Assembly (NCBI RefSeq): GCF_000767465.1
Contig: NZ_CP009291.1
Location: 1,753,501 to 1,817,500, forward strand
Source of the DNA: Novosphingobium pentaromativorans US6-1
Lineage (GTDB): Bacteria > Pseudomonadota > Alphaproteobacteria > Sphingomonadales > Sphingomonadaceae
DNA: 64,000 nucleotides
Direction: 5' to 3'
Numbering within the stretch: the first letter of the stretch is position 1; the number at the start of each line of letters is the position of its first letter. The notes under the pieces were generated by a model that did no database searches, was not told the origin of the DNA, and was given only the letters and a program-made list of their open reading frames with translations. Position numbers and translations under genes: made by a program. Positions 1 through 64,000 of this stretch are shown in pieces.

Positions 1-681
1 ATCATAGGCCTGGAGCTGGACCGGCCTCAGCGGCACCTGTCCGGAGATGATCTTGAGGAAATGGTCCTGGTCCTCGATCCAGATGAGTGCCTCGCCCTCG
101 ACTTCGTGGCCCTGCTCATAGCCGAGCGTCGCCAGCTGGTGGCGCTTGGCCTCGAAGTAGCCATCGACGTCTGTAGGGCAGATCTCGGCGAGCGCATCGC
201 GCAGCCCTTCGGCAGTGGGCTTGAAGCGGCGCCCTTTTCGATAGTCGAAGGACATCCAGATGTGGTTGATGTCCGTCCGCCCCTCGGCCTCGGCGACGCG
301 TAAGCGGCGTAGGATTTTGGCGAGCTCCTTGCCGAGAAGATGGATGACATAGCCCATGAGCTCGGTCCCGTCCGGACGCATCCGGAAGACGACGATAGCG
401 GACGGCCCCCGGTCCTTCGCCAGACGCTCCATCGCCGACAGGCGCGCGCGCACCGCCCCGCTCTCGCCGGCCATGCATTTGAGCTGGACCATGCATGCGC
501 GCGGCTCGCGTTGATCAAGCGTTTCCTGCGGCGTTCCTTTCATCGGAAACTCAACACGAAAATCCCAGCCTGCCCGATCACGGCTCGTACGGCTGCAGAT
601 CAGCTTAGCCTGGGCGCACAGTTTGGCGAAGAGGTTCTCGCCGGCTTCGCCCAGTTCATCGGGGGTCAAGGCTCCGGTCAT
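1..681 (-). CDS. PD-(D/E)XK-like nuclease domain protein, 3' end beyond window
   Basis: This frame is open from an ATG at 681 to the window edge (227 codons), so the C-terminus is missing. The N-terminal 70 residues carry a pattern typical of restriction-endonuclease-fold proteins: GEAGE around residue 15, GWDFRVEF with Asp40, then VQLKC with Gln66 and Lys68. This is compatible with an E...D...(E/Q)xK active site, so DNA cleavage is the likely activity. The rest (for example a predicted helix-rich stretch after residue 100) I do not recognise. It is the third gene of a minus-strand operon, beginning 8 nt after the GIY-YIG nuclease stop. A defence role is inferred from its neighbours. It could instead be a DUF4365-like protein of unknown function. 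Confidence 0.6.
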   Translation of the reverse strand, partial: MTGALTPDELGEAGENLFAKLCAQAKLICSRTSRDRAGWDFRVEFPMKGTPQETLDQREPRACMVQLKCMAGESGAVRARLSAMERLAKDRGPSAIVVFRMRPDGTELMGYVIHLLGKELAKILRRLRVAEAEGRTDINHIWMSFDYRKGRRFKPTAEGLRDALAEICPTDVDGYFEAKRHQLATLGYEQGHEVEGEALIWIEDQDHFLKIISGQVPLRPVQLQAYD

Positions 682-689
682 GGCGCCCG

Positions 690-1526
690 TCAATTCCTGT
701 TGAGGCCCATCGCGCGGCTCTGGAGCTTGTGCTTCCAGAGCTGCTCGACTGCGACGATCTCCTCATGGGTCGCCGACGATCCGCTGACCTCGAGGATGCT
801 GACCTGATAGTCGCTGGGCTCGCTGCTCTTGAGACCAATATTGCCGCCATGTCCGTCCTGGGCATAATTCTGCCAGCGGCCGAAAAAGCCGGCGTCGCCA
901 GTTGCCGAGCCGACGTATTGCTCTCTGGTTTTAGCCGACGTGAGGAGATAGACGCCGCGTGCCGCGCGTAGGGCAGAGACCCAGGTCGCTGGCAGCCCCT
1001 GCACGTCGGAGATGTTCGCGATGAAGTGCGTGTATCCCGGAAACGCATCTTCCCGGAACGCGCGGGTCAGCTCGACGATTGGCTTATTCTGTCGATCCGG
1101 ACGCTGTACCCAGGACCTGGCGCCCGCCCCCCATTCGATCCACAGCCGTCCAATATAGAGTTCAAGTTCGCCGACCCGAGCCGTCTCATAGAGGTCGAGC
1201 TCGCCATTGCTGAGAGTCATGCCAGGAACGAGATGGAGCGGATCGATCCACGAAGCATCGACCGTGCCGACGCGCCGGGCTGTATAGATCCCTGCGAACA
1301 GCGTTCCACCGGTCGGCGGAGCCACGAAGCTCGCCCAGAAGGGCACCGCGAGCCCGGCGCGGTTGCCAATCGTCTGCACCCGTTGATACTCTTCGAAGGA
1401 AGGCCGGTCGTCCCGCCAAAGCAAATAGGGCGTGCGGCCGTTCGGCGCCTTCGTCTGGTGGCGGAGCAGACGGACCTGCCCGGCGGCGAGCCCCGCTTTC
1501 TCGAGCAGATCTGTGAATAGCAGCAT
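690..1526 (-). CDS. GIY-YIG nuclease domain protein
   Basis: A 278-residue protein. The C-terminal third is a GIY-YIG endonuclease domain: GVYLL at 191-195 (the GIY element), QYVGSA at 203-208 (the YIG element), the catalytic-type Arg217 in FFGRW, and Glu261 in VEQLWKHKL. The active site therefore looks intact and single-strand nicking or double-strand cleavage is expected. The first 185 residues form an unrecognised domain with many aromatic residues, possibly for substrate or partner recognition. The ATG overlaps the stop of the upstream TIR-like gene by one base (TGATG), which points to translational coupling. It lies 8 nt before the PD-(D/E)XK-like gene. The pairing with a TIR-like protein suggests anti-phage function, which is inference. 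Confidence 0.75.
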   Translation of the reverse strand: MLLFTDLLEKAGLAAGQVRLLRHQTKAPNGRTPYLLWRDDRPSFEEYQRVQTIGNRAGLAVPFWASFVAPPTGGTLFAGIYTARRVGTVDASWIDPLHLVPGMTLSNGELDLYETARVGELELYIGRLWIEWGAGARSWVQRPDRQNKPIVELTRAFREDAFPGYTHFIANISDVQGLPATWVSALRAARGVYLLTSAKTREQYVGSATGDAGFFGRWQNYAQDGHGGNIGLKSSEPSDYQVSILEVSGSSATHEEIVAVEQLWKHKLQSRAMGLNRN

Positions 1527-2749
1527 CAGAACCCCCTAATCTGCTGGACGAGGGTCGAGCGCGGCGGCTGTGTCACGCCAAAGGCTGCGGCGATCTCTCC
1601 CCATGCGGTTTCGAGCTCAGTCAGCCGCTCGTCCTCGCCCAAGCCCGCCAAAGTGAACTCGGCCGTGGCGCTAGGCTCAAGGGCCACCGGCTTGCCGCCC
1701 CACCGTGTGTCCGAGATCCAATGCAGCCCTTCGAGGCCGGTGGCACCGATCATGACATCGAACGGGCCTTTAGCGCCCTGCCGTTGCAGGACTGGTAGGT
1801 TCTCGTCGATGAAGTCATTGATATGCGAGATAAGCGCATCGGCGAAGAACAAGGCCCGATCCTCCCGATCGGCGATGAAAGGGTCGACGCCCCAAAGCTC
1901 GCCGGTGCTGCGAAACTGCATCACACAATTGGTCAGAGGCCTTTCACCTGATGCCCGCAGACTACCGCTGTAAACGATGAAACCGCCCTTGGTGGCACCC
2001 CAGCTATACCCCTGCGTCGGCCCCATGATCCGCGGGCGGACGCCATCTTGGACGGTCTCGCGCGGCGCCGACCAATGACGCGGACGAATGCGGACATAGC
2101 CGTAGGGGCCTTCGGTCAGGACTTTGGTGCCGGGCGCGCCATCCTCGTTGATCGTCAGTGGAGTGGCGGGATCGAACCACAGGGCCGGATCCGCGGGATG
2201 AGCGTACTGCCATGCCGGTGAGCTGGGCTCAGGCAGCGCCGGCGTTGCGACGGCGATCGATGCTCGCAGGGCCTCGCGCAGCGCGGACCGGAGCTTGTCC
2301 CGTTCCGTTCGCAAGTCCGCCGAGGGCGCGCCTTCCGGCAGATGGAAACTCATCGGCCCCCGCCGTCCGCGCATGTCGAACGGGAGCTGCTCGATGGTCG
2401 CCCCGGGATAGGCCGTGTTCCACACGGTGATAACGCGCTCGAGTCCAATTGCGCGCTTCGCATAGCCGAGTTCGATCAGAACGTTGGGATTGGCGATCGC
2501 CTTGCCGTTGGCCGCTACCGCGATCGGGGTGACGTCTCCGACGAAGACCTTGGCAGCCTCGATTTTGGCGAGGATGGTGCTGACGATATCCGGCGAGCCG
2601 GCGACACCCTTCGTATCGGAGGTAAGCTCGTGACGTTCCTCGAGTTCGGCATCCAAATCCTCGATTGCCAGCGCGAGGGCGTCGCGCACGATATTGCGAG
2701 TGACGCGCGGGTCGAGATCACTTTGCCAAGACCAGAAAATAGTACTCAT
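1526..2749 (-). CDS. TIR-like (SWQSD-type) nucleotide-hydrolase-fold protein
   Basis: A 407-residue protein, first gene of the operon. The start is placed at the ATG at 2749, followed by STIFWSWQSD, because an AAAGGGGGG ribosome site precedes it; the frame stays open upstream to 2836 without such a site. The N-terminal domain (about 1-135) has SWQSD at 7-11, KGVAGSP at 47-53, VFVGDVTP at 68-75, NPNVLIELGYA at 87-97 with a conserved-looking Glu93, and PFDMRGRR at 123-130. This arrangement resembles TIR or TIR-like NAD-consuming domains of prokaryotic immune proteins, where the Glu in (N/D)VxxELG is catalytic. The C-terminal 230 residues are unrecognised and may be a sensor. It is probably the trigger or effector of a nuclease-linked defence operon. 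The family call is from motif memory only. Confidence 0.6.
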   Translation of the reverse strand: MSTIFWSWQSDLDPRVTRNIVRDALALAIEDLDAELEERHELTSDTKGVAGSPDIVSTILAKIEAAKVFVGDVTPIAVAANGKAIANPNVLIELGYAKRAIGLERVITVWNTAYPGATIEQLPFDMRGRRGPMSFHLPEGAPSADLRTERDKLRSALREALRASIAVATPALPEPSSPAWQYAHPADPALWFDPATPLTINEDGAPGTKVLTEGPYGYVRIRPRHWSAPRETVQDGVRPRIMGPTQGYSWGATKGGFIVYSGSLRASGERPLTNCVMQFRSTGELWGVDPFIADREDRALFFADALISHINDFIDENLPVLQRQGAKGPFDVMIGATGLEGLHWISDTRWGGKPVALEPSATAEFTLAGLGEDERLTELETAWGEIAAAFGVTQPPRSTLVQQIRGF

Positions 2750-3382
2750 CGCCCCCCTTTGTAATGCTCCCCCCGCGACATGCCATGTGTTAATATACGT
2801 GCATACCGTGATAGGTCCTCGGCGCGTCATTCGCATGTGTGTCGCCGCCCGAACGAACGCAATGTTTCTCAGTGCCCGCGCCGGATGGGACCTCCCGATC
2901 TACATCGGATCGACGTGTCAGCCAGCGGAATACCCGAACACATATCACGACGAATACCGTCGGCCGAACACGGCGGCGCACCGCCTCGCCGAACGAACGG
3001 CGAATTTCGAAGAACGCGCGCGGGGCATCGAACGGCGGCTATGTCGGCGGTTCCGACCGGGCGGCCTGAGGCAGCCCGAATGACTCATCATTTCAGACTG
3101 CGACGTCCGTGCAGCCAGTAGCGAGCGTCTTAATCTTGTCGACACCTGCCGGGATAGCAGACCGTCGGCAGCTGGGGATCAAAAATTGGGTGCTGAGAGT
3201 CTTAAATGGGTCGTTCTTGCTGGTCCCGACCGCCGGCTCTTGGGACTTTTCTGCCTTTCCTATGCCGTAGGATGAAGGTCAGCTCCTGCCAGAAGCCGAC
3301 ATTTGACCTCGGGCCACGCAGGGCGGTGGTATGACTGCAACTAGCATGAATACGGGTCTGCAAGCTCAATCACCCGGCTCTG
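2750..3382. other. Intergenic region, no gene recognised
   Basis: About 630 bases lie between the start of the defence-like operon and the end of the Usg gene. Several short open frames exist on both strands. Their translations are Arg-rich and low in complexity, and none has a convincing ribosome site or recognisable motif, so I treat them as chance. The promoter for the TIR-like gene should lie just above 2770. This stretch may mark the boundary between the defence cassette and the heat-shock island. Confidence 0.5.
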
Positions 3383-3652
3383 CTACTCCCACGAGATCAC
3401 GCCGTCCGCCGAACGCCAGCTCGCTGGCCGGATCATTTTCTCATGAGCGATTCGGACTGACCTTATCTCCGCCTCGATCTCGCGCCGCCAATGCGCGAGG
3501 AAATCGAACAGCACCGGAAAATCCGGTGCTGCATCGTATTCCTGCCAGGCATAAATCTGCAGGAGCGAGGGGTGATCCGGCATGAAATAGCAGATTTCTG
3601 CCGTGGTCAGCCCGTATCCTTCCAGTTGAACCAGGAAAGCGCGGTCGGTCAT
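3383..3652 (-). CDS. usg: Usg family protein
   Basis: An 89-residue protein matching the Usg family of alphaproteobacteria: LEGYGLTTAEICYFMPDHPS near residues 10-29, LLQIYAWQEYD, a mid-protein FLAHWRREIE, and a C-terminal VRIAHEKMI. The whole family length is present. Usg is named for its position upstream of trp genes in some bacteria and its function is unknown; no trp genes are near here. The start overlaps the end of the upstream small gene by four bases (3649-3652), so the two are translationally coupled. I am confident of the family but can say nothing about function. Confidence 0.8.
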   Translation of the reverse strand: MTDRAFLVQLEGYGLTTAEICYFMPDHPSLLQIYAWQEYDAAPDFPVLFDFLAHWRREIEAEIRSVRIAHEKMIRPASWRSADGVISWE

Positions 3653-3882
3653 TGCAGTGTGGGCTGGCTGTCTGGGCCGTCGAGCGAGCGCAGTGCCGCG
3701 AATACATCGTCAACGGAAACCGGAGCTTTGAGTTCGGGAGGCTGGCGCATTGCAGGATGATTTTCGACGGCATGCCGATCGGACGCCCAGGAAGCCAGCA
3801 TGGCTCGCTTCACTTCGGGCTCGAGCGAGGGATGATGCGCTACATCGAACGGATGCAGGTAGCGCGCGAATGGTTGCGACAT
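3649..3882 (-). CDS. Small conserved-looking hypothetical protein coupled to usg
   Basis: A 77-residue protein starting at the ATG at 3882, which has a strong AAGGAGG site 8 nt upstream; the frame stays open to 3921 but without a better start. The sequence contains LEPEVKRAMLASWASDRHAV and a PPELKAPVSVDDVFAALRSL tail. I recall similar small proteins near stress genes in sphingomonads, but I know no function. It is soluble, with no signal peptide or membrane segment. It overlaps usg by four bases and transcribes away from groES, so the 3883-4145 interval is a divergent control region. Confidence 0.6.
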   Translation of the reverse strand: MSQPFARYLHPFDVAHHPSLEPEVKRAMLASWASDRHAVENHPAMRQPPELKAPVSVDDVFAALRSLDGPDSQPTLQ

Positions 3883-4001
3883 AGGAACATCCTCCTTTCT
3901 GCCTTGCCGCTGATCACTCACTGCGGATTGCTCCGCTCACCATATTTTGTGAGTCCATTTCAGACCGTCAAGACCCTGATAAGGCGTACGGAAAGTGCCC
4001 A

Positions 4002-4028
4002 TTGGCAGTCGCAATCGGCGAGTGCCAA
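4002..4028. promoter_or_regulatory. CIRCE operator for HrcA
   Basis: The sequence is TTGGCAGTC, nine bases, then GAGTGCCAA. This is the CIRCE layout (consensus TTAGCACTC-N9-GAGTGCTAA) with one mismatch between its own arms. It sits 117 bases before groES. In alphaproteobacteria HrcA binds CIRCE and represses groESL at normal temperature. The hrcA gene is not in this window. Confidence 0.85.
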
Positions 4029-4145
4029 AAAATTTGGTTTGGACCTCTTGAAGCCGTTTTCAGCAAAACTAGATCGCGCACTGCCTCCTGCCGATCATCC
4101 GGGGGAGGCGCTTTAAGTCATTTCGCTTTGTAATGGAGGTTATGC

Positions 4146-6133
<1,988 letters not shown>

Positions 6134-6141
6134 TCGCGAGA

Positions 6142-6171
6142 GGAGAGCGCGGGTATCGCACCGCGCTCTCC
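6142..6171 (+). terminator. Hairpin after groEL
   Basis: An 11-base-pair perfect stem (GGAGAGCGCGG at 6142-6152 and CCGCGCTCTCC at 6161-6171) with an eight-base loop starts 9 bases after the groEL stop codon. No U-run follows, so it may end transcription weakly or protect the 3' end of the mRNA. Confidence 0.65.
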
Positions 6172-6291
6172 AATCCGCGAACACCAGGCAGTTAGCAATG
6201 CCAGTTCGGCACCTGCTCACGCGGCCTGACACCGGGCAGGTTCTGAACGGGGCTTAACGGATCAATCGGTCGAATGAGAGAGGAGAAGTCT

Positions 6292-6483
6292 ATGGCCGAC
6301 AGGTATCTGGAGTATCTTTCACGCGAACATGCACGGCTGGAGGATGAAATCCGGCTGGAAAGCAAACGACCCCGGCCTGACGAAGTTATGATTGCCCGGC
6401 TGAAGAAGCTCAAACTGGCGGTCAAGGACCAGATGCAAAACTGGGCTTCCAGTCACGCGAGCAGCGATCGGCTGACCGCGTAA
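6292..6483 (+). CDS. DUF465 (YdcH-like) small protein
   Basis: A 63-residue protein starting at the ATG at 6292 with AGGAG six bases upstream; the in-frame ATG at 6274 is poorer. The pattern LSREHARLEDEIRLES then RLKKLKLAVKDQM is the helical hairpin of the DUF465/YdcH family, a short coiled coil of unknown role common in proteobacteria. It sits between groEL and hsp20, each separated by a hairpin, so it may be its own small unit in the stress island. Function is unknown. Confidence 0.75.
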   Translation: MADRYLEYLSREHARLEDEIRLESKRPRPDEVMIARLKKLKLAVKDQMQNWASSHASSDRLTA

Positions 6484-6523
6484 ACGGACTTGATCCTATC
6501 AAATTGTCTCCTGGAAGAAGGCT

Positions 6524-6547
6524 AGGCGCACCTCCATCGGTGCGCCT
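6524..6547 (+). terminator. Hairpin after the DUF465 gene
   Basis: A nine-base-pair perfect stem (AGGCGCACC at 6524-6532, GGTGCGCCT at 6539-6547) with a six-base loop, followed by a T-containing stretch. It probably ends the DUF465 transcript ahead of the hsp20 promoter. Confidence 0.65.
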
Positions 6548-6599
6548 GGTGTTCTCTTGCAAGGCGCTGAAAACAAACCCATAAAAATTTTTAATAGGT

Positions 6600-6626
6600 C
6601 TTGAAACCAATTGCGCGTTTCATAAT
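6600..6626 (+). promoter_or_regulatory. Candidate RpoH (sigma-32) promoter of hsp20
   Basis: CTTGAAA at 6600-6606 and CATAAT at 6621-6626 are 14 bases apart. This resembles the alphaproteobacterial RpoH pattern (CTTGAA with a CAT-rich -10). It lies about 105 bases upstream of the hsp20 ATG, leaving room for a structured leader. Predicted by eye only. Confidence 0.45.
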
Positions 6627-6731
6627 TTTATCAATGCCGGATGCCATAACGGGTCCGGTTGGACAGAGGGCGTCGGCTCTTGGTTCCCGGCGCCTCTCAC
6701 GCCCAGATTGCTCAACAAGGAGGATTTGGAA
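6627..6731 (+). promoter_or_regulatory. ROSE-like RNA thermometer leader of hsp20
   Basis: The leader contains GC-rich inverted segments and ends with TTGCTC (6708-6713) just upstream of AAGGAGG (6718-6724). ROSE thermometers of small heat-shock genes in alphaproteobacteria end in a UYGCU element that pairs imperfectly with the ribosome site and melts on heating. The UUGCU/AAGGAGG layout fits. The upstream hairpins were not folded computationally. Confidence 0.5.
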
Positions 6732-7208
6732 ATGAGAACTGCATTTGATTTGACCCCCTATCGCCGCTCGACGGTCGGTTTCGATCGGCTCTTCGATGCG
6801 CTCGAGAACAGCTTCCGCGCCGAGACGCAGGATGGCTACCCACCCTTCGACATCGTTCGCACCGGCGAGGACAGCTACCGGATCACTCTGGCGGTTGCCG
6901 GCTTCCGTCCGGACGAAATCGACATCACTGCACAGCAGAACCAGCTCGTCATCTCCGGTCAGAAGACCGAGAAGGACGAAGACGGTGTTGAATTCGTTCA
7001 CCGCGGTATCGCTGCCCGCGCGTTCGAGCGGCGGTTCCAGCTGGCCGACTATGTCGAAGTGCGCGATGCGGATTATGAGCACGGCATGTTGACGATCTCG
7101 CTCCAGCGGATCGTCCCTGAATCGCTCAAGCCGCGCAAGATCGCCATCGGAAGCCGCGAGCATGTCAACGACGACACGCCGCAGCTGACTGAAGACAAGG
7201 CGGCCTAA
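6732..7208 (+). CDS. Small heat-shock protein, Hsp20/IbpA family
   Basis: A 158-residue cytoplasmic chaperone that holds unfolding proteins in large oligomers. The start is the ATG at 6732, which follows AAGGAGG; the frame is open further upstream. The alpha-crystallin domain runs from about residue 35 to 130: YPPFDIVRTGEDSYRITLAV, AGFRPDEIDI, then FVHRGIAARAFERRFQL and the late GMLTISLQR strand. The N-terminal MRTAFDLTPYRRSTVGFDRL is typical of class A IbpA-like proteins. The C-terminal PRKIAI provides an I-x-I-like anchor. Heat control is suggested by the upstream promoter and leader, and a hairpin follows. Confidence 0.93.
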   Translation: MRTAFDLTPYRRSTVGFDRLFDALENSFRAETQDGYPPFDIVRTGEDSYRITLAVAGFRPDEIDITAQQNQLVISGQKTEKDEDGVEFVHRGIAARAFERRFQLADYVEVRDADYEHGMLTISLQRIVPESLKPRKIAIGSREHVNDDTPQLTEDKAA

Positions 7209-7233
7209 GCCCCAATCATCGGGCAAATCCTCG

Positions 7234-7263
7234 GCGGGGTGGGTGCAATCGCACCTGCCCCGC
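7234..7263 (+). terminator. Hairpin after hsp20
   Basis: A 13-base-pair stem with two wobble pairs (7234-7246 with 7251-7263) around an AATC loop, 26 bases after the hsp20 stop. It closes the heat-shock island. Confidence 0.65.
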
Positions 7264-8026
7264 TTGACGAAGCTTTGCCCAAACCAGCCGGTACATTGGA
7301 GGAATGTCGAGATCGCTATCGTCTTTGGCTTAGCAATGAATAAACGGCAGCTTCCGGCGGCTTTATTTGAGCGAGTGTATGGCCGAGATGTTCGTGGCTT
7401 CTGTCCGGGTGCTGAGAGCCACACCAACGGCAGGTTTTGGCGTGAACGGTCCTTCATGATGGTTGATGGGAACGACCGGGTCTGGTCGTCAGTTGCCGTT
7501 CTGAACGGTCCGCAGCTTAGGAGAATACCGCTATCGGAATGCTCAAAGATTGGGTAGAAATTGGCCACCCAGCGGTTAGACATCCGGCATGGGATGCCGC
7601 AGAAGTTCAATTGGCATTTCGGGATGGTTAGACAATGCATCCACCTGAAATACCTCGATTAGGAGAGTCCGGCTCGGGCCTCCATCCACAGTGGCGAAAT
7701 TTCGCCAATCGTGGCACGTATGTGGACCTATCAGGCCAGCACGATTGCCGCCTCATGGCTGGCCTCACGCTCGCGGCAAGATCGCGCCTCCCGCAACTTC
7801 CAGCAACGTCATGCCGGGAAAATGTCGGTCCAACATGATCGAAACCCGACTATGCCAGCAGTGCGCCCCGCTCCTGTTCGACAATGCGAACGCGAAGAGC
7901 CCCGGCAACGCTCCTGCGCAAGAACGACGCCAGGGATTCCGGTTTCAGTGGGTTTACTGCCCCCGAAAGGCGACCAGTCTGCTCGCGACCTCGTCGACTG
8001 CAACCTCAGGGCAATCGAGCGCGAGA
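7264..8026. other. Long intergenic stretch, possibly decayed coding DNA
   Basis: About 760 bases have no convincing intact gene. On the minus strand, short coding-like runs occur in different frames between roughly 7700 and 8020 (for example a segment reading PESLASFLRRS), broken by stops and shifts. They could be remnants of a regulator or nothing at all. The plus-strand frame from 7243 and the antisense frame over hsp20 have no ribosome site or motif. The stretch separates the stress island from the catabolic region. Confidence 0.35.
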
Positions 8027-8734
8027 TCAGAGATCCTGGGGGTGTGCCAGCACATCGGCGATATGCCGCAAGAAACGTGCCGCATCGGCGCCGTTGATCA
8101 CTCGGTGATCGTAGCTCAGCGACAAGGGCATCAGCGAGCGCGGCTCGAATGCCTCACCGTTCCAGACGGGGGCGATGCGCGTCTTCGTAACACCGAGGAT
8201 CGCAACTTCCGGAGGGTTCACGATCGGCGTAAATGCGGTTCCGCCGATCCCGCCCAGCGACGAGATCGTCATCGAACCGCCTTCCATCGCGCTCATCGGC
8301 AGGCCCTTTTCGCGCGCTGTCTGGCTCACCGACTTGAGTTCATTCGCCAGATCCTGAATTGCGCGTGTGTCGGCATCGCGCAGGACGGGAACAAGCAGGC
8401 CGAGGGGACCGTCGACGGCAATGCCGACATGACAATATTGCTTGCGATAAAGCGTCTTGCCGTCTTCCGACAATGAGGCGTTGAAGTCGGGAAAGGCCTT
8501 GAGGCCCGACGCCAGCGCCTTCACCAGGAAGATCAGCGGCGAAATCCTGGTGCCCGCCTCGCTCAAGGCCTTGCGATGCGCTTCCAGTGCCGTCACGTCG
8601 ATATCGTCATGATGCGTGACATGCGGGATCGTGGCCCATGCCTGACTGAGCCGCTTGCCCACGACCTGCTGAAACTTGGTAGTCGCTGCGGACTCGACCG
8701 GCCCGAACTGTTCGAAATATCCCTGCATATCCAT
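8027..8734 (-). CDS. Stand-alone 2-oxoacid dehydrogenase E2-type acyltransferase domain
   Basis: A 235-residue protein that is only the catalytic (CAT-fold) domain of a dihydrolipoamide acyltransferase. It starts near YFEQFGPVES and IPHVTHHDDIDVT. It contains FNASLSEDGKTLY and GGSMTISSLGGIGGTAFTPI and ends with the catalytic SYDHRVINGADAARFL, where Asn replaces the more common Asp of DHRxxDG. To my knowledge Asn also occurs in some E2p enzymes. There is no lipoyl domain and no E1/E3-binding domain, so it cannot work as a normal complex core by itself. GAGGAG precedes a GTG (8737) and ATG (8734); the ATG is chosen. It follows an acyl-CoA ligase by 76 bases, suggesting acyl transfer from or to a CoA thioester. 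Confidence 0.8.
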   Translation of the reverse strand: MDMQGYFEQFGPVESAATTKFQQVVGKRLSQAWATIPHVTHHDDIDVTALEAHRKALSEAGTRISPLIFLVKALASGLKAFPDFNASLSEDGKTLYRKQYCHVGIAVDGPLGLLVPVLRDADTRAIQDLANELKSVSQTAREKGLPMSAMEGGSMTISSLGGIGGTAFTPIVNPPEVAILGVTKTRIAPVWNGEAFEPRSLMPLSLSYDHRVINGADAARFLRHIADVLAHPQDL

Positions 8735-8810
8735 CACGCTTGCTCCTCAAACTTTTCAATGATCTGCGCCCCGCTCGCCCGATTGGCGGGCGAGGAAGGT
8801 CTTGCGGGCG

Positions 8811-10349
8811 TCACTCTGCCGGCCAATAGCGCGCCTTCACCTCCTTCTTCATGAGCTTGCCTGTATCGGTGCGCGGCAGAGCGGGATCAAAGTCGATCGA
8901 TCGCGGGCATTTCACGTCGGCAAGCCGCTCCCGGCACCATTCGATCAGCTCGCTTGCCAATGCGTCGCCCGGCTGCGCAGAGGACTTGGCCTGCACGACG
9001 GCCTTCACTTCCTCGCCAAAATCGGGATTGGGCACGCCGATAACCGCCACATCCTCCACCGCGGGATGAGTGATGAGCAGATTCTCGACCTCCTGAGGGT
9101 AGATGTTGACGCCGCCCGATATGATCATGAAATCCTTCCGGTCGGAAAGATACAGGAAACCCTCATCGTCCAACCGCCCGACGTCGCCCATCGTCGACCA
9201 GTCCGGATTGAGCGGATTGCGCGAGGCGGCAGTCTTCTCCGGATCGTTATGGTACGAGAAGTTATAGGCACCGGAAAAATAGATCGTGCCGATCTCACCC
9301 ACCGGCAATTCATGTCCATCGTCATCGCAGATATGAATCGACCCCATCACAGGACGACCGACGGATCCGGGCTTGCGCAACCATTCCTCACTGGTGATAC
9401 GCACATGGCCGTTGCCTTCCGATCCCGCATAGAACTCCATGAGGATAGGACCCAGCCAGTCGATCATCGCCTGCTTGACCGGCACGGGACACGGCGCGGC
9501 CGCATGGATCACCGTTTTGAGTGACGACAGATCGTACCGTGTACGCACCTCCTCCGGTAGCGCCAGCAAGCGGATAAACATGGTCGGCACAACCTGCACA
9601 GCCGTGACATGGTGACGCTCGATGGCCGCAAGGAAGGCCTCGGGTTCGAATTTCGGCATCAGCACCACGCATCCGCCCAGCGCCTGCACCCCGGTTGTCG
9701 CTGCCAGCGGCGCAGAATGATAAAGCGGCGCGGGCGATAAATAGACGGTCTCCCGATTGAAACCATAGTAGCGCGAGAACATCTGCGCCGCCGGATTGGG
9801 AACGATCGGCGATCCACCCGGTGGCGGGAAGCGAATACCCTTGGGCCGACCGGTCGTGCCGGAAGAATAGGTCATGCGTCCGCCGGCCCCTTCGTCCGCA
9901 ATGCGCGTACCGGGCAAATGCGCGGCGATTTCGGCAAGATCGCGAAAGCCTTCGACGGGGCCAAGCGTCACCAAGGCCGCCAGGCCGGGCATCTGCGCCT
10001 CGATCGCCCGAAGCCCCCTGGCGGTCGCCGCAAGGGTGTCGCCAACCACCACCGTTTTCGCTGCGCTATCGTTGACGATGTAAGCGATCTCGTCCGGCTT
10101 GAGACGAGAGGACACAGGGACCAGGACGAGGCCCGCGCGCTGCGCCGCCCAATAGAGATCGAGATATTCAGGCCGATTGTCGCAGACAATGGCGATGGTA
10201 TCGCCGCTGGCCATTCCCAGCGAGCGCAAGCCATGAGCGAAGCGATTGGCTCGTCGTTCAAGTTCGGCATAGCTGATGGAATCGCCGGTCGCCGTGAATA
10301 CCAGGGCATTCTTGCCCGCGGCTTCCTCGGCATGAATCTGCGGATGCAT
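8811..10349 (-). CDS. AMP-dependent acyl-CoA synthetase (ANL family)
   Basis: A 512-residue ligase that activates a carboxylic acid with ATP to an acyl-adenylate and then to the CoA thioester. It has the P-loop-like YSSGTTGRPKG at 161-171, LYHSAPL, the YAGSEGNG block, GDVGRLDDEGFLYLSDR, the hinge and A8 region ISGGVNIYPQEVE, and the C-terminal PRTDTGKLMKKE with the adenylation lysine. The length is normal for acyl- or aryl-CoA ligases. The ATG at 10349 has AAGGAG upstream. It shares an operon with the E2-type acyltransferase and is divergent from the aldehyde dehydrogenase. Probably it is the entry step for the substrate acid or a side-chain product; the substrate cannot be read from the sequence. 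Confidence 0.9.
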   Translation of the reverse strand: MHPQIHAEEAAGKNALVFTATGDSISYAELERRANRFAHGLRSLGMASGDTIAIVCDNRPEYLDLYWAAQRAGLVLVPVSSRLKPDEIAYIVNDSAAKTVVVGDTLAATARGLRAIEAQMPGLAALVTLGPVEGFRDLAEIAAHLPGTRIADEGAGGRMTYSSGTTGRPKGIRFPPPGGSPIVPNPAAQMFSRYYGFNRETVYLSPAPLYHSAPLAATTGVQALGGCVVLMPKFEPEAFLAAIERHHVTAVQVVPTMFIRLLALPEEVRTRYDLSSLKTVIHAAAPCPVPVKQAMIDWLGPILMEFYAGSEGNGHVRITSEEWLRKPGSVGRPVMGSIHICDDDGHELPVGEIGTIYFSGAYNFSYHNDPEKTAASRNPLNPDWSTMGDVGRLDDEGFLYLSDRKDFMIISGGVNIYPQEVENLLITHPAVEDVAVIGVPNPDFGEEVKAVVQAKSSAQPGDALASELIEWCRERLADVKCPRSIDFDPALPRTDTGKLMKKEVKARYWPAE

Positions 10350-10483
10350 GCAAGCCTACTCCTTATCGTTTGGCGCCGACTTGAAAGAGACGCGAGCCGG
10401 TGTAAAGCGTGTTTCACTAAATACACAATTTTTCGGCACCTTCGAGCGCGTCCGCGCAATTCCACCATAACCGGGAGAACACC

Positions 10484-11965
10484 ATGGCCACAACCGCAAC
10501 CAGGAGTGCGCAGTTGCGCCATCCGGATGCATTCTTCATCGGCGGCGAATGGGTCGAACCTTCGACCGGATCGACCATAGACGTGATCGACAGCAGCACC
10601 GAAGAGGTCTTCCTGCGCGTTGCCGAGGCGCAGGAAGAAGACGTGAAACGCGCGATAAGCGCCGCAAGGCGGGCGTTTGACGAGGGCCCCTGGCCGCGCA
10701 TGAGCCCGCAGGAACGTGCGCCCTTCCTGGAAAAGATCGCCGCTGCCTGGAGCGAACGCGCCAACGCCCTCGCCGATAGCTGGACCGCTGAATCGGGTGT
10801 GCTTCGCGCCATATCGGCCTCAGCCGCGCCCGGACTGGCAAGTACATTTCGCTACTATGCCGAGCTTGGCCGCGACTTCGCATGGCAGGAAGAACACGTT
10901 TCACAAACCGGGCAGCCAGCGCTGCTGGTGCGCGAGCCAGTGGGCGTGGTGGCGGCCATCGTTCCGTGGAACGCGCCCCATCAGTTGATGACCGCCAAAG
11001 TGGCCCCTGCATTGATCGCAGGCTGCACAATGATCATAAAGGCGTCGCCAGAAGCGCCCAGCGCCCCCTACCACCTCGCCGAAATCTGCGAGGAAATCGG
11101 CTTGCCGCCCGGCGTGGTGAACGTGCTCACGGCCGACCGCGAAGTATCGGAACTGTTGGTGCGCGATCCGCGCGTGGACAAGGTCAGCTTCACTGGTTCA
11201 ACCGCCGCCGGGCGCAAGATCGCCTCGATCTGCGGGGAGAGGATTGCGCGCGTCACGCTGGAACTGGGAGGCAAGTCTCCAGCGGTGATCCTTGACGATT
11301 ACGACCTTGGCACGGCTGCCCGGTCGATCGCCCGCTATGCGCCGATCATGACCGGCCAGGTGTGCTCCTCGCTGACCCGGATCATCGTCAACAAGAAGCG
11401 TCACGACGATCTGGTGGCCGCGCTTGCCGATACCTTCGGCAAGATCCAGGTCGGCGACCCGTTCGAGGCGACCAGCCAGATGGGCCCGCTGGCGATGGCG
11501 CGGCAACGCGATCGCGTGGAGGAAATGATCGCCATCGGCAAGGCTGAAGGCGCGCGATTGGCAGTCGGCGGCGTTCGCCCTGCGCACCTGAACCGCGGTT
11601 ACTACATCGAACCCACCGTATTCGCGAATGTCGACAACGAGGCCACCATTGCGCGCGAGGAAATCTTCGGCCCGGTGCTCAGCGTCATTCCCGTGGCAAA
11701 CGAGGAAGAAGCGATCGCGGTTGCCAATGACACGATCTACGGCCTCAACAGCAGCGTCTTCACCAACGACCCGCAGCGCGCCTATGCGGTCGCTCGCCGG
11801 CTGCGGGCCGGCACGGTCGGCCACAATGGCTTCAAGACCGATTTCACCGTCGGCTTCGGCGGTTTCAAGCAATCCGGGATCGGGCGAGAAGGCGGCATTG
11901 GCGGGCTTCATCCCTATCTTGAAGCCAAGACGATGATTTTCGAGGACATGCCGACGGACCGCTGA
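10484..11965 (+). CDS. NAD(P)-dependent aldehyde dehydrogenase
   Basis: A 493-residue enzyme oxidising an aldehyde to its acid. The Rossmann region has the FTGSTAAGRKI motif. The general base is Glu260 in VTLELGGKSP and the nucleophile is Cys294 in GQVCSS. EEIFGPVLSVIPV and the GGFKQSGIGREGG motif are present. All catalytic elements are intact and the length is normal. The ATG at 10484 has a GGGAGA site. It is divergent from the acyl-CoA synthetase, so the aldehyde-to-acid-to-CoA steps probably belong to one pathway. The substrate is likely hydrophobic but unknown. Confidence 0.92.
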   Translation: MATTATRSAQLRHPDAFFIGGEWVEPSTGSTIDVIDSSTEEVFLRVAEAQEEDVKRAISAARRAFDEGPWPRMSPQERAPFLEKIAAAWSERANALADSWTAESGVLRAISASAAPGLASTFRYYAELGRDFAWQEEHVSQTGQPALLVREPVGVVAAIVPWNAPHQLMTAKVAPALIAGCTMIIKASPEAPSAPYHLAEICEEIGLPPGVVNVLTADREVSELLVRDPRVDKVSFTGSTAAGRKIASICGERIARVTLELGGKSPAVILDDYDLGTAARSIARYAPIMTGQVCSSLTRIIVNKKRHDDLVAALADTFGKIQVGDPFEATSQMGPLAMARQRDRVEEMIAIGKAEGARLAVGGVRPAHLNRGYYIEPTVFANVDNEATIAREEIFGPVLSVIPVANEEEAIAVANDTIYGLNSSVFTNDPQRAYAVARRLRAGTVGHNGFKTDFTVGFGGFKQSGIGREGGIGGLHPYLEAKTMIFEDMPTDR

Positions 11966-12002
11966 CTGTCACCATCCGCCGGCTTCGGCCTGCTCCTCCC
12001 AG

Positions 12003-12755
12003 TTATGGCAACGGGGGCAGGCTGGGGCTGCGCGGCTGGCCGGTGTAGGCAGTCATGCCTCCATCGGCGACGACGACCGAGCCGGTCATGAACGACGCAT
12101 CGTCCGACAACAGGAAGGCGATGACGCCGGCAATCTCGTCCGGCTGCGCGGAACGGCCCATCGGGATCGCGCCAGTCCATTGTTCGCGCTGGGGAATGCC
12201 GCTTGTCATCGCCGTGTCGACCAGCCCCGGACACACGGCGTTGACGCGAACCCCGTCCCGCGCGCAGTCCATCGCAACGCTGCGGGTATAGTTGATGACC
12301 GCCCCCTTGCTGGCGCAATAGGATCCCATGCCGTAATCGCCGCCCAGGCCGGAAATGGAGGCGAGATTGACGATTGCACCGCCGCCCGTTTTCCGCATGG
12401 CCCGGATCGCGGCGCGGCAACCGTACATCACTGCATGCATGTTGACCTGAAAGACCCGGAACCATTCCTGGTCCGACTGGACGGCTGCATCGCTCAGGCT
12501 GCCGGTCCCCGCGTTGTTGACGAGCATGTCGAAGCGACCGAAGCGTTCACATGCCAACTCTATCGCCGAGGGGATGGCTTCGGGATCAGTCACGTCTGCC
12601 TCGATCGTCACGATGCCGTCTGGCGCATCGCACCGCTTGCGATCGAGCGACAGCACATGCGCGCCCTCACGCGCCAGACGTGCCGCCGTGGCAGCTCCGA
12701 TGCCTCCCGATCCGCCGGTGACGATCGCAACCCTATCCTGAAATCGCTGTAACAA
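12003..12755 (-). CDS. SDR-family oxidoreductase
   Basis: A classical short-chain dehydrogenase of 250 residues. The NAD(P) motif VTGGSGGIGAATA begins near residue 12, followed by NNAG and the catalytic YCASKGAV (Tyr, Lys) with a preceding Ser in NLASISG. The Asp in LSLDRKR suggests NAD preference. I place the start at a TTG at 12755, because a GGGAGAGAAG ribosome site lies directly upstream and the longer open frame to 12932 has no homology to the family. It is convergent with the aldehyde dehydrogenase and divergent from the MFS/ABM gene. It probably oxidises a secondary alcohol in the pathway. Confidence 0.85.
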   Translation of the reverse strand: MLQRFQDRVAIVTGGSGGIGAATAARLAREGAHVLSLDRKRCDAPDGIVTIEADVTDPEAIPSAIELACERFGRFDMLVNNAGTGSLSDAAVQSDQEWFRVFQVNMHAVMYGCRAAIRAMRKTGGGAIVNLASISGLGGDYGMGSYCASKGAVINYTRSVAMDCARDGVRVNAVCPGLVDTAMTSGIPQREQWTGAIPMGRSAQPDEIAGVIAFLLSDDASFMTGSVVVADGGMTAYTGQPRSPSLPPLP

Positions 12756-13101
12756 CTGCTTCTCTCCCTGAGCTATGCGTTCACTGTGCAGCGATGCCCG
12801 CGCCAGGCCCGGGCAAAAAAACAACAGCCAAGCAGCGTCGCCGCATTGTCGAACGGGAACATCCCCTTGCATGGTTTGCGACCGTGGACACAAGCCCGCT
12901 TCACTGTAATTGATGCACAATACTTGACGCACCGGTCGTTGTAGTGCTCAAACGAATACTCGCTGCTGTCCCGTGATGGTGTCGACAGCCGCAGAATAAT
13001 CGAGCCATGCCGAACGATGATCCCCGATCCCAACCCGTGCTGAGACGCCGCTGCGAACCGGCGCGGTATGGCCCCGGCCAGCAATCCTCCGCAACCCACG
13101 G
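12756..13101. other. Divergent control region
   Basis: 346 bases separate the divergent SDR and MFS genes. No reading frame here has family features. It should hold both promoters; a TTGACG near 12924 is a possible -35 box for the plus strand. I see no clear palindromic operator. Confidence 0.4.
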
Positions 13102-14745
13102 ATGAAGATTTCGTCCCGCGCCCTTGCGCCATTATCCGACACGGTATTCCGCCGGATATGGAGCGCCAGCCTGCTCTCGAACCTCGGCCAGTTGACGCTT
13201 GGCGTCGCTGCCGCCTGGGAGATGACACGGCTCACCCCTTCTCCGGAAATGGTGGCATTGGTGCAGACATCGCTGATGCTGCCGATCATGCTCGTTTCGG
13301 TTCCCTCCGGTGCCATCGCCGACATGTTCGATCGGCGCAAGATCGCGCTTGCCGGACTCGGTTTTTCCGCCGTCTCCGCAGCCCTGCTTGCGGCCTGCTT
13401 TGCAGGTGGCCTGGCCAGCCCCGTCGTACTCCTCGCCTTCTGTTTCTGCGCCGGCGCAGGCATGGCGCTCTACTCACCGTCCTGGCAGGCATCGATTCCT
13501 GAACAAGTACCTCCCGAGCACCTACCGGCCGCAATTGCACTGGGATCGGTCAGCTACAACATCGCCCGCAGCTTCGGACCTGCCCTGGGGGGTGTGGCCG
13601 TACTGGCACTGGGCGCAACGGCGGTATTCGGCGCGACCGCCCTGCTCTATCTGCCCCTGTTCGCCGCATTCCTGTTCTGGCGGCGGGAGACGATACCGCC
13701 GCGCCTGCCGCCCGAACGGCTTGACCGGGCGATCGTCTCCGGGATCCGGTACGTCTTCTATGCGGGCACCGTTCGGACCGCGATGCTGCGGGTGCTGCTG
13801 TTCGGCCTGACCAGTGCGTCCTTGATGGCCCTCACGCCGCTGGTCGCGCGCAACTCGCTTGGCGGGGACGCGGGCACTTATGGCCTGCTGCTCGGCGCCA
13901 GCGGCGTAGGTGCCGTGATCGGGGCTTTCGTGCTGAGCTGGGTGCGGGAAAACATACCGACCGATCCTGCGCTGGCAGTCGCGACGCTCGTCCTTTCAGC
14001 GATGCTCCTTGTCGTCGCCTGGGCCGGCAGCATCTGGCTTGTCGCTATCGCCATGGCCGTTTCCGGCGCGGCAACCATGCTTTCGGTCGCGACTCTCAAT
14101 GTCGTGGTCCAAACCTCCGTTCCGCGCTGGGTTACAGCCCGGGCCTTGTCCTGGTTCTCCTCGTTCCTCACTGGCGGCATCGCATTCGGCTCGTGGTTCT
14201 GGGGGGAGATCGCGGCAATCTCCGGACTGTCGAATGCCCTGTCGATCTCTGCCGGAGCGCTTGCCGCTACTCCGCTGCTGGCCCTGATCTCACCGCTGCG
14301 CGATTCGGACAGTCCGGATCTTTCGCCAATGGAGCCGAGACCCGACCCCAACGTGGACCTCGCGGTCACCAGCCGGAGCGGACCGATCGTTATCGAGGTG
14401 GAGTACCGCGTGGAGCGGGATCTGGCGCGAGCGTTCTACGATGTGATGCTCAAGGTGCAGCGACTGCGCCTGCGCAACGGCGCCTTCGCCTGGTCGATAG
14501 CGCGCGATATCGGCGATGCCGAATTGTGGACCGAACGCTTCGAATTTCCGACATGGCAGCAATACTTGCGCCATCGGGAGAGATTCACAACGGCCGACTG
14601 GGATTTGCAACTGGCCGCAAACGGCTTTCACAAGGGACCGCCAAGCAACGTCCGGCGACGACTGGTCAGGCCGTTTGGCTCGGTCCGCTGGCGCGCGGAA
14701 ACGCCGGTGCCGGCAACCGACGAGGTCGGCATCTACAATCCTTGA
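13102..14745 (+). CDS. MFS transporter with C-terminal ABM-like domain
   Basis: A 547-residue membrane protein. Residues 1-405 form an EntS-type major facilitator with about 12 hydrophobic segments, a loop-2 motif PSGAIADMFDRRKIAL, and the mid-loop RRETIPPRLPPERL. After about residue 415 comes a soluble domain beginning VDLAVTSRSGPIVIEVEYRV, with RAFYDVMLKVQRLRLRNGAF and WQQYLRHRERFT, which resembles a dimeric alpha/beta-barrel (antibiotic-biosynthesis-monooxygenase-like) fold. This fusion is a known MFS subtype, but the job of the tail is unclear. Drug or metabolite export is likely. It is transcribed alone, divergent from the SDR. Confidence 0.85.
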   Translation: MKISSRALAPLSDTVFRRIWSASLLSNLGQLTLGVAAAWEMTRLTPSPEMVALVQTSLMLPIMLVSVPSGAIADMFDRRKIALAGLGFSAVSAALLAACFAGGLASPVVLLAFCFCAGAGMALYSPSWQASIPEQVPPEHLPAAIALGSVSYNIARSFGPALGGVAVLALGATAVFGATALLYLPLFAAFLFWRRETIPPRLPPERLDRAIVSGIRYVFYAGTVRTAMLRVLLFGLTSASLMALTPLVARNSLGGDAGTYGLLLGASGVGAVIGAFVLSWVRENIPTDPALAVATLVLSAMLLVVAWAGSIWLVAIAMAVSGAATMLSVATLNVVVQTSVPRWVTARALSWFSSFLTGGIAFGSWFWGEIAAISGLSNALSISAGALAATPLLALISPLRDSDSPDLSPMEPRPDPNVDLAVTSRSGPIVIEVEYRVERDLARAFYDVMLKVQRLRLRNGAFAWSIARDIGDAELWTERFEFPTWQQYLRHRERFTTADWDLQLAANGFHKGPPSNVRRRLVRPFGSVRWRAETPVPATDEVGIYNP

Positions 14746-14811
14746 GAACTTGGCGATGCGGTGCGCTCCTGCCGGAAGAATGGCGAATGCCGAACCCCGA
14801 CAGGGAGACCG

Positions 14812-16092
14812 TCATTCCAACAGCGCCTGCTCGTTGAACCAGCTGCCGGCCAGCGCAAGGAGGCCTGCCCCCAGCAAATGAATCGCGGGGACCAGCAGCA
14901 GTGCGAGGCCGAGAGCGGAAGGGCCGAGCGATGGGGTCAGGGCGTCGCTGATCATGCCCACCGCCAATGGTCCGAGGCCCCCGGCGATGGCATTGCAGAA
15001 CAGCATCAGCGCCGAGGCCGTCGCGCGCGCATGCGATGGGACCAGGCGGTGCAAAGCCGATATCACGGGCGGTGCATAAGCAATGACGGTGATGTTGGCG
15101 ACCGCGAGGCCAATCATGGCGAATGTCGCGTCGGACGTCACGAAGGCCCCTGCGGAAGCCAATGCGACCACTGCCATCAGTATCGCGGTCGACCATAGCA
15201 GCCACCGCCCGTCGCGGGCGGCCAAACGGTCGGCAACAAAGCCCAGGCCCAGCAGCCCGACCGTCCCCAGAAGACCGGTCAACAGACCGAACTCCACTCC
15301 GATTTCACCAAGCGTGAAACCATGCGCGCGGATCAGGTAGGCAACGCCGAAGGATGTCAGCCCATAGGCCCCGATACCGATACAGGCCGAACCGGCGAGG
15401 ACGAGGAGAAAACTGCTCCCCCGGAAGTGGACAAGCGTATCGACCAGCGAGGGGTGCTTTGCCCCTTCCACCGAGAAACCGGCCGGTTTCCGCCACCCAA
15501 GAACCAACAGGACCACCGGGGAAAGCAACAGCCCGCAAAGGCCAACCAGCATGAAAGTCTGGCGCCAGCCAAGCCATTCTCCGATCAGACCGCCGGCGAG
15601 AAAGGCGATACTCGTCGCGAAGGGAACCGCAAGAGTCAGGACAGCCAGAGGCGCGCTTCGCTTGTCTGGCGTGAAATTGCGCGAGATGAAGGCGTGCGCT
15701 GCCGGTGAACTGCCGGCTTCGCCCAGGGCCACGCCCATCCGGGCGACAGCGAATTGCATCGCATTCTGCGCCAGCCCACCCAGCGCAGTCATGATGCTCC
15801 ATAAGGTCAGGCAGACGGCGATGACGACGCCGTAACGCCCGCGGTCGGATATCCGCGCGATCGGAATGCCGACGACGGCATAGATGACGAGAAAACCGAA
15901 TCCGGTAATCAGGCCGATCACCGTGTCGGACAGTTGCAGGTCATGCTTGATCGGTTCGATCAGCACGGCCGGCAAGATCCGGTCAACGACATTGAATACG
16001 GCAACGAACGTCAACAGCACGACGGCCGACCATCGCCGTGCGGGGGTCAACGTGGGAGCGACGCCTGCCCCAGCGGACGATGCAACGGTCAT
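14812..16092 (-). CDS. MFS transporter (sphingolipid/spinster-like subgroup)
   Basis: A 426-residue transporter with 12 expected membrane segments. It has the FNVVDRILPAVLIEPIKHDL start common in sphingomonad ACS/spinster-like MFS, then GIPIARISDRGRYGVVI (loop 2), RMGVALGEAGSSPAAHAFIS and NFTPDKRSAPLAV. The start is the ATG at 16092, ten bases after the dehydrogenase stop; the longer frame to 16326 overlaps that gene and lacks a site. It forms an operon with the upstream MDR-family reductase and likely imports an organic acid or a pathway substrate. Confidence 0.85.
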   Translation of the reverse strand: MTVASSAGAGVAPTLTPARRWSAVVLLTFVAVFNVVDRILPAVLIEPIKHDLQLSDTVIGLITGFGFLVIYAVVGIPIARISDRGRYGVVIAVCLTLWSIMTALGGLAQNAMQFAVARMGVALGEAGSSPAAHAFISRNFTPDKRSAPLAVLTLAVPFATSIAFLAGGLIGEWLGWRQTFMLVGLCGLLLSPVVLLVLGWRKPAGFSVEGAKHPSLVDTLVHFRGSSFLLVLAGSACIGIGAYGLTSFGVAYLIRAHGFTLGEIGVEFGLLTGLLGTVGLLGLGFVADRLAARDGRWLLWSTAILMAVVALASAGAFVTSDATFAMIGLAVANITVIAYAPPVISALHRLVPSHARATASALMLFCNAIAGGLGPLAVGMISDALTPSLGPSALGLALLLVPAIHLLGAGLLALAGSWFNEQALLE

Positions 16093-16102
16093 TCTCTCAA
16101 CC

Positions 16103-17140
16103 TCAGCCGTTGGGTTGCAGCACCATGCGCCGCTCACTGTCGCCACTGGCGATGCGGCGATGCGCCTCGGCGGCGGCCGAAAGCGGCAGCGTCTCGGCAG
16201 GTGGCGGCACGACTTTACCGCTGGCGATGAGGCCCAGCAGATGCTTCGCATCCTCCATGTAATCCTCAGGATGTGATTCGCGGCGCTCCTGAATGTTGTA
16301 GAAGACAGTGTCGCGTCCGGTGCCATCCCGCTGCCCTTGCGCAGGCCACTCGACCGTCAGGAGCTTCTGCGATTTCATCGCTTCTTCAGCCGGCTTTTCA
16401 CCATCGATGAATTCCTGGAAGCCATAGGCGACCAGACGACCACCCTTGGCAAGGGAATCCCAGCTCGTCTGCCAGCTCTCAGCACTGATCGCATCGAAAG
16501 CGGCGGCAACGCCCCCGCCGCTTGCCTGGCGAATCGCATTGGCAAGATCGTCGCTGCGGTAATCGATCGGATCCGCGCCGAGCGACTTCACCAGATCGAG
16601 CTTGCCTGCCGAGGCGGTTCCCACCACCCGCAGGCCCAGGTGGCGCGAAAGCTGCACAAGCGCGCGCCCGGTCGAGCCGCTGGCACCCACTACCAGAACC
16701 GCATCGCCCGCCGACAGGTCGACGCAGCGCGTCAACATCTGCCATGCCGTCACCCACATCAGGGGAACTTCGACTGCCGCTTCGGGAGCAACGCCCCCAG
16801 GCACCGGAACCAGCGTTTCCGCTGGGCGGATCAGGACCTGCGAGTAACTGCCGGACACCGGCATGTCCGCTACCCGCTTGCCCATCCAGCTTTCGGATAC
16901 TCCGGCGCCGACCGCCTCGACGATGCCTACTGAATCATAACCTGGTATAAGCGGGAGGCCGCCCTTGTAGGCGACATAACGGCCGCGCCGCAGGATCGTA
17001 TCGGTAAAACCGACGCCAGCCGCTTCGACGCGCAGCCGCACCTCTCCCTCGCCCGGCTCAGGAAGCGCGGCCATGTCCTCGATTTCCAGCACTTCGGGTC
17101 CGCCGAAACTACGTGCAATGATCCGCTGGTATCCTGACAC
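16103..17140 (-). CDS. Zinc-independent MDR oxidoreductase (quinone-reductase-like)
   Basis: A 345-residue medium-chain reductase: the GroES-like fold with EVRLRVEAAGVGFTDTILRR, then the NADPH site VLVVGASGSTGRALVQLSRH near residue 150. The Cys and His ligands of zinc alcohol dehydrogenases are absent, so it is expected to reduce quinones, enones or enoyl compounds. The start is taken as the GTG at 17140 because GGGAGAAG lies seven bases upstream; a TTG at 17194 is less likely. It shares an operon with the MFS gene 10 bases downstream and is divergent from the DUF35/thiolase operon. Confidence 0.85.
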   Translation of the reverse strand: MSGYQRIIARSFGGPEVLEIEDMAALPEPGEGEVRLRVEAAGVGFTDTILRRGRYVAYKGGLPLIPGYDSVGIVEAVGAGVSESWMGKRVADMPVSGSYSQVLIRPAETLVPVPGGVAPEAAVEVPLMWVTAWQMLTRCVDLSAGDAVLVVGASGSTGRALVQLSRHLGLRVVGTASAGKLDLVKSLGADPIDYRSDDLANAIRQASGGGVAAAFDAISAESWQTSWDSLAKGGRLVAYGFQEFIDGEKPAEEAMKSQKLLTVEWPAQGQRDGTGRDTVFYNIQERRESHPEDYMEDAKHLLGLIASGKVVPPPAETLPLSAAAEAHRRIASGDSERRMVLQPNG

Positions 17141-17243
17141 TTTCGTCTTCTCCCAATTCTCAAACGTCTTGATTCTGACCTCATGCACGTTCAAGCGATT
17201 TCACGCAAACCATGTATTCGGGAAACGAGGGAGATCGAACGCC

Positions 17244-17669
17244 ATGAAGGAATTCAAGCGGGCCTTGCCTGAACCGACGCCAGAAACCGAGCATTTCTGG
17301 GACGGTTGCCGTCAGGGCGAACTGCGTATTCAGCGCTGCATGTCCTGCAATCATTCCTATTTCCCGCCGCGCCCCGTTTGTCCTGAATGCTGGAGCCGCG
17401 ATATCGAGATCTATGTCGCATCGGGCAAGGCAACGCTGCATTCCTATATAATCAACCACCGCCCTCGCCCCGACATGGGAACCGAACCGCACTCCATCGC
17501 CATGGTAAGACTGGCCGAAGGCCCCCAGATGATGAGCAATATCGTCGACTGCCCGCAAACGCCCGAAGCGCTTATCCTCGACATGCCCCTCGAAGTCACC
17601 TTCCTGAAGCAGAGCGATACGATCAGCCTTCCCCAGTTCAAGCCGGCAAAGGACCAAGCCGATGGTTAA
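17244..17669 (+). CDS. DUF35 OB-fold protein with zinc ribbon
   Basis: A 141-residue protein: the N-terminal rubredoxin-like zinc ribbon CMSCNHSYFPPRPVCPEC (around 33-50), followed by a short OB fold (ATLHSYIINHRP... to FLKQSD). Such DUF35 proteins are partners of thiolase-like proteins. In actinobacterial steroid side-chain degradation the DUF35 domain of ChsH2 binds and activates the Ltp2 retro-aldolase. The start is the ATG at 17244 after GAGGGAG; the frame is open much further upstream but without homology. It overlaps the thiolase-like gene by eight bases, strongly implying a complex. Confidence 0.88.
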   Translation: MKEFKRALPEPTPETEHFWDGCRQGELRIQRCMSCNHSYFPPRPVCPECWSRDIEIYVASGKATLHSYIINHRPRPDMGTEPHSIAMVRLAEGPQMMSNIVDCPQTPEALILDMPLEVTFLKQSDTISLPQFKPAKDQADG

Positions 17670-18804
17670 ACCGCGTTCTATTGCCGTAGTCGGTGCTGCC
17701 GAAACGACGAAGATGGGCATCGTGCCCGAAATGTCTCAGCTCGGCCTCAACATCGATTGCGCGCTCAATGCAATCGAGGATGCGGGCCTGAAGCCCGGAG
17801 ACATCGACGGCATCGCCACTGCAAACGAGCATCCGTGGAACGTCGCCGCGATGCTGGGAATCACCCCCAGGTGGCTCGACGGCACGAACGTGGGTGGCTG
17901 CTCGTTCATGCTCCATGTCCGCCATGCCTGCGCCGCTATCGAGGCCGGGCTTTGCAATACCGTGCTGGTCACGCATGGCGAGTCGGGCCGCTCGCAGGTC
18001 GCGCCCACGCGCTATGCGGCCAATCCGGGCAGCCTGATCGGCCAGTTCGAACTGCCGTACGGGATCCATGCGCCGGTTACCCAGTTCACCATTCCTGCAC
18101 TTCGCTTCCTGAAGGACACCGACACCACGCAGGAAGACCTTGCACGGCTGGTCGTGATCCAGCGCGAATGGGCGGCATTGAACCCGCGCGCGACGCGCAA
18201 GGAGCCAGTGACCGTCGACGAAGTGATGAACGACCGGATGATCGCCTATCCGTTCCGCAAGTCGATGTGCTGCGTCGTCACCGATGGCGGCGGCGCGCTG
18301 ATCCTGACCAGCGCCGAACGGGCGAAGGACTTCCCCACCAAGCCAGTCTATATCCTGGGCACCGGCGAAGGGATCGAGAATCCCGTCATCAGCATGATGA
18401 GCGATCTCACCAGCTCTGCGGCCTTCCGCATTTCCGGGCGACAGGCCTTCGAGGAGGCCGGGATCACCCACGCCGACGTCGACCACCTGATGCTCTACGA
18501 TGCCTTCGCGCATGTGCCTTTCTACATGCTGGAAGATCTTGGTTTCGCGGGTCGGGGAGAAGCGAAGTACTTCTACCGCGAACGGCGCTGCGCGCCTGGC
18601 GGCGAGCTGCCGATCAACACCAGCGGCGGCGGACTTTCGTACATGCATTCGGGGATGTACGGCATGTACGCGATGCAAGAGAGCATCCGGCAGATGCGCG
18701 GCATTGCCCCGGCGCAGGTCGAAGGGGCGAAGATCTCGGTCTCTCACGGCGTGGGCAACATGTTCAGCGGCGCCGGAACCATCATCTTCACGAACGAGGG
18801 CTGA
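17662..18804 (+). CDS. Ltp-type thiolase-like protein, likely retro-aldolase
   Basis: A 380-residue thiolase-fold protein. Where true thiolases have the nucleophile Cys (as in YCASG of the paralogue at 55857-57062), this one reads VGGCSFMLHVRHA and the aligned position is Gly. The second catalytic GHPxG is replaced by SHGVGNMFSG. This is the pattern of lipid-transfer-protein-like thiolases such as Ltp2, which split beta-hydroxyacyl-CoA side chains by retro-aldol reaction with a DUF35 partner. Tyr residues in LYDAFAH and LSYMHSGMYGMY could serve. It overlaps the DUF35 gene and is followed after four bases by a MaoC hydratase. Aldolase function is inference. Confidence 0.82.
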   Translation: MVKPRSIAVVGAAETTKMGIVPEMSQLGLNIDCALNAIEDAGLKPGDIDGIATANEHPWNVAAMLGITPRWLDGTNVGGCSFMLHVRHACAAIEAGLCNTVLVTHGESGRSQVAPTRYAANPGSLIGQFELPYGIHAPVTQFTIPALRFLKDTDTTQEDLARLVVIQREWAALNPRATRKEPVTVDEVMNDRMIAYPFRKSMCCVVTDGGGALILTSAERAKDFPTKPVYILGTGEGIENPVISMMSDLTSSAAFRISGRQAFEEAGITHADVDHLMLYDAFAHVPFYMLEDLGFAGRGEAKYFYRERRCAPGGELPINTSGGGLSYMHSGMYGMYAMQESIRQMRGIAPAQVEGAKISVSHGVGNMFSGAGTIIFTNEG

Positions 18805-18808
18805 ACCC

Positions 18809-19666
18809 ATGACGCTTGCTTATGACGACCTGATAGAGCGCCGCAGCGAACCGCGTGCCTATTCCTACACCGACACACAGATGCTGTTGTACAACATAAG
18901 TGTCGGGATGGGGCGCGACCCGACCGACCCCAGGGAACTGGGCTACATATACGAGAAGCCAGAACTGCGCGTAGTTCCCACCGCCGCCGCGGTTTTGCTG
19001 AGCGGCGATTCCAGTCTGCTGGGCAATGCCCCGATCGATTGGGCGCGTGTGCTGCACGGCGAGCAACGTATTGCCTTCCACCGTCCCATTCCCCCCTCTG
19101 GAGACCTGGTCTCGTCCAGCCATATCTCGGAAGTGGTCGATAAGGGGCCGGACAAGGGCGCGATCATCACCGTCACCGTCGAATGTGCGCTGGCTGGCGG
19201 CGAGCCGCTGTTCACGATGGACAACGTGATCTTCGCGCGCGGCAACGGCGGCCTGGGCGGTCCGGAAAAGTCCAGACATACCCCCCACGCCCTTCCGGAG
19301 CGCGCGCCCGACATGCGTTTCGTCACCGAGACCCGGCGCGATCAGGCCGCGCTCTATCGGCTGACCGGCGACCGCAATCCGCTCCACATCGATCCGGCCT
19401 ATGCCAAGAGGGCCGGATTTCCGGCACCCATCCTGCATGGCCTTGCCAGCTACGGGATCACCTGCCGCGCGCTGCTTGCCAGCGTATGCGACTATGATCC
19501 GGCCCGAATGAAGTCATTCGATTGCCGCTTCACCTCGCCGGTATTCCCCGGCGAAACGCTGGAATCGGACATCTGGGTCGACGGCGACATCGCATCATTC
19601 CGGGTCCGAGTGGCCGAGCGCGACGTTGTTGCGCTGAACAATGGCCGATGCCTGATAACCAATTGA
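18809..19666 (+). CDS. MaoC-type (MFE-2-like) enoyl-CoA hydratase, double hot-dog
   Basis: A 285-residue protein with two hot-dog halves. The N-terminal half is degenerate and the C-terminal half has the hydratase-2 signature YRLTGDRNPLHIDPAYAKRA with the catalytic Asp and His. This adds water to trans-2-enoyl-CoA to give (R)-3-hydroxyacyl-CoA. The length fits peroxisomal-type two-domain hydratases used for bulky acyl chains. The ATG at 18809 lies four bases after the thiolase-like stop. It is in the operon DUF35, Ltp-like, MaoC, SDR, and is a paralogue of the hydratase at 58512-59372. Confidence 0.9.
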   Translation: MTLAYDDLIERRSEPRAYSYTDTQMLLYNISVGMGRDPTDPRELGYIYEKPELRVVPTAAAVLLSGDSSLLGNAPIDWARVLHGEQRIAFHRPIPPSGDLVSSSHISEVVDKGPDKGAIITVTVECALAGGEPLFTMDNVIFARGNGGLGGPEKSRHTPHALPERAPDMRFVTETRRDQAALYRLTGDRNPLHIDPAYAKRAGFPAPILHGLASYGITCRALLASVCDYDPARMKSFDCRFTSPVFPGETLESDIWVDGDIASFRVRVAERDVVALNNGRCLITN

Positions 19667-19685
19667 TAGCCTGGAGATTCTACAG

Positions 19686-20615
19686 ATGACCACCCCCATC
19701 GACAAACCTGTTGCCATCGTCACCGGCGCAGGCCGCGGCCTTGGCCGCGAACACGCTCTGGCGCTTGCCCATGCCGGCTGGGCCGTTCTAGTCAACGATC
19801 TGGGCGGGGCCGGAGACGGCACCGGATCGGACCCGACCGCGGCCGAACAAGTGGTTGCCGAGATCGTGGCGATGGGCGGAAGCGCTCTCGTCGACGGGAG
19901 CGACGTTTCGAACTGGGCTGCGGCCGGCGAGATGATCGAGCGCGCGGTAAGCGCGTGGGGACGCCTCGATGGCTTGGTGAACAACGCCGGTATCCTGCGC
20001 GACAGGACCATCGCCAACATGACCGAGGAGGACTGGGACCTTTCGATCGCAGTGAACCTCAAGGGAACGGCGGCACCCCTGCATCATGCCGCAAGTTACT
20101 GGCGGCGTCGCTCGAAGGAAACGGGCGAGCCGGTCAAGGCTTCGGTGGTGAACACATCGTCAGCTTCGGGCCTCTATTCTGCCTTCGGTCAGAGCAATTA
20201 TGCCGCTGCCAAGGCCGGTGTCGCCTCGCTGACGCTGGTGGCCGCGCGCGAACTGGCTCGCAGCGGCGTGCGCGTCAATGCGATTGCGCCGGTGGCGACC
20301 ACGCGACTTACCGAATCGGTCATGCCCGAAGCATCGCGAGCGCGCTGGGATCCCTCCCTCGTTTCGCCCATGGTCGTCTATCTGCTCTCAGATGCGGCCG
20401 GCGACATTTCGGGCCGGGTGTTCGAGGTCGGCGGTGACGGCGTGGTAGCCGTCGACATGCATCGTCCGATTGCCGGGATGCGCGCCGCGGACGGCAAGTG
20501 GACGGCTAAGCGGCTGGAGCCGGTGGTGCCCGGCCTGGTCGACCAACTGGCGCCGCAGATGGATTCCGCCTCTGCCAGCCAGTTCCTGCGCGGGGCGCCC
20601 CTCGAAGGCGAGTGA
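19686..20615 (+). CDS. MFE-2-type SDR, (R)-3-hydroxyacyl-CoA dehydrogenase
   Basis: A 309-residue SDR with VTGAGRGLGREHALALAHAG, the long VNDLGGAGDGTGSDPTAAEQ loop typical of the dehydrogenase part of peroxisomal multifunctional enzyme 2, NNAGILRDRTIANMTEEDWD, and the active site SNYAAAKAGV (Tyr, Lys). It oxidises (R)-3-hydroxyacyl-CoA with NAD. The partner hydratase ends 19 bases upstream and a TGGAG site precedes the ATG. The C-terminal 60 residues extend beyond the SDR core. It is the last gene of the first beta-oxidation module and is convergent with the phosphatase. Confidence 0.9.
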   Translation: MTTPIDKPVAIVTGAGRGLGREHALALAHAGWAVLVNDLGGAGDGTGSDPTAAEQVVAEIVAMGGSALVDGSDVSNWAAAGEMIERAVSAWGRLDGLVNNAGILRDRTIANMTEEDWDLSIAVNLKGTAAPLHHAASYWRRRSKETGEPVKASVVNTSSASGLYSAFGQSNYAAAKAGVASLTLVAARELARSGVRVNAIAPVATTRLTESVMPEASRARWDPSLVSPMVVYLLSDAAGDISGRVFEVGGDGVVAVDMHRPIAGMRAADGKWTAKRLEPVVPGLVDQLAPQMDSASASQFLRGAPLEGE

Positions 20616-20635
20616 CACGCATGGCGATGAGGGCG

Positions 20636-21400
20636 TCAGAAGACCCGTCGGCGCGGCTCCAAAAGGTGCTCGCGAATGGCGGCTATCGCGCCCTCGTCAA
20701 GCCCCAGAGTATCTCGCAGATATCGCTCCGGGGTGCCCGATCGCTCTGCCAGCTCGGCGAACATGCTCTCGATATATTCCGGTCGGGCGGCGAGGAGCGG
20801 CGCCATGGCACGTCGGCGTTCTTCCGAAATGTCCGGCCAGCTCCCAAGATGCGGAGAGTTGGTGATGTCGAAGTGTGCAGTGGCCGCATAATCGGCAGCG
20901 ATCCGATCGCGTTCGACCCCCAGAACGGCCAGGATCAGTGCGGCCGCTACACCGGTTCGATCCTTGCCCACGGCGCAGTGGAACAAGACCGGCATGTCCC
21001 CGCAAGCAAGAGCCTGAAACAATCGGGTATAGGCTTCCGCTTGCTCGTAAGGCAGCCGGCGGTAAAGGCTGTTCATCCCCGTGCGGCTCATTTCTTCCGT
21101 CAGCGCGGGATCGCTCACCCGATCGCCGACGGCAGACGTCGACTGATTGTGATCGCGAAACCAGTAACGGGTGCAGCCCATAGCTTCCCACGGGGTGGGA
21201 TGCGCGGCCCGTTCCCTGTTGTGACGCAGATCGACGATCGTATGGATTCCCAGGGCCCGAACGGTCTCGAGCATTGCACCGGACAGCCCGGAAAGAGCCG
21301 CAGAACGGTAGATGCAGCCTTTGCGAACCTGCATGCCATCAAAGGCAGGGTGGCCACCCAGGTCCCGCAGATTGGCGACGCGGGCAAGTTGATCGAACAT
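20636..21400 (-). CDS. Tyrosine/dual-specificity phosphatase (Y_phosphatase3 family)
   Basis: A 254-residue protein with the active-site loop HCAVGKDRTGVAAALIL (Cys nucleophile, Arg) and an N-terminal NLRDLGGHPAFDGMQVRKG with YRSAAL, typical of atypical bacterial tyrosine/phosphoinositide phosphatases of the LipA/MptpB type. The start is the ATG at 21400, where homology begins; the open frame to 21781 overlaps the next gene antisense. The role in this cluster is unknown; it might remove phosphate from an intermediate or be unrelated. It is transcribed toward the first beta-oxidation operon. Confidence 0.88.
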   Translation of the reverse strand: MFDQLARVANLRDLGGHPAFDGMQVRKGCIYRSAALSGLSGAMLETVRALGIHTIVDLRHNRERAAHPTPWEAMGCTRYWFRDHNQSTSAVGDRVSDPALTEEMSRTGMNSLYRRLPYEQAEAYTRLFQALACGDMPVLFHCAVGKDRTGVAAALILAVLGVERDRIAADYAATAHFDITNSPHLGSWPDISEERRRAMAPLLAARPEYIESMFAELAERSGTPERYLRDTLGLDEGAIAAIREHLLEPRRRVF

Positions 21401-21457
21401 GGAGCAGCCCTGTGAAAGCGATGGAAATGTCGATGACGCACTTGATGGAGATTTAAC

Positions 21458-21820
21458 TTGAATCCAATCGAAACTGTAGCCCGTCTGGTCGAGGGCTGGG
21501 AAAAGCTGGATCTGGAAATCATTGCCGAGTGTTTTTCGGACGATGCGGTATGGCATAACATGCCGTACCCGCCCTACAAGGGCCGAGAGGCAATCATGGG
21601 CATGATTGCGCGCTTCCTCGGCGATGTCGAGACACTGGAATTCATCGTGCATCACTCGGGGGAACTGGCTCCGGGGATCGTCGTCAACGAACGAACGGAC
21701 AGCTTTACGATGAAGGACGGACGCAAGGTCGACTTGCCGGTCATGGGCATCTTCGAAGTGTCCGACGGAAAGATCCGGCACTGGCGCGACTATTTCGACG
21801 GTGTGACGATGACCGGCTGA
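21458..21820 (+). CDS. Limonene-1,2-epoxide hydrolase-like protein (NTF2 fold)
   Basis: A 120-residue NTF2-like protein. ECFSDDAVWHNMPYPPYKGR opens the fold. NERTDSF supplies the Arg and Asp, and HWRDYFD supplies the second Asp, matching the Arg99/Asp101/Asp132 triad of Rhodococcus limonene-epoxide hydrolase. Epoxide hydration of an alicyclic substrate is thus possible. The start is a TTG at 21458 with GGAG seven bases upstream; there is no ATG alternative at this point. It is divergent from the phosphatase, and a 464-base gap separates it from the Rieske gene, so it may be monocistronic. Confidence 0.8.
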   Translation: MNPIETVARLVEGWEKLDLEIIAECFSDDAVWHNMPYPPYKGREAIMGMIARFLGDVETLEFIVHHSGELAPGIVVNERTDSFTMKDGRKVDLPVMGIFEVSDGKIRHWRDYFDGVTMTG

Positions 21821-22284
21821 CCTTCGGGAAAGTCGCGCCCACGAGGCTCCGGCACGTCACGCACCCCCTTCGCCCAATGCACGAAAGACCGTCCAGCCAA
21901 AGCGCTCGTGACTTTATCGCAGCGCTTTCTAGCCTTCAGATCGGCAGCACCAGTGATATCGTTCAATACACCGGTAATATAAGTAGGCCGGCGACAGAGA
22001 AACAACGGGGCCAGCCACGAACGCGCCCATCCTGAAGCTGTCGATCCATACCGCAACCGAAGCGCACAAATGATCCGATGATCCCGGGAAAGTCCAGAAA
22101 AACAGCCGGTTTTTCCGCCTGGATCTTCTGCTCGGACAACCGGGGAACCTGATCCTGCGGCGCATTCCCGAACTTCCGAGCCATGCATGAAACATGGTAT
22201 ACTCAAGGCGCCCTCGCCTTGTGCGGGACCAGCCAATGCTATAGGAAATCGGAAAGCGTAAAACAGCCTCATTGGAGAGACGGC
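21821..22284. other. Leader/intergenic region before the Rieske gene
   Basis: Open frames here have no recognisable product. A TATACT at 22198-22203 is a good -10 candidate for the Rieske gene, without a clear -35. The longer frame reaching back to 22183 is unlikely to be translated because the ribosome site is at 22274. Confidence 0.35.
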
Positions 22285-23694
22285 GTGCTAAAATCCAATA
22301 ACGGCGGTCTGCGAGAAGTTCCCTTCAGGATCGACGATCCCGAAATGATCCCGACCGCCCGCTACCATGACGAGGAATTCTATCAGGCCGAGCTTGACCA
22401 TCTCTGGCCGCGCGTCTGGCAGATGGCTTGCCGACTCGAGCAGATTCCCAATGTCGGCGACTGGGTGGAATACTCGAATGTCGGCAAGTCCGTGATCGTC
22501 GTTCGCACGAAGGATGGCATCAGGGCATTTCACAATCATTGCCGACACCGCGGCGTCCCGGTCGCCGGCGGCGATGGCAAGAGCCACGGGAACTGCGCGA
22601 AGACGGGCTTCATCTGCCCTTTCCACGGCTGGCGCTACAACATGGAAGGCAAGAACACCTTCGTTTACGCCTCGCACATGTTCAGCGACGAGGTCCTCAA
22701 TCCCGATGCGCTGAACCTCATTCCCTGCAGGGCCGAGATTTGGGGCGGCGCCGTCTTCATCAACCATGATGAAGACGCACCGAGCTTCCGCGAAACCATG
22801 GGTCCTCTTGCCGACCGCATGGAAGAACAGGGACTGAGCGAGCTGCGTGCCGAATGGTGGTACGGAACCGTGCTGCCGGCCAACTGGAAGCTGGCGATGG
22901 AAGCCTTCCAGGAAAGCTATCACGTCCTTCGCACGCATCCCCAGTTGCACCACGCTGCACCGGACTACTGGAATTCGCGCTTCGGCAAGAACACGGGCGG
23001 CCTTGGCGCGACCGAGGGCCGCGGCACCACGGTACGCGACATGATCAAGTCGCTGGTGGACAACTACGAATCGCTCAGCACCGGCATGGCCGGGCTCGTG
23101 CACCAGAAGGAGGTCGATATCGGCCGTTCGCTTCAGGATATCGAGCTGCCGGAAGGACCGGAAGAGGCAATCGGCGCCTGGTTCCATCGCTTCCGGGCGG
23201 AGCTGACCGAGCAGTTGCGGGCCAGGGGAGAAGACATCCCCGACCTGAACGAGACAGCCGAAAGACACGCGCCCAATGCGCTGGACTTCATCTTCCCGCA
23301 TTATTTCCTGCTTTTCCCGCTGACCACCGCGACGGCCTATCGCATCCGTCCGCTTGGGCCTGAGAGCTGCTACTACGAGATCTGGTCCCTGACCCATTAT
23401 CCCAAGGGCGAGGAGCCTGAGCCGTTGATGGCACCGATCGACTTGCCGCACGACAGCAAGGATTTCCCGCTCATCCCGCAGCAGGACTACGCCAACATCC
23501 CGCTGCAGCAGGCTGGCACGCATTCGACCGGTTTCGAATATATGCGCCTCGCAAAGGACGTAGAAGGGCTGATCAGCAACTATCAGCGGGTGATCGACGG
23601 ATATCTCGCCGGTGTCGCGGATGACAAGCTAGCCGCTGCGACCCGCAAGCTGTCCGGCAATTTCGACGGGCCGATTCTGGACCTCGAACTGTAA
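22285..23694 (+). CDS. Rieske non-heme iron oxygenase, alpha subunit
   Basis: A 469-residue oxygenase component. The Rieske [2Fe-2S] ligands are Cys86 and His88 (CRH) and Cys111 and His114 (CPFH). The mononuclear iron site is marked by MEAFQESYHVLRTHPQ. It should hydroxylate or dihydroxylate a ring or a methyl group using electrons from a separate reductase and ferredoxin; neither is in this window. The start is the GTG at 22285 with GGAGAG five bases upstream, rather than the longer frame to 22183. The long central insert (about residues 245-320) is typical of family members acting on large substrates. A hairpin follows. Confidence 0.9.
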   Translation: MLKSNNGGLREVPFRIDDPEMIPTARYHDEEFYQAELDHLWPRVWQMACRLEQIPNVGDWVEYSNVGKSVIVVRTKDGIRAFHNHCRHRGVPVAGGDGKSHGNCAKTGFICPFHGWRYNMEGKNTFVYASHMFSDEVLNPDALNLIPCRAEIWGGAVFINHDEDAPSFRETMGPLADRMEEQGLSELRAEWWYGTVLPANWKLAMEAFQESYHVLRTHPQLHHAAPDYWNSRFGKNTGGLGATEGRGTTVRDMIKSLVDNYESLSTGMAGLVHQKEVDIGRSLQDIELPEGPEEAIGAWFHRFRAELTEQLRARGEDIPDLNETAERHAPNALDFIFPHYFLLFPLTTATAYRIRPLGPESCYYEIWSLTHYPKGEEPEPLMAPIDLPHDSKDFPLIPQQDYANIPLQQAGTHSTGFEYMRLAKDVEGLISNYQRVIDGYLAGVADDKLAAATRKLSGNFDGPILDLEL

Positions 23695-23864
23695 TCCGAT
23701 CGAGACGAACGACGGGCAGGCCGTGTCCGCCCGTCGAACCGTCCACCTCCTGCAGCAGAAGAGAAGCCGTCGACATGTCGGCGGCTCGCTCCAGAGAGCG
23801 TTGGAGGAAAATGGAAGGGGCAGCTTTGACAAGCGCTGCCTTCTTCTGCCCCGCATTCACGAAG

Positions 23865-23896
23865 AAACGGGGACGAGCAATGGCTCGCCCCCGTTT
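23865..23896. terminator. Bidirectional hairpin terminator
   Basis: A 14-base-pair stem with one mismatch (23865-23878 with 23883-23896) around an AATG loop. It has an A-run on one side and a T-run on the other, so it can serve both the Rieske gene (plus) and the VOC gene (minus), which converge here. Confidence 0.7.
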
Positions 23897-23980
23897 GGAA
23901 TCGGACGCCCGACCAGGCGCTGGAATCTCCCGGCTCGGCCGGGCACTCCTTGTCCCGCCGGCAATCCGGTCAATCGTCGC

Positions 23981-24367
23981 CTATTCGCCCTTCGCCGGCA
24001 TCCGATGCAGCGCGCACAGCTTGTTTCCGGCCGGATCGAGAAGATAGGCCAGATAGAGATTGCTGTCGGCGCGCAGCCCCGGAGGATCTTCGCAAGCCGT
24101 GCCGCCAGCGGCCAGCCCAGCCTTGTGCCATGCCTCGACCTGCTCGGGTGACGATGCGGCAAAGCCGATCGTTCCGCCGTTCGCCCCGCTCGCAGGCTCG
24201 CCATTGATCGGGCTGGTCAACGCCAGCACGCCGCTTTGGCCGGCGAAGAATATCCTGCCCTTGGGGTCCGTGAAGGGCTGCGGCCCACCCAGGACCTCGA
24301 AAAGCGCACTATAGAACTTCTTCGACGCGTCGAGATCGTTCGCGCCGATCATGATGTGACTGAACAT
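23981..24367 (-). CDS. VOC (glyoxalase/bleomycin-resistance) family protein
   Basis: A 128-residue one-domain VOC protein: MFSHIMIGANDLDASKKFYS, GTIGFAASSPEQVEAWH, and the end motif SNLYLAYLLDPAGNKLCALH with the metal-type Asp/Asn-Lys region. The start is the ATG at 24367 with AGGAGA upstream. Members bind metals and act as lyases, isomerases or sequestering proteins. Its partner is unknown here. It follows the MFS gene by 83 bases on the same strand and probably shares its transcript. Confidence 0.8.
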   Translation of the reverse strand: MFSHIMIGANDLDASKKFYSALFEVLGGPQPFTDPKGRIFFAGQSGVLALTSPINGEPASGANGGTIGFAASSPEQVEAWHKAGLAAGGTACEDPPGLRADSNLYLAYLLDPAGNKLCALHRMPAKGE

Positions 24368-24450
24368 GAGACAATTTCTCCTTCTGCACATGAACGATTT
24401 CTCCTGCCACATACGTCGAAGCGACAGGCGTCCTCATTCGGACTACTCAC

Positions 24451-26049
24451 TTACGCAGTCGGTTCGCCATAAGCTCGCGCCCGGGCCAGCCGAATTGCAT
24501 CGCTTTGCCCAGTCAACTGCCGCGCGGCCAGCACCAGGCACAGCAAACAGAATGGCGCGAGCGCATAGACACTCATGATCGCGCCGCCCAGCGAACCGGA
24601 CAGTTCGCTGATCTTACCCAGCATGTATGGTCCAAAGGCAAGCGAGACGAGCAATATCGTCAGCGCGAAGGCGGCGGCGGCGGTCCCGCGCATGCGTACA
24701 AGCACGAGTTCCTGCACCAGCACGGCCGCACTTGCAGCAAACAGGGACCCGAACAGCGACTGGATCAGGAACACCCACAGGAACAGGGTCTGATCGGACG
24801 TTGTAAACATGAGATAGATGAACGGAGCCTTCCCCACCAGAACGACAATGCCGATCCAGAGCGGCGCGCGCTGATCGAACTTGCGCCACCAGTCGACGAG
24901 AAAGCCGCCGGTCATCGCTCCCACGCCTGCAGTGACTGCGACGCTGAGCCCCATGTACAGACCTGCATCCGCTGGCGGCATTTCCAGCACGCGAATGGCA
25001 TAGGGAACCGCCCAGAAGCCAATGGACAGGCTGATGCAGGCCAGCATCGTGAAGCCAGCGAGCGCCAGCACGAAAACGGGATCGCCATAGGTCAGATAGA
25101 ACAGCGGTCTGTCGCGGATCTTGAGCACCGTGATCCACGAGACCAGCGCGTAAAGCCCGATCCCGAAGCCGATCCATTGCGCGGAGTCTCCGGTCCAGAT
25201 CGTCAATCCGGTGCAAAGGCCCGCAAGTAACGCCAGCCAGGCGAGGTTCTTCAAGAGTGCGACCGAACCGCCTTCGCGCGAGATCGCCCACAAGGTCAGC
25301 GGTGGGACTGAGGCCGAGAATTCGCGCAACAGGAGATCGCCGAGCCTGCCCTTTTCCAGATTGGGCCGCTGCGGTTCGCGCAAGCGGCTAACCAGGATGG
25401 CCAGAATGACACCAGGTGCGCCGACCAGAAGCATGGCCGCGCGCCAGCCGCTGATTTCGCAGGCCCCACCAATCGGGACGCTGCCGCACACATCGCTCCA
25501 GTTCTGGACCATCCAGCCGCCAATATAGAGCCCAAGACCGCCGCCAAGGCTCGTGCCGGTGAGATAGACAGCCAGCGCGCGGCCGCGGCTCTTTCGCGGG
25601 AAGTACTGCGAGATCAGGGAATGGCTGCTGGGGTTCGCCGTTGCCTCTCCCAGTCCAAGTCCGATGCGACTGAGCGCAAGCGTCCCGAAGCTCCACGCCA
25701 CGCCCGCGAACATCGTCATGATGGACCAGAAGGACAGCCCGGCCGCCATCAGCCGGGTACGGGGAAGAAGATCTGACAGGCGACCGATCGGAAAGCCGAA
25801 AAGTGCGAAAAGGACCGAGAAGGACGTGCCGTAAAGGAAGCCCAACTCGCCATCGGTAAGACCCATCTCGCCTTTTATGTCTTCGGCGACCGCGGCGATG
25901 ATCGTCCGGTCCACGTAGCAGAGCACCGAGACGAGAAACAGGAGGAACAGGGCATAGCGCGCCTGCGGCAACCGCTTCTCCGTGTCGCCCGGCAAGATAG
26001 ACGGTTCAGCGACTATCGCAGGGGCCGGGACAGTCCGGGTCTGATCCAT
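24451..26049 (-). CDS. MFS transporter (spinster-like), large
   Basis: A 532-residue transporter with about 12 to 14 hydrophobic segments: LFLVSVLCYVDRTIIAAVAE, FGFPIGRLSDLLPRTRLM (loop 2), RIGLGLGEATANPSSHSLIS, and a longer central loop (about 235-300). It resembles the MFS type repeatedly found in sphingomonad catabolic clusters and probably takes up the growth substrate or an intermediate. It lies between the APH-like gene (176 bases upstream) and the VOC gene, all minus strand. Confidence 0.87.
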   Translation of the reverse strand: MDQTRTVPAPAIVAEPSILPGDTEKRLPQARYALFLLFLVSVLCYVDRTIIAAVAEDIKGEMGLTDGELGFLYGTSFSVLFALFGFPIGRLSDLLPRTRLMAAGLSFWSIMTMFAGVAWSFGTLALSRIGLGLGEATANPSSHSLISQYFPRKSRGRALAVYLTGTSLGGGLGLYIGGWMVQNWSDVCGSVPIGGACEISGWRAAMLLVGAPGVILAILVSRLREPQRPNLEKGRLGDLLLREFSASVPPLTLWAISREGGSVALLKNLAWLALLAGLCTGLTIWTGDSAQWIGFGIGLYALVSWITVLKIRDRPLFYLTYGDPVFVLALAGFTMLACISLSIGFWAVPYAIRVLEMPPADAGLYMGLSVAVTAGVGAMTGGFLVDWWRKFDQRAPLWIGIVVLVGKAPFIYLMFTTSDQTLFLWVFLIQSLFGSLFAASAAVLVQELVLVRMRGTAAAAFALTILLVSLAFGPYMLGKISELSGSLGGAIMSVYALAPFCLLCLVLAARQLTGQSDAIRLARARAYGEPTA

Positions 26050-26225
26050 ACATGTTTCACCTTTTTTCCGACCTGAAAGCTATCGATCGGCTTTCGGCAG
26101 GGCATCCGTCTCTCGCTTCGGCGGGCATGGAATTATCGTTTTCACCCGTTCACCCGACGCTTACCTTCCCTATGGGATCCGGGCCGCGCACCCGCCCCTT
26201 GCGAGCCGCGGCCAGACCAGGGCGA

Positions 26226-27359
26226 TCAGCCGCCCGCCGCAGGCGCGGGCCAGCCCAGCATGTCGGCAACCAGCCGGTTCAGGAAAGTGTCGGTCAGTTC
26301 CGGCCCGTCCTCGCTGGTATCGCGGTCCAGCGACATCTTGGCGCCGAGACAGCTCATCTTGAATGCCGCGAACTGCAGATACCAGTCCAGGTCTGCGGCG
26401 CTCTTGCCGCTCACCTCTTCCCACAGCGCAATCGTCTCGTCGCGCGTCCCCATACCTTCGAGCGTCGGCACGCCGATCGCCGTCGTGCGCATGTCTTCGG
26501 AGACCAGCCACCACGCAAGATCGTGCAACGCTCCGCCCAGGGAGCACTGTTCCCAATCCATGACCGCGACAACGCGATAATCCGCACCCATCATCATGTT
26601 GCCAAGCCGCGCGTCGCCCCAGACGATGCCCTCGGGCCGGTTCTCGGGCAGATTCGCCTTGAGGTGCTCGAGCACCCGATGATGCCAGGGCAAGGGCTGG
26701 CGCGATTCCACCCAGGTCACATAGCGTTCCCAGCGGTCGATTTCCTGATCGAAGCCAGTCCCCGGCGCGCCGGTGGACAGGAATGGCGCGTCGGAAACTG
26801 CCACTTTCTGAATGCCTGCGAGTTGCCGCACCGTATCTTCCCATAGAACACGCCGTTCGGAAGGCTTCGCTTCGAACAGCCACCCGGCCTGCGCATAGCT
26901 GGGCGAGGAAATCGGTACGCGTCCTTCGCATTTTTCCATGATGAAGAAAGGCGCGCCCAGCAGTGCCGTATCCTTATGCAGCCAGAGGGGTTCCGCCACG
27001 CGCACGTGACCGCTTTCATTCATCAACCGCATGATCTCGAACTGCTCGATGAACATGTCATCCTGGTAGACATGCATCGAACTGGGCTTGACCCGGACCA
27101 CCAGACCTCGGCTCCGTTCGGCGCCGGCTTCGTTCCAGACGGCATCGAACAGGATCGTCTCGTGCGACATGCCGGCACCCTTGGGATAGGCGAGGTTCTC
27201 GATCCTGAGCCCGTCCGCCTCGGGCATCTTCTCCGAGAGCCACTGACGCAGGTTGGCCGCCAATTCGCCGAGATCGCGAACATTGGGAGCCACGATGGAA
27301 TCGTCGCCCGTCTTGAAGGTGGTTACGCCGCTCGCCGCGGCCGTTGCCTTGTCCTGCAT
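26226..27359 (-). CDS. APH-fold kinase-like protein (phosphotransferase family)
   Basis: A 377-residue protein of the aminoglycoside-phosphotransferase fold. The catalytic loop reads VWGDARLGNMM (usual HGDxxxxN, with Trp in place of His but Asp and Asn kept), and the metal-binding motif is AVMDWEQCSLG. Members in catabolic clusters resemble the kinase half of ACAD10/ACAD11 and LvaA, which phosphorylate hydroxyacyl-CoA rather than antibiotics. The start is the ATG at 27359 with AAGGAC upstream; the longer frame lacks homology. It is the first of three APH-like genes in the window and precedes the MFS gene. Confidence 0.83.
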   Translation of the reverse strand: MQDKATAAASGVTTFKTGDDSIVAPNVRDLGELAANLRQWLSEKMPEADGLRIENLAYPKGAGMSHETILFDAVWNEAGAERSRGLVVRVKPSSMHVYQDDMFIEQFEIMRLMNESGHVRVAEPLWLHKDTALLGAPFFIMEKCEGRVPISSPSYAQAGWLFEAKPSERRVLWEDTVRQLAGIQKVAVSDAPFLSTGAPGTGFDQEIDRWERYVTWVESRQPLPWHHRVLEHLKANLPENRPEGIVWGDARLGNMMMGADYRVVAVMDWEQCSLGGALHDLAWWLVSEDMRTTAIGVPTLEGMGTRDETIALWEEVSGKSAADLDWYLQFAAFKMSCLGAKMSLDRDTSEDGPELTDTFLNRLVADMLGWPAPAAGG

Positions 27360-27682
27360 GTCCTGTCCTTTTCGCCGGTCTATCCGCCGGCACGTTGATG
27401 CTGAAGCGTTCGCCGAATGTCCGCCTCGATTGAATTCCCCGGTCCTGCCGGATTTCGCGAGACCACCCGCGCAAGTCCGCTCATTCATGTCACCTTTGTA
27501 TCCCCCCGCCTTCACGGTCAGGAAGCGGCGCCGTATTCAGGCCGGTGAACGGTTCTTGCTGGCCAGCGCGGCCACTTGATGCCTCGGTCAACCATGATCC
27601 ACATCGTGTCAAATATTAAAGGGTTCACTGAAGATATCATGGCCATGCGATTACGGCAGACTCGCAAGCCACCGCGCCCTGT
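27360..27682. other. Intergenic region, nothing recognised
   Basis: 323 bases between the crotonase stop and the APH-like start, both minus strand. Short frames on either strand show no motif. A promoter for the APH/MFS/VOC unit is expected here; a plain AT-rich stretch is at about 27605-27640. Confidence 0.4.
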
Positions 27683-28576
27683 TCAGCCAAACTCCGGCGA
27701 CGTCCACCAGGGAAAGTAGTCCGGCATGTCCTTCGACACCTTGTCGGGGAACGAAGCCGCGCGCTTTTCCAGGAAGGCATCGACGCCTTCCTTGACGTCG
27801 GCCGTCTGTCCGCGCGTATAGACGCCGCGGCTTTCAATCCTGTGCGCTTCCATCGGACTGCTGTAACCTAGGCCGCGCCACATCATCTGGCGGGTCAGGG
27901 CCATCGCCACCGGCGCACCCTCGGCCATTTCAGCGGCCAGCTTCCGGGCAGAGGGCAGAAGATCGTCAGGGGCATGGACCGAACGCACCAGCCCGCCTGC
28001 CAGCGCTTCCTGCGCATCAAACACCCGGCCCGTTGCACACCATTCCATGGCCTGGCTGATGCCTACAAGGCGCGGCAGGAAATAGGAGGAAGTACCCTCT
28101 GGCACGATCCCGCGGCGAACAAAGGGAAAACCGATCTTGGCATTCTCCGATACCAGCCGCACGTCCATCGCCAACGTCATGGTGATACCTGCCCCGACTG
28201 CTGCCCCGTTGATCGCCCCGATCACGGGCTTGAGCAGATCATGGATCCGCATCGAGACCCTTCCGGCATGATCGCGAACGGCCTCATGGCCATAATCCAC
28301 GGTGCCGTCCGGCCTGATCGGCGAGCCCAACGCCGCCTTGTCGGGGCGGTTTTCGAAATCGAATGTCGCGCTGCCTCCGGACAGGTCCGCTCCGGCGCAG
28401 AATCCCCGCCCCGCGCCGGTGACGATGATCGCGCGGACGTCATCGTCGGAATCCGCCCGGTCGAAAGCGGCCAGCAATTCGGTGGCCATCTTAGCATTGA
28501 AAGCGTTGAGCTTGTCCGGACGATTCAGCGTGATCGTCAGGATGCTGTTCTCAATATCAGTTAATATCGTTTCCAT
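27683..28576 (-). CDS. Enoyl-CoA hydratase/isomerase (crotonase) family protein
   Basis: A 297-residue crotonase. The oxyanion-hole segments are GFCAGADLSGG (near 58-68) and NGAAVGAGITM, and the region with FVRRGIVPEGTSSYFLPRLVG holds the acidic catalytic position usual in hydratases. It has a longer loop (about 70-105) than short enoyl-CoA hydratases. It likely hydrates, isomerises or cleaves an unsaturated CoA thioester. The ATG at 28576 is preceded by AAAGGAGGGG. It is divergent from the TesB-like gene, with 268 bases between. Confidence 0.9.
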   Translation of the reverse strand: METILTDIENSILTITLNRPDKLNAFNAKMATELLAAFDRADSDDDVRAIIVTGAGRGFCAGADLSGGSATFDFENRPDKAALGSPIRPDGTVDYGHEAVRDHAGRVSMRIHDLLKPVIGAINGAAVGAGITMTLAMDVRLVSENAKIGFPFVRRGIVPEGTSSYFLPRLVGISQAMEWCATGRVFDAQEALAGGLVRSVHAPDDLLPSARKLAAEMAEGAPVAMALTRQMMWRGLGYSSPMEAHRIESRGVYTRGQTADVKEGVDAFLEKRAASFPDKVSKDMPDYFPWWTSPEFG

Positions 28577-28844
28577 TGCCCCTCCTTTGTATTCAGCGTT
28601 CGACCGGCAACGACCTATAGGGCTGCGGGGCCTGTCTCAAGCATCATTGTGTGCAATTCGCTCCCGTCACTAGAACAGGTACTGGTTACCCTTGCTGGCA
28701 CGCGCGCCATGATGCATGTAGCGCGCCGGCGACGCGAGTTCCCTCAAGCCGCCATCCCGTTAACCGCCATCCCGTTTCCGCAGACTTCACGATTGCGTGG
28801 TGGAACGGCCTCTCTTTCAATCCATGTTATAGACGGAAGGTGGA

Positions 28845-29615
28845 ATGACACAATCGACGGTGCAGCCGTTTTATCATCGTCAGGGCGACAGGTTCGTACC
28901 GACGGGCCGCGGGGTCAGTCCATGGGATCCCAATTCTCAAACCGGCATAGCTCTCGCCGGTCTCGCCGCCCATGTGCTGGAAGGAGTCCCGAGCCTTGGC
29001 CCGATGCATCCGGCACGCACGACCATCGACATCCTTGGTGCGGTTCCGATGGCGCCGATCGACGTCAGCAGCCGCGTCATTCGTGAAGGCAAGCGTCTGC
29101 AGTTGGCCGAGATCGAACTGGTCGTCGACGGCGTTCCCCGCGTTCGGGCAACTGCCATGCGGACGCGGATAGAGGAATCGCCTCGCCTGGAACATCCGCT
29201 TACCCGCCCCTTCCCCACGGACATAGAGAAGCACACCTCACCGCTGGGCCTGTGGGCCGAAGTGTGCTGGTGTGGCGACGCGCCGACAAAGCCTGGCCCC
29301 GGCGCGCGCTGGATCAGGCTCAACGCCCAGGTCGCGCCCGAAATCCCGCTTTCCCCTTATGCCATGGCCTGCATCATCGCGGACTATGGCACAGCGACGG
29401 GGCGGCTCCTCCCCCGGGAGGAATGGACCATGGCCAATACCGAGATCACCTTGCATCTCACGCGCTTCCCGCGCGGGGATTGGCTGCTCATCGACAGCGC
29501 CAGCGAGAGCAGCGGGAACGGCATCGGCATTGTCCAGAGCCGGCTCGGCGATCGCGATGGGATGTTCGGCATCGCCCAGCAGACGTTGTTTCTTCAACGG
29601 CGCAAGCAAGACTGA
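28845..29615 (+). CDS. TesB-like acyl-CoA thioesterase
   Basis: A 256-residue double hot-dog protein: FYHRQGDRFVPTGRGVSPWD, GIALAGLAAHVLEG, HPARTTIDILGAVPMAPIDV, and a C-terminal half with EITLHLTRFPRGDWLLIDSASES and GIVQSRLGDRDGMFGIAQQTLF. This is the acyl-CoA thioesterase 3 layout (TesB-like), which releases CoA from an acyl-CoA. A GGAAGG site precedes the ATG. It is a clear paralogue of the protein at 33303-34199. In catabolic clusters such enzymes drain dead-end CoA esters or end a pathway branch. Confidence 0.85.
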   Translation: MTQSTVQPFYHRQGDRFVPTGRGVSPWDPNSQTGIALAGLAAHVLEGVPSLGPMHPARTTIDILGAVPMAPIDVSSRVIREGKRLQLAEIELVVDGVPRVRATAMRTRIEESPRLEHPLTRPFPTDIEKHTSPLGLWAEVCWCGDAPTKPGPGARWIRLNAQVAPEIPLSPYAMACIIADYGTATGRLLPREEWTMANTEITLHLTRFPRGDWLLIDSASESSGNGIGIVQSRLGDRDGMFGIAQQTLFLQRRKQD

Positions 29616-29676
29616 ACGGTTTCATCGGTATGCCCTTCCCCGCCGGCTGCGCTGGGACAGGGCCCATCGCGCTCAG

Positions 29677-30594
29677 TCAGGGTTCGAGGACAACCTTGCC
29701 CGAGAGACCTCCCCGCTCGATCAAATGATGCGCGAATGGAGCGCTTTCCAGCGGCAACCGGCAGGCGATGGGCACCGACAAGTCTCCTTGCGCGACCAGC
29801 TGCACCAGATCCGCCAGTCGTGAAGGATCGGGGCGGACGACCATCATTTCGGGCGGGCCGGCAAGGCCTTGCATGGGGATCGGTGTGGTCGCCGCTGTCC
29901 CGATCCGGCCAGCCCCGGACAATCGCTCGCAGATGCGCGCGACCGCCGCCCCGCCAACCGTATCGCAGACATGGTCGAAGTGCGGGATCTCGGCGGACGG
30001 ATCGATCGGTTCGAGCTCGAAGACTTTGACGGCGCCCAAAGCGCGTGCCTCATCCTCCCGTCCGGCTCGCACGGCAGCAACAACACGGGCCCCTAGCGCC
30101 AGCGCCGCATGCACCGCGAAGCGCCCGACCGCGCCCGTCGCCCCGGTGATGAGCACGGTTTCGCCAGGCGACGGCCGAAGATGATCCTCAATCAACTGAT
30201 AGCCCGTCAACCCGGCCGTCGGCAGCGCGGCTGCCACCGCGAGATCCATCGTTTCGGGGATCGGCACGAAATCGGAGGCGGGCAATCGCGCAAACTCCGC
30301 ATAGCCGCCCTTGCTGCCCATCGACAGCATGGCTACGCCCCGGCGCCCCGGCAGCAGTTCCACGCCTTCTCCTGTCGCCGCGATGGTCCCTGCGACGTCG
30401 TATCCGACCACATGGGGAAACGTGAGCGGCGCCACATCGCGAAACATGCCCTGCCGCCACTTGGTATCGGCCGGGTTCACAGCCGCTGCGCCTACCCGCA
30501 GAATTATCTCTCCCGGCCCCGCAACAGGACATTCCATCTCGGCCTGATGCAAGACCTCCGGCGGTCCGTATTCGGCGAATTGCACCACGCGCAT
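29677..30594 (-). CDS. Zinc-independent MDR oxidoreductase (quinone-reductase-like)
   Basis: A 305-residue NADPH-dependent reductase: MRVVQFAEYGPPEVLHQAEM, the GVELLPGRRGVAML core, VLITGATGAVGRFAVHAALA for NADPH, and no zinc ligands. It likely reduces an enone or quinone. The start is the ATG at 30594 with GGGAGAGA upstream. The open frame runs a further 204 bases upstream, but that part belongs to a different family (see the relic at 30652-30843), so a naive start call would produce a false fusion. It lies downstream of the PhyH gene on the same strand and is convergent with the TesB-like gene. Confidence 0.87.
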   Translation of the reverse strand: MRVVQFAEYGPPEVLHQAEMECPVAGPGEIILRVGAAAVNPADTKWRQGMFRDVAPLTFPHVVGYDVAGTIAATGEGVELLPGRRGVAMLSMGSKGGYAEFARLPASDFVPIPETMDLAVAAALPTAGLTGYQLIEDHLRPSPGETVLITGATGAVGRFAVHAALALGARVVAAVRAGREDEARALGAVKVFELEPIDPSAEIPHFDHVCDTVGGAAVARICERLSGAGRIGTAATTPIPMQGLAGPPEMMVVRPDPSRLADLVQLVAQGDLSVPIACRLPLESAPFAHHLIERGGLSGKVVLEP

Positions 30595-30651
30595 CGCAGT
30601 CTCTCCCATTGGCGCGCTTGTTCGGGGCACTACGCTTTCGGCCCCGCGCTG

Positions 30652-30843
30652 CCATGCTTCATGCTGCCGTAACCACGCCAGCGCGTCGGACACGGATTCC
30701 TCCAGGGGTCGGGGATTCCGCTGCAACTCCCGGTGCGCCTTGCCGTTGCCCAATTCGCAAAACACGCCGGAAAGATGAACGGCGTCGGCGCTTGCCATGT
30801 CGTCCCGCCGCAGATGAAGCCCGGCCCCGCGCCAACGCGCCTG
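30652..30843 (-). pseudogene. Relic of an extended SDR (DFR/epimerase-like) C-terminus
   Basis: The frame after the PhyH stop reads, over about 60 codons, a segment with DAVHLSGVFCELGNGKAHRE, LQRNPRPLEESVSDAL and AWLRQH. This is the tail pattern of NAD-dependent epimerases of the dihydroflavonol-reductase/HpnA type (SGKAxRELGWxPRPLEExxxDxxxWLR). The rest of the gene is absent, and the frame runs straight into the MDR gene. I read it as the remnant of a gene deleted between phyH and the MDR gene. Confidence 0.6.
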
Positions 30844-30846
30844 CAG

Positions 30847-31746
30847 TTACCAGTCGAGTGTCCTTGGCAAGGGTTCGTAACCGTTGACATGGCCGAAAAA
30901 GATACCGTCCACCCGATAGCCCAGCATTCGCAGCAGGGTTTCCGACGCACGCTGGATCACTAGCGGGTTAAGCGACAGGAACCAGTTTTCCTGCGTGCGG
31001 TAGATTGGTGAAACGTACCAGCCGAACACCCCCGCGCGGCGCTGGTCGGTGGTGCGATTGCAGCCGGTCTTGTGCCACACACGCCCTTCCATGACGCACA
31101 TCGTTCCTGCCTTGGCGACCAACGGCACCAGCGAAGCGTCGTCCTTGCCCTCGACTGCAGGGCGATTGAGAAGGTGACTACCCGGCGCCACCATGGTGCC
31201 ACCGTTCTCTTCGGTGAAATCGTCCAGACACCAGAATACATTGGCGCCCTGCGGGACCTCCGGCCAGGGCTGCGGCACGAACAGCTGATCGGAGTGCATT
31301 ATCATGCCCCCATGCCCGGGTCCGGCGATGTTCGCTGACATGCTGGAAAGCAGGAAGTTCGGACCGAGCAGATGGGTCAGAATGTCGACCGAAGCGGGAT
31401 GTTCGGCAAGGTCGGCGAACAGCGGGCTACGGTTGAGCAGTCCCCAGATGCGCTGGTTCGATTCATCGAAATCGGCGCCTCGGCGCCGCTCCGGGCTTCC
31501 ATATGTCAGGTCCTCTTCGGCCGCCCGATAAAGAGCGCTGCGCGTGCGCTCCAACTGATCGGGCGAAAGGGCATCGGCGATGAGGCACAGGCCGGTGTCC
31601 TGCAGGTCGCGCTTTGCCTGCTCCAGATCCTGCGTCGGGGCTCGAGGCGCAAGGGGCCGAAACACGCCGTTTGGGTTCGTGTCGTCCAGCTTTGCGCCTG
31701 CGGCGCCGTCCTGCCGGGTCGCTGTCGCGACGGTCTCAAGTGACAT
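30847..31746 (-). CDS. PhyH-family Fe(II)/2-oxoglutarate dioxygenase
   Basis: A 299-residue protein of the phytanoyl-CoA dioxygenase family. The iron ligands are visible as HSD in MHSDQLFVPQPWPEVP and a distal His in VWHKTGCNRTTDQRRAGVFG, where Arg residues can bind 2-oxoglutarate. It should hydroxylate an unactivated C-H bond, perhaps alpha to a CoA thioester. The start is the ATG at 31746 after GGAGAGAGG; the TTG at 31764 is less likely. It lies in a minus-strand run with CaiB/BaiF upstream and the MDR gene downstream. Confidence 0.88.
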   Translation of the reverse strand: MSLETVATATRQDGAAGAKLDDTNPNGVFRPLAPRAPTQDLEQAKRDLQDTGLCLIADALSPDQLERTRSALYRAAEEDLTYGSPERRRGADFDESNQRIWGLLNRSPLFADLAEHPASVDILTHLLGPNFLLSSMSANIAGPGHGGMIMHSDQLFVPQPWPEVPQGANVFWCLDDFTEENGGTMVAPGSHLLNRPAVEGKDDASLVPLVAKAGTMCVMEGRVWHKTGCNRTTDQRRAGVFGWYVSPIYRTQENWFLSLNPLVIQRASETLLRMLGYRVDGIFFGHVNGYEPLPRTLDW

Positions 31747-31876
31747 GATCCTCTCTCCGTTCAACTACGCTGGCCAAGCAATTTCATCGCCACATAGATG
31801 CGGCACTCTCTATTTTCCGGGCGCCCGCGCGGACGGTACCCCTGGATCGAGTCCCGCCCCGCTGGCCAGCCAGGGC

Positions 31877-33088
31877 CTAGATGGCGCCGTTCCGGCGAAG
31901 CGCTTCGATATCCTCACTGGACTTGTCCAGCACGGCTTGCAGAACTTCGTCGGTATGCTGACCCACATCTGGCGAAATCCGAGGCGTGGGTATCGGCGTA
32001 CCCGACATGCGCATCGGATTGGCAATGATGGGCACCGGACCCGCGCGCGGGTGCTCGATCTCGATGACCACGCCGCGATGCTTCACTTGCGGCTCTTCAA
32101 GGGCTTCGGCCATCGTGTTGATCGGCGCGCACATGATCCCGGCTGCCTGCAACTTTTCAAACCAGTAATGCCGCGGGTGGGCCGAAAGAGACTCGTTGAT
32201 CCCGGCATTGATGATGTCGCGATTGCTGACGCGCAGGGGCCGCGTGGCGAATTCAGGCGCGTCGGCCCATTCGGGACGATCGATGACCTTGGCCAGCGCC
32301 TTGAACTGGTTGTCTGCACCCGCCGAAAGGATCAGGTCGCCATCGGAACAGGTGAACTGGCCGGCCGGGTCGTTACCCGGCGTCGACGAACCCGCACGCA
32401 TGGGGACAATTCCGCTCACAAGGTAGCCCTGCATGATGCTGGTGAAGGCCGAAATCGTGCTGTCCAGCAGGGCAATGTCGATATGCTGCCCTTCTCCGCC
32501 GTTTATCTCCCGGTGGCGCAACGCAGCCAGGATCGCGACGGTCGCGTACATGCCCGCGATGAAGTCCGAAATCGGCACACCTACCTTCTGCGGCGCGCCA
32601 TCGGCTTCTCCCGTCACGCTCATCAGTCCGCAGGTCGCCTGGAACAGGCTGTCCAGTCCAGGGCGGTGACAATCGGGTCCGCTTTGCCCGAAGCCGGTGA
32701 CCGAGCAGTAGATGAGGTGCGGATTGACATCCTTGAGCGTGTTGTAATCGAGGCCGAAGCGCTTCAGGTCGCCGACCTTGTAGTTCTCGACCAGGATATC
32801 GCACTCACGCGCCAGGTCGCGAATCAATTGCGCGCCGTCAGGATTGGCGATGTTGACCGTGACCGATTTCTTGTTGCGATTGGAGGAGATGTAATAAGGG
32901 GAATCGTCGTCCTCGCCCTCGCGGTTCTTCAGAAAGGGGGGGCCGTAGGAGCGCATGTCGTCGCCCTTGCCCGGTCGCTCCACCTTGATGACCTCAGCCC
33001 CCAGATCGCCCAGCAATTGCGTGCACCAGGGCGCCGCAAGATAGCGGCCCAGATCGAGAACGCGCAGTCCTTCCAACGGTTGTTTCAT
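31877..33088 (-). CDS. CoA-transferase family III (CaiB/BaiF)
   Basis: A 403-residue class III CoA-transferase, which moves CoA between acyl-CoA donor and carboxylic acid through an aspartyl intermediate. It shows LRVLDLGRYLAAPWCTQLLG, the CoA-binding SNRNKKSVTVNI and RGRY-like segments, NPHLIYCSVTGFGQSGP, and the probable catalytic Asp in RPGLDSLFQATCGLMSVTG. The length is normal. Its ATG shares one base with the stop of a 72-codon frame upstream (TAATG). It could act on bile-acid-, carnitine- or dicarboxylate-like substrates; the substrate is not readable. Confidence 0.92.
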   Translation of the reverse strand: MKQPLEGLRVLDLGRYLAAPWCTQLLGDLGAEVIKVERPGKGDDMRSYGPPFLKNREGEDDDSPYYISSNRNKKSVTVNIANPDGAQLIRDLARECDILVENYKVGDLKRFGLDYNTLKDVNPHLIYCSVTGFGQSGPDCHRPGLDSLFQATCGLMSVTGEADGAPQKVGVPISDFIAGMYATVAILAALRHREINGGEGQHIDIALLDSTISAFTSIMQGYLVSGIVPMRAGSSTPGNDPAGQFTCSDGDLILSAGADNQFKALAKVIDRPEWADAPEFATRPLRVSNRDIINAGINESLSAHPRHYWFEKLQAAGIMCAPINTMAEALEEPQVKHRGVVIEIEHPRAGPVPIIANPMRMSGTPIPTPRISPDVGQHTDEVLQAVLDKSSEDIEALRRNGAI

Positions 33089-33306
33089 TATAATTTGCCT
33101 TCTTGTTCAACTATCTTCCTGGCTTGCGTCGCCCGATAAGCGACGCAAGGCGTCAGTCTCTCCCGCCAGTCCCCCTGCAATGTCGCATTACGGATCATCG
33201 TCATGCCGGCATTTGGCGACTGCCTGCCTCGTGCGATTGCAATCCGAATATCCAGCGCTGCGCGCGTGGTCAACGCCGCGGTGACGGGCGAGCTTTCCAA
33301 CATCAT
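33088..33306 (-). CDS. Small coupled ORF of unknown function
   Basis: A 72-codon frame begins at an ATG (33306) that overlaps the TesB-like stop as ATGATG/TGA, with GAGAGGGG four bases upstream. It ends in a TAA that shares its last base with the CaiB/BaiF start (TAATG). Such exact coupling on both sides argues for translation. The product (MMLESSPVTAALTTRAALDI at its start, ending KIVEQEGKL) matches nothing I know. A perfect hairpin lies inside it. It may be a real small protein, a translational relay, or the trimmed remnant of a longer gene. Confidence 0.4.
   Translation of the reverse strand: MMLESSPVTAALTTRAALDIRIAIARGRQSPNAGMTMIRNATLQGDWRERLTPCVAYRATQARKIVEQEGKL
33123..33149. other. Perfect 10-bp hairpin within the small ORF
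   Basis: CTTGCGTCGC (33123-33132) and GCGACGCAAG (33140-33149) form a perfect stem with a seven-base loop, 35 bases upstream of the CaiB/BaiF start. No T-run follows on the minus strand, so it may tune expression or act as a processing site rather than a full terminator. Confidence 0.5.
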
Positions 33307-34199
33307 TGCACCCCTCTCAGGGTGTCTACGAAAATGGTCTGGTGCCCCCAACCAATCATGCCCTCCCTGTCGCCAAGGCGCAGATTGGCCAATCCCACGC
33401 CGTTGCCGGCACTTTCGCTGCTGGCATCGAGCAGAAGCCATTCGTCACGAGGCAGGCGGGTCAGGTGGAGCGAAATGTCTATATTGGCCAGCGACCACTC
33501 CTTGCGCGAAAGCAGCGAAGCGGTGCCGGTTCCGAAGTCCGCCGACATGGCGGCCCGCTCGAACATGGTCGCGCTGTGCCCCTCCACGACATCGACCAAC
33601 ATCCGCAGCCACCGCATGCCCGGACCAGGCCTGTGCAAATTCCCCTGCAACCGATATCCGTCCGAATGAGGAGATGGCTCCAGGGGACGCTCGGATTCCG
33701 GAAAATCGACCGTGCAAGGCACTGACACATCGGGCGTATGGGTCTTTCGAACCCGCAGCAGGGACGCCTTGGCCCTGGCACGCCCCTCCGCCTGCAATTC
33801 CAGTTCCAGCATCTGAATGCGCCGCCCCGGTCGCACGACCCGCACTTCAGGCCGAAGCGGCACCATCGGGACCTTGCCGAGAATATCGATCTGCAATCGT
33901 GCAGGATGCATGCCCTCCCCGCCAGGCATGGATTCCAGCACATGCGCCGCGAGTCCCGCCAAAGCGATACCGTTCTGCGCATCGCGGCTCCACGGACTGG
34001 TGCCGATGCCGCTGGGGACGTATTCGTCGTCGATCAGGGAATAGAAGTAGTTGATTCCTGCATCGCCGGAATCGCTCTCGATCGCCTGCTCCACGTCAGA
34101 CCCGACACCGGTTTCTTGCCCGCCGCTGCCGCTCCATCCGATACCGCTCGTCCCCCCGGAACAGACAGCATCGTTCGCCTGCCAGCCGTCACGCATCAT
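33303..34199 (-). CDS. TesB-like acyl-CoA thioesterase, second copy
   Basis: A 298-residue protein with the same double hot-dog layout as 28845-29615: INYFYSLIDDEYVPSGIGTS, GIALAGLAAHVLESMPGGEG, HPARLQIDILGKVPMVPLRP, then NIDISLHLTRLPRDEWLLLD and GLANLRLGDREGMIGWGHQ. The first 50 residues before the fold are Gly/Ser-rich and unlike the paralogue. The start at 34199 is chosen because ATGATG overlaps the stop of the FAD dehydrogenase by four bases. A start closer to residue 45 cannot be excluded. It is in one operon with the KstD-like enzyme, so it may act on its CoA-ester products. Confidence 0.82.
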   Translation of the reverse strand: MMRDGWQANDAVCSGGTSGIGWSGSGGQETGVGSDVEQAIESDSGDAGINYFYSLIDDEYVPSGIGTSPWSRDAQNGIALAGLAAHVLESMPGGEGMHPARLQIDILGKVPMVPLRPEVRVVRPGRRIQMLELELQAEGRARAKASLLRVRKTHTPDVSVPCTVDFPESERPLEPSPHSDGYRLQGNLHRPGPGMRWLRMLVDVVEGHSATMFERAAMSADFGTGTASLLSRKEWSLANIDISLHLTRLPRDEWLLLDASSESAGNGVGLANLRLGDREGMIGWGHQTIFVDTLRGVQ

Positions 34200-35863
34200 G
34201 CGTGTGCGTCGTTCGCACCCATCGCATGGCGCGCAGCGAGATAGCCAAATGTACATGTGCCGGCGATGCTCGCCCCGGCGCCCGGATAAGTGCGCCCGAA
34301 GATAGGCGCGGCGCAGTTTCCTGCGGCGTAGAGACCGGGAATTGGCGTTCCCTGCCCATCGACGACGCGTGCATGACGGTCCACCACCAATCCCCCGACC
34401 GTCCCGACGTCGCCGGGAAAGACTTCGATCGCGTAGAAGGGCGCCTTTTCTATCGTGCCCAGGCACGGATTCGGCTTGACCGAAGGATCGCCGAAAACCT
34501 TGTCGTAGCTGTTGGCGCCGCGTTGGAAATCCTCGTCGACCCCGGTTCTGGCAAAGCCGTTGAAACGATCCACGCCCTGTTTGAGGCCATTGGCATCGAT
34601 GCCGCATTGCCGCGCAAGATCCTCAAGGGTCTCCGCCTTTTTCATGTATCCCGATGCGATCAACGCGTCCGGCGTCTTTCCGGGGAGCATGATCCCCCAG
34701 GGATATCGACTGCGATGCCTACTATCGAGAACAACCCACGCAGGAACCGCACCCGCAGCGTACATGTTGAGCCCGTTCTGCATGTAGGAGCCCGATTCAT
34801 CACTGAATCGCCTGCCCTGCCTGTCGACCATGATGCAGTGCGGCTTGGCCAGGTCATTCAGGTGGAAGACCTTGGAGCCGTCAGGGTTTCGTGAAGAGAC
34901 CAGCCAGATCGCATTGCCGTCGAAGTAGCTTTGGGCACCCTTTTCCATAGCCATCGCGATCGGCCCGCCGAGGTCACCCGCATTGGTGTGCGACCAGTCG
35001 TCGTGCGTCGGCTTGGGCATGTATTCGTCACGCATGTCCTGATTTCGCGCAAACCCGCCGCTGCAGATCAGGACGCCGCGGCTCGCTCGAATGCGAGTCT
35101 GCTTGCCGCCGATCTGGGCTATAACGCCCATGACCCGTTCGCCTTCCTTGACCAGATCGACGACCGGCGCTTCGGTGCGCAGATCGATGCCCCGGGTGGC
35201 GTAGATCAGCTTCAGCATCCGACCTTGCAGGGCCGCTCCCATGGATACGAGTCGGGCACCGCGAATTTTCATCCAGGCGACATAGGCCGATAGCTTGACC
35301 CCCGCCATGAACCCGCGAAACGTCCGGCGGATCAACGCAAGGTCGCGCGGTCCGGGCCAGGTAACCGGCAAGGGGAAATTGCCGACACGAAGCTTGTCCG
35401 CCTTGTCGCCCAGTTCGCGCAGATCGAAATTGTCGGCGATCACGGACCGCCCCCTCGCGCAACCGCCGGGCAATTCGTCGTGATAGTCCGACCATCCTTC
35501 GCAACGCTTGAGGGGAATGCCCTTGCGAAGCATGAAGTTCACAACCTGGGGTGCGGTGTCGAGAAACGCCTCGCGCCGTTCCGCGGCCAGTGGCGTGGGA
35601 TCGTTCGGGGTCAACGCATCGAGATAGGCCGCGCCTGCATCACGCGAGTCTTCCACGCCATCGCCCGCCTGAAGCGGATTGTTGGGAACCCACAATATGC
35701 CGCCCGACATTCCGGTCGATCCACCGAATTTGTCCGTGCTCTCCAGGAGCAATACCTTTTCGCTGGATTCGGCCGCCGCCAGTGCCGCAACCATGCCGCC
35801 GCCGCCGCTGCCCACCACGATGAAGTCGAACTGCTCGTCCCAACCGCTCTCAGCCAATTTCAT
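34196..35863 (-). CDS. KstD-like FAD-dependent dehydrogenase (3-oxosteroid 1-dehydrogenase family)
   Basis: A 555-residue flavoprotein with DFIVVGSGGGGMVAALAAAE for FAD, FGGSTGMSGGILWVPNNPLQ, EGWSDYHDELPGG, DESGSYMQNGLNMY, and the C-terminal AAGNCAAPIFGRTYPGAGASIAG. The Tyr-Pro-Gly-Ala-Gly segment fits the Tyr487/Gly491 pair of Rhodococcus Delta1-KstD, the Tyr in GWSDY fits Tyr119, and that in ESGSY fits Tyr318. These are motif matches by eye. The family inserts a double bond next to a ring ketone. It is coupled to a TesB-like thioesterase. It is a paralogue of 46079-47743. The true substrate may be a steroid, a terpenoid or another cyclic ketone. Confidence 0.85.
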   Translation of the reverse strand: MKLAESGWDEQFDFIVVGSGGGGMVAALAAAESSEKVLLLESTDKFGGSTGMSGGILWVPNNPLQAGDGVEDSRDAGAAYLDALTPNDPTPLAAERREAFLDTAPQVVNFMLRKGIPLKRCEGWSDYHDELPGGCARGRSVIADNFDLRELGDKADKLRVGNFPLPVTWPGPRDLALIRRTFRGFMAGVKLSAYVAWMKIRGARLVSMGAALQGRMLKLIYATRGIDLRTEAPVVDLVKEGERVMGVIAQIGGKQTRIRASRGVLICSGGFARNQDMRDEYMPKPTHDDWSHTNAGDLGGPIAMAMEKGAQSYFDGNAIWLVSSRNPDGSKVFHLNDLAKPHCIMVDRQGRRFSDESGSYMQNGLNMYAAGAVPAWVVLDSRHRSRYPWGIMLPGKTPDALIASGYMKKAETLEDLARQCGIDANGLKQGVDRFNGFARTGVDEDFQRGANSYDKVFGDPSVKPNPCLGTIEKAPFYAIEVFPGDVGTVGGLVVDRHARVVDGQGTPIPGLYAAGNCAAPIFGRTYPGAGASIAGTCTFGYLAARHAMGANDAHA

Positions 35864-35984
35864 CCTCCGCCAGATTTGGTATTTCCGATTGTCTTGACGC
35901 TCGCATGGCCCAATTTGCGCTCATGCGTCCATAACGCGTTCTGAAGGCATTACCAGACTGAAACCGGGAGGAACAGCCGGAGCG

Positions 35985-37037
35985 TCAAACTCCGAGCATT
36001 CGAAAGCTGTCATGCCGCGCAACAGCATGGCTGAGGCGATGGCAGAATGCGTCAATGATCTTCCGATCGACCGTCCGCGTGATTGCCCACAGGAAATACC
36101 CATAGACCACGCTCATGCGATATTCCGCCCACGCTTCCTCATCGTCGGGTACTTCGCTTCCCAGTCTTCTGGCTGTCTCCAGATAATGGCGAAGCAGCGT
36201 CCGCTCTTCCTGTTCAGCCACTGCGACCGGCAGCGTCGCATTGATGTGATAGGCCACGTCCAGCGACCAACCGCCGCGCTGAACCAGCTCAAAGTCGATC
36301 AGGCCGGCCCCAGCGGCAATTTCGAACAGGTTGCCGGCATGGCAATCGCCGTGGATCAGGAAAGGTCGCCGCTTCTCGTCCACCGCATTCAGCGCCTTGA
36401 GAGCGGCCATCAATCGATGCGCGTCGCGCTGCGCTTCGGGAATGCCCACGCTGCGCTCATCCGCAAGCAGGCCTTGCAACAGTTCGACCGGCACGACATT
36501 CGCAATCCAGTCAATGTTGCGTCCCGTCCAGGCGAGATCTTCTACCGGCCCCAGAGTGAGATAGCTGGCATGCAGCGTCGCCAGTTGTTCCAGACTGCGA
36601 GCGGTGCGTGTTGCATCGAATGGTTCGAGAGCCGAGCAGAAATGCGCCCCCTGGGCTTTCAGATCGCGCATGTACCGAATGCCGAAGTCGGTCTGGTCAT
36701 CGTAGGGCATCGCGACGGGCTCCGGGTGCCGGAATGCAACCCTTCCCGCCAGATCTCTGTAGAAACGCGTTTCGCGCATTCCGGCGACGCCGGGCTTCTC
36801 GTCCGGCCGGTCGAGATATCCTTTCAGGCAGAGCGCCTCGGACTGACCGTTTTCGAAACCGACGCGGAAACGAACGATGGTTGCCTTGATCGTCTGGTTG
36901 ATCTGAACGGGATCGACCAACTCGACCTGGGCGACACGTGCGCCGCTCGCCACAGGGGCAAGAATTTCACTCAACCAGTCGGCATCGAGCGCTCCCTCAA
37001 GCGTACGCGGGATCGAAAGCGCGGTCTTCTCCAGCAT
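35985..37037 (-). CDS. APH-fold kinase-like protein, second copy
   Basis: A 350-residue APH-fold protein with a fully conserved catalytic loop LIHGDCHAGNLF and metal motif LIDFELVQRGG. The N-terminal ELVDPVQINQTIKATIVRFR and ALCLKGY supply the nucleotide-binding part. It is distantly related to the copies at 26226 and 50337 and resembles the EcdKinase-like/DUF1679 type. The ATG at 37037 has AAAGGAC upstream. It lies between the KstD-like operon and an MFS gene on the same strand. Phosphorylation of a hydroxylated intermediate is a possibility. Confidence 0.8.
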   Translation of the reverse strand: MLEKTALSIPRTLEGALDADWLSEILAPVASGARVAQVELVDPVQINQTIKATIVRFRVGFENGQSEALCLKGYLDRPDEKPGVAGMRETRFYRDLAGRVAFRHPEPVAMPYDDQTDFGIRYMRDLKAQGAHFCSALEPFDATRTARSLEQLATLHASYLTLGPVEDLAWTGRNIDWIANVVPVELLQGLLADERSVGIPEAQRDAHRLMAALKALNAVDEKRRPFLIHGDCHAGNLFEIAAGAGLIDFELVQRGGWSLDVAYHINATLPVAVAEQEERTLLRHYLETARRLGSEVPDDEEAWAEYRMSVVYGYFLWAITRTVDRKIIDAFCHRLSHAVARHDSFRMLGV

Positions 37038-37102
37038 TCAGTATGTCCTTTCCGTCATCCCGCAGCGGCGAGATCCTCTGCTTTGCAACAGGACCGCAGG
37101 AG

Positions 37103-38356
37103 TCAGTCCGCGCTTGCCAGTCTGGCTGCCAGCAGTTGGTCATCGGCAACCTCGGGCTGCGCTCGCCCGCCTGTAAAGTAGAAACACAGCGCCCCCCCGA
37201 TCGTGGCCAACGCTGCAATGTAGAGGAATGTGTCGTAGCTTTCGGTACCAGCAAGGGTCATGCTCATGACCACTGAGCCGATGGCACTGGCAAGGCCGGA
37301 TCCGACCATCAGCAGGCTGAAAATGAAGCTGTAGTGCGCAAGGGCAAAGCGACGCGAAGTCAGATAGGCCGCCACATCGGTCTCCGCGCCCTGCGCCAGG
37401 CCAATAACCGCGATCGATCCTGCGAGTACGGCGAAAGCGTCGGCGCCCGAAGCGATCGCCACATAAGCGAAAGCAGGCGGGCCAAGGGCAAAAACCGCAA
37501 CGACATGGGGAGAAATCTTGTCCAGAGCAAAACCGCACAGGAAGCGACCGACAACGACACACAGCGCATAGACCGAAACGAGCGCTGCCGATTGACTGAG
37601 GGGAATTCCGTTCTCCGCCAGCATCAGGCTCATCTGTCCGTAAACCAGAGTCTGCGGGATATTGCAGAAGAACATGCCGCCCAGCAGTAGCAGGAAGACG
37701 CGGTTGCCGAACATGCCGCGCAGTTCCGCCCAATGCATCTTCGGGCCGGCGACGACCTTGGCGTGCCCGTGTCCACGGGACTTGCCCATCAGCAGGATCG
37801 CAGCCAATCCACCACACAAGGACACCAGCGCCATCAACTGGTAGGCCGTTCGCCAGCCCGCGGTTTCGATCACCGATCCGAAGATCGGCGCCGCGATCGC
37901 TCCAACCAGCGGCGTACAGCTCAAGAGACAGGACAGGGCCAGCCCGCGCGCGCTGTCGAAACGCTCCACTACCACGCGGGTGAAGACCATCGTCGTCGTC
38001 AATATGCCGACTGTGCCCTTCACCAGGGTCAGCGCGTAGAATTGCCAGATCTCGCCGTTCATCAGACTGAACGCGAAATAGCATGCCGGAACTACCGCGT
38101 AGCCGATCATGGCCGCCTTGCGCGGTCCGTAGCGATCGGCAATGCGCCCCGCGATCGGCATGGCCACGAGACCGACGATACCGAAGGAGCCGACCAGCGC
38201 GAATTGCGCCTTGCTCCACCCGAATTCGGCAATCATGGCGGGACCGAAGAGATTGAGGATGTACTGGTTGATCGCCATGCCGAAGGCGAGCCCCAGGGCC
38301 GAGCCAAGCAGGTTCGGCCAGTGCAGCCGAAACTCGCGGAAATATGCAGAACCCAT
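37103..38356 (-). CDS. MFS transporter (oxalate/formate antiporter-like fold)
   Basis: A 417-residue transporter with 12 hydrophobic segments: LGLAFGMAINQYILNLFGPA, MPIAGRIADRYGPRKAAMIG (loop 2, strong match), and C-terminal LTSRRFALAHYSFIFSLLMV. This is the MCT/OFA-like type common in aromatic and organic-acid uptake. The start is the ATG at 38356 with an AGGTGA site; the GTG at 38365 is an alternative. It ends 65 bases before the APH-like gene on the same strand, so both may be co-transcribed. Confidence 0.86.
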   Translation of the reverse strand: MGSAYFREFRLHWPNLLGSALGLAFGMAINQYILNLFGPAMIAEFGWSKAQFALVGSFGIVGLVAMPIAGRIADRYGPRKAAMIGYAVVPACYFAFSLMNGEIWQFYALTLVKGTVGILTTTMVFTRVVVERFDSARGLALSCLLSCTPLVGAIAAPIFGSVIETAGWRTAYQLMALVSLCGGLAAILLMGKSRGHGHAKVVAGPKMHWAELRGMFGNRVFLLLLGGMFFCNIPQTLVYGQMSLMLAENGIPLSQSAALVSVYALCVVVGRFLCGFALDKISPHVVAVFALGPPAFAYVAIASGADAFAVLAGSIAVIGLAQGAETDVAAYLTSRRFALAHYSFIFSLLMVGSGLASAIGSVVMSMTLAGTESYDTFLYIAALATIGGALCFYFTGGRAQPEVADDQLLAARLASAD

Positions 38357-38642
38357 TTCCGTCACCTCACTCGACGAAGCAAGGCGGTCACAGGCGCCGC
38401 AAGATCATCGAATATGGCGCCGCAGCGACGGCATGGCACATCCAGCTCGGTCAATAAAGGCATCACGTCTCCTCGGGATCTCCGCGCCCGGACTCATCGC
38501 CGGGCTTCGGATCTAGCGGTGGTCTAGACACCGATCGGCGTCCAGACAATGACCGTTGGCCGGACCCACCGCGTCACCGGCAATACGGAAGGGTGGGACA
38601 TGGCCCCGACTATGACCCGTTCCGAAAACGGCGACCGGTCGT

Positions 38643-39398
38643 TCACGCCTCCGGCTTCTCCACCCACTGCCGGAAAGTCGCGACATCGGCTGCAGCGCCC
38701 CGCCGAAGATGGCCAACGTCGCTTCCGGCTGCAAGGAAGCGAACGCCCCGCCCCATCAGTTCCTTGGCATTGGGAAGCCCCAAGGTGCCGCAGCCGGGGA
38801 TCTTGCCATGCCGCTCACACGCGGCGACGACCTCGTCAATGGCCTTGAATACGGGCTCCTCCATAGTGGTGGACAGACCCAGGCCCAACGCCAGAGCGAG
38901 GTCCATCGATCCGACGAAAAGTCCGTCGACGCCGGGAGTCGCGGCGATGGCATCCACATTCTGAAGGCCTTCGGCCGTTTCGATCATCACGAAGCAAAGC
39001 GGATCTTCGGCGTCCCTGCCACCTCCAGCGTAGTAATTGCGCACCGGCCCGTAAGAGCGATTGCCGGCAGGGGGATAACGAACGGCCTGTGCAGCGATCT
39101 TCGCCTGCTCGGCAGTGGACACCATGGGCACTATCACGCCGGCCGCTCCGAGATCGAGCGCCCGCATGATAAGCCGCGCATCGGTCCAGCCTACCCGCAC
39201 GAATCCGCCCGTTTCACCAAGTTCCAACGCCTGCAGGGCGCCGGCGAGATTATCCCAGGTTATGCCTCCGTGCTGCGTATCCAGGATGACCCAATCGTAG
39301 CCGGCCTTGCCCACGACCTCGACCGAAATCGAGTTGCCGAGCGCCACCCAGGCCCCCAGCGTCGTTTGCGCTTCGCACTTGCTGCGGATACCCGCCAT
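38643..39398 (-). CDS. HpcH/HpaI aldolase family protein
   Basis: A 251-residue class II pyruvate aldolase of the HpcH/HpaI family: GAWVALGNSISVEVVGKAGY, ILDTQHGGI, RVGWTDARLIMRALDLGAAGVIVPMV, the metal ligands Glu in VMIETAEGL and Asp in VGSMDLALALG, and a PAGNRSYGPVRNYYAGG loop. It splits 4-hydroxy-2-oxoacids into pyruvate and an aldehyde, as at the end of meta-cleavage pathways. The ATG has GGGAGAAC upstream. It is divergent from a TetR regulator with a perfect palindrome between, which is probably its operator. Confidence 0.9.
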   Translation of the reverse strand: MAGIRSKCEAQTTLGAWVALGNSISVEVVGKAGYDWVILDTQHGGITWDNLAGALQALELGETGGFVRVGWTDARLIMRALDLGAAGVIVPMVSTAEQAKIAAQAVRYPPAGNRSYGPVRNYYAGGGRDAEDPLCFVMIETAEGLQNVDAIAATPGVDGLFVGSMDLALALGLGLSTTMEEPVFKAIDEVVAACERHGKIPGCGTLGLPNAKELMGRGVRFLAAGSDVGHLRRGAAADVATFRQWVEKPEA

Positions 39399-39614
39399 CT
39401 TGTTCTCCCATGAATTCTACAGCCAAGCCGGCGGCGCTGAATGGCCAGGAGCAGCTTCGAGAGCGGCCGATCCTCCACGCCTTCGCATTCGAGGCGCTAT
39501 TCCATCCGCCGATTCCAATCAAGCGACCTCCGGTAATCGGTATTGGCGCACCCAATTGCAGGACGCGAACGACCTACGCCAGAAAGTCCCAATCGGCAAC
39601 ACTGCAAACACTTT

Positions 39615-39631
39615 ATGGACATTGTGTCCAT
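39615..39631. promoter_or_regulatory. Palindromic operator, likely for the adjacent TetR regulator
   Basis: ATGGACA, TTG, TGTCCAT is a perfect 7-bp inverted repeat, located 22 bases before the TetR start and 217 bases before the divergent aldolase start. TetR-family repressors commonly bind such sites in their own divergent promoters. I did not see a second perfect copy in the window. Confidence 0.6.
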
Positions 39632-39652
39632 TTTTCGATAACCGTGTCGGAA

Positions 39653-40288
39653 ATGACGAACCCATCCGCCACTGCAGAACCCGTATCGCTGCGCAAGGCC
39701 CAGCGCAGATTCACGCGCTCCCTGATCCTTGACGCGGCGCGCGAAGTCTTCAGCGCCCGCGGCTTCCGCGCCGCGACGCTTGAGGAAGTGGCAGCGGCAG
39801 CAGGCACTCGGCGTTCGACGATCTACACGCACTTCAGCGATAAGGACGACATACTGGCCGCGATCGCCGACGAGTGGAACGAGGCCGCGCGCGACGTCGT
39901 TGCGAAACTGCCTGGCCCCTGCCCCGACAGGGCCCAAATCGACGCATGGCTGCTGGACGTGGTCGAATTCATCGAACGCGAACGCACCCCCAGCATATTG
40001 CTCAGCCAGCTGGGTAACGCAGTCGGGGCGCCGAAAGCCCTAAGCGGCACCGGAGAGGTGCTGATCGAAGGACTGGCGGCCAGCGTTCCGGCTTTCGAAG
40101 ATGCCGCGTTACCGGGCGAGGCCGGCGGCGTGGCACGCGCCCATGTGATGATACTGCTGCGAGAGATGGGGTTCGCGGCCATGCACTGCACCGATCCCGC
40201 CAATCGCGACTTCGGTCGCCATTTGCTCGTGGCCGTAGGGGATCTGTTCGAACGATTCTTGAAAGATCATGCCGCAAGGAATGGATGA
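39653..40288 (+). CDS. TetR/AcrR-family transcriptional regulator
   Basis: A 211-residue repressor. The DNA-binding helix-turn-helix is at about residues 20-65: RSLILDAAREVFSARGFRAA, TLEEVAAAAGTRRSTIYTHF and SDKDDILAAI. The rest is the ligand-binding all-helical domain. The start is the ATG at 39653 (a GTG at 39644 is possible); the longer frame to 39410 overlaps the divergent aldolase promoter. It controls itself and perhaps the aldolase, and the MpaB-like gene follows after one base. The inducer is unknown. Confidence 0.88.
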   Translation: MTNPSATAEPVSLRKAQRRFTRSLILDAAREVFSARGFRAATLEEVAAAAGTRRSTIYTHFSDKDDILAAIADEWNEAARDVVAKLPGPCPDRAQIDAWLLDVVEFIERERTPSILLSQLGNAVGAPKALSGTGEVLIEGLAASVPAFEDAALPGEAGGVARAHVMILLREMGFAAMHCTDPANRDFGRHLLVAVGDLFERFLKDHAARNG

Positions 40289-40289
40289 A

Positions 40290-41195
40290 ATGAGTAAGCA
40301 GAAGAGGCTCTGGATGGGCAAACCCGATCCTTACGCGCGCCTCCGCGAAATCGAAAGACTCGATCTGGACGAGGACTACGTGGAGATCGCCCACCTGTTC
40401 TTCGCGGATTTTTCATCCGCCATGTTCAGTACCGGGGCCGCCGAATTCATGTTCACGTTCGCGGCACCGAAAATCTCGCGCGTGCTTTACGCAAGCGGGG
40501 AAATCGAAAAGCGGCTCGATAAGCGGATCGTGGATACGGGCCTGTTCACGGCCATCAATTTCATGCACGGGTTCGAGGGCAAGGGGAAGGAAGCTGCCGA
40601 CCGCGTGCGCGAGATGCACAGCCGCTATCGCATTGCTGGCGACGAATTCGTGGCGACAGCTTGCGACGAAATCGTGGTGGCGCTCAGATCGGCCGAACTT
40701 TTCGGCTGGAGACCGGTTACCGACAAGGAGCGCGAAGCGGTCAGGCTTTTCTTCAGTGCGAGAGCCCTGGCCTACGGGTCTCCAACCAAGCTGCCGGACT
40801 CACTGGCGGGAGTCTATGAGTTCATGGAAACCTACATCGCCAATGAGTGTCGCTATGAAAAGCGCAACCATATCCTGACTGCGAAACTGCTGGACTGGTA
40901 TGGAACGAAGGTCGCTCGTCCGCTGCGCCCCATCTTGCGCGCCATGCTTCTGGCGCCTCAGGACCCCAGGATCCTGAGCGCATGCGGCGTAAAGCGCCCC
41001 TCTGCCCTCATGCGCAAGATCGGCATGGCGCTGCTCAAAAGAAGGGCTGGCAAGGGTCCCGTCCCAGACAGTGATTCCGATGCGCTGGCGGAATTCGCGC
41101 GCACCGTCTATCCTGACGGCTACACAATCGAAGACCTGGGAACGAAGCCGCCAAGCCGCACTGTCCCAACCCCTCGACAAAACGCGCTCGTATAA
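40290..41195 (+). CDS. MpaB-type oxygenase family protein (DUF2236)
   Basis: A 301-residue protein resembling the MpaB/latex-clearing-protein family (DUF2236), heme-b oxygenases that cleave carbon-carbon double bonds. Visible features are FSSAMFSTGAAEFMFTFAAP, a MHSRYRIAGDEF segment with the conserved His, and a late ECRYEKRNHILTAKLLDWYG. The start is the ATG at 40290, nine bases after an AAGGA site overlapping the TetR stop; the ATG at 40269 is possible. It is co-transcribed with TetR, so it may be its direct target. The assignment to a heme enzyme is from family memory. Confidence 0.72.
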   Translation: MSKQKRLWMGKPDPYARLREIERLDLDEDYVEIAHLFFADFSSAMFSTGAAEFMFTFAAPKISRVLYASGEIEKRLDKRIVDTGLFTAINFMHGFEGKGKEAADRVREMHSRYRIAGDEFVATACDEIVVALRSAELFGWRPVTDKEREAVRLFFSARALAYGSPTKLPDSLAGVYEFMETYIANECRYEKRNHILTAKLLDWYGTKVARPLRPILRAMLLAPQDPRILSACGVKRPSALMRKIGMALLKRRAGKGPVPDSDSDALAEFARTVYPDGYTIEDLGTKPPSRTVPTPRQNALV

Positions 41196-41263
41196 GAGAC
41201 GCTTGACGCAGCCACGGAGCGCCGCTTCATTACAGCGTTTCCCCAGCTCAGGAGCATACTCTC

Positions 41264-41599
41264 GTGCAGCGTCATGCGTTCATTGTCTTTTCCGATCCGA
41301 AGCCGGGCTGCGAAGACGAATACAATCAGTGGTATAACGATGAGCATATCGGCGATGTGCTCAATGCGCCCGGCTTCGTCGCGGCACGGCGCTTCCGCAT
41401 CGCTGCGGATCCGAACGCCGCCCTGCCGCATCGTTACGTCGCCATTTACGAAATGGAGACCGACGACCCCGACAAGGTGATGGCCGAACTGACGCGACGC
41501 TCCGATCAGGGGGTCTTCCAGATCAGCAGCGCTCTGGACCTGAACGGGGTCAGGACCTTCATTGCCGAGGAAATCCACGCCGACACCGCATCCGATTGA
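41264..41599 (+). CDS. EthD/ABM-like dimeric alpha-beta barrel protein
   Basis: A 111-residue protein with FSDPKPGCEDEYNQWYNDEH and IGDVLNAPGFVAARRFRIAA, followed by ALPHRYVAIYEMETDDP, the pattern of small dimeric ferredoxin-like-fold proteins found beside ring-degradation genes (EthD-like). The GTG start at 41264 has AGGAG ten bases upstream; no in-frame ATG is near. The role could be a monooxygenase accessory or a dehydratase. It is downstream of the TetR and MpaB-like genes on the same strand. Confidence 0.75.
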   Translation: MQRHAFIVFSDPKPGCEDEYNQWYNDEHIGDVLNAPGFVAARRFRIAADPNAALPHRYVAIYEMETDDPDKVMAELTRRSDQGVFQISSALDLNGVRTFIAEEIHADTASD

Positions 41600-41615
41600 C
41601 GAGACTGCCCAATAG

Positions 41616-41813
41616 TCAGTGGTCGTCATCGTCTTCGGGGGGGATGCACAGGTAGGTCCACGCATCGAAGAGGTGCCTTCTTGCATCGTTGACGGCGCTG
41701 GCGGCTTCCTTGTCGATGGCGGCGATGCGGCGGGCGATCTCGCCGATGCCGTCATTGAGAGCGTGGACTTCGCGCCGCAGAGCCATGCGTTCGTCGTTGT
41801 TGTCATGCGTCAT
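41616..41813 (-). CDS. Small helical hypothetical protein
   Basis: A 65-codon frame from an ATG at 41813 with AAGGAT upstream. The product is charged and helical (MALRREVHALNDGIGEIARR, then IAAIDKEAASAVNDARRHLF), likely a short coiled coil, ending with an acidic PPEDDDDH tail. I do not recognise it. The frame is open further upstream to 41918 without a ribosome site. It is convergent with the EthD-like gene and could be chance, although the composition looks protein-like. Confidence 0.45.
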   Translation of the reverse strand: MTHDNNDERMALRREVHALNDGIGEIARRIAAIDKEAASAVNDARRHLFDAWTYLCIPPEDDDDH

Positions 41814-42033
41814 CGACGTCGTGATCCTTTCCCGTCTTGTCCAGGTGGATGATTGCCGCTGCATTTTCGGGGCTTCCTGCAAGGCGGCTTCGGGCCGAAA
41901 GCCGCGCGCGAGCCACATGCCCGGCTATATTCGCCCGCAGGCGCATCATATCTGAAACCTATCAATACTGCCTATACCGATATTTGATTCGCGCATCGCC
42001 CCTGCTAAATTTCTCCATGAAGGAGACAGGATA

Positions 42034-43200
42034 ATGCTGCAACAGCTCGAAAAGTCGAAACAGAGCCAGAAGGTCCGGATCATCGATGCCGATGCTCATG
42101 TAAATCCCTCCGCCGACATGTGGGCCGACTATCTGTCGCCCGAGTTTCGCGACCAGGCCCCCAAGATCGAGCATGGCGAGGACTGCGACTACGTCGTATT
42201 CGAAGGCCGCCGCCGCAAGCTCAACCTGATCAGCGCACAGGCCGGGCGCAAGGGCGAGGATTTCAAGATGCACGGCCGCGCATCCGATGCCCGCGCCGGC
42301 GGCTGGATGCCCAAGGCCCGCCTCGAGGACATGGATGCCGACGGCATCGACACCTCCGTCCTGTTCGGCGGAGGCCCGCTGGGCACCTCGAACCCCGATC
42401 TCTTCAAGGCCAGCTTCAAGGCCTATAACCGCTGGCTCGCAGACTTCTGCGCCTATTCGCCCGATCGCTTCGCAGGTGTCGGCTACATCCCGATGCAGGA
42501 CGTCGATGAATCGATCGAGATGATGCGCGAATGCGCCAGGCTCGGCCTCAAGGCGGTCAACATCCCGGCCTTCCCGATGACCCCGATGAAGACGCTGCAG
42601 GCCAACCAGTCGCAAGCCATGGCGCTGACCGGCGATGCGTCAAGCGATCGCAGCTACGCCGACCCCGAGTTCGATCCGTTCTGGAAGGCGGCCTGCGACC
42701 TGGGCATGCCCCTGACCATCCACCTGGGCGGCCGCACCCCCCGCTTCACCGAGCCCAAGTGGTTCCTGTCCGACCTGCTGATGAGCAAGTTCTCGATGGG
42801 CGAACCGATCGGCATCATGATCTTCGGCGGCGTGTTCCAGCGCTTCCCCGACCTCAAGCTCGGCTCGATCGAAAGCGGCGTGGGCTGGTTCGCCTTCGCA
42901 GCCAACTACATGGACGAAACCTGGCACAAGCAGCGCTACTGGGTGAACAGCGTGCTCGAAAAGGAGCCCAGCTATTTCTGGGACAAGAACATCTACGGAT
43001 CGTTCATCCACGACCGCGTCGGCATCCTCACCCGCAACATGCCCGGCGCCGGCAACATCATGTGGTCCTCCGACTATCCGCACTCGGAAACCACGTATCC
43101 GGACTCCATGGAATGGATCGACAAGCTCTTCGAAGGCGTTCCCGAAGATGACAAGAACATGATCATCAGCGGACGCGCCATGGAATTCTACCGCCTCTGA
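42034..43200 (+). CDS. Amidohydrolase-2 (ACMSD-like) metal-dependent hydrolase/decarboxylase
   Basis: A 388-residue TIM-barrel enzyme of the amidohydrolase-related family that includes ACMSD and gamma-resorcylate decarboxylase. Metal-site segments are IDADAHV near residue 17, TIHLGGR near 229, and MWSSDYPHSE near 345 with the late Asp. FGGGPLGTSNPDLFKASFKA and GVGYIPMQDV are typical of the family. It may decarboxylate or hydrolyse a ring or 1,3-diketone product. The ATG follows GGAGACAGG. Codon use is strongly GC3-biased, suggesting high expression. It is paired with a second, diverged copy downstream. Confidence 0.88.
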   Translation: MLQQLEKSKQSQKVRIIDADAHVNPSADMWADYLSPEFRDQAPKIEHGEDCDYVVFEGRRRKLNLISAQAGRKGEDFKMHGRASDARAGGWMPKARLEDMDADGIDTSVLFGGGPLGTSNPDLFKASFKAYNRWLADFCAYSPDRFAGVGYIPMQDVDESIEMMRECARLGLKAVNIPAFPMTPMKTLQANQSQAMALTGDASSDRSYADPEFDPFWKAACDLGMPLTIHLGGRTPRFTEPKWFLSDLLMSKFSMGEPIGIMIFGGVFQRFPDLKLGSIESGVGWFAFAANYMDETWHKQRYWVNSVLEKEPSYFWDKNIYGSFIHDRVGILTRNMPGAGNIMWSSDYPHSETTYPDSMEWIDKLFEGVPEDDKNMIISGRAMEFYRL

Positions 43201-43410
43201 GCAATCACCCCCAACACCAGATCAACAGGGGCCGGATCGGGAAGTCCATTACCCGCCGGCCCCAATCGCCATGACTGCAGATCAATACGGAACCGACGCA
43301 AGCCCAGAATCCTTTTGATCCTATGCTGGATATGGTAGAAACCGATACAAGAATGTGTGATTCAAGCCGTGCGTCAGACACGGATACACCCAATGCCTGA
43401 GGATGCGTCC

Positions 43411-44571
43411 ATGTTGAAAGAATTCGTTCTCGAAATTCCAGAGCAGATCGGCTTGCCCGTGGCTGCACGTCGCAAACCGCAGGCGCAGTCGGGCGAATGG
43501 CCCGAAGGGACGCGCATCGTTTCGGCAGACAGCCATATTCTGGAGAGCGATCTGTGGATCGACCGTTTTCCGGAACACCTCAAAGATCAGGCTCCACGTA
43601 TGCTGTTCAAGGACGGTGGCTGGGATCTTTCGATCAATGGCAAATCCATGACGATGGAAAAGCAGGCAGCGGACTTGTGCAATACGCTGGAGTGCTATCC
43701 CGGCTTCACCGACGTCGATGCCAGGATCGCCGACCTCGACATAGAAGGCGTCGAGAAGGAGCTGATCTTCCCGCAGCGCCTGTTCGGTCTCATCATATTC
43801 GGTGAAATTGCCAATAAGGAGCACGTCTTCGGCGCTTATAACGAGCATATCGCGGAAGTTTGCGCCAAGGCCCCCGGGCGGCTCTACTCGGTCATGGTTC
43901 CGAGCTACTGGGCTCCTGAGAAGGCCGAAGAAAGCGTCGCCCGATGCGTCGAGCTTGGCGCGCGCTGCCTCATGGTACCGATCAAGCCCGGCAATTACGA
44001 AAGTGACGGAGCTACGATCCATTACAATGATCCGCGCATGGATCCCCTCTGGGCTGCGATCGAGGCCAGCGGCCTTCCGGTCGCCTTCCATATCGGCGAA
44101 TCGCTTCCCAACGATGCTCCTGGCAAAGCGGGAATTTCGGGCCTCATGCAGTTTCAGGGCTTCCGGCTGAACTGGGGCCAACTGGTCTTCGGCGGCGTCT
44201 TCGATCGCTTTCCGGGCCTCAAGGCCATCTTCGTCGAAGCTGGTCTATCCTGGATCCCCGGCATGCTTCATGATGCGGATCTGGTCTACAATTCCTTCGC
44301 CGCGACAGTCACACCCAAGCTTGCCCATGCACCAAGCTGGTATTGGCGTAACCATTGCTATGCCACGTTCATGACCGACCCTGCAGGCCTTGAGATGCTC
44401 CATCGCATCGGACCGGAAACGGCACTGTGGTCTTCGGACTATCCGCACCAGGAAAGCACCTTCGGCTACACCCGCAGCGCCATCGATGCTGTGTTCAAGG
44501 CGACCACGGTCGAAAACGCCCAGATGATTCTCGGCAAGACCGCACTCAAGCTCTTCCAGATGGAAGACTGA
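43411..44571 (+). CDS. Amidohydrolase-2 (ACMSD-like) metal-dependent hydrolase, second copy
   Basis: A 386-residue relative of 42034-43200 with SADSHILESDLWIDRFPEHL, VPSYWAPEKAEESV, AFHIGES, and LWSSDYPHQESTFGYTRSAI. The metal ligands are kept (DSH, H in FHIG, D in SSDYPH). The N-terminal 25 residues (MLKEFVLEIPEQIGLPVAAR) precede the barrel. The start is the ATG at 43411 with GAGG eight bases upstream. It lies 210 bases after the first copy and may have its own promoter. The two enzymes probably act on related substrates in consecutive or parallel steps. Confidence 0.88.
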   Translation: MLKEFVLEIPEQIGLPVAARRKPQAQSGEWPEGTRIVSADSHILESDLWIDRFPEHLKDQAPRMLFKDGGWDLSINGKSMTMEKQAADLCNTLECYPGFTDVDARIADLDIEGVEKELIFPQRLFGLIIFGEIANKEHVFGAYNEHIAEVCAKAPGRLYSVMVPSYWAPEKAEESVARCVELGARCLMVPIKPGNYESDGATIHYNDPRMDPLWAAIEASGLPVAFHIGESLPNDAPGKAGISGLMQFQGFRLNWGQLVFGGVFDRFPGLKAIFVEAGLSWIPGMLHDADLVYNSFAATVTPKLAHAPSWYWRNHCYATFMTDPAGLEMLHRIGPETALWSSDYPHQESTFGYTRSAIDAVFKATTVENAQMILGKTALKLFQMED

Positions 44572-44662
44572 TCCGGACAATTCCCGGAAATCAGCAGCAT
44601 CGCGTCGATCTGAAGGTCCGGTTCAGCCGGACTTGAAAACCGAAGCGGAACTGCTGGTCGTT

Positions 44663-45766
44663 TCAGGCAGGCAAAGGCGGCATCACCTTGCGTCTCGCAA
44701 GTTCGCGCGTCCAGTGCCGCAGAGTATCCCGGCTGTCGTAACAGGCACCAAAGCCTGCCTGGCGCAGCTTGATCGTGCTGACCAGTACAGGAAGCGTCAC
44801 CGTTTCGTTTCCGGCTCGAAGCAGCCTGTCGACATAGTGATGGCTTTGTCCCAGCAACCGTTCCAGCGCAATGGGTCGCAAACCGTGACGGGCGACGATG
44901 CGATCCCAGACTTCACGATGGGCGGGCAGAAATTCGGCCAGACGGCATGCTTCGTCCGGACCTGTTTCCATTCCATAGACTTCTGCCAGGACCGGCCACA
45001 TGGTTGCCCACGAAAACACATCGCCATTGGTGATGTTGAACGTCTCGAAGGCCGCTTCAGGCGCATCTGCAGCCCAGACGAAAGCTGCACCGAGCAGACG
45101 GGGATCGGCCATTTCGGACACCATGGGCACGCCGCCGGGGAAAGCAAAACCCTGCCCCAGTTCGCGCCGGATCGCCGCATAGGCCTGGATCGGGATCAGC
45201 GGGTTCATCGCGGCGCCCCAGACCGCCCCCATCACGATCTGCGGCCGGAATATGGTCCAGCTGAAGCCGTCATGCCCGGCCTTTTCCCTGATGTAATCCT
45301 CATGAAGCCAATAGAAGTTTTCATGTGGATCGCGCGGCATGTCTTCGCGCGCGGGCAAGAGCACGCGTGGCCCGGTGTGCGCGCCATAGGCCTTTGTCCC
45401 CTGCAGCAAGGTCATGTGAGCGATGGGATTGGCAGAGCTGAGCGGATCGAACAGATTGGCAAGCATCGCCAGGTTCGTGTCCATCTGATCCTGCTCGCGC
45501 CATCCGGCGATCAGACCGGGCTTTTCGTAAAGCGCTGCATAGACGACATGTGTCACCCCGTGCAGCTCGCCAAAAGCAACGCGGCACGCATCCCTGTCGG
45601 TCAGATCGACGCAAACGTGACGAACCCGGCCCTCCAGGTCCTCGTCCAGGGGCCGTCTGGAAACGGCGATCACGTCCCAGCCACTATCGACGAAGGCCCG
45701 GACCGCCGCATCTCCGACAAGTCCGGTCGCTCCGGCAATGAGGACCCGCTTGGTCCCAGCGCTCAT
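44663..45766 (-). CDS. PRISE-like SDR (progesterone 5-beta-reductase/iridoid-synthase family)
   Basis: A 367-residue extended SDR. RVLIAGATGLVGDAAVRAFV binds NADPH; SRRPLDEDLEGRVRHVCVDL and THVVYAALY follow, then LLQGTKAYGAH with the family Lys/Tyr and NFYWLHEDYIREKA with the second Tyr. These mark PRISE enzymes, which reduce activated C=C bonds such as Delta4-enones. The start is the ATG at 45766 with GGAAGTGAG upstream. It sits just downstream of a nitronate monooxygenase relic and the second KstD-like gene on the same strand, giving a pair that would oxidise and reduce neighbouring positions of a cyclic enone. Confidence 0.8.
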   Translation of the reverse strand: MSAGTKRVLIAGATGLVGDAAVRAFVDSGWDVIAVSRRPLDEDLEGRVRHVCVDLTDRDACRVAFGELHGVTHVVYAALYEKPGLIAGWREQDQMDTNLAMLANLFDPLSSANPIAHMTLLQGTKAYGAHTGPRVLLPAREDMPRDPHENFYWLHEDYIREKAGHDGFSWTIFRPQIVMGAVWGAAMNPLIPIQAYAAIRRELGQGFAFPGGVPMVSEMADPRLLGAAFVWAADAPEAAFETFNITNGDVFSWATMWPVLAEVYGMETGPDEACRLAEFLPAHREVWDRIVARHGLRPIALERLLGQSHHYVDRLLRAGNETVTLPVLVSTIKLRQAGFGACYDSRDTLRHWTRELARRKVMPPLPA

Positions 45767-45800
45767 CGGCGGCTCACTTCCATGCAGAACACACGCTCCA

Positions 45801-45905
45801 TCAGATTGCCACCATGCCGGCTGGCCGCTCACGCACGATCGTCCCGCACTGGACCATGGGGTACCTGACCCCCAGAAATTCGGCGCCCCTGGTCTTCAAC
45901 GTCAT
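45801..45905 (-). pseudogene. Relic of a nitronate monooxygenase N-terminus
   Basis: An ATG at 45905 with GAGGGTG upstream starts a 34-codon frame reading TLKTRGAEFLGVRYPMVQ, the classic beginning of nitronate monooxygenase (2-nitropropane dioxygenase, FMN-binding TIM barrel, usually over 300 residues). The frame then loses similarity and stops at 45801, and the PRISE-like gene begins 35 bases further on. Only the first tenth of the gene remains, so a deletion joined it to the PRISE gene. Confidence 0.6.
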
Positions 45906-46078
45906 TGCGCACCCTCGTATCTTGAGAAATTCAATTCCTCGCGGCCGAAGTTGGGATCCACCCACTCTGCGCAGGTTCGAGAGGCTCGGCAAGACACGCC
46001 CGGCGTCCGGTCGTCCCATCTACACGCATCCGCTGGAGGCAAGAGAACGTGAGTTCTCTGGCGGTGGAGATGACAGGG

Positions 46079-47743
46079 TCATGCCGCGGCTTTCGCTTCC
46101 TTGGCACCGCGCAATGCATGCTGGACGCCGACATAGCCGAACGTGAAGGTCGCTGCGATCGTTGCACCGGCGCCCGGATAGGTCCGTCCGAAGATCGAAG
46201 CAGTCGAATTGCCGGCAGCATAGAGACCCTCGATCGGGTTCTCTTCACGATCGAGGACATTGCCATGTTCATTGATGACCACGCCGCCCGTCGTACCCAC
46301 ATCACCCGGAAAGACCTGAACGGCGTAGAACGGGGCTTCGCTGATTGCGCCAAGCACTGGGTTCGGCCTGACCGTCGGATCGCCCCAGGCGCGATCGTAC
46401 GCTCTTGCCCCGCGACCGAAATCGTCGTCCACGCCGGTTTCGGCTGCGCGATTGAAGCGGCTGATCGTTTCGGCAAGAACGGCCTGGTCCATCCCGCAGA
46501 GCCGGGCAAGCTCCTCGATCGTTTCAGCCTTCTTCATGTAGCCGCTTTCGAACCATTCGGGCGGAGTCTTGCCGGGCATGGCCCCCGCCCAGATGTACCG
46601 GTCACGGTGCCTGCTGTCCAAGATCGCCCAACCCGGTGTCGCTCCGGCGGCGTACATGTTGCGGCCATTGTCGTAGTTGGAACCCGACTCATCCGTGAAG
46701 CGGCGCCCTTGCGGGGTCACCATGATCGCATGAGGCTTGGCTATATCGTCGATATGGAAGATCTTGTAGCCGCTGGGCAGCTTCGACGTCACAAGCCAGA
46801 TGGCATTGTCCATCATGTCTGTCGCGGCACCATGCTTCATCATTACCGAAAGCATGGAGCCGGTGTCTCCGGGATTGGCATGCGTCCAGTCGGCATGGGC
46901 CGGCTTTGGGCCATGCTCGTCGCGCATCTGTTGATTGTGGGCAAATCCGCCTGCCGCCACGATGACACCTAATCGTGCTTCGATCCTGCGCGTCTTGCCG
47001 TCGATTTCCGCAATCACGCCGGTCACGCGGCCGCTATCGTTTCGTACAAGGTCGTTGACCGGGCTGTCCGTCCGGATCTCGCCGCCGGCGTCGAGGATCT
47101 CCTTGAGCATGCGACCCTGCAGCGCCGTTCCCATGCCAACAAGTTGCGCCCCGGTGATCTTCATCTTCGTCAACCGCAGGCCGAGCCGTGCCGCATAGAA
47201 CTTTGCCCGCGCGGTGCGCTTGACCAGAGGCAGCATTGCGAATTCAGGCCATTTGAGAGGAAAAGGAGCCGCTCCCCTGCGCAGACGCGAGGCCCAGTCG
47301 CCAAGCTTGCGCAGATCGAAGAATTTCGCGCTCAGCGAACGCCCGCGAACGCTACCGCCCGGCAATTCGTCATGATAGTCCGACCATCCCTCGCAGCGTT
47401 CCAGCGGAACTCCGCGCCGCATGAGAAAGCTGACCATCTCGGAAGCCTCGTCGACGAACGCCGCATCACGTCGCTGGCGCAGCGCACTGTTGTCGTGCGT
47501 ATTGAGAGCCTGAATGTAGGTGAGCGAGGCGTCGCGCGAATCCTTGACGCCTGCCTTGGCCTGTAACGGGTTGTTGGGGACCCACAGGGCGCCGCCGGAC
47601 ATTGCCGTAGAGCCGCCCACCATGTCCGTGCTTTCCAGCACGAGCACTGATCGGCCGGCATCGAGCGCCGTGAGCGCGGCACAAAAACCTCCACCGCCGC
47701 TTCCGACAACAACGATGTCAAAGCTCTCATCAAAACCCGCCAC
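46079..47743 (-). CDS. KstD-like FAD-dependent dehydrogenase, second copy
   Basis: A 554-residue paralogue of 34196-35863: DIVVVGSGGGGFCAALTALD, GGSTAMSGGALWVPNNPLQA, EGWSDYHDELPGGSVRGRS, DESGSNYDNGRNMYAAGATP, and the end AAGNSTASIFGRTYPGAGAT. The YPGAG tail is kept. The Tyr318-equivalent is less clear, as the segment reads GSNYD. The start is the GTG at 47743, seven bases after GGAGA; the GTG at 47749 sits on the ribosome site itself. It is divergent from an SMP-30 gene. It probably introduces a ring double bond on a related substrate or at another position. Confidence 0.85.
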   Translation of the reverse strand: MAGFDESFDIVVVGSGGGGFCAALTALDAGRSVLVLESTDMVGGSTAMSGGALWVPNNPLQAKAGVKDSRDASLTYIQALNTHDNSALRQRRDAAFVDEASEMVSFLMRRGVPLERCEGWSDYHDELPGGSVRGRSLSAKFFDLRKLGDWASRLRRGAAPFPLKWPEFAMLPLVKRTARAKFYAARLGLRLTKMKITGAQLVGMGTALQGRMLKEILDAGGEIRTDSPVNDLVRNDSGRVTGVIAEIDGKTRRIEARLGVIVAAGGFAHNQQMRDEHGPKPAHADWTHANPGDTGSMLSVMMKHGAATDMMDNAIWLVTSKLPSGYKIFHIDDIAKPHAIMVTPQGRRFTDESGSNYDNGRNMYAAGATPGWAILDSRHRDRYIWAGAMPGKTPPEWFESGYMKKAETIEELARLCGMDQAVLAETISRFNRAAETGVDDDFGRGARAYDRAWGDPTVRPNPVLGAISEAPFYAVQVFPGDVGTTGGVVINEHGNVLDREENPIEGLYAAGNSTASIFGRTYPGAGATIAATFTFGYVGVQHALRGAKEAKAAA

Positions 47744-48009
47744 GCGCACTCTCCAAAAAAATTCAGTTCTGTTCCCAGCTGTCACATGCAAAGCGAAAAA
47801 GACTTGCAAACGCGCGGGAATTCTTTCCTGGCGGCCAACGGTTGGATTGGCAACAGCAAGACTGCAGGAATGACATTGCCGCTAGGCAATCGGATCAAGT
47901 GTCGCCTAAAGCGGTGGCGAGACGAATTCAAGTTAGAGTTGGGCAAGGGCATCTCGCGCGGCCGGCGAAAGACCGTGCCGATCGCCTCATTGAAAGCAAA
48001 GGGAGAACG

Positions 48010-48891
48010 ATGAAGGTCGAAAACGTATTGAACGCCGACAATTATCTGGGCGAAACACCGGTCTGGTCCCCCTCCGAACAAACCCTGTTATGGGTGAATT
48101 GCGAACAACCGGCAGAACTGATCCGCTGGCATCCCGCCAGTGGCAAGGTTGACCGCTGGCCGATGCCCAAGCGCATTGGCGGCTTCGTGCTCGCAGGCAA
48201 CGGCAAGGCGCTCGTCGTGTTGTCCGACGGGGTCTACGATTTCGATCTCACTTCCGCGGAGCTCACTTTGCGCGCCGCATCCCCGCTCGATCCCATCATA
48301 CCCCTTCACGAATGCGTCACCGACCGCCAGGGGCGGCTCTGGGTCGGCGGGTTCGATCACAATTTCTTCACTGATCGCGGTTCGTCGCAAGCCATATACT
48401 TTCGCCTCGATGGCGATAAGCTGACGCCCGTGATCGAGGGTATCACTGTCGCCAACGGGCTCGCCTTCAGTCCGGACGGCCGGACAATCTACGCTGGCGA
48501 TTCACCGCGCCGGCGCGTCGACCAGTGGGACCTCGATCCGGCCGACGGGAGCGTATCCAATCGTCGTCCATTCGTGACATTCGCCGACGACGATCCGGGC
48601 CATATCGACGGTGCAACCGTGGATGCAGAAGGCGGCTACTGGATTGCCGCGGTCGGAGCGGCTGAGGTGCGCCGTTACACGCCGGACGGCAAGCTCGACC
48701 GGACGATCGAGCTACCCTTCTCCAACCCCACCAAACCGGCCTTCGGCGGACCTGACATGAAAACTCTGTATATCACCTCGACCAGGATGGCGATCAACGT
48801 CGACCATCCGGGCTATGGCGCAAATGGCCCGCTCTATGCCTGCAGCCCGGGCGAAACGGGCGTCGCCGATACTTTGTACAGCGAGAGCTGA
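48010..48891 (+). CDS. SMP-30/gluconolactonase family protein
   Basis: A 293-residue six-bladed beta-propeller of the SMP-30/regucalcin/gluconolactonase family: NYLGETPVWSPSEQTLLWVN with the metal-binding Glu, WRHP-like repeats, GRLWVGGFDHNFF, ITVANGLAFSPDGRTIYAGD with the Asn-Gly, and GHIDGATVDAEGGYWIAAVG. It probably opens a lactone with a divalent metal. The ATG at 48010 follows GGGAGAAC; the open frame continues upstream without homology. It is divergent from the second KstD-like gene and the MAPEG gene follows. A Baeyer-Villiger or decarboxylation product could be its lactone. Confidence 0.85.
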   Translation: MKVENVLNADNYLGETPVWSPSEQTLLWVNCEQPAELIRWHPASGKVDRWPMPKRIGGFVLAGNGKALVVLSDGVYDFDLTSAELTLRAASPLDPIIPLHECVTDRQGRLWVGGFDHNFFTDRGSSQAIYFRLDGDKLTPVIEGITVANGLAFSPDGRTIYAGDSPRRRVDQWDLDPADGSVSNRRPFVTFADDDPGHIDGATVDAEGGYWIAAVGAAEVRRYTPDGKLDRTIELPFSNPTKPAFGGPDMKTLYITSTRMAINVDHPGYGANGPLYACSPGETGVADTLYSES

Positions 48892-48900
48892 GATCCTTTG

Positions 48901-48950
48901 GGAAGCGGGCCGACCTGCATCGTGTCGACAAGGCCGGCCTCGCTTCTTCC
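48901..48950 (+). terminator. Possible hairpin after the SMP-30 gene
   Basis: GAAGCG-GGCCG (48902-48912) pairs with CGGCC-T-CGCTTC (48935-48946) with one bulge and a loop of 22 bases. It lies nine bases after the SMP-30 stop. No clear T-run is present, so the call is weak. Confidence 0.35.
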
Positions 48951-49099
48951 AAAACCCCCTGGCCGCCGCCAGTTACCTTGCCGAAACGATGTAACCGGCA
49001 GGCATGGCGCGCAAATCAGGACAGAAACATTCCGTCAGCAGGCACGCGTCCGGCTCACAACCGGTAACTTCGGGGCTGCGGCGATCTGGAGGAGAGCAC

Positions 49100-49495
49100 A
49101 TGCAAATCGAATTCATCATGCTGGCGGCAGTCATCCTGCTTGCACTGGTCAACATCATGTGGGCCGGCAACGCACGGACGAAGCAATACGGCCTGGAATG
49201 GAACATGGGTCCGCGCGACGAATCGCTGCCCCCGCTCAATCCACTGCCTGCCAGGCTACTGCGCGCACAGGCGAATCTCTACGAAACGCTGCCCCTGTTC
49301 ATCGGGGCCTTGCTGGGCGCTGCGGCATTGGGACATCTGGGATGGAAGACGGAAGTGGGATCCGTCCTCTTTTTTGGCGGCCGTCTGATCTACCTTCCGC
49401 TCTATGCGGCGGGCATCCCCAAGCTGCGCACCCTGATCTGGCTGGTTGCAATGATCGGCCTGCTCTTGACCTTATGGGCGCTTGCCTTCGGCTGA
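49100..49495 (+). CDS. MAPEG-family membrane protein
   Basis: A 131-residue membrane protein with four predicted helices: IMLAAVILLALVNIMWAG, LYETLPLFIGALLGAAALG with the Arg/Asn region RAQANLYETLP typical of MAPEG, FGGRLIYLPLYAAGIPKLR and LIWLVAMIGLLLTLWALAFG. MAPEG proteins are glutathione- or lipid-modifying trimers; many bacterial ones have unknown substrates. The ATG at 49100 follows GGAGGAGAG. It is on the plus strand after SMP-30 and convergent with the DUF2889 gene. Confidence 0.8.
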   Translation: MQIEFIMLAAVILLALVNIMWAGNARTKQYGLEWNMGPRDESLPPLNPLPARLLRAQANLYETLPLFIGALLGAAALGHLGWKTEVGSVLFFGGRLIYLPLYAAGIPKLRTLIWLVAMIGLLLTLWALAFG

Positions 49496-49517
49496 GGCGC
49501 CTGTCACGCGCACTCGG

Positions 49518-50318
49518 CTAGCTGGCCGAGTGCGCGGGGACTTCGTACAGCCAGCTCTCGTCGTCGCTGGTCAACTCCACGCTACGACCGCTGAAGTCGC
49601 ACGTCGTACCGTGCTGACGCACGGCAGCCTCGTTTCGCTCGGGCTGCTGAACCCAGCATCCGCCGGCCGCACTTGCATGGATCTTCTGCTCGATCCACTC
49701 GGTCATGGCACGCCCCGCCGAGAGGAAAACCGCGCGCCGCAGAACCAGCGCAGCTTCGGCCGTCTGCGGGTCCTGCAACGAGGCCGCCCAAGCGGTGAAG
49801 CCCTTACCCAGATTGCAATCGGCAAGTTCCGGGGGCGACAGGATAGTCGATCCGGCGACAGTCCAGTCCAGAATGCATTCGCCATCGCGGTACAGGCGCG
49901 CGCGCTTTGCATCTTCGGGCTGATCCGCAATCTGGGCATGATAGGTCCGCGTCGCATCGCCGCGTGCCGCAGCCGTAACCAAGAAGCAGGCCAGGTCGAA
50001 CTGATGCGTGCATTGCATGCGTGCATTGATTGCTTGCGGCAATTGCGTGACGTCCGAAGAGAGCGGCCGCCCCACCAGCGCCTTCATCTGGTTCCCAGCC
50101 GCCGGGCACAATGAGTAAGGTACGCGCAGTGCCTCGCTCTCCACTCCGGTAATGACCCCATTCTCGTGACGGATTGCGACCCGAAAGTGATGGTAGTCGT
50201 CCTCAAGAGCGCCGCGCACCTCACCGGGCCGCGCGACGATGCGGATCAAGCGGTTGAAACTGCCCCCGCTCTCCTGCCGACCGGCCTCTTCGCCGGGTTT
50301 CGCCCCTGATGAGGTCAA
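49518..50318 (-). CDS. DUF2889-family protein
   Basis: A 266-residue protein with the DUF2889 opening FNRLIRIVARPGEVRGALED, then DYHHFRVAIRHENGVITGVE and SEALRVPYSLCPAAGNQMKA LVG, with the invariant-looking Cys. Function is unknown, but DUF2889 genes recur in acyl-CoA catabolic clusters. The start is a TTG at 50318 with GAGGACG eight bases upstream, 18 bases after the APH-like stop; no ATG lies at the fold start. It is the last gene of the eleven-gene beta-oxidation operon. Confidence 0.75.
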   Translation of the reverse strand: MTSSGAKPGEEAGRQESGGSFNRLIRIVARPGEVRGALEDDYHHFRVAIRHENGVITGVESEALRVPYSLCPAAGNQMKALVGRPLSSDVTQLPQAINARMQCTHQFDLACFLVTAAARGDATRTYHAQIADQPEDAKRARLYRDGECILDWTVAGSTILSPPELADCNLGKGFTAWAASLQDPQTAEAALVLRRAVFLSAGRAMTEWIEQKIHASAAGGCWVQQPERNEAAVRQHGTTCDFSGRSVELTSDDESWLYEVPAHSAS

Positions 50319-50336
50319 CGCAACGTCCTCAAAACT

Positions 50337-51398
50337 TCAGGCCCCGGCCTTTCGGGCCTGTTCCCAGCCGAGTTCGGCAATTACCGGGAGATCGGCAACG
50401 AGCTTCTCAGCCTCCGCGCTGGCCGCATTTCCGCGCAACATCCGTGCCTTCACGCCATGACAGATCGCGGCGAAGCGGAACAGGTTGAACGCCAGATAGA
50501 AATCTAGCTTGGCTATACCGTCCCGCCCCGTGCGGCGACAATAGTCGGCCACATAACTTGCCTCATCCGGAATACCCAGCTCATCGAGCGGCGCATTGGC
50601 CAAGCCGGGAATGGTCAGGCGCGGCATCCGAAACATCATCAGGTGATAGGAGAAATCGGCGAGAGGATGGCCTAGAGTCGACAGTTCCCAGTCGATGACT
50701 GCAAGCACCTTCGGTTCGGTCGGATGAAAGATCAGATTGTCGAGCCGAAAGTCGCCGTGGACGATGGAGACATCCTCACCCGGAGGAATATTCCCAGGAA
50801 GCCATTCGATCAGGCGATCGATGTAGGGATCGCTTCCGGCAATAGTGTCTTCGCGATACTGCCGGCTCCAGCGACCGATCTGCCGTTCGAAATAACCGTT
50901 GGGCCGCCCGTAATCCTCAAGTCCGATGGCGGCAAAGTCGACGCTGTGCAGACGGGCTATCGTCGCGTTCATCGCATCGAAATAGGAGGCGCGCTGTTCC
51001 TTGGGAATCTCCGGCAGTTGCGGGTCCCAGAAAATCCGCCCCTCGACCAGGTCCATAACGTAGAACCAAGTGCCGATGACAGTTTCATCGGTGCACAGTG
51101 CATGGATGTGCGGAACGGGAAAACCGGTCGTTCCCAGCGCACGCATGACCCGTGCTTCGCGGTCCACCGCGTGGGCCCCCTTCAGGATGGGACCGGGCGG
51201 CTTGCGCCGCAGGACGTAATTGCGCGAGGGCGTTACGAGGCGGTAGGTAGGATTGGACTGGCCGCCCTTGAACTGCTCGACGGTAAGTGGCCCTTCGAAG
51301 CCCTCGACGTTCGCCGCCATCCAGGCCGCCAGCTTCTGGGCATCGAAGCGATGCGCTTCACGCACTTCGCCCGCCCCGGAAAACTTCGCATCGCTCAT
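50337..51398 (-). CDS. APH-fold kinase, ACAD10/11-partner type
   Basis: A 353-residue APH-fold kinase: LTVEQFKGGQSNPTYRLVTP, YVLRRKPPGPILKGAHAVDR, the catalytic loop IVHGDFRLDNLIF, and VLAVIDWELSTLGHPLADFS. This is the closest of the three copies to the kinase domain that in eukaryotes is fused to an acyl-CoA dehydrogenase in ACAD10/ACAD11, where it phosphorylates 4-hydroxyacyl-CoA. Here its ATG overlaps the stop of an acyl-CoA dehydrogenase by four bases, reproducing that pairing as two genes. It acts in the cytoplasm, and the substrate is inferred only. Confidence 0.87.
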   Translation of the reverse strand: MSDAKFSGAGEVREAHRFDAQKLAAWMAANVEGFEGPLTVEQFKGGQSNPTYRLVTPSRNYVLRRKPPGPILKGAHAVDREARVMRALGTTGFPVPHIHALCTDETVIGTWFYVMDLVEGRIFWDPQLPEIPKEQRASYFDAMNATIARLHSVDFAAIGLEDYGRPNGYFERQIGRWSRQYREDTIAGSDPYIDRLIEWLPGNIPPGEDVSIVHGDFRLDNLIFHPTEPKVLAVIDWELSTLGHPLADFSYHLMMFRMPRLTIPGLANAPLDELGIPDEASYVADYCRRTGRDGIAKLDFYLAFNLFRFAAICHGVKARMLRGNAASAEAEKLVADLPVIAELGWEQARKAGA

Positions 51399-52570
51399 GC
51401 CCGCTGCGCCTTCCAGTCGCGCTTGATCTTCTTGGCCAGGGACCACTTGTGAACCTCGGTCGGCCCGTCATAGATACGAAATGCGCGGATTTCGCGGAAG
51501 ATCTGCTCGACCACCGTGTCTCCGGTTACGCCTGTTCCGCCCATGACCTGAACGCAATTGTCCGCCACTCGCATCAGCGCTTCTGACACTGCAACCTTGG
51601 CCATCGAGCTTTCGGCGGTTCCAAGCGATCCTGTGTCGAGCACGCCAGCGCACCAGTCGATGATCAATTCGCATTGTTTGAGGTCGATCAGATTCTGCGC
51701 GAGCATGAAACCAACGCCTTCGTGATCTATCAGCGGCTTACCGAATGCATGGCGCCGGTTGGCATAGTCGGTCGCGATTTCCTGCGCGCGAATGCAGCAT
51801 CCCAGCCAACGCATGCAGTGCGAGAGGCGCGCCGGGCTGAGGCGTACCTGCGCATATTTGAACCCTTCCTGCGGGGCGCCCAGAATATCTTCCGCCGGTA
51901 CTCGCAAATCCTCGATGGCAATCACCGAATGACCGCCTGGCATCGAACTGTCGATGGTGTCGAGCACCCGTTCGATGCGTATCGCCGGATGAGGCAGATC
52001 GACCAGGAACATCGTGGCCGCCATCTTGCCTTCACCGCCGTCGCTACGGGCCATCACGATGCCGACCTTGGCCCCGTCTGCCCCGGTAATGAAAGCCTTG
52101 CGACCGTTTATGACCCAGTGATTGCCGTCAAGTCGCGCTGTCGTCTGCATCATCGAGGGATCCGACCCGGCTCCGCCCTCGGCAGCGGGTTCGGTCATGA
52201 AAAACGCCGAACGCGCCTCACCGGCCACGAGCGGGGCGAGGAAGCGGCGCTTCTGCTCGTCCGAACCGACCTTGCCAAGCAGATACATGTTGCCCTCGTC
52301 CGGCGCCATCGTGTTGCAGGCGAGTGGTCCCAGAGGCGACAGTCCGCTGCGGATCAACACATGCGCGGTTTCGACCTGGGTCAGATGTTCGCCATTGTCG
52401 AGGACATGCGGGGTCAGCACACCGGCGTCACGCGCCCTGGCGCGCAATTCCGAGACGAGCGCATCGCTCGGCCCGTGTGAATCCCTGCGCGGATCGGTCT
52501 CGTAAGGGATCACGACATCGCGGACGAATTTTTCGACCCTTGCCCCGATCTGCTGTGCACGCTCGGTCAT
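51395..52570 (-). CDS. Acyl-CoA dehydrogenase (ACAD10/11-like)
   Basis: A 391-residue FAD enzyme: DNGEHLTQVETAHVLIRSGL, FFMTEPAAEGGAGSDPSMM and WVINGRKAFITGADGAKVGI for FAD and substrate, FGKPLIDHEGVGFMLAQNLI, and the C-terminal QVMGGTGVTGDTVVEQIF with REIRAFRIYDGPTEVHKWS. The position where short-chain ACADs have Glu in YEGT is YDGP here, as in the ACAD10/11 group. Its start overlaps the CoA-transferase B stop by four bases. In ACAD11 chemistry the dehydrogenase domain eliminates phosphate from a phosphorylated acyl-CoA. It may do the same here with the kinase next door. Confidence 0.87.
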   Translation of the reverse strand: MTERAQQIGARVEKFVRDVVIPYETDPRRDSHGPSDALVSELRARARDAGVLTPHVLDNGEHLTQVETAHVLIRSGLSPLGPLACNTMAPDEGNMYLLGKVGSDEQKRRFLAPLVAGEARSAFFMTEPAAEGGAGSDPSMMQTTARLDGNHWVINGRKAFITGADGAKVGIVMARSDGGEGKMAATMFLVDLPHPAIRIERVLDTIDSSMPGGHSVIAIEDLRVPAEDILGAPQEGFKYAQVRLSPARLSHCMRWLGCCIRAQEIATDYANRRHAFGKPLIDHEGVGFMLAQNLIDLKQCELIIDWCAGVLDTGSLGTAESSMAKVAVSEALMRVADNCVQVMGGTGVTGDTVVEQIFREIRAFRIYDGPTEVHKWSLAKKIKRDWKAQRA

Positions 52571-53205
52571 GCCAGATACTCCGCTTCTGTACGCTCCGCC
52601 ACGTCCTGCGCAGTGACGCCGGGCGCAAGCTCAATCAGACGAAACGGGGAACTGCGGTTCTCCCGTTCGAAAACCGCGAGATCGGTTACGATCATGTCCA
52701 CGACATTGCGGCCCGTATAGGGCAGCGTATTCTCGCGGCGGAACTTGGGATTTCCAGCCTTGTCGACGTGATCCATCAGCACGATGATGCGCTTCACGCC
52801 CGCCACGAGGTCCATCGCCCCTCCCGGTCCCTTGACCATCTTTCCCGGAACCATCCAGTTCGACAGGTCGCCGCCCTGGCTTACCTCCATCGCCCCCAGG
52901 ATCGATGCGTCGATATGACCGCCGCGGATCATCGCGAAACTGTCGGCCGACGATACATAGGCCGTGCGCCGCAGTTCGGTGATGGTCTGCTTGCCCGCAT
53001 TGATGATATCCGCGTCGACCGCATCCTCGGTTGGGAAGGGACCAAGTCCCAGGATGCCGTTCTCGGACTGAAGCGTCACATCGATATCGTCATCGATGTA
53101 GTTGGCGACCAGTGTCGGAATCCCGATCCCGAGATTGACGAAAAATCCGTCGTCCAGTTCGCGCGCGGCGCGCGCGGCCATCTGTTCTCGCGTCCAGCCC
53201 GTCAT
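52567..53205 (-). CDS. 3-oxoacid CoA-transferase, subunit B
   Basis: A 212-residue beta subunit with the catalytic Glu in the [12 protein letters not shown] motif (near 48-59), [32 protein letters not shown] and a C-terminal [15 protein letters not shown]. It forms a heteromer with subunit A and moves CoA from a donor such as succinyl-CoA to a 3-oxoacid through a glutamyl-CoA intermediate. Start and stop overlap its neighbours by four bases each. In this operon it could activate the released acid or take CoA off acetoacetyl-like end products. Confidence 0.93.
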
Positions 53206-53903
53206 GCCGGCACCGCGCTGGTCGTACGACGCTCGATCCGCTTTTCATTGCGGGTCGCGGCAATCAGGCGCTGGACGTAGATGGAGGGAGTATGGATATG
53301 ATCAGGATCCAGTTCGTCCACGAATTCCTCCACTTCCGCAATCGTGACCTTGCCTGCAGTAGCCGCCATGGGGTTGAAGTTGCGCGCCGACTTGCGGAAG
53401 ACAAGGTTGCCGTAGCGATCTGCCCTCCACGCCTTCACCAGCGCAAGGTCGGCGGTTAGCCCCGTCTCAAGCACATAGGTCATGCCGCCGAATTCCTTAA
53501 GCTCTTTTCCCTCTGCCACCAGTGTTCCGACGCCAGTCGCAGTATAGAATCCGGGGATGCCGGCGCCGCCGGCGCGAATACGCTCGGCCAACGTCCCTTG
53601 CGGGCAGAACTCAAGTTCGAGTTCACCGCTGAGATATTGCCTCTCGAACTCCTTGTTTTCGCCGACATAGGACGAGATCATTTTCTTGATCTGGCGCCTG
53701 CGCAGCAGCAGGCCCAGGCCAAAGTCATCGACCCCGGCATTGTTCGAAATCGCTGTGATCCCGGTCGTTCCAGCGGCCAGAATGCCATCAATCAGGGTTT
53801 CGGGAATGCCGCAGAGCCCGAACCCGCCAGCGACGATCGTCATGCCGTCGAAAAGCAGTCCGTCAAGCGCCGAGGCCGCGTCCGAATATATCTTCTGGAC
53901 CAC
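53202..53903 (-). CDS. 3-oxoacid CoA-transferase, subunit A
   Basis: A 233-residue alpha subunit: [56 protein letters not shown] and [20 protein letters not shown], a strong match to ScoA/PcaI-type enzymes. The start is the GTG at 53903 with AGGAGAGAAC upstream. It overlaps subunit B by four bases. IpdA/IpdB of steroid C/D-ring degradation belong to the same superfamily, but this sequence with its SENG partner looks like the ordinary transferase. Confidence 0.93.
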
Positions 53904-53912
53904 GTTCTCTCC

Positions 53913-54653
53913 TTACAATGTGCTGACGAGATGGCCGCCGTCGACTTCTATGACTGATCCGGTCATATAACGTGACGCGTCTGAAGCAAGTAGGAGCAGA
54001 GGACCATCGAGGTCCGGCAGTTCGCCGAGCCGCCTCTGCGGTATGCGCTTCATCATCGCCTGGCCGGCATCCGTCTCCCAGAAACCGGCATTGATTTCGG
54101 TGGCAAAATAGCCCGGCGCAAGCGCGTTGACCCTGATGCCGTAGCGCGCCCATTCCAGCGCCAGTGTTTTCGTGAGCTGGATGACGCCCGCCTTGCTGAC
54201 ATTATAGGGCAAGAGCGCGCCGGCCTGCCGCAATCCCAGGATCGACGCGATATTCACGATCGATCCACCGCCGGCATCCTTCATGACGCGGGCGCAGACC
54301 TGAGCGACGTGAAATACCGCCTTGAGATTGATGTCGAGCACGGAGTCCCAGTCAGCCTCGGTCAGATCAAGTGCCGGTGCGGGCTTCGTTATGCCTGCGT
54401 TGTTGACAAGGATATCGAGCCTGGGGAGCGATCCAAGCAGACTTTCGACAGCCGTCCGGTCGGTCACATCCAGAGCCAGGGGCCGTGCCCCCTTCCCGAT
54501 CTCGGCAGCAAGTTTCTCAAGCGCATCGATCCTGCGCGCAGCAAGGATCACTTCGGCGCCGGCATCGGCAAGGACGCGCGCGAAGTGTGCGCCCAGTCCG
54601 CTAGACGCGCCGGTGACGAGGGCGACCTTGCCCTCGAGGGAAAGGCTCGACAT
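53913..54653 (-). CDS. SDR-family oxidoreductase
   Basis: A 246-residue classical SDR: SLEGKVALVTGASSGLGAHF, DVTDRTAVESL, NNAGITKP, NIASILGLRQAGALLPYNVSK (Ser, Tyr, Lys) and the end YMTGSVIEVDGGHLVS. The Arg after the glycine motif (ILAARRIDAL) suggests NADP(H). The start is the ATG at 54653 with GGAG eight bases upstream. It lies ten bases before the CoA-transferase A start and 43 bases after the acyl-CoA dehydrogenase in the long operon. It likely acts on a ring hydroxyl or a 3-hydroxyacyl-CoA. Confidence 0.88.
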   Translation of the reverse strand: MSSLSLEGKVALVTGASSGLGAHFARVLADAGAEVILAARRIDALEKLAAEIGKGARPLALDVTDRTAVESLLGSLPRLDILVNNAGITKPAPALDLTEADWDSVLDINLKAVFHVAQVCARVMKDAGGGSIVNIASILGLRQAGALLPYNVSKAGVIQLTKTLALEWARYGIRVNALAPGYFATEINAGFWETDAGQAMMKRIPQRRLGELPDLDGPLLLLASDASRYMTGSVIEVDGGHLVSTL

Positions 54654-54695
54654 GGGTATCACTCCTCTACGAGATGATCGATGACGTCGCCGCGG

Positions 54696-55853
54696 TCATG
54701 CGGTGGCGCGCTTCATCAGTTCCTTGCCGATGATCGTCTGCTGGATCTGGGTCGTACCTTCATAGATACGGAAGACGCGCGCATCGCGATAGATCCGCTC
54801 GACAGCGCTGTCACGCATATAACCCGCACCGCCATGGATCTGCACTGCCCGGTCAGCAACGCGACCGACCATCTCGGAACAGAACATCTTGGTGCAGGAT
54901 GCTTCCAGAGACACGCGGTGCCCCTGGTCGAACCGCTGGGCTACGTCGCGCAACATGCATTCGGCAGCGTAGAGATCGGCCTGGCTGTCCGCCAGCATCG
55001 CCTGGATGAGCTGGAAATTGCCGATCGCCTGGCCGAACTGCGTGCGTTCGGAGGCATAGAGAACCGCTTCGTGCAATGCGCGCCGCGCCGTCCCCACACA
55101 GGCTGCCGAGACGCTTATCCGTCCGCGATCGAGCGAGCTCATCGCAGTGCGGAATCCCTTGCCTTCCTCGCCGCCGAGTATGGCCGACGCCGGCACGCGA
55201 ACATTGTCCAGGTGGATGTCGCAGGACCACGCGCCTGACTGGCCCATCTTACGGTCCTTCTTGCCTCGTTCGATCCCAGGCGTATCGCCCGGCACGAGGA
55301 AAGCCGTGACATGGGCGTTCTTCGGCAAGCGCTCCGGCACGGTGCGCGCCATCACGATGAACAGTCCGGCGATGGGACCGTTGGTAATGTACCGCTTGCT
55401 GCCATTGAGCACGTATTCGTCACCGTCGCGCACCGCCGACGTGGTGAGCGCAGCGGCATCCGATCCGGAATGCGGCTCGGTCAGACAGAAACTGGTGATG
55501 ATCTCGCCGCTGGCAACCCTGGGCAGCCATTCCTCACGCTGCGCATCGGTCCCGTCCTTCAGAATGCTCTGCGATCCGAGGCCAAGATTGATACCGACCA
55601 GCGATCGGAAAGCAGGTGCAGCCCAGGTCAACTCCGTCAGGATCTGCGCTTCCTGCCAGGCAGTCAGCCCCAGTCCGCCAAACTCTTCCGGCGTCGTCAG
55701 ACCGAAGAGTCCCATGTCCCTGAAATCCTGAATGATCTCGTCGGGGACGCGGTCTTCCTCGACCACTTTTTCTTCAAGCGGAACCAGCTTCTCGCGTGTG
55801 TAGCGACGGACCGTCTCGACCAGTTGGGCGATTGTGTCTTCATCAATGCTCAT
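54696..55853 (-). CDS. Acyl-CoA dehydrogenase
   Basis: A 385-residue FAD enzyme with SFCLTEPHSGSDAAALTTSA, YVLNGSKRYITNGPIAGLFI, LDRGRISVSAACVGTARRAL, YASERTQFGQAIGNFQLIQA, and the catalytic Glu in RVFRIYEGTTQIQQTIIGKE. All active-site features are intact. It forms the 2,3-double bond in an acyl-CoA, the first step before the MaoC hydratase in the same operon. The start lies three bases after the thiolase stop. Chain length is unknown; bulky substrates are likely given the neighbours. Confidence 0.92.
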   Translation of the reverse strand: MSIDEDTIAQLVETVRRYTREKLVPLEEKVVEEDRVPDEIIQDFRDMGLFGLTTPEEFGGLGLTAWQEAQILTELTWAAPAFRSLVGINLGLGSQSILKDGTDAQREEWLPRVASGEIITSFCLTEPHSGSDAAALTTSAVRDGDEYVLNGSKRYITNGPIAGLFIVMARTVPERLPKNAHVTAFLVPGDTPGIERGKKDRKMGQSGAWSCDIHLDNVRVPASAILGGEEGKGFRTAMSSLDRGRISVSAACVGTARRALHEAVLYASERTQFGQAIGNFQLIQAMLADSQADLYAAECMLRDVAQRFDQGHRVSLEASCTKMFCSEMVGRVADRAVQIHGGAGYMRDSAVERIYRDARVFRIYEGTTQIQQTIIGKELMKRATA

Positions 55854-55856
55854 GGA

Positions 55857-57062
55857 TCAGGCGCCTTCCTGGCCCACGATGGTGATCGCAGCGACGTTCT
55901 GGTTGGGCATTCCGCCCAGATTGTGCGACAGACCGAAGACAGGATTATCCTCTCGCTGGCGATCGCCCGCCCGGCCCAGGATCTGCAGATAGTTTTCGTA
56001 GATCATGCGAATGCCCGAAGCGCCGATCGGATGACCGAAGCACTTCAGTCCGCCATCGATCTGGCATGGATTGCTGCCATCTGCATCGAAGCGACCGTCG
56101 AGCACGTCGCGCCAGCCTTCTCCCACGCGAGAGATATGGAGATCCTCCATCGTGACGAGTTCCGTGACCGAAAAGCAGTCGTGGACTTCGAGCAGGCTGA
56201 CCTGCGAACCCGGATCGGTGATCCCGGCTTCCTGGTAGGCCTTCGTAGCGGCAACGCGGGTGGTATGGAAATAGCTGCCGTCCCAGCCACTGCCCTGAAG
56301 TTCCCAGCCATTGGAGACCGAAAGTTGCAAGGCCTTGACCGTCACGAGGTCGGTCTTGCCGAGCGAGCGCGCGATTTCGGGCGTTGTGACGATGGCCACG
56401 GCGGCGCCATCGGATACGCCGCAGCAGTCGAACAGGCCGAGCGGTTCCGCGATCATCGGCGCATTGAGCACAGTGTCCATGTCCACCGGCTTGCGCAGAT
56501 GCGCCTTGGGGTTCTTGGCACCATTGGCATGACTTTTTACCGAGACGTGCGCCATTGCCCGCTTGAGATCCTCGGGAGCGACGCCGTGACGGGCACGATA
56601 GGCGGATGCCAGCTGGGCGAAATTGCCCGGCGCCGATCCGACTACGCCGATCATGTCGAACATCGTGCCGCGCGTACGCACTGGAAGCCCGCCGTAGCCG
56701 GTATCCTTGAGCTTTTCGACGCCCACCGCCAAAGCGATGTCCGCCGCGCCCGAAGCGACCGCATAGACGGCACCGCGAAACGCCTCGGTGCCGCTGGCGC
56801 AATAGTTCTCCACCTTGGTCACGGCGATATTGGGAAGGCGCAAGGCCATCGCTGCGGGAATACCCGAGGGGCCGATGTTCATTGCATCGAAGCCGACCGA
56901 TAGCCACGCCGCGTCGATCTGCGACGTTTCGATCCCTGCATCGGCGAGCGCCTCGGTATAGGCCTCCACCATCAGGGTATCGGCATCGTCGTTCCAGCGT
57001 TCGCCGAACTTCGCGCACCCCATGCCGAGGATTGCGACCTTGTCCTTGATTCCGCTAGCCAT
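55857..57062 (-). CDS. Thiolase (acetyl-CoA acetyltransferase type)
   Basis: A 401-residue thiolase with its nucleophile Cys in KVENYCASGTEAFRGAVYAV, the HDCF segment LLEVHDCFSVTELVTMEDLH, and the catalytic His in KCFGHPIGASG. It should cleave 3-oxoacyl-CoA with CoA. The start is the ATG at 57062, overlapping the upstream fusion gene by eight bases; the longer frame to 57110 has no site. Unlike the Ltp-like relative at 17662, the catalytic residues are complete. It is likely the beta-oxidation thiolase, assisted by the OB-fold partner encoded just upstream. Confidence 0.9.
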   Translation of the reverse strand: MASGIKDKVAILGMGCAKFGERWNDDADTLMVEAYTEALADAGIETSQIDAAWLSVGFDAMNIGPSGIPAAMALRLPNIAVTKVENYCASGTEAFRGAVYAVASGAADIALAVGVEKLKDTGYGGLPVRTRGTMFDMIGVVGSAPGNFAQLASAYRARHGVAPEDLKRAMAHVSVKSHANGAKNPKAHLRKPVDMDTVLNAPMIAEPLGLFDCCGVSDGAAVAIVTTPEIARSLGKTDLVTVKALQLSVSNGWELQGSGWDGSYFHTTRVAATKAYQEAGITDPGSQVSLLEVHDCFSVTELVTMEDLHISRVGEGWRDVLDGRFDADGSNPCQIDGGLKCFGHPIGASGIRMIYENYLQILGRAGDRQREDNPVFGLSHNLGGMPNQNVAAITIVGQEGA

Positions 57063-58512
57063 TCTTATCGCTCCCGACGGTCGGAACCGCCTTCCAGAAA
57101 TATTGAACAAAGCCGCTGCGATTGTCGCGCGACTTGACGCGGAACATCATGCGCATGGGCGCACCGACCGCAACCTGGCCGGGATCGACGTCCGTGAACT
57201 CGGTCAGCATACGCCCGCCACCTTCGAAGTCGATCATCCCGTAGTAGTTCGGCGGATCGAGCGTGAATGTCAGGCTGTCGGACGTATAGCTCATGACCCG
57301 CGCGGGCACTTCGGCAAGCGGGTAATCTTCCTGCGTACCGATGGCGGGATTGTTCTGGTTGACGCTGATGTCGGTCTTGGGAAACTGGATTGTGCCGGTT
57401 TCCGTGCAGCGTCCGCCGACCAGCCCCAATACCGTCTTTCGGTTGCGATAAAGTGCGGTAAGAACCGGACTCTGGTCGAATTCAGCCCGCTTGCCAAGTT
57501 CGAGCTGGATGTGCCCAGCAAAGGAAAGGTACTTCATGTAATTGGGTTCCTGGCGCCCGCGTTCCAGCCACCCGCTTGCACCCAGCAGCGGCCGAACCGA
57601 CCCGATCGCATCGGTCGCCTCGAACAGCAACACGTCGGCCCCCTGCCCGAAGCCAAGCACCAGCAGCAGATCGCCCGGCTTGGCCGTTTCCAACGAGTGG
57701 GCAAGCATGACCAGCGGATGCGCGGTTCCGGCACTGCCCATCACCGCACCCAGATCGTCGGCTACGGCTTCGGCTGCGATGCCTGCGCGCTTGGCCAAGC
57801 CCGCGGCGATCCCCTTGCCAGGAATGCCGACGATCAGCTTGCTGATGGCCGAGGCGTCCACTCCGCTTTGCTTGAGCAAGCCGGAAATGGCGTTGCCGGC
57901 CAGCTTGGAATAGCCCTCATCACGAACCCAGCGGGCTTCCCAGCCGGTATCGAACTCCTCACCTTCGGGGCGGAAGTGGTCGACGAAGTCAGCAGACACA
58001 CTGTAGCTGTCGACCAGCCTTGCGAGCCCGTCCCCCTCGCCGATCACGAAGGCTGCGGCCCCGTCACCATTGAGGAGCTCATCCTCCGAGGCTGGACGCG
58101 CGCGCCGCGATTCCGACGCCGTGACCAGCACCGTTCCGCTAGACGCCGAGCGGCAGGCCTGCAGCAGCGCGCCGGCACCTGCCTTCTGGCTCATGCCGAT
58201 GTCGATCGTAGCGACGTGGTCTGAAAGGTTGAGCGCTTCCTTCAAGATCCCCGAATTCTGCCTGTCGGCAAACGGAGCGCTGCTGGAGGCGAGCATCACC
58301 GTGGCGATGTCCTCGCGACTGCGATCCGCAAGGCAGTCTCGCGCCGCCTCGACCGCCATCGTGACGACATCCTCGTCCCAGTTCACCATCGACCGTTCGC
58401 CCTTGGCGAGTCGCCCAAGGCCCGGTGCAAACCACTTGTTAGCCGCGTGCACGGCGGCCCGCTGCAAGCGCAGACGGGGCACATAGGCGCCGAAAGATTG
58501 GATACCAGCCAT
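57055..58512 (-). CDS. HMG-CoA-synthase-like protein fused to a DUF35 OB-fold domain
   Basis: A 485-residue fusion. Residues 1-330 are a thiolase/HMG-CoA-synthase fold: SFGAYVPRLRLQRAAVHAAN, VMLASSSAPFADRQNSGILK, and GDGAAAFVIGEGDGLARLVD. The expected nucleophile segment reads IDIGMSQKAGAGALLQAC, with no Cys at the usual place, so HMG-CoA synthase activity is unlikely. Residues 340-485 are a DUF35 OB fold whose zinc ribbon is degenerate: only one Cys remains in GGRCTETGTIQFP. The OB part still reads APMRMMFRVKSRDN. It is coupled to both the thiolase (eight-base overlap) and the MaoC gene (one base), so it is probably a structural or aldolase-like partner of the thiolase. Confidence 0.82.
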   Translation of the reverse strand: MAGIQSFGAYVPRLRLQRAAVHAANKWFAPGLGRLAKGERSMVNWDEDVVTMAVEAARDCLADRSREDIATVMLASSSAPFADRQNSGILKEALNLSDHVATIDIGMSQKAGAGALLQACRSASSGTVLVTASESRRARPASEDELLNGDGAAAFVIGEGDGLARLVDSYSVSADFVDHFRPEGEEFDTGWEARWVRDEGYSKLAGNAISGLLKQSGVDASAISKLIVGIPGKGIAAGLAKRAGIAAEAVADDLGAVMGSAGTAHPLVMLAHSLETAKPGDLLLVLGFGQGADVLLFEATDAIGSVRPLLGASGWLERGRQEPNYMKYLSFAGHIQLELGKRAEFDQSPVLTALYRNRKTVLGLVGGRCTETGTIQFPKTDISVNQNNPAIGTQEDYPLAEVPARVMSYTSDSLTFTLDPPNYYGMIDFEGGGRMLTEFTDVDPGQVAVGAPMRMMFRVKSRDNRSGFVQYFWKAVPTVGSDKNG

Positions 58513-59372
58513 CAGCTTGCAAACTCCACAAATCCATTGTTGATCGCCGTCACGGAGCGAGCCGGGACTTCGACCTTGTAGGCCGCCCTGCCATCGCCTT
58601 CGCGCCAGATCGACACTACCAGTTCGTCGCCGGGAAAGACCGGCGCGGTGAAACGCGCATCGAGACGCTTGAGCCGACCGCCGTCATTGCCGAGAAGCTG
58701 TGCGACAATGACCCGCGTACCGATGCCGTAAGTGCACAATCCGTGCAGGATCGGCCGCGGCAACCCCGCGTCCCGCGCAACGGCAGGATCGGCATGGAGC
58801 GGGTTGTAGTCGCCAGAGAGCCGGTAGATCAGCGCCTGTTCCGGACGTGTCTGCACAGTGACGGATATGTCGGGCGCCCGCTCGGGGACCGCGTGCGGTC
58901 TGGGCGGCTCTCCCTCGGATCCACCATGTCCGCCGTTGCCGCGAAGGAAGGATGTCTGCGTGACACTCGCCAGCAGGTCTCCATTCGCGGCATCGAAGAT
59001 CTTGCGAAGAGACGAAAGCAGAGCGCCTTTTTCCGCACCCTTGTCGAAGATGGACTCAATCGTCATCTCGCTGCGCACCTCGCCTTCCACCGGCAGGGGC
59101 CGGTAGAATCTGACGGATTGTTCGGCGTGCAGCACTCGCTTCCAGTCGATCCCGTATTCCGGCTCTTTCTGCCAGAAGCCCGGATAGCCCAGCACTACCG
59201 CCATGGATGGCAGCGCTTCCAGACCTTCTTCGTAGACGAAGCGCAGGTCTCCGGCTTCCGGATCCTGCCCAGCCCCAACGCCAAGCGCATAAAGCATGGT
59301 GCTGCGCTTGCTGTAGGCATGCTTGGTCACGCGCGGCGCAAGCGAGAGCAGTCGTGCGGGATCGAACTGCAC
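58512..59372 (-). CDS. MaoC-type (MFE-2-like) enoyl-CoA hydratase, double hot-dog
   Basis: A 286-residue paralogue of 18809-19666. The C-terminal hot-dog carries the hydratase-2 motif YRLSGDYNPLHADPAVARDA with catalytic Asp and His, followed by LPRPILHGLCTYGIGTRVIV. The N-terminal hot-dog keeps HAEQSVRFYRPLPVEGEVRS. It hydrates enoyl-CoA to (R)-3-hydroxyacyl-CoA for the adjoining SDR. The stop and the next start share one base. Length and layout match hydratases for bulky or steroid-type side chains. Confidence 0.9.
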   Translation of the reverse strand: MQFDPARLLSLAPRVTKHAYSKRSTMLYALGVGAGQDPEAGDLRFVYEEGLEALPSMAVVLGYPGFWQKEPEYGIDWKRVLHAEQSVRFYRPLPVEGEVRSEMTIESIFDKGAEKGALLSSLRKIFDAANGDLLASVTQTSFLRGNGGHGGSEGEPPRPHAVPERAPDISVTVQTRPEQALIYRLSGDYNPLHADPAVARDAGLPRPILHGLCTYGIGTRVIVAQLLGNDGGRLKRLDARFTAPVFPGDELVVSIWREGDGRAAYKVEVPARSVTAINNGFVEFAS

Positions 59373-59374
59373 GG

Positions 59375-60286
59375 TCAGATCGGATCCCAGCTGAACACGT
59401 CGCCCGAACGCTCCATTTTATGGAACGAGCTACGGAAAGCCGGCAGCAGATCGGACACGATCGAATCCGGCGTCCACCCTTCCGAGCGATGCATCGAGCG
59501 GATCGGACGCGGGACCGAGAAGAGGAATATCTCGTTCTTGCGGACAGCGAAGATCTGCCCGGTCACTTCCTTGGCTTCGTCGGAAAGCAGCCCAACGGCG
59601 AGCGGCGCGATCTTGTCCGGGGTCATTGACTTGATGCGCTCGACGCGCTTGCGCTCTTCTTCGTTCTGCGGCGGGATCGTCGCAGTCATGCGACTCCATG
59701 CGAAAGGAGCGATGCAGTTGGAATTGACATTCGAGCGCGCCATGTCGAGCGCGATCGAATTCGACAAACCGACCACGCCCATCTTCGCCGCCGAGTAGTT
59801 CGCCTGGCCGAAGTTGCCGATCAGGCCCGAGGTGGAGGTGAAGTGGACGAACGATCCCGATCCCTGCTCCTTGAAGGCAAGGGCCGCGGCCTTGGATACG
59901 TAGAAATACCCGTTCAGGTTGATGCGGATCAGCGTATCCCAATCGTCCTGGCTCATCTTGTGGAAGATGCGGTCGCGCAAGATGCCCGCATTGTTCACAA
60001 CGCCGTCGATACGGCCAAAGCGGTCGATTGCGTCGCCGATGATGGACTGCGCGCCCTGAGGATTGGAGATGTCAGCGGTATTCGCGACAGCATCGCCGCC
60101 GAATCCCTTGATCTCGTTCACGACTTCCTGCGCCGGACCGACATCCGCGCCGTCGCCTTCCTGCGATCCACCGAGATCGTTGACCACCACCTTGGCGCCC
60201 TCGCGCGCGGCGAGCAGAGCAATTTCCCGCCCGATTCCGCGGCCGGCACCCGTTACAGCAACGACCTTGTCCTTCAGCTTAGCCAT
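59375..60286 (-). CDS. MFE-2-type SDR, (R)-3-hydroxyacyl-CoA dehydrogenase
   Basis: A 303-residue SDR with VVAVTGAGRGIGREIALLAA, VVNDLGGSQEGDGADVGPAQ, NNAGILRDRIFHKMSQDDWD, the active site FGQANYSAAKMGVVGLSNSI, and the extended C-terminal tail. It is the paralogue of 19686-20615 and pairs with the MaoC hydratase two bases downstream. The start is the ATG at 60286 with AAAGGGAG upstream. It is the first gene of the eleven-gene operon, with the divergent IclR gene 98 bases away. Confidence 0.9.
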   Translation of the reverse strand: MAKLKDKVVAVTGAGRGIGREIALLAAREGAKVVVNDLGGSQEGDGADVGPAQEVVNEIKGFGGDAVANTADISNPQGAQSIIGDAIDRFGRIDGVVNNAGILRDRIFHKMSQDDWDTLIRINLNGYFYVSKAAALAFKEQGSGSFVHFTSTSGLIGNFGQANYSAAKMGVVGLSNSIALDMARSNVNSNCIAPFAWSRMTATIPPQNEEERKRVERIKSMTPDKIAPLAVGLLSDEAKEVTGQIFAVRKNEIFLFSVPRPIRSMHRSEGWTPDSIVSDLLPAFRSSFHKMERSGDVFSWDPI

Positions 60287-60328
60287 CAGTCTCCCTTTCA
60301 ATTGCCGACTCAGCTAGCAGCTAATTGA

Positions 60329-60350
60329 CAATCATTCAATATAGTGATTG
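60329..60350. promoter_or_regulatory. Inverted repeat in the IclR-operon divergent promoter
   Basis: CAATCA (60329-60334) and TGATTG (60345-60350) are perfect inverted arms around ten AT-rich bases, centred between the SDR operon (minus) and the iclR gene (plus). This is a candidate IclR operator. A TTGACA at 60325-60330 overlaps one arm. Confidence 0.45.
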
Positions 60351-60355
60351 ACGCC

Positions 60356-60371
60356 ATTCATAATGATGAAT
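60356..60371. promoter_or_regulatory. Second inverted repeat before the IclR gene
   Basis: ATTCAT (60356-60361), AATG, ATGAAT (60366-60371) is a perfect repeat ending 13 bases before the iclR start. Binding here would block iclR transcription or translation and suggests autoregulation. Confidence 0.45.
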
Positions 60372-60384
60372 AAAAGTAGACTTT

Positions 60385-61146
60385 ATGGTTCCCTCGATAT
60401 CCAAAGCCATCGCCATCCTGCGACTCATCTCCACGAAGGGAGGCATGGGCGTGAACGCGGTCGCGCGCGCGCTCAATCTCAGCCCAAGCAGTTGCTTCAA
60501 CATCCTGAAGACACTCGCCGCAGAGGATTTTCTGCGCTTCGATCCTGCAACAAAGGTCTATTCGATCGGGGACGGGCTGGCCGAACTGGTCCGGGTGCAC
60601 GGGCATGACGGCGACTGGCGCAACCTGCTTCATGCAGACCTTCGTCAGCTTGCCGACAGTACGGGCCGCAGCTCGGGCTTCTGGCGATACAGCGGCAATC
60701 GCTCCACGCTTGTCGATGTCATCGAAAGCCCACTGGAGACCCGGGTCCATCTCACGACGGGCCAGCGCCTACCGGCCCATCTGGGCGCGATCGGGCGGTG
60801 CCTCCTCGCACTTGAGGCTCCCGATGCGCGGCGCGTCGAGGAGATTATCGCAGAGTTGCGCTGGCAGGCGCCGCCGGATCCTGAGACTTACTTCAAGGAA
60901 CTGCTGGAAGTGCGCGAACGCGGCTGGGCGATGGACGACGGCCACTACCTGCGCGGCGTCGTGACCATCGCCGCCGCCATCGTCGGACCGAATGCGGTCC
61001 CCACATACTGCATCACGAGCACCGGTTTCTCCGGACAGCATTCGCCCGAAAAGCTGGAGGAAATCGGCACAAGGCTCGCCAGTATCGCCCGCAAGGCAGC
61101 CGCTCGCGCCTATGCCCTGCCTGCACAGAGCGCCCCGACCACATAA
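60385..61146 (+). CDS. IclR-family transcriptional regulator
   Basis: A 253-residue regulator. The N-terminal winged helix-turn-helix is MVPSISKAIAILRLISTKGG, MGVNAVARALNLSPSSCFNI and LKTLAAEDFLRFDPATKVYS. The effector domain includes LETRVHLTTGQRLPAHLGAI, GRCLLALEAP, and the late GPNAVPTYCITSTGFSGQHS. IclR proteins often control catabolic operons divergently transcribed from their own gene, which fits the eleven-gene operon beside it. No strong ribosome site is visible before the ATG, so the leader may be short. The ligand is probably a pathway acid. Confidence 0.92.
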   Translation: MVPSISKAIAILRLISTKGGMGVNAVARALNLSPSSCFNILKTLAAEDFLRFDPATKVYSIGDGLAELVRVHGHDGDWRNLLHADLRQLADSTGRSSGFWRYSGNRSTLVDVIESPLETRVHLTTGQRLPAHLGAIGRCLLALEAPDARRVEEIIAELRWQAPPDPETYFKELLEVRERGWAMDDGHYLRGVVTIAAAIVGPNAVPTYCITSTGFSGQHSPEKLEEIGTRLASIARKAAARAYALPAQSAPTT

Positions 61147-61181
61147 CCGGACCGGCCCATGGTCAGGGGCGCCGCGAATGA

Positions 61182-62099
61182 TCAGCCGTTGTAGTTCAGC
61201 TTGAGCCCCGGTCGTGGCCAGCGGCACTTGAACAGCTTGCCAGTGCCCGACGCGGTGATCCATGCGTCGCGCATGTCCTCGCCGCCGAAACAGATGTTGG
61301 TGACGATGGGATCGGGAAAGGCGATGTGCTCGGTCCCGCGCGTCTCGGGATCGAACACGGTGATACCCCCGTTGATAAGCGTTGCGACGCAGACCTTGCC
61401 GTCAGCCTCGATCGCAAGGCTATCGAGACTCTGATAACCAGGTAACGGACCCAGCACATTGCGGCGCATTCCCCAGCGGTCCACCAGCTGTTCGACTTGT
61501 CCAGGGCCGGTAATCTCGAACACGTAGACGCGGCTCGTATGGGATTCGGCCACGATCACCGACTTTTGATCAGGTGAAATTCCGACACCGTTGGGCGTGA
61601 TCATGCCTTCACGCACACGCCTGATCGTCTTGCCGTCCGCCGTGGCATAATAAAGGTGGCCGACGTCGTGCTTTTCGCCATCGGTCTTGCCCAAGTCGGT
61701 GAAATAGAACCCGCCGTCGCGGTCGAACACGATGTCGTTGGGCCCGCGCAGCGGCCGCCCATCGCAGCTGTCGTAGAGCGTCGTGAACTCGCCGGTAGCG
61801 AGGTCGACCCGCTGGATCGAACCGCTGGTGTAATCGCCCGGCGTGCCATGCGGCGCGACGATGCCGTCCACCAACATCCAGTTGAAGCCACCATTGTTGC
61901 AGACGTAGACCGCGCCGTCGGGGCCGATCGCAGCGCCATTCGGACCGCCACCCAGATGCGCGATCACCTCTACTGTCCCGTCGGGCAGGACACGACTAAG
62001 GGTCTGGCGCTTGATCTCGACCAGGATGACCGACCCGTCGGCCATGGCGATGGGTCCCTCGGGAAACTCCAGGCCCTCTGTAACCGTTTCAAATTCCAT
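61182..62099 (-). CDS. SMP-30/gluconolactonase family protein, second copy
   Basis: A 305-residue beta-propeller: MEFETVTEGLEFPEGPIAMA with the metal Glu, GGPNGAAIGPDGAVYVCNNG, RGPNDIVFDRDGGFYFTDLG, MITPNGVGISPDQKSVIVAE and PIVTNICFGGEDMRDAWITA. It resembles lactonases of the SMP-30 family and shares the fold with 48010-48891, although sequence divergence is large. The start is the ATG at 62099 with GAGGAAAAC upstream. It is convergent with iclR and 62 bases downstream of the alcohol dehydrogenase on the same strand, suggesting alcohol to lactone steps. Confidence 0.88.
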   Translation of the reverse strand: MEFETVTEGLEFPEGPIAMADGSVILVEIKRQTLSRVLPDGTVEVIAHLGGGPNGAAIGPDGAVYVCNNGGFNWMLVDGIVAPHGTPGDYTSGSIQRVDLATGEFTTLYDSCDGRPLRGPNDIVFDRDGGFYFTDLGKTDGEKHDVGHLYYATADGKTIRRVREGMITPNGVGISPDQKSVIVAESHTSRVYVFEITGPGQVEQLVDRWGMRRNVLGPLPGYQSLDSLAIEADGKVCVATLINGGITVFDPETRGTEHIAFPDPIVTNICFGGEDMRDAWITASGTGKLFKCRWPRPGLKLNYNG

Positions 62100-62161
62100 G
62101 TTTTCCTCGCTCCAAAATGGATGCAAGCCACTGCCCGAAGGCAGTGACGAGATGCGGCGAC

Positions 62162-63247
62162 TTAGTGGTCGAACTCGATCACCGCGCGGGCGACCTGGCC
62201 GTCGCGCATGGCATCGAAGCCCTTGTTGATTTCCTCCAGTGCCAGGCGCATCGTCACCATCTTGTCCAGCTCAAGCCGGCCCTGCATGTAGAGATCGATG
62301 ATCTGGGGGATCTGGATCGGGAAACGGTTCGAACCGAGATAGGAGCCCTGTAGCCTGCGCTCGCGAAGCAGGGCAAAGGCCGGAAAATTGACCATGTCCG
62401 AAGGCGGCGCGGCCCCGACCACGGTAGCCGTACCGCCCGGCTCTACCATCATGATGGACTGGGACATCGTAGCCCCCCTGCCCACGCATTCCAGCGCATG
62501 ACGCACGCCGCCACCGGTCAATTCCAGCACGGCCTCGACCGGATCCCCGTCTGCCGCGCAGATGAAGTCGGTTGCGCCGAAATCGCGAGCCAGCGCCTCT
62601 TTCCCGCGCGACATGTCGATCGCGATGATGCGGCCTGCACCGGCGATTTTCGCACCGTTGATGGCGGGCAGACCGACGCCGCCGCATCCGATCACCGCCA
62701 CCGTATCGCCTGGCCGGATGCCTGCTGTATTCACCGCGGCGCCGAACCCGGTCATCACCGCACAGCCGATCACCGCGGCACGGTCCAACGGCATGTCCCG
62801 CCGGATCGCCACAACGGCATGCTCGTGAGTGAGGATCTGCTCGGCAAAGGAGGAAAGCTTGAGGAATTGCGGGAGGTCATTGCCGTTCTGGGAAATACGC
62901 GAAGGCTCGTTTGCGCTGCGCACCGTATCTTCGGAAACGCACAGCGACATACGTCCGCCCAAGCAGTAATTACAATGTCCGCAATATGCTGTAATACACG
63001 TGACGACATGATCGCCCGGCTTCACTGTCTGGACTTCAGAACCGACCGCTTCCACGATTCCGGCACTTTCGTGCCCGAGAACGATAGGCATTTGCGTCGG
63101 ATACACGCCGTCCACAAAGCTCAGGTCGCTGTGACACAATCCGGCAGCTGCAGTGCGAATCAGAACTTCATGCGGCCCGGGCTTGTCCAACTGGACGTTT
63201 TCGATCGTCATCGGTTTGCCAGCTTCGCGCAGAACTGCAGCCTTCAT
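62162..63247 (-). CDS. Zinc-dependent alcohol dehydrogenase (class III-like MDR)
   Basis: A 361-residue zinc alcohol dehydrogenase. Catalytic zinc ligands are Cys in GLCHSDLSF, His in LGHESAG and a later Cys in VIGCAV; the structural zinc site is the CGHCNYCLGGRMSLC block. NAD binds at VAVIGCGGVGLPAINGAKIA with the following Asp in IAIDMSRGKEA. The start is the ATG at 63247 with GGAGAGAATGG upstream. It oxidises a primary or secondary alcohol, perhaps the side chain feeding the aldehyde or lactone steps. It is in a small operon with the SMP-30 gene. Confidence 0.93.
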   Translation of the reverse strand: MKAAVLREAGKPMTIENVQLDKPGPHEVLIRTAAAGLCHSDLSFVDGVYPTQMPIVLGHESAGIVEAVGSEVQTVKPGDHVVTCITAYCGHCNYCLGGRMSLCVSEDTVRSANEPSRISQNGNDLPQFLKLSSFAEQILTHEHAVVAIRRDMPLDRAAVIGCAVMTGFGAAVNTAGIRPGDTVAVIGCGGVGLPAINGAKIAGAGRIIAIDMSRGKEALARDFGATDFICAADGDPVEAVLELTGGGVRHALECVGRGATMSQSIMMVEPGGTATVVGAAPPSDMVNFPAFALLRERRLQGSYLGSNRFPIQIPQIIDLYMQGRLELDKMVTMRLALEEINKGFDAMRDGQVARAVIEFDH

Positions 63248-63498
63248 CCATTCTCTCCATGCAATTGCCGGCATCGATGTGACATCGGAATATATCCGCC
63301 CAGGCCGGCTCGGGCACAATGCGCGCCACGTTGATCATCCTGTGCCGATACAGGTCAAGGTAAAAATCCGAAAATAAATCGAACGACAACACCGGAGAAC
63401 CGGACGAGTACGAATATTCCGCAGCGAAATGGTCTTCAGGTGCGGATGCGGTTTTCGGAGATCTTCGCCTGACGTCCCCAAATGGCTATCATGCCGAA

Positions 63499-63517
63499 AG
63501 CGCGGAAAGGCCGCGCT
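63499..63517 (-). terminator. Hairpin at the end of the LysR gene
   Basis: AGCGCGG (63499-63505) and CCGCGCT (63511-63517) pair around five bases, touching the stop codon of the LysR gene. On the minus strand it is followed by TT, so it may be a weak terminator. The 3' neighbour is the alcohol dehydrogenase promoter region. Confidence 0.45.
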
Positions 63518-64000
63518 CACAGGATGGGAGCATGATCCACAATCAGTTCTTCCAGAAAATCCATGACCGCCCTGACCCTTGGCAATCGCGACAAGTCGCT
63601 GTGAACAACCAGCCAGTAGCTGCGCACGACCTCCACCTCATCGACCAGAATACGAACCAGGCGATCGTCCTTCTCCGAAGCCAGCACGTGGAGAATGCCC
63701 AGGCCCAGGCCCGCAGTCACTGCGAGATGCTGCGCAATGCTGGAGCTGGAGCGGAACACGACCCGAGCATCGGGCACGACATAGTCCAGCGCCACCATCT
63801 CGGGGGATGCGACCAGTTCGTCGATATAGGAGACGAAACCGTGGCTCTCGACATCCTTCAGCGTTTCGATCGTCGGATGCTGTTCGAGGTAGCTGCGCGA
63901 GGCATAGAGACCAAGCCGGAAATCGGTGAGCTTCCGGGCGATCAGCCGACCCCGAGGCGGCCTGCGCAACGTGATCGCAATATCGGCTTCACGCTTGGAC
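63517..64000 (-). CDS. LysR-family regulator, 5' end beyond window
   Basis: A partial gene of about 161 codons, open to the window edge. It contains only part of the effector-binding domain: READIAITLRRPPRGRLIAR, LGLYASRSYLEQHP, SSSIAQHLAVTAGLGLGILH and YWLVVHSDLSRLPRVRAVMD. The N-terminal helix-turn-helix is outside. It is on the same strand as the alcohol dehydrogenase and 270 bases upstream of it, so it may regulate that gene. The subfamily (single-domain effector, VVHSDLSRLPRVRAVMDFL ending) is common among sphingomonad LysR proteins. Confidence 0.85.
   Translation of the reverse strand, partial: SKREADIAITLRRPPRGRLIARKLTDFRLGLYASRSYLEQHPTIETLKDVESHGFVSYIDELVASPEMVALDYVVPDARVVFRSSSSIAQHLAVTAGLGLGILHVLASEKDDRLVRILVDEVEVVRSYWLVVHSDLSRLPRVRAVMDFLEELIVDHAPIL

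Follow-up and report, generated by a model that had tools for sequence, protein, structure and literature searches.

A TIR-like gene, a UzuA homologue and a DREN-type nuclease gene in close succession in Novosphingobium pentaromativorans US6-1: a probable stack of autonomous defence genes

The window analysed here is a stretch of 64,000 nucleotides from contig NZ_CP009291.1 of Novosphingobium pentaromativorans US6-1. At its left end lie three intact open reading frames, all on the minus strand:

1526..2749, minus strand: gene 1, a TIR-like protein of 407 aa (ATG at 2749, stop at 1526); residues 1-170 hold the TIR fold and residues 170-407 the C-terminal domain.
1526..1528, minus strand: the gene 1/gene 2 junction, TGATG, a one-base stop/start overlap that is also found between a tyrosine recombinase gene and UzuA in locus L101.
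690..1526, minus strand: gene 2, a UzuA homologue (Uzume) of 278 aa (ATG at 1526, stop at 690), with a GIY-YIG domain at about residues 191-278.
1..681, minus strand: gene 3, the first 227 codons of a gene for 513 aa (ATG at 681); residues 1-180 are a DUF4365/DREN-type PD-(D/E)XK nuclease.

The arrangement given in the preliminary description of this DNA, with the TGATG overlap followed by a gap of 8 nt between genes 2 and 3, is confirmed. To judge from this spacing, the three genes are presumably co-transcribed; a scan of the operon for promoters and terminators found signals at chance level. Reading the sequence to the left of the window, as had been proposed, completed gene 3, which ends at G000:C1:1752640 (L003:7140). 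Its relatives start at the same methionine (M1 in at least 90% of the aligned sequences). From about 8000 candidates for each gene, the database searches at E<=1e-3 returned at least 404 relatives of gene 1, 1089 of gene 2 and 57 of gene 3, and the closest metagenome relatives among these matches share 87%, 94% and 93% identity, respectively. Given these many relatives and the conservation of the motif residues, we judge the genes to be more than chance reading frames. A domain common to all three proteins was considered and rejected, with hhalign comparisons between their parts giving at most 0.9%.

The gene 1 protein contains the SWQSD and NPNVLIELGYA motifs, and residues S7-W-Q-S10, N87-P-N-V90 and E93 are unchanged in all 77 aligned relatives (77 of the 120 listed, from at least 404 matches). 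A TIR fold was found for the protein, in a fold search bearing mainly on residues 1-170, so the earlier view of gene 1 as TIR-like holds. The top structural match among the folds listed is the SfSTING TIR, and E93 may be the counterpart of the SfSTING catalytic glutamate. The Pfam TIR family is reached at E<=0.01 by 48 of the 77 relatives, the window protein itself falling below the Pfam cut-off. PDB sequence searches with the gene 1 and gene 3 profiles gave no chain at E<=1, and a further run gave two unrelated chains at E 1.2. In its fold, gene 1 resembles the CAP12/Pycsar effector TIRs and TIR-STING, but its C-terminal domain is of another kind, and no cyclase gene was noticed next to it. 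DNPH1 and the nucleoside 2-deoxyribosyltransferases score one unit below the SfSTING TIR as matches to gene 1, whose product may alternatively be an N-glycosidase that takes nucleotides other than NAD+ as substrate. A relative of gene 1 in Rhizobium etli (66% identity) starts 6 nt past a STAND NTPase gene that has a sub-threshold match to an Mrr-type nuclease.

Gene 2 had been described as a GIY-YIG nuclease with intact catalytic residues, and the operon as one that could not be matched to a named system. The first claim is borne out: the core residues G191, Y193, Y204, G206, R217, E261 and N278 are unchanged in all 30 aligned relatives (30 of the 120 listed, from at least 1089 matches), and the profile of the family matches I-TevI (1ln0) at E 0.056, the Pfam GIY-YIG match being sub-threshold (E 0.0038). 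The second was wrong for gene 2. The PADLOC UzuA profile PDLC03973 matches residues 2-278 of its 278 at E 2.6e-79, and the same profile is matched by relatives from L101 and L058; judged by this similarity, gene 2 encodes a complete UzuA and so belongs to a named system, Uzume. UzuA is catalogued as a defence protein in PADLOC. Uzume, reportedly introduced by Millman et al. in 2022, is a single-gene system, whereas UzuA here has a closely spaced gene on either side. Two published papers class Uzume among systems of unknown mechanism.

For gene 3, the nuclease proposed earlier was recovered as a PD-(D/E)XK fold by both hhalign and structure search. Its N-terminal domain aligns with the DREN/DUF4365 nuclease in hhalign at 93.6% (E 2.1e-7), while the other 42 of the 43 domain comparisons in the same set, some pairs of which were run both ways, reach at most 1.7%. 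Q66 and K68 are present in all 50 aligned sequences and D40 in at least 90% (49 of the 57 listed relatives plus the gene 3 protein). Q66 and K68 align with DREN Q62 and K64, and TmuRE carrying Q62A/K64A is reported to be inactive (PMC10810196). Gene 3 thus has the N-terminal nuclease type of SPARDA (DREN-APAZ with a short Argonaute) and the same D...E...QxK residues, but it differs in having no sequence-detectable APAZ and no Argonaute gene in cis. PADLOC found no APAZ in gene 3 at E<=0.5, where the same genome's own DREN-APAZ gives 8.7e-159; hhalign of the C-terminal part against APAZ gave 0.2%; and single-sequence profile tests against SIR2-APAZ, short Argonaute and TIR-APAZ were of low power. 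No short Argonaute gene stands beside gene 3. The genome has three at E<=1, each adjoining its own effector elsewhere, and the nearest on the same contig is about 640 kb away. Since there is no neighbouring Argonaute and the APAZ sequence tests failed, we do not file gene 3 as a SPARDA effector. In Foldseek, its first three matches are DREN-APAZ chains, and the alignment with DREN-APAZ runs over 543 columns (TMq 0.19). Because this match spans the whole gene 3 chain, whereas the VIA match is restricted to residues 1-180, a remote APAZ-like fold may be present. Separately, matches of gene 3 to PADLOC PDC-M02A (E 0.03-0.06) were taken as chance.

The short-Argonaute systems of this genome are DREN(DUF4365)-APAZ, SMEK-APAZ and SIR2-APAZ, and lie at G000:C1:1111673-1113118, C3:286052-287458 and C1:3141597-3142979 (L096, L097, L098).

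Beyond gene 3, the next gene on the same strand (L003:697-6717) begins 422 nt further on and encodes a protein of 2006 aa, which matches AAA_22 above the Pfam cut-off and NACHT below it; its residues 255-514 give an Avs1b-like match at E 2.8e-14. By eye, its N-terminus is nuclease-like. The anti-phage layout claimed for the operon is upheld in part: the similarities of UzuA and of this Avs1b-like neighbour point to a defence setting, but not to a widespread three-gene architecture, as the genome samples below indicate. On the other side, about 1.4 kb from the operon, a groES-groEL-like pair and then an Hsp20-like reading frame were noted by eye (window 4146-6133 and 6708-7208).

Co-occurrence was examined in genome samples, for gene 2 in the family, for genes 1 and 3 in family and class, and for gene 3 alone in the genus; the context of the nearest metagenome relatives falls outside these samples. 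Among 249 Sphingomonadaceae genomes, the window's own included, relatives at E<=1e-10 occur in 10 for gene 1, 12 for gene 2 and 7 for gene 3, and the three are found together, and adjacent, in the window's genome only. Pairs of these genes, each pair split between different contigs, occur in G200 (genes 1 and 2) and G112 (genes 2 and 3). The class sample, again with the window's genome, yielded gene 1 in 5 of 385 genomes and gene 3 in 4 of 385, non-adjacent in the other loci read: G354 carries genes 1 and 3 on different contigs, the contig of G516 ends just upstream of its gene 3 relative (57%), and G491 is outside the loci read. In the genus sample, gene 3 occurs in 1 of 119 genomes, the window's own. 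In these samples homologues of the three genes therefore rarely co-occur, which runs counter to the widespread new architecture envisaged earlier.

Matching plasmid records number 69 for gene 1, 387 for gene 2 and 21 for gene 3, many of them over part of the protein. NZ_CP121653.1 alone appears in two of the plasmid lists (40 of 69, 40 of 387 and 21 of 21 rows listed), and it carries relatives of genes 1 and 3 on opposite strands, about 7.4 kb apart. Scans of viral contigs with each of the three proteins confirmed no relative, and no description of the trio was found in the open-access literature searched. These results bear on the proposal of one obligate three-component anti-phage system, in which TIR signalling or NADase activity would be joined to two nucleases. 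The one-base overlap, the 8-nt gap and the complementary enzyme types would suit such a system; however, with the trio absent from every other sampled genome and each family found without the other two, we hold it to be quite improbable.

The main open alternative to a stack of separate genes is that genes 2 and 3 form a true two-protein nuclease system (UzuA with a DREN-like nuclease), in front of which the TIR gene has been added. Contigs of 13,629 and 17,076 bases appear with exactly the same sizes in the homologue lists of genes 2 and 3 (79/71% and 57/57% identity), where a length-jitter control predicts 0.04 such coincidences, and the gene 1 list shares none with either; the test used 120 of 404, 120 of 1089 and 57 of 57 matches, with the longest contig per cluster. 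Against this pairing, the UzuA loci read (partly by annotation labels) show a relative of gene 3 next to UzuA in the window's genome alone, and gene 3 relatives without UzuA occur in L010, L011, L059-L064 and L077, the majority being distant, at 24-56% identity. One more relative of gene 3, in L073, was not called as a gene and stands outside these counts. On balance, the two-protein system seems rather unlikely.

The neighbours of UzuA were then compared. Where UzuA has about 70% identity or more, its upstream gene abuts it in all 11 readable loci, and this partner is a tyrosine recombinase in nine, a 278-aa gene of unknown family in one (L004, UzuA 79%) and the TIR gene of the window in one. 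The recombinase-UzuA loci are L007, L012, L099, L100, L101, L102, L107, L108 and L109. All 8 plasmid records with UzuA at 60-80% have the tyrosine recombinase abutting upstream, as does the interrupted copy L007 (best segment 57%, others 81-82%), which was counted for its neighbour. From recombinase to UzuA there is a 0-nt gap or an overlap of 1 nt or 4 nt; the loci lie on sphingomonad plasmids and, in one case, on a contig. L012, L100, L107, L108, L109 and L007 have the same dehydrogenase and recombinase genes upstream; therefore, the nine loci represent four distinct contexts. Mutual identity among the recombinases of L012, L099, L100, L101 and L102 is 46-96%. In a FastTree phylogeny of 18 UzuA sequences, which omits L007 and L108 (the latter's integrase and GIY-YIG accessions are those of L107), the coupled copies, including that of the window, split from the others with support 0.92. 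Within the coupled group, the window's UzuA joins the L012 group at 0.77; support at other nodes is low and falls to 0.04.

Less similar UzuA copies have their upstream gene at 36 nt (L103), at 64 nt (L110) or in a 1-nt overlap (L111), and a simple gene caller found no abutting same-strand gene in L005, L006, L053, L054, L055 and L058. The family search listed 13 UzuA matches, one of which is the copy in the window. Long flanking sequences were taken for six new contexts (G200 C84, G220, G044, G217, G112 and G094), G200 C75 is the contig of L004 and was counted once, and the distant matches G202, G028, G162, G047 and G143 lie outside the neighbour reading. L056 (G217, with an internal stop) and L057 (G112, gene uncalled) were left unclassified.

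Relatives of gene 1 are linked to recombinases as well, lying immediately before tyrosine recombinase genes of a second family in L009, L013, L019, L047, L048 and L104. The L047 match contains one TGA, and L020, apparently the plasmid of L009, was not counted. The second-family recombinases of L009, L013 and L104 share 76-84% identity. Four of these loci, gene 1 relative and recombinase together, have the following coordinates:

L009:5995-8450
L013:5989-8441
L104:3995-6459
L048:1464-3922

In L010, positions 5715-5849, just before the gene 3 relative, give a 53% match to the end of the second-family recombinase.

Such links raise the possibility that the genes serve mainly as accessory functions of mobile elements and not in immunity. 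UzuA relatives right after tyrosine recombinases in nine loci, gene 1 relatives right before another recombinase family in six, and the typing of 9 of 11 plasmid records among the recombinase-linked loci as conjugative would all agree with this. So would the ParB-domain and Toprim genes left of the operon: ParB-domain and Toprim/DUF7146 genes were seen about 13 kb beyond gene 3, outside the window (L002:1326-4357), which suggests an integrated plasmid-like element. UzuA is, however, listed as a defence protein, and the recombinases tried from both families have no match in the window or L002 at E<=0.01; we regard a mainly accessory role as very improbable. Defence genes are often carried on mobile elements.

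The partner genes of UzuA also allow a more integrated interpretation, which we put forward as doubtful. UzuA would be a movable 3' module, and the gene upstream of it would be swapped at a constant stop/start junction; within the sphingomonad clade, the tyrosine recombinase would be the older partner, replaced here by the TIR enzyme. The partner would add a second activity to the same trigger, and the trio would act as one regulated pathway, with a TIR alarm or NAD loss and two nucleases.

Because the readable relatives carry the genes apart, a stack of interchangeable defence parts is the most likely explanation, and the operon is probably, by a modest measure, a cassette against mobile genetic elements in which three autonomous effector genes are expressed together. 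The separate occurrence of the families in the loci read, the reading frames and spacing, the family to which gene 2 belongs, the folds at the N-termini of the gene 1 and gene 3 proteins and the conservation of active-site-type residues are observed directly, while defence role, substrates and sensing are what we infer from them. In such a stack, gene 1 would be a TIR enzyme that cleaves NAD+ or a related nucleotide upon infection, with the C-terminal domain as its likely sensor. Gene 2 would be a UzuA GIY-YIG endonuclease cutting invader or host DNA, and gene 3 would encode a nuclease of the DREN type in which the C-terminal part may replace APAZ and Argonaute as sensor or activator. Two points weigh against the stack: the close packing of the trio hints at coordinated expression, and the shared-size contigs hint at a possible pairing of genes 2 and 3 elsewhere.

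Taken together, the earlier observation is confirmed and its interpretation partly supported, with partner exchange at UzuA as the new point. The locus cautions that defence genes packed closely together do not have to form a single system. UzuA partner exchange, together with a DREN-type nuclease that has no detectable APAZ or adjacent Argonaute, would offer handles on how solo nucleases are triggered.
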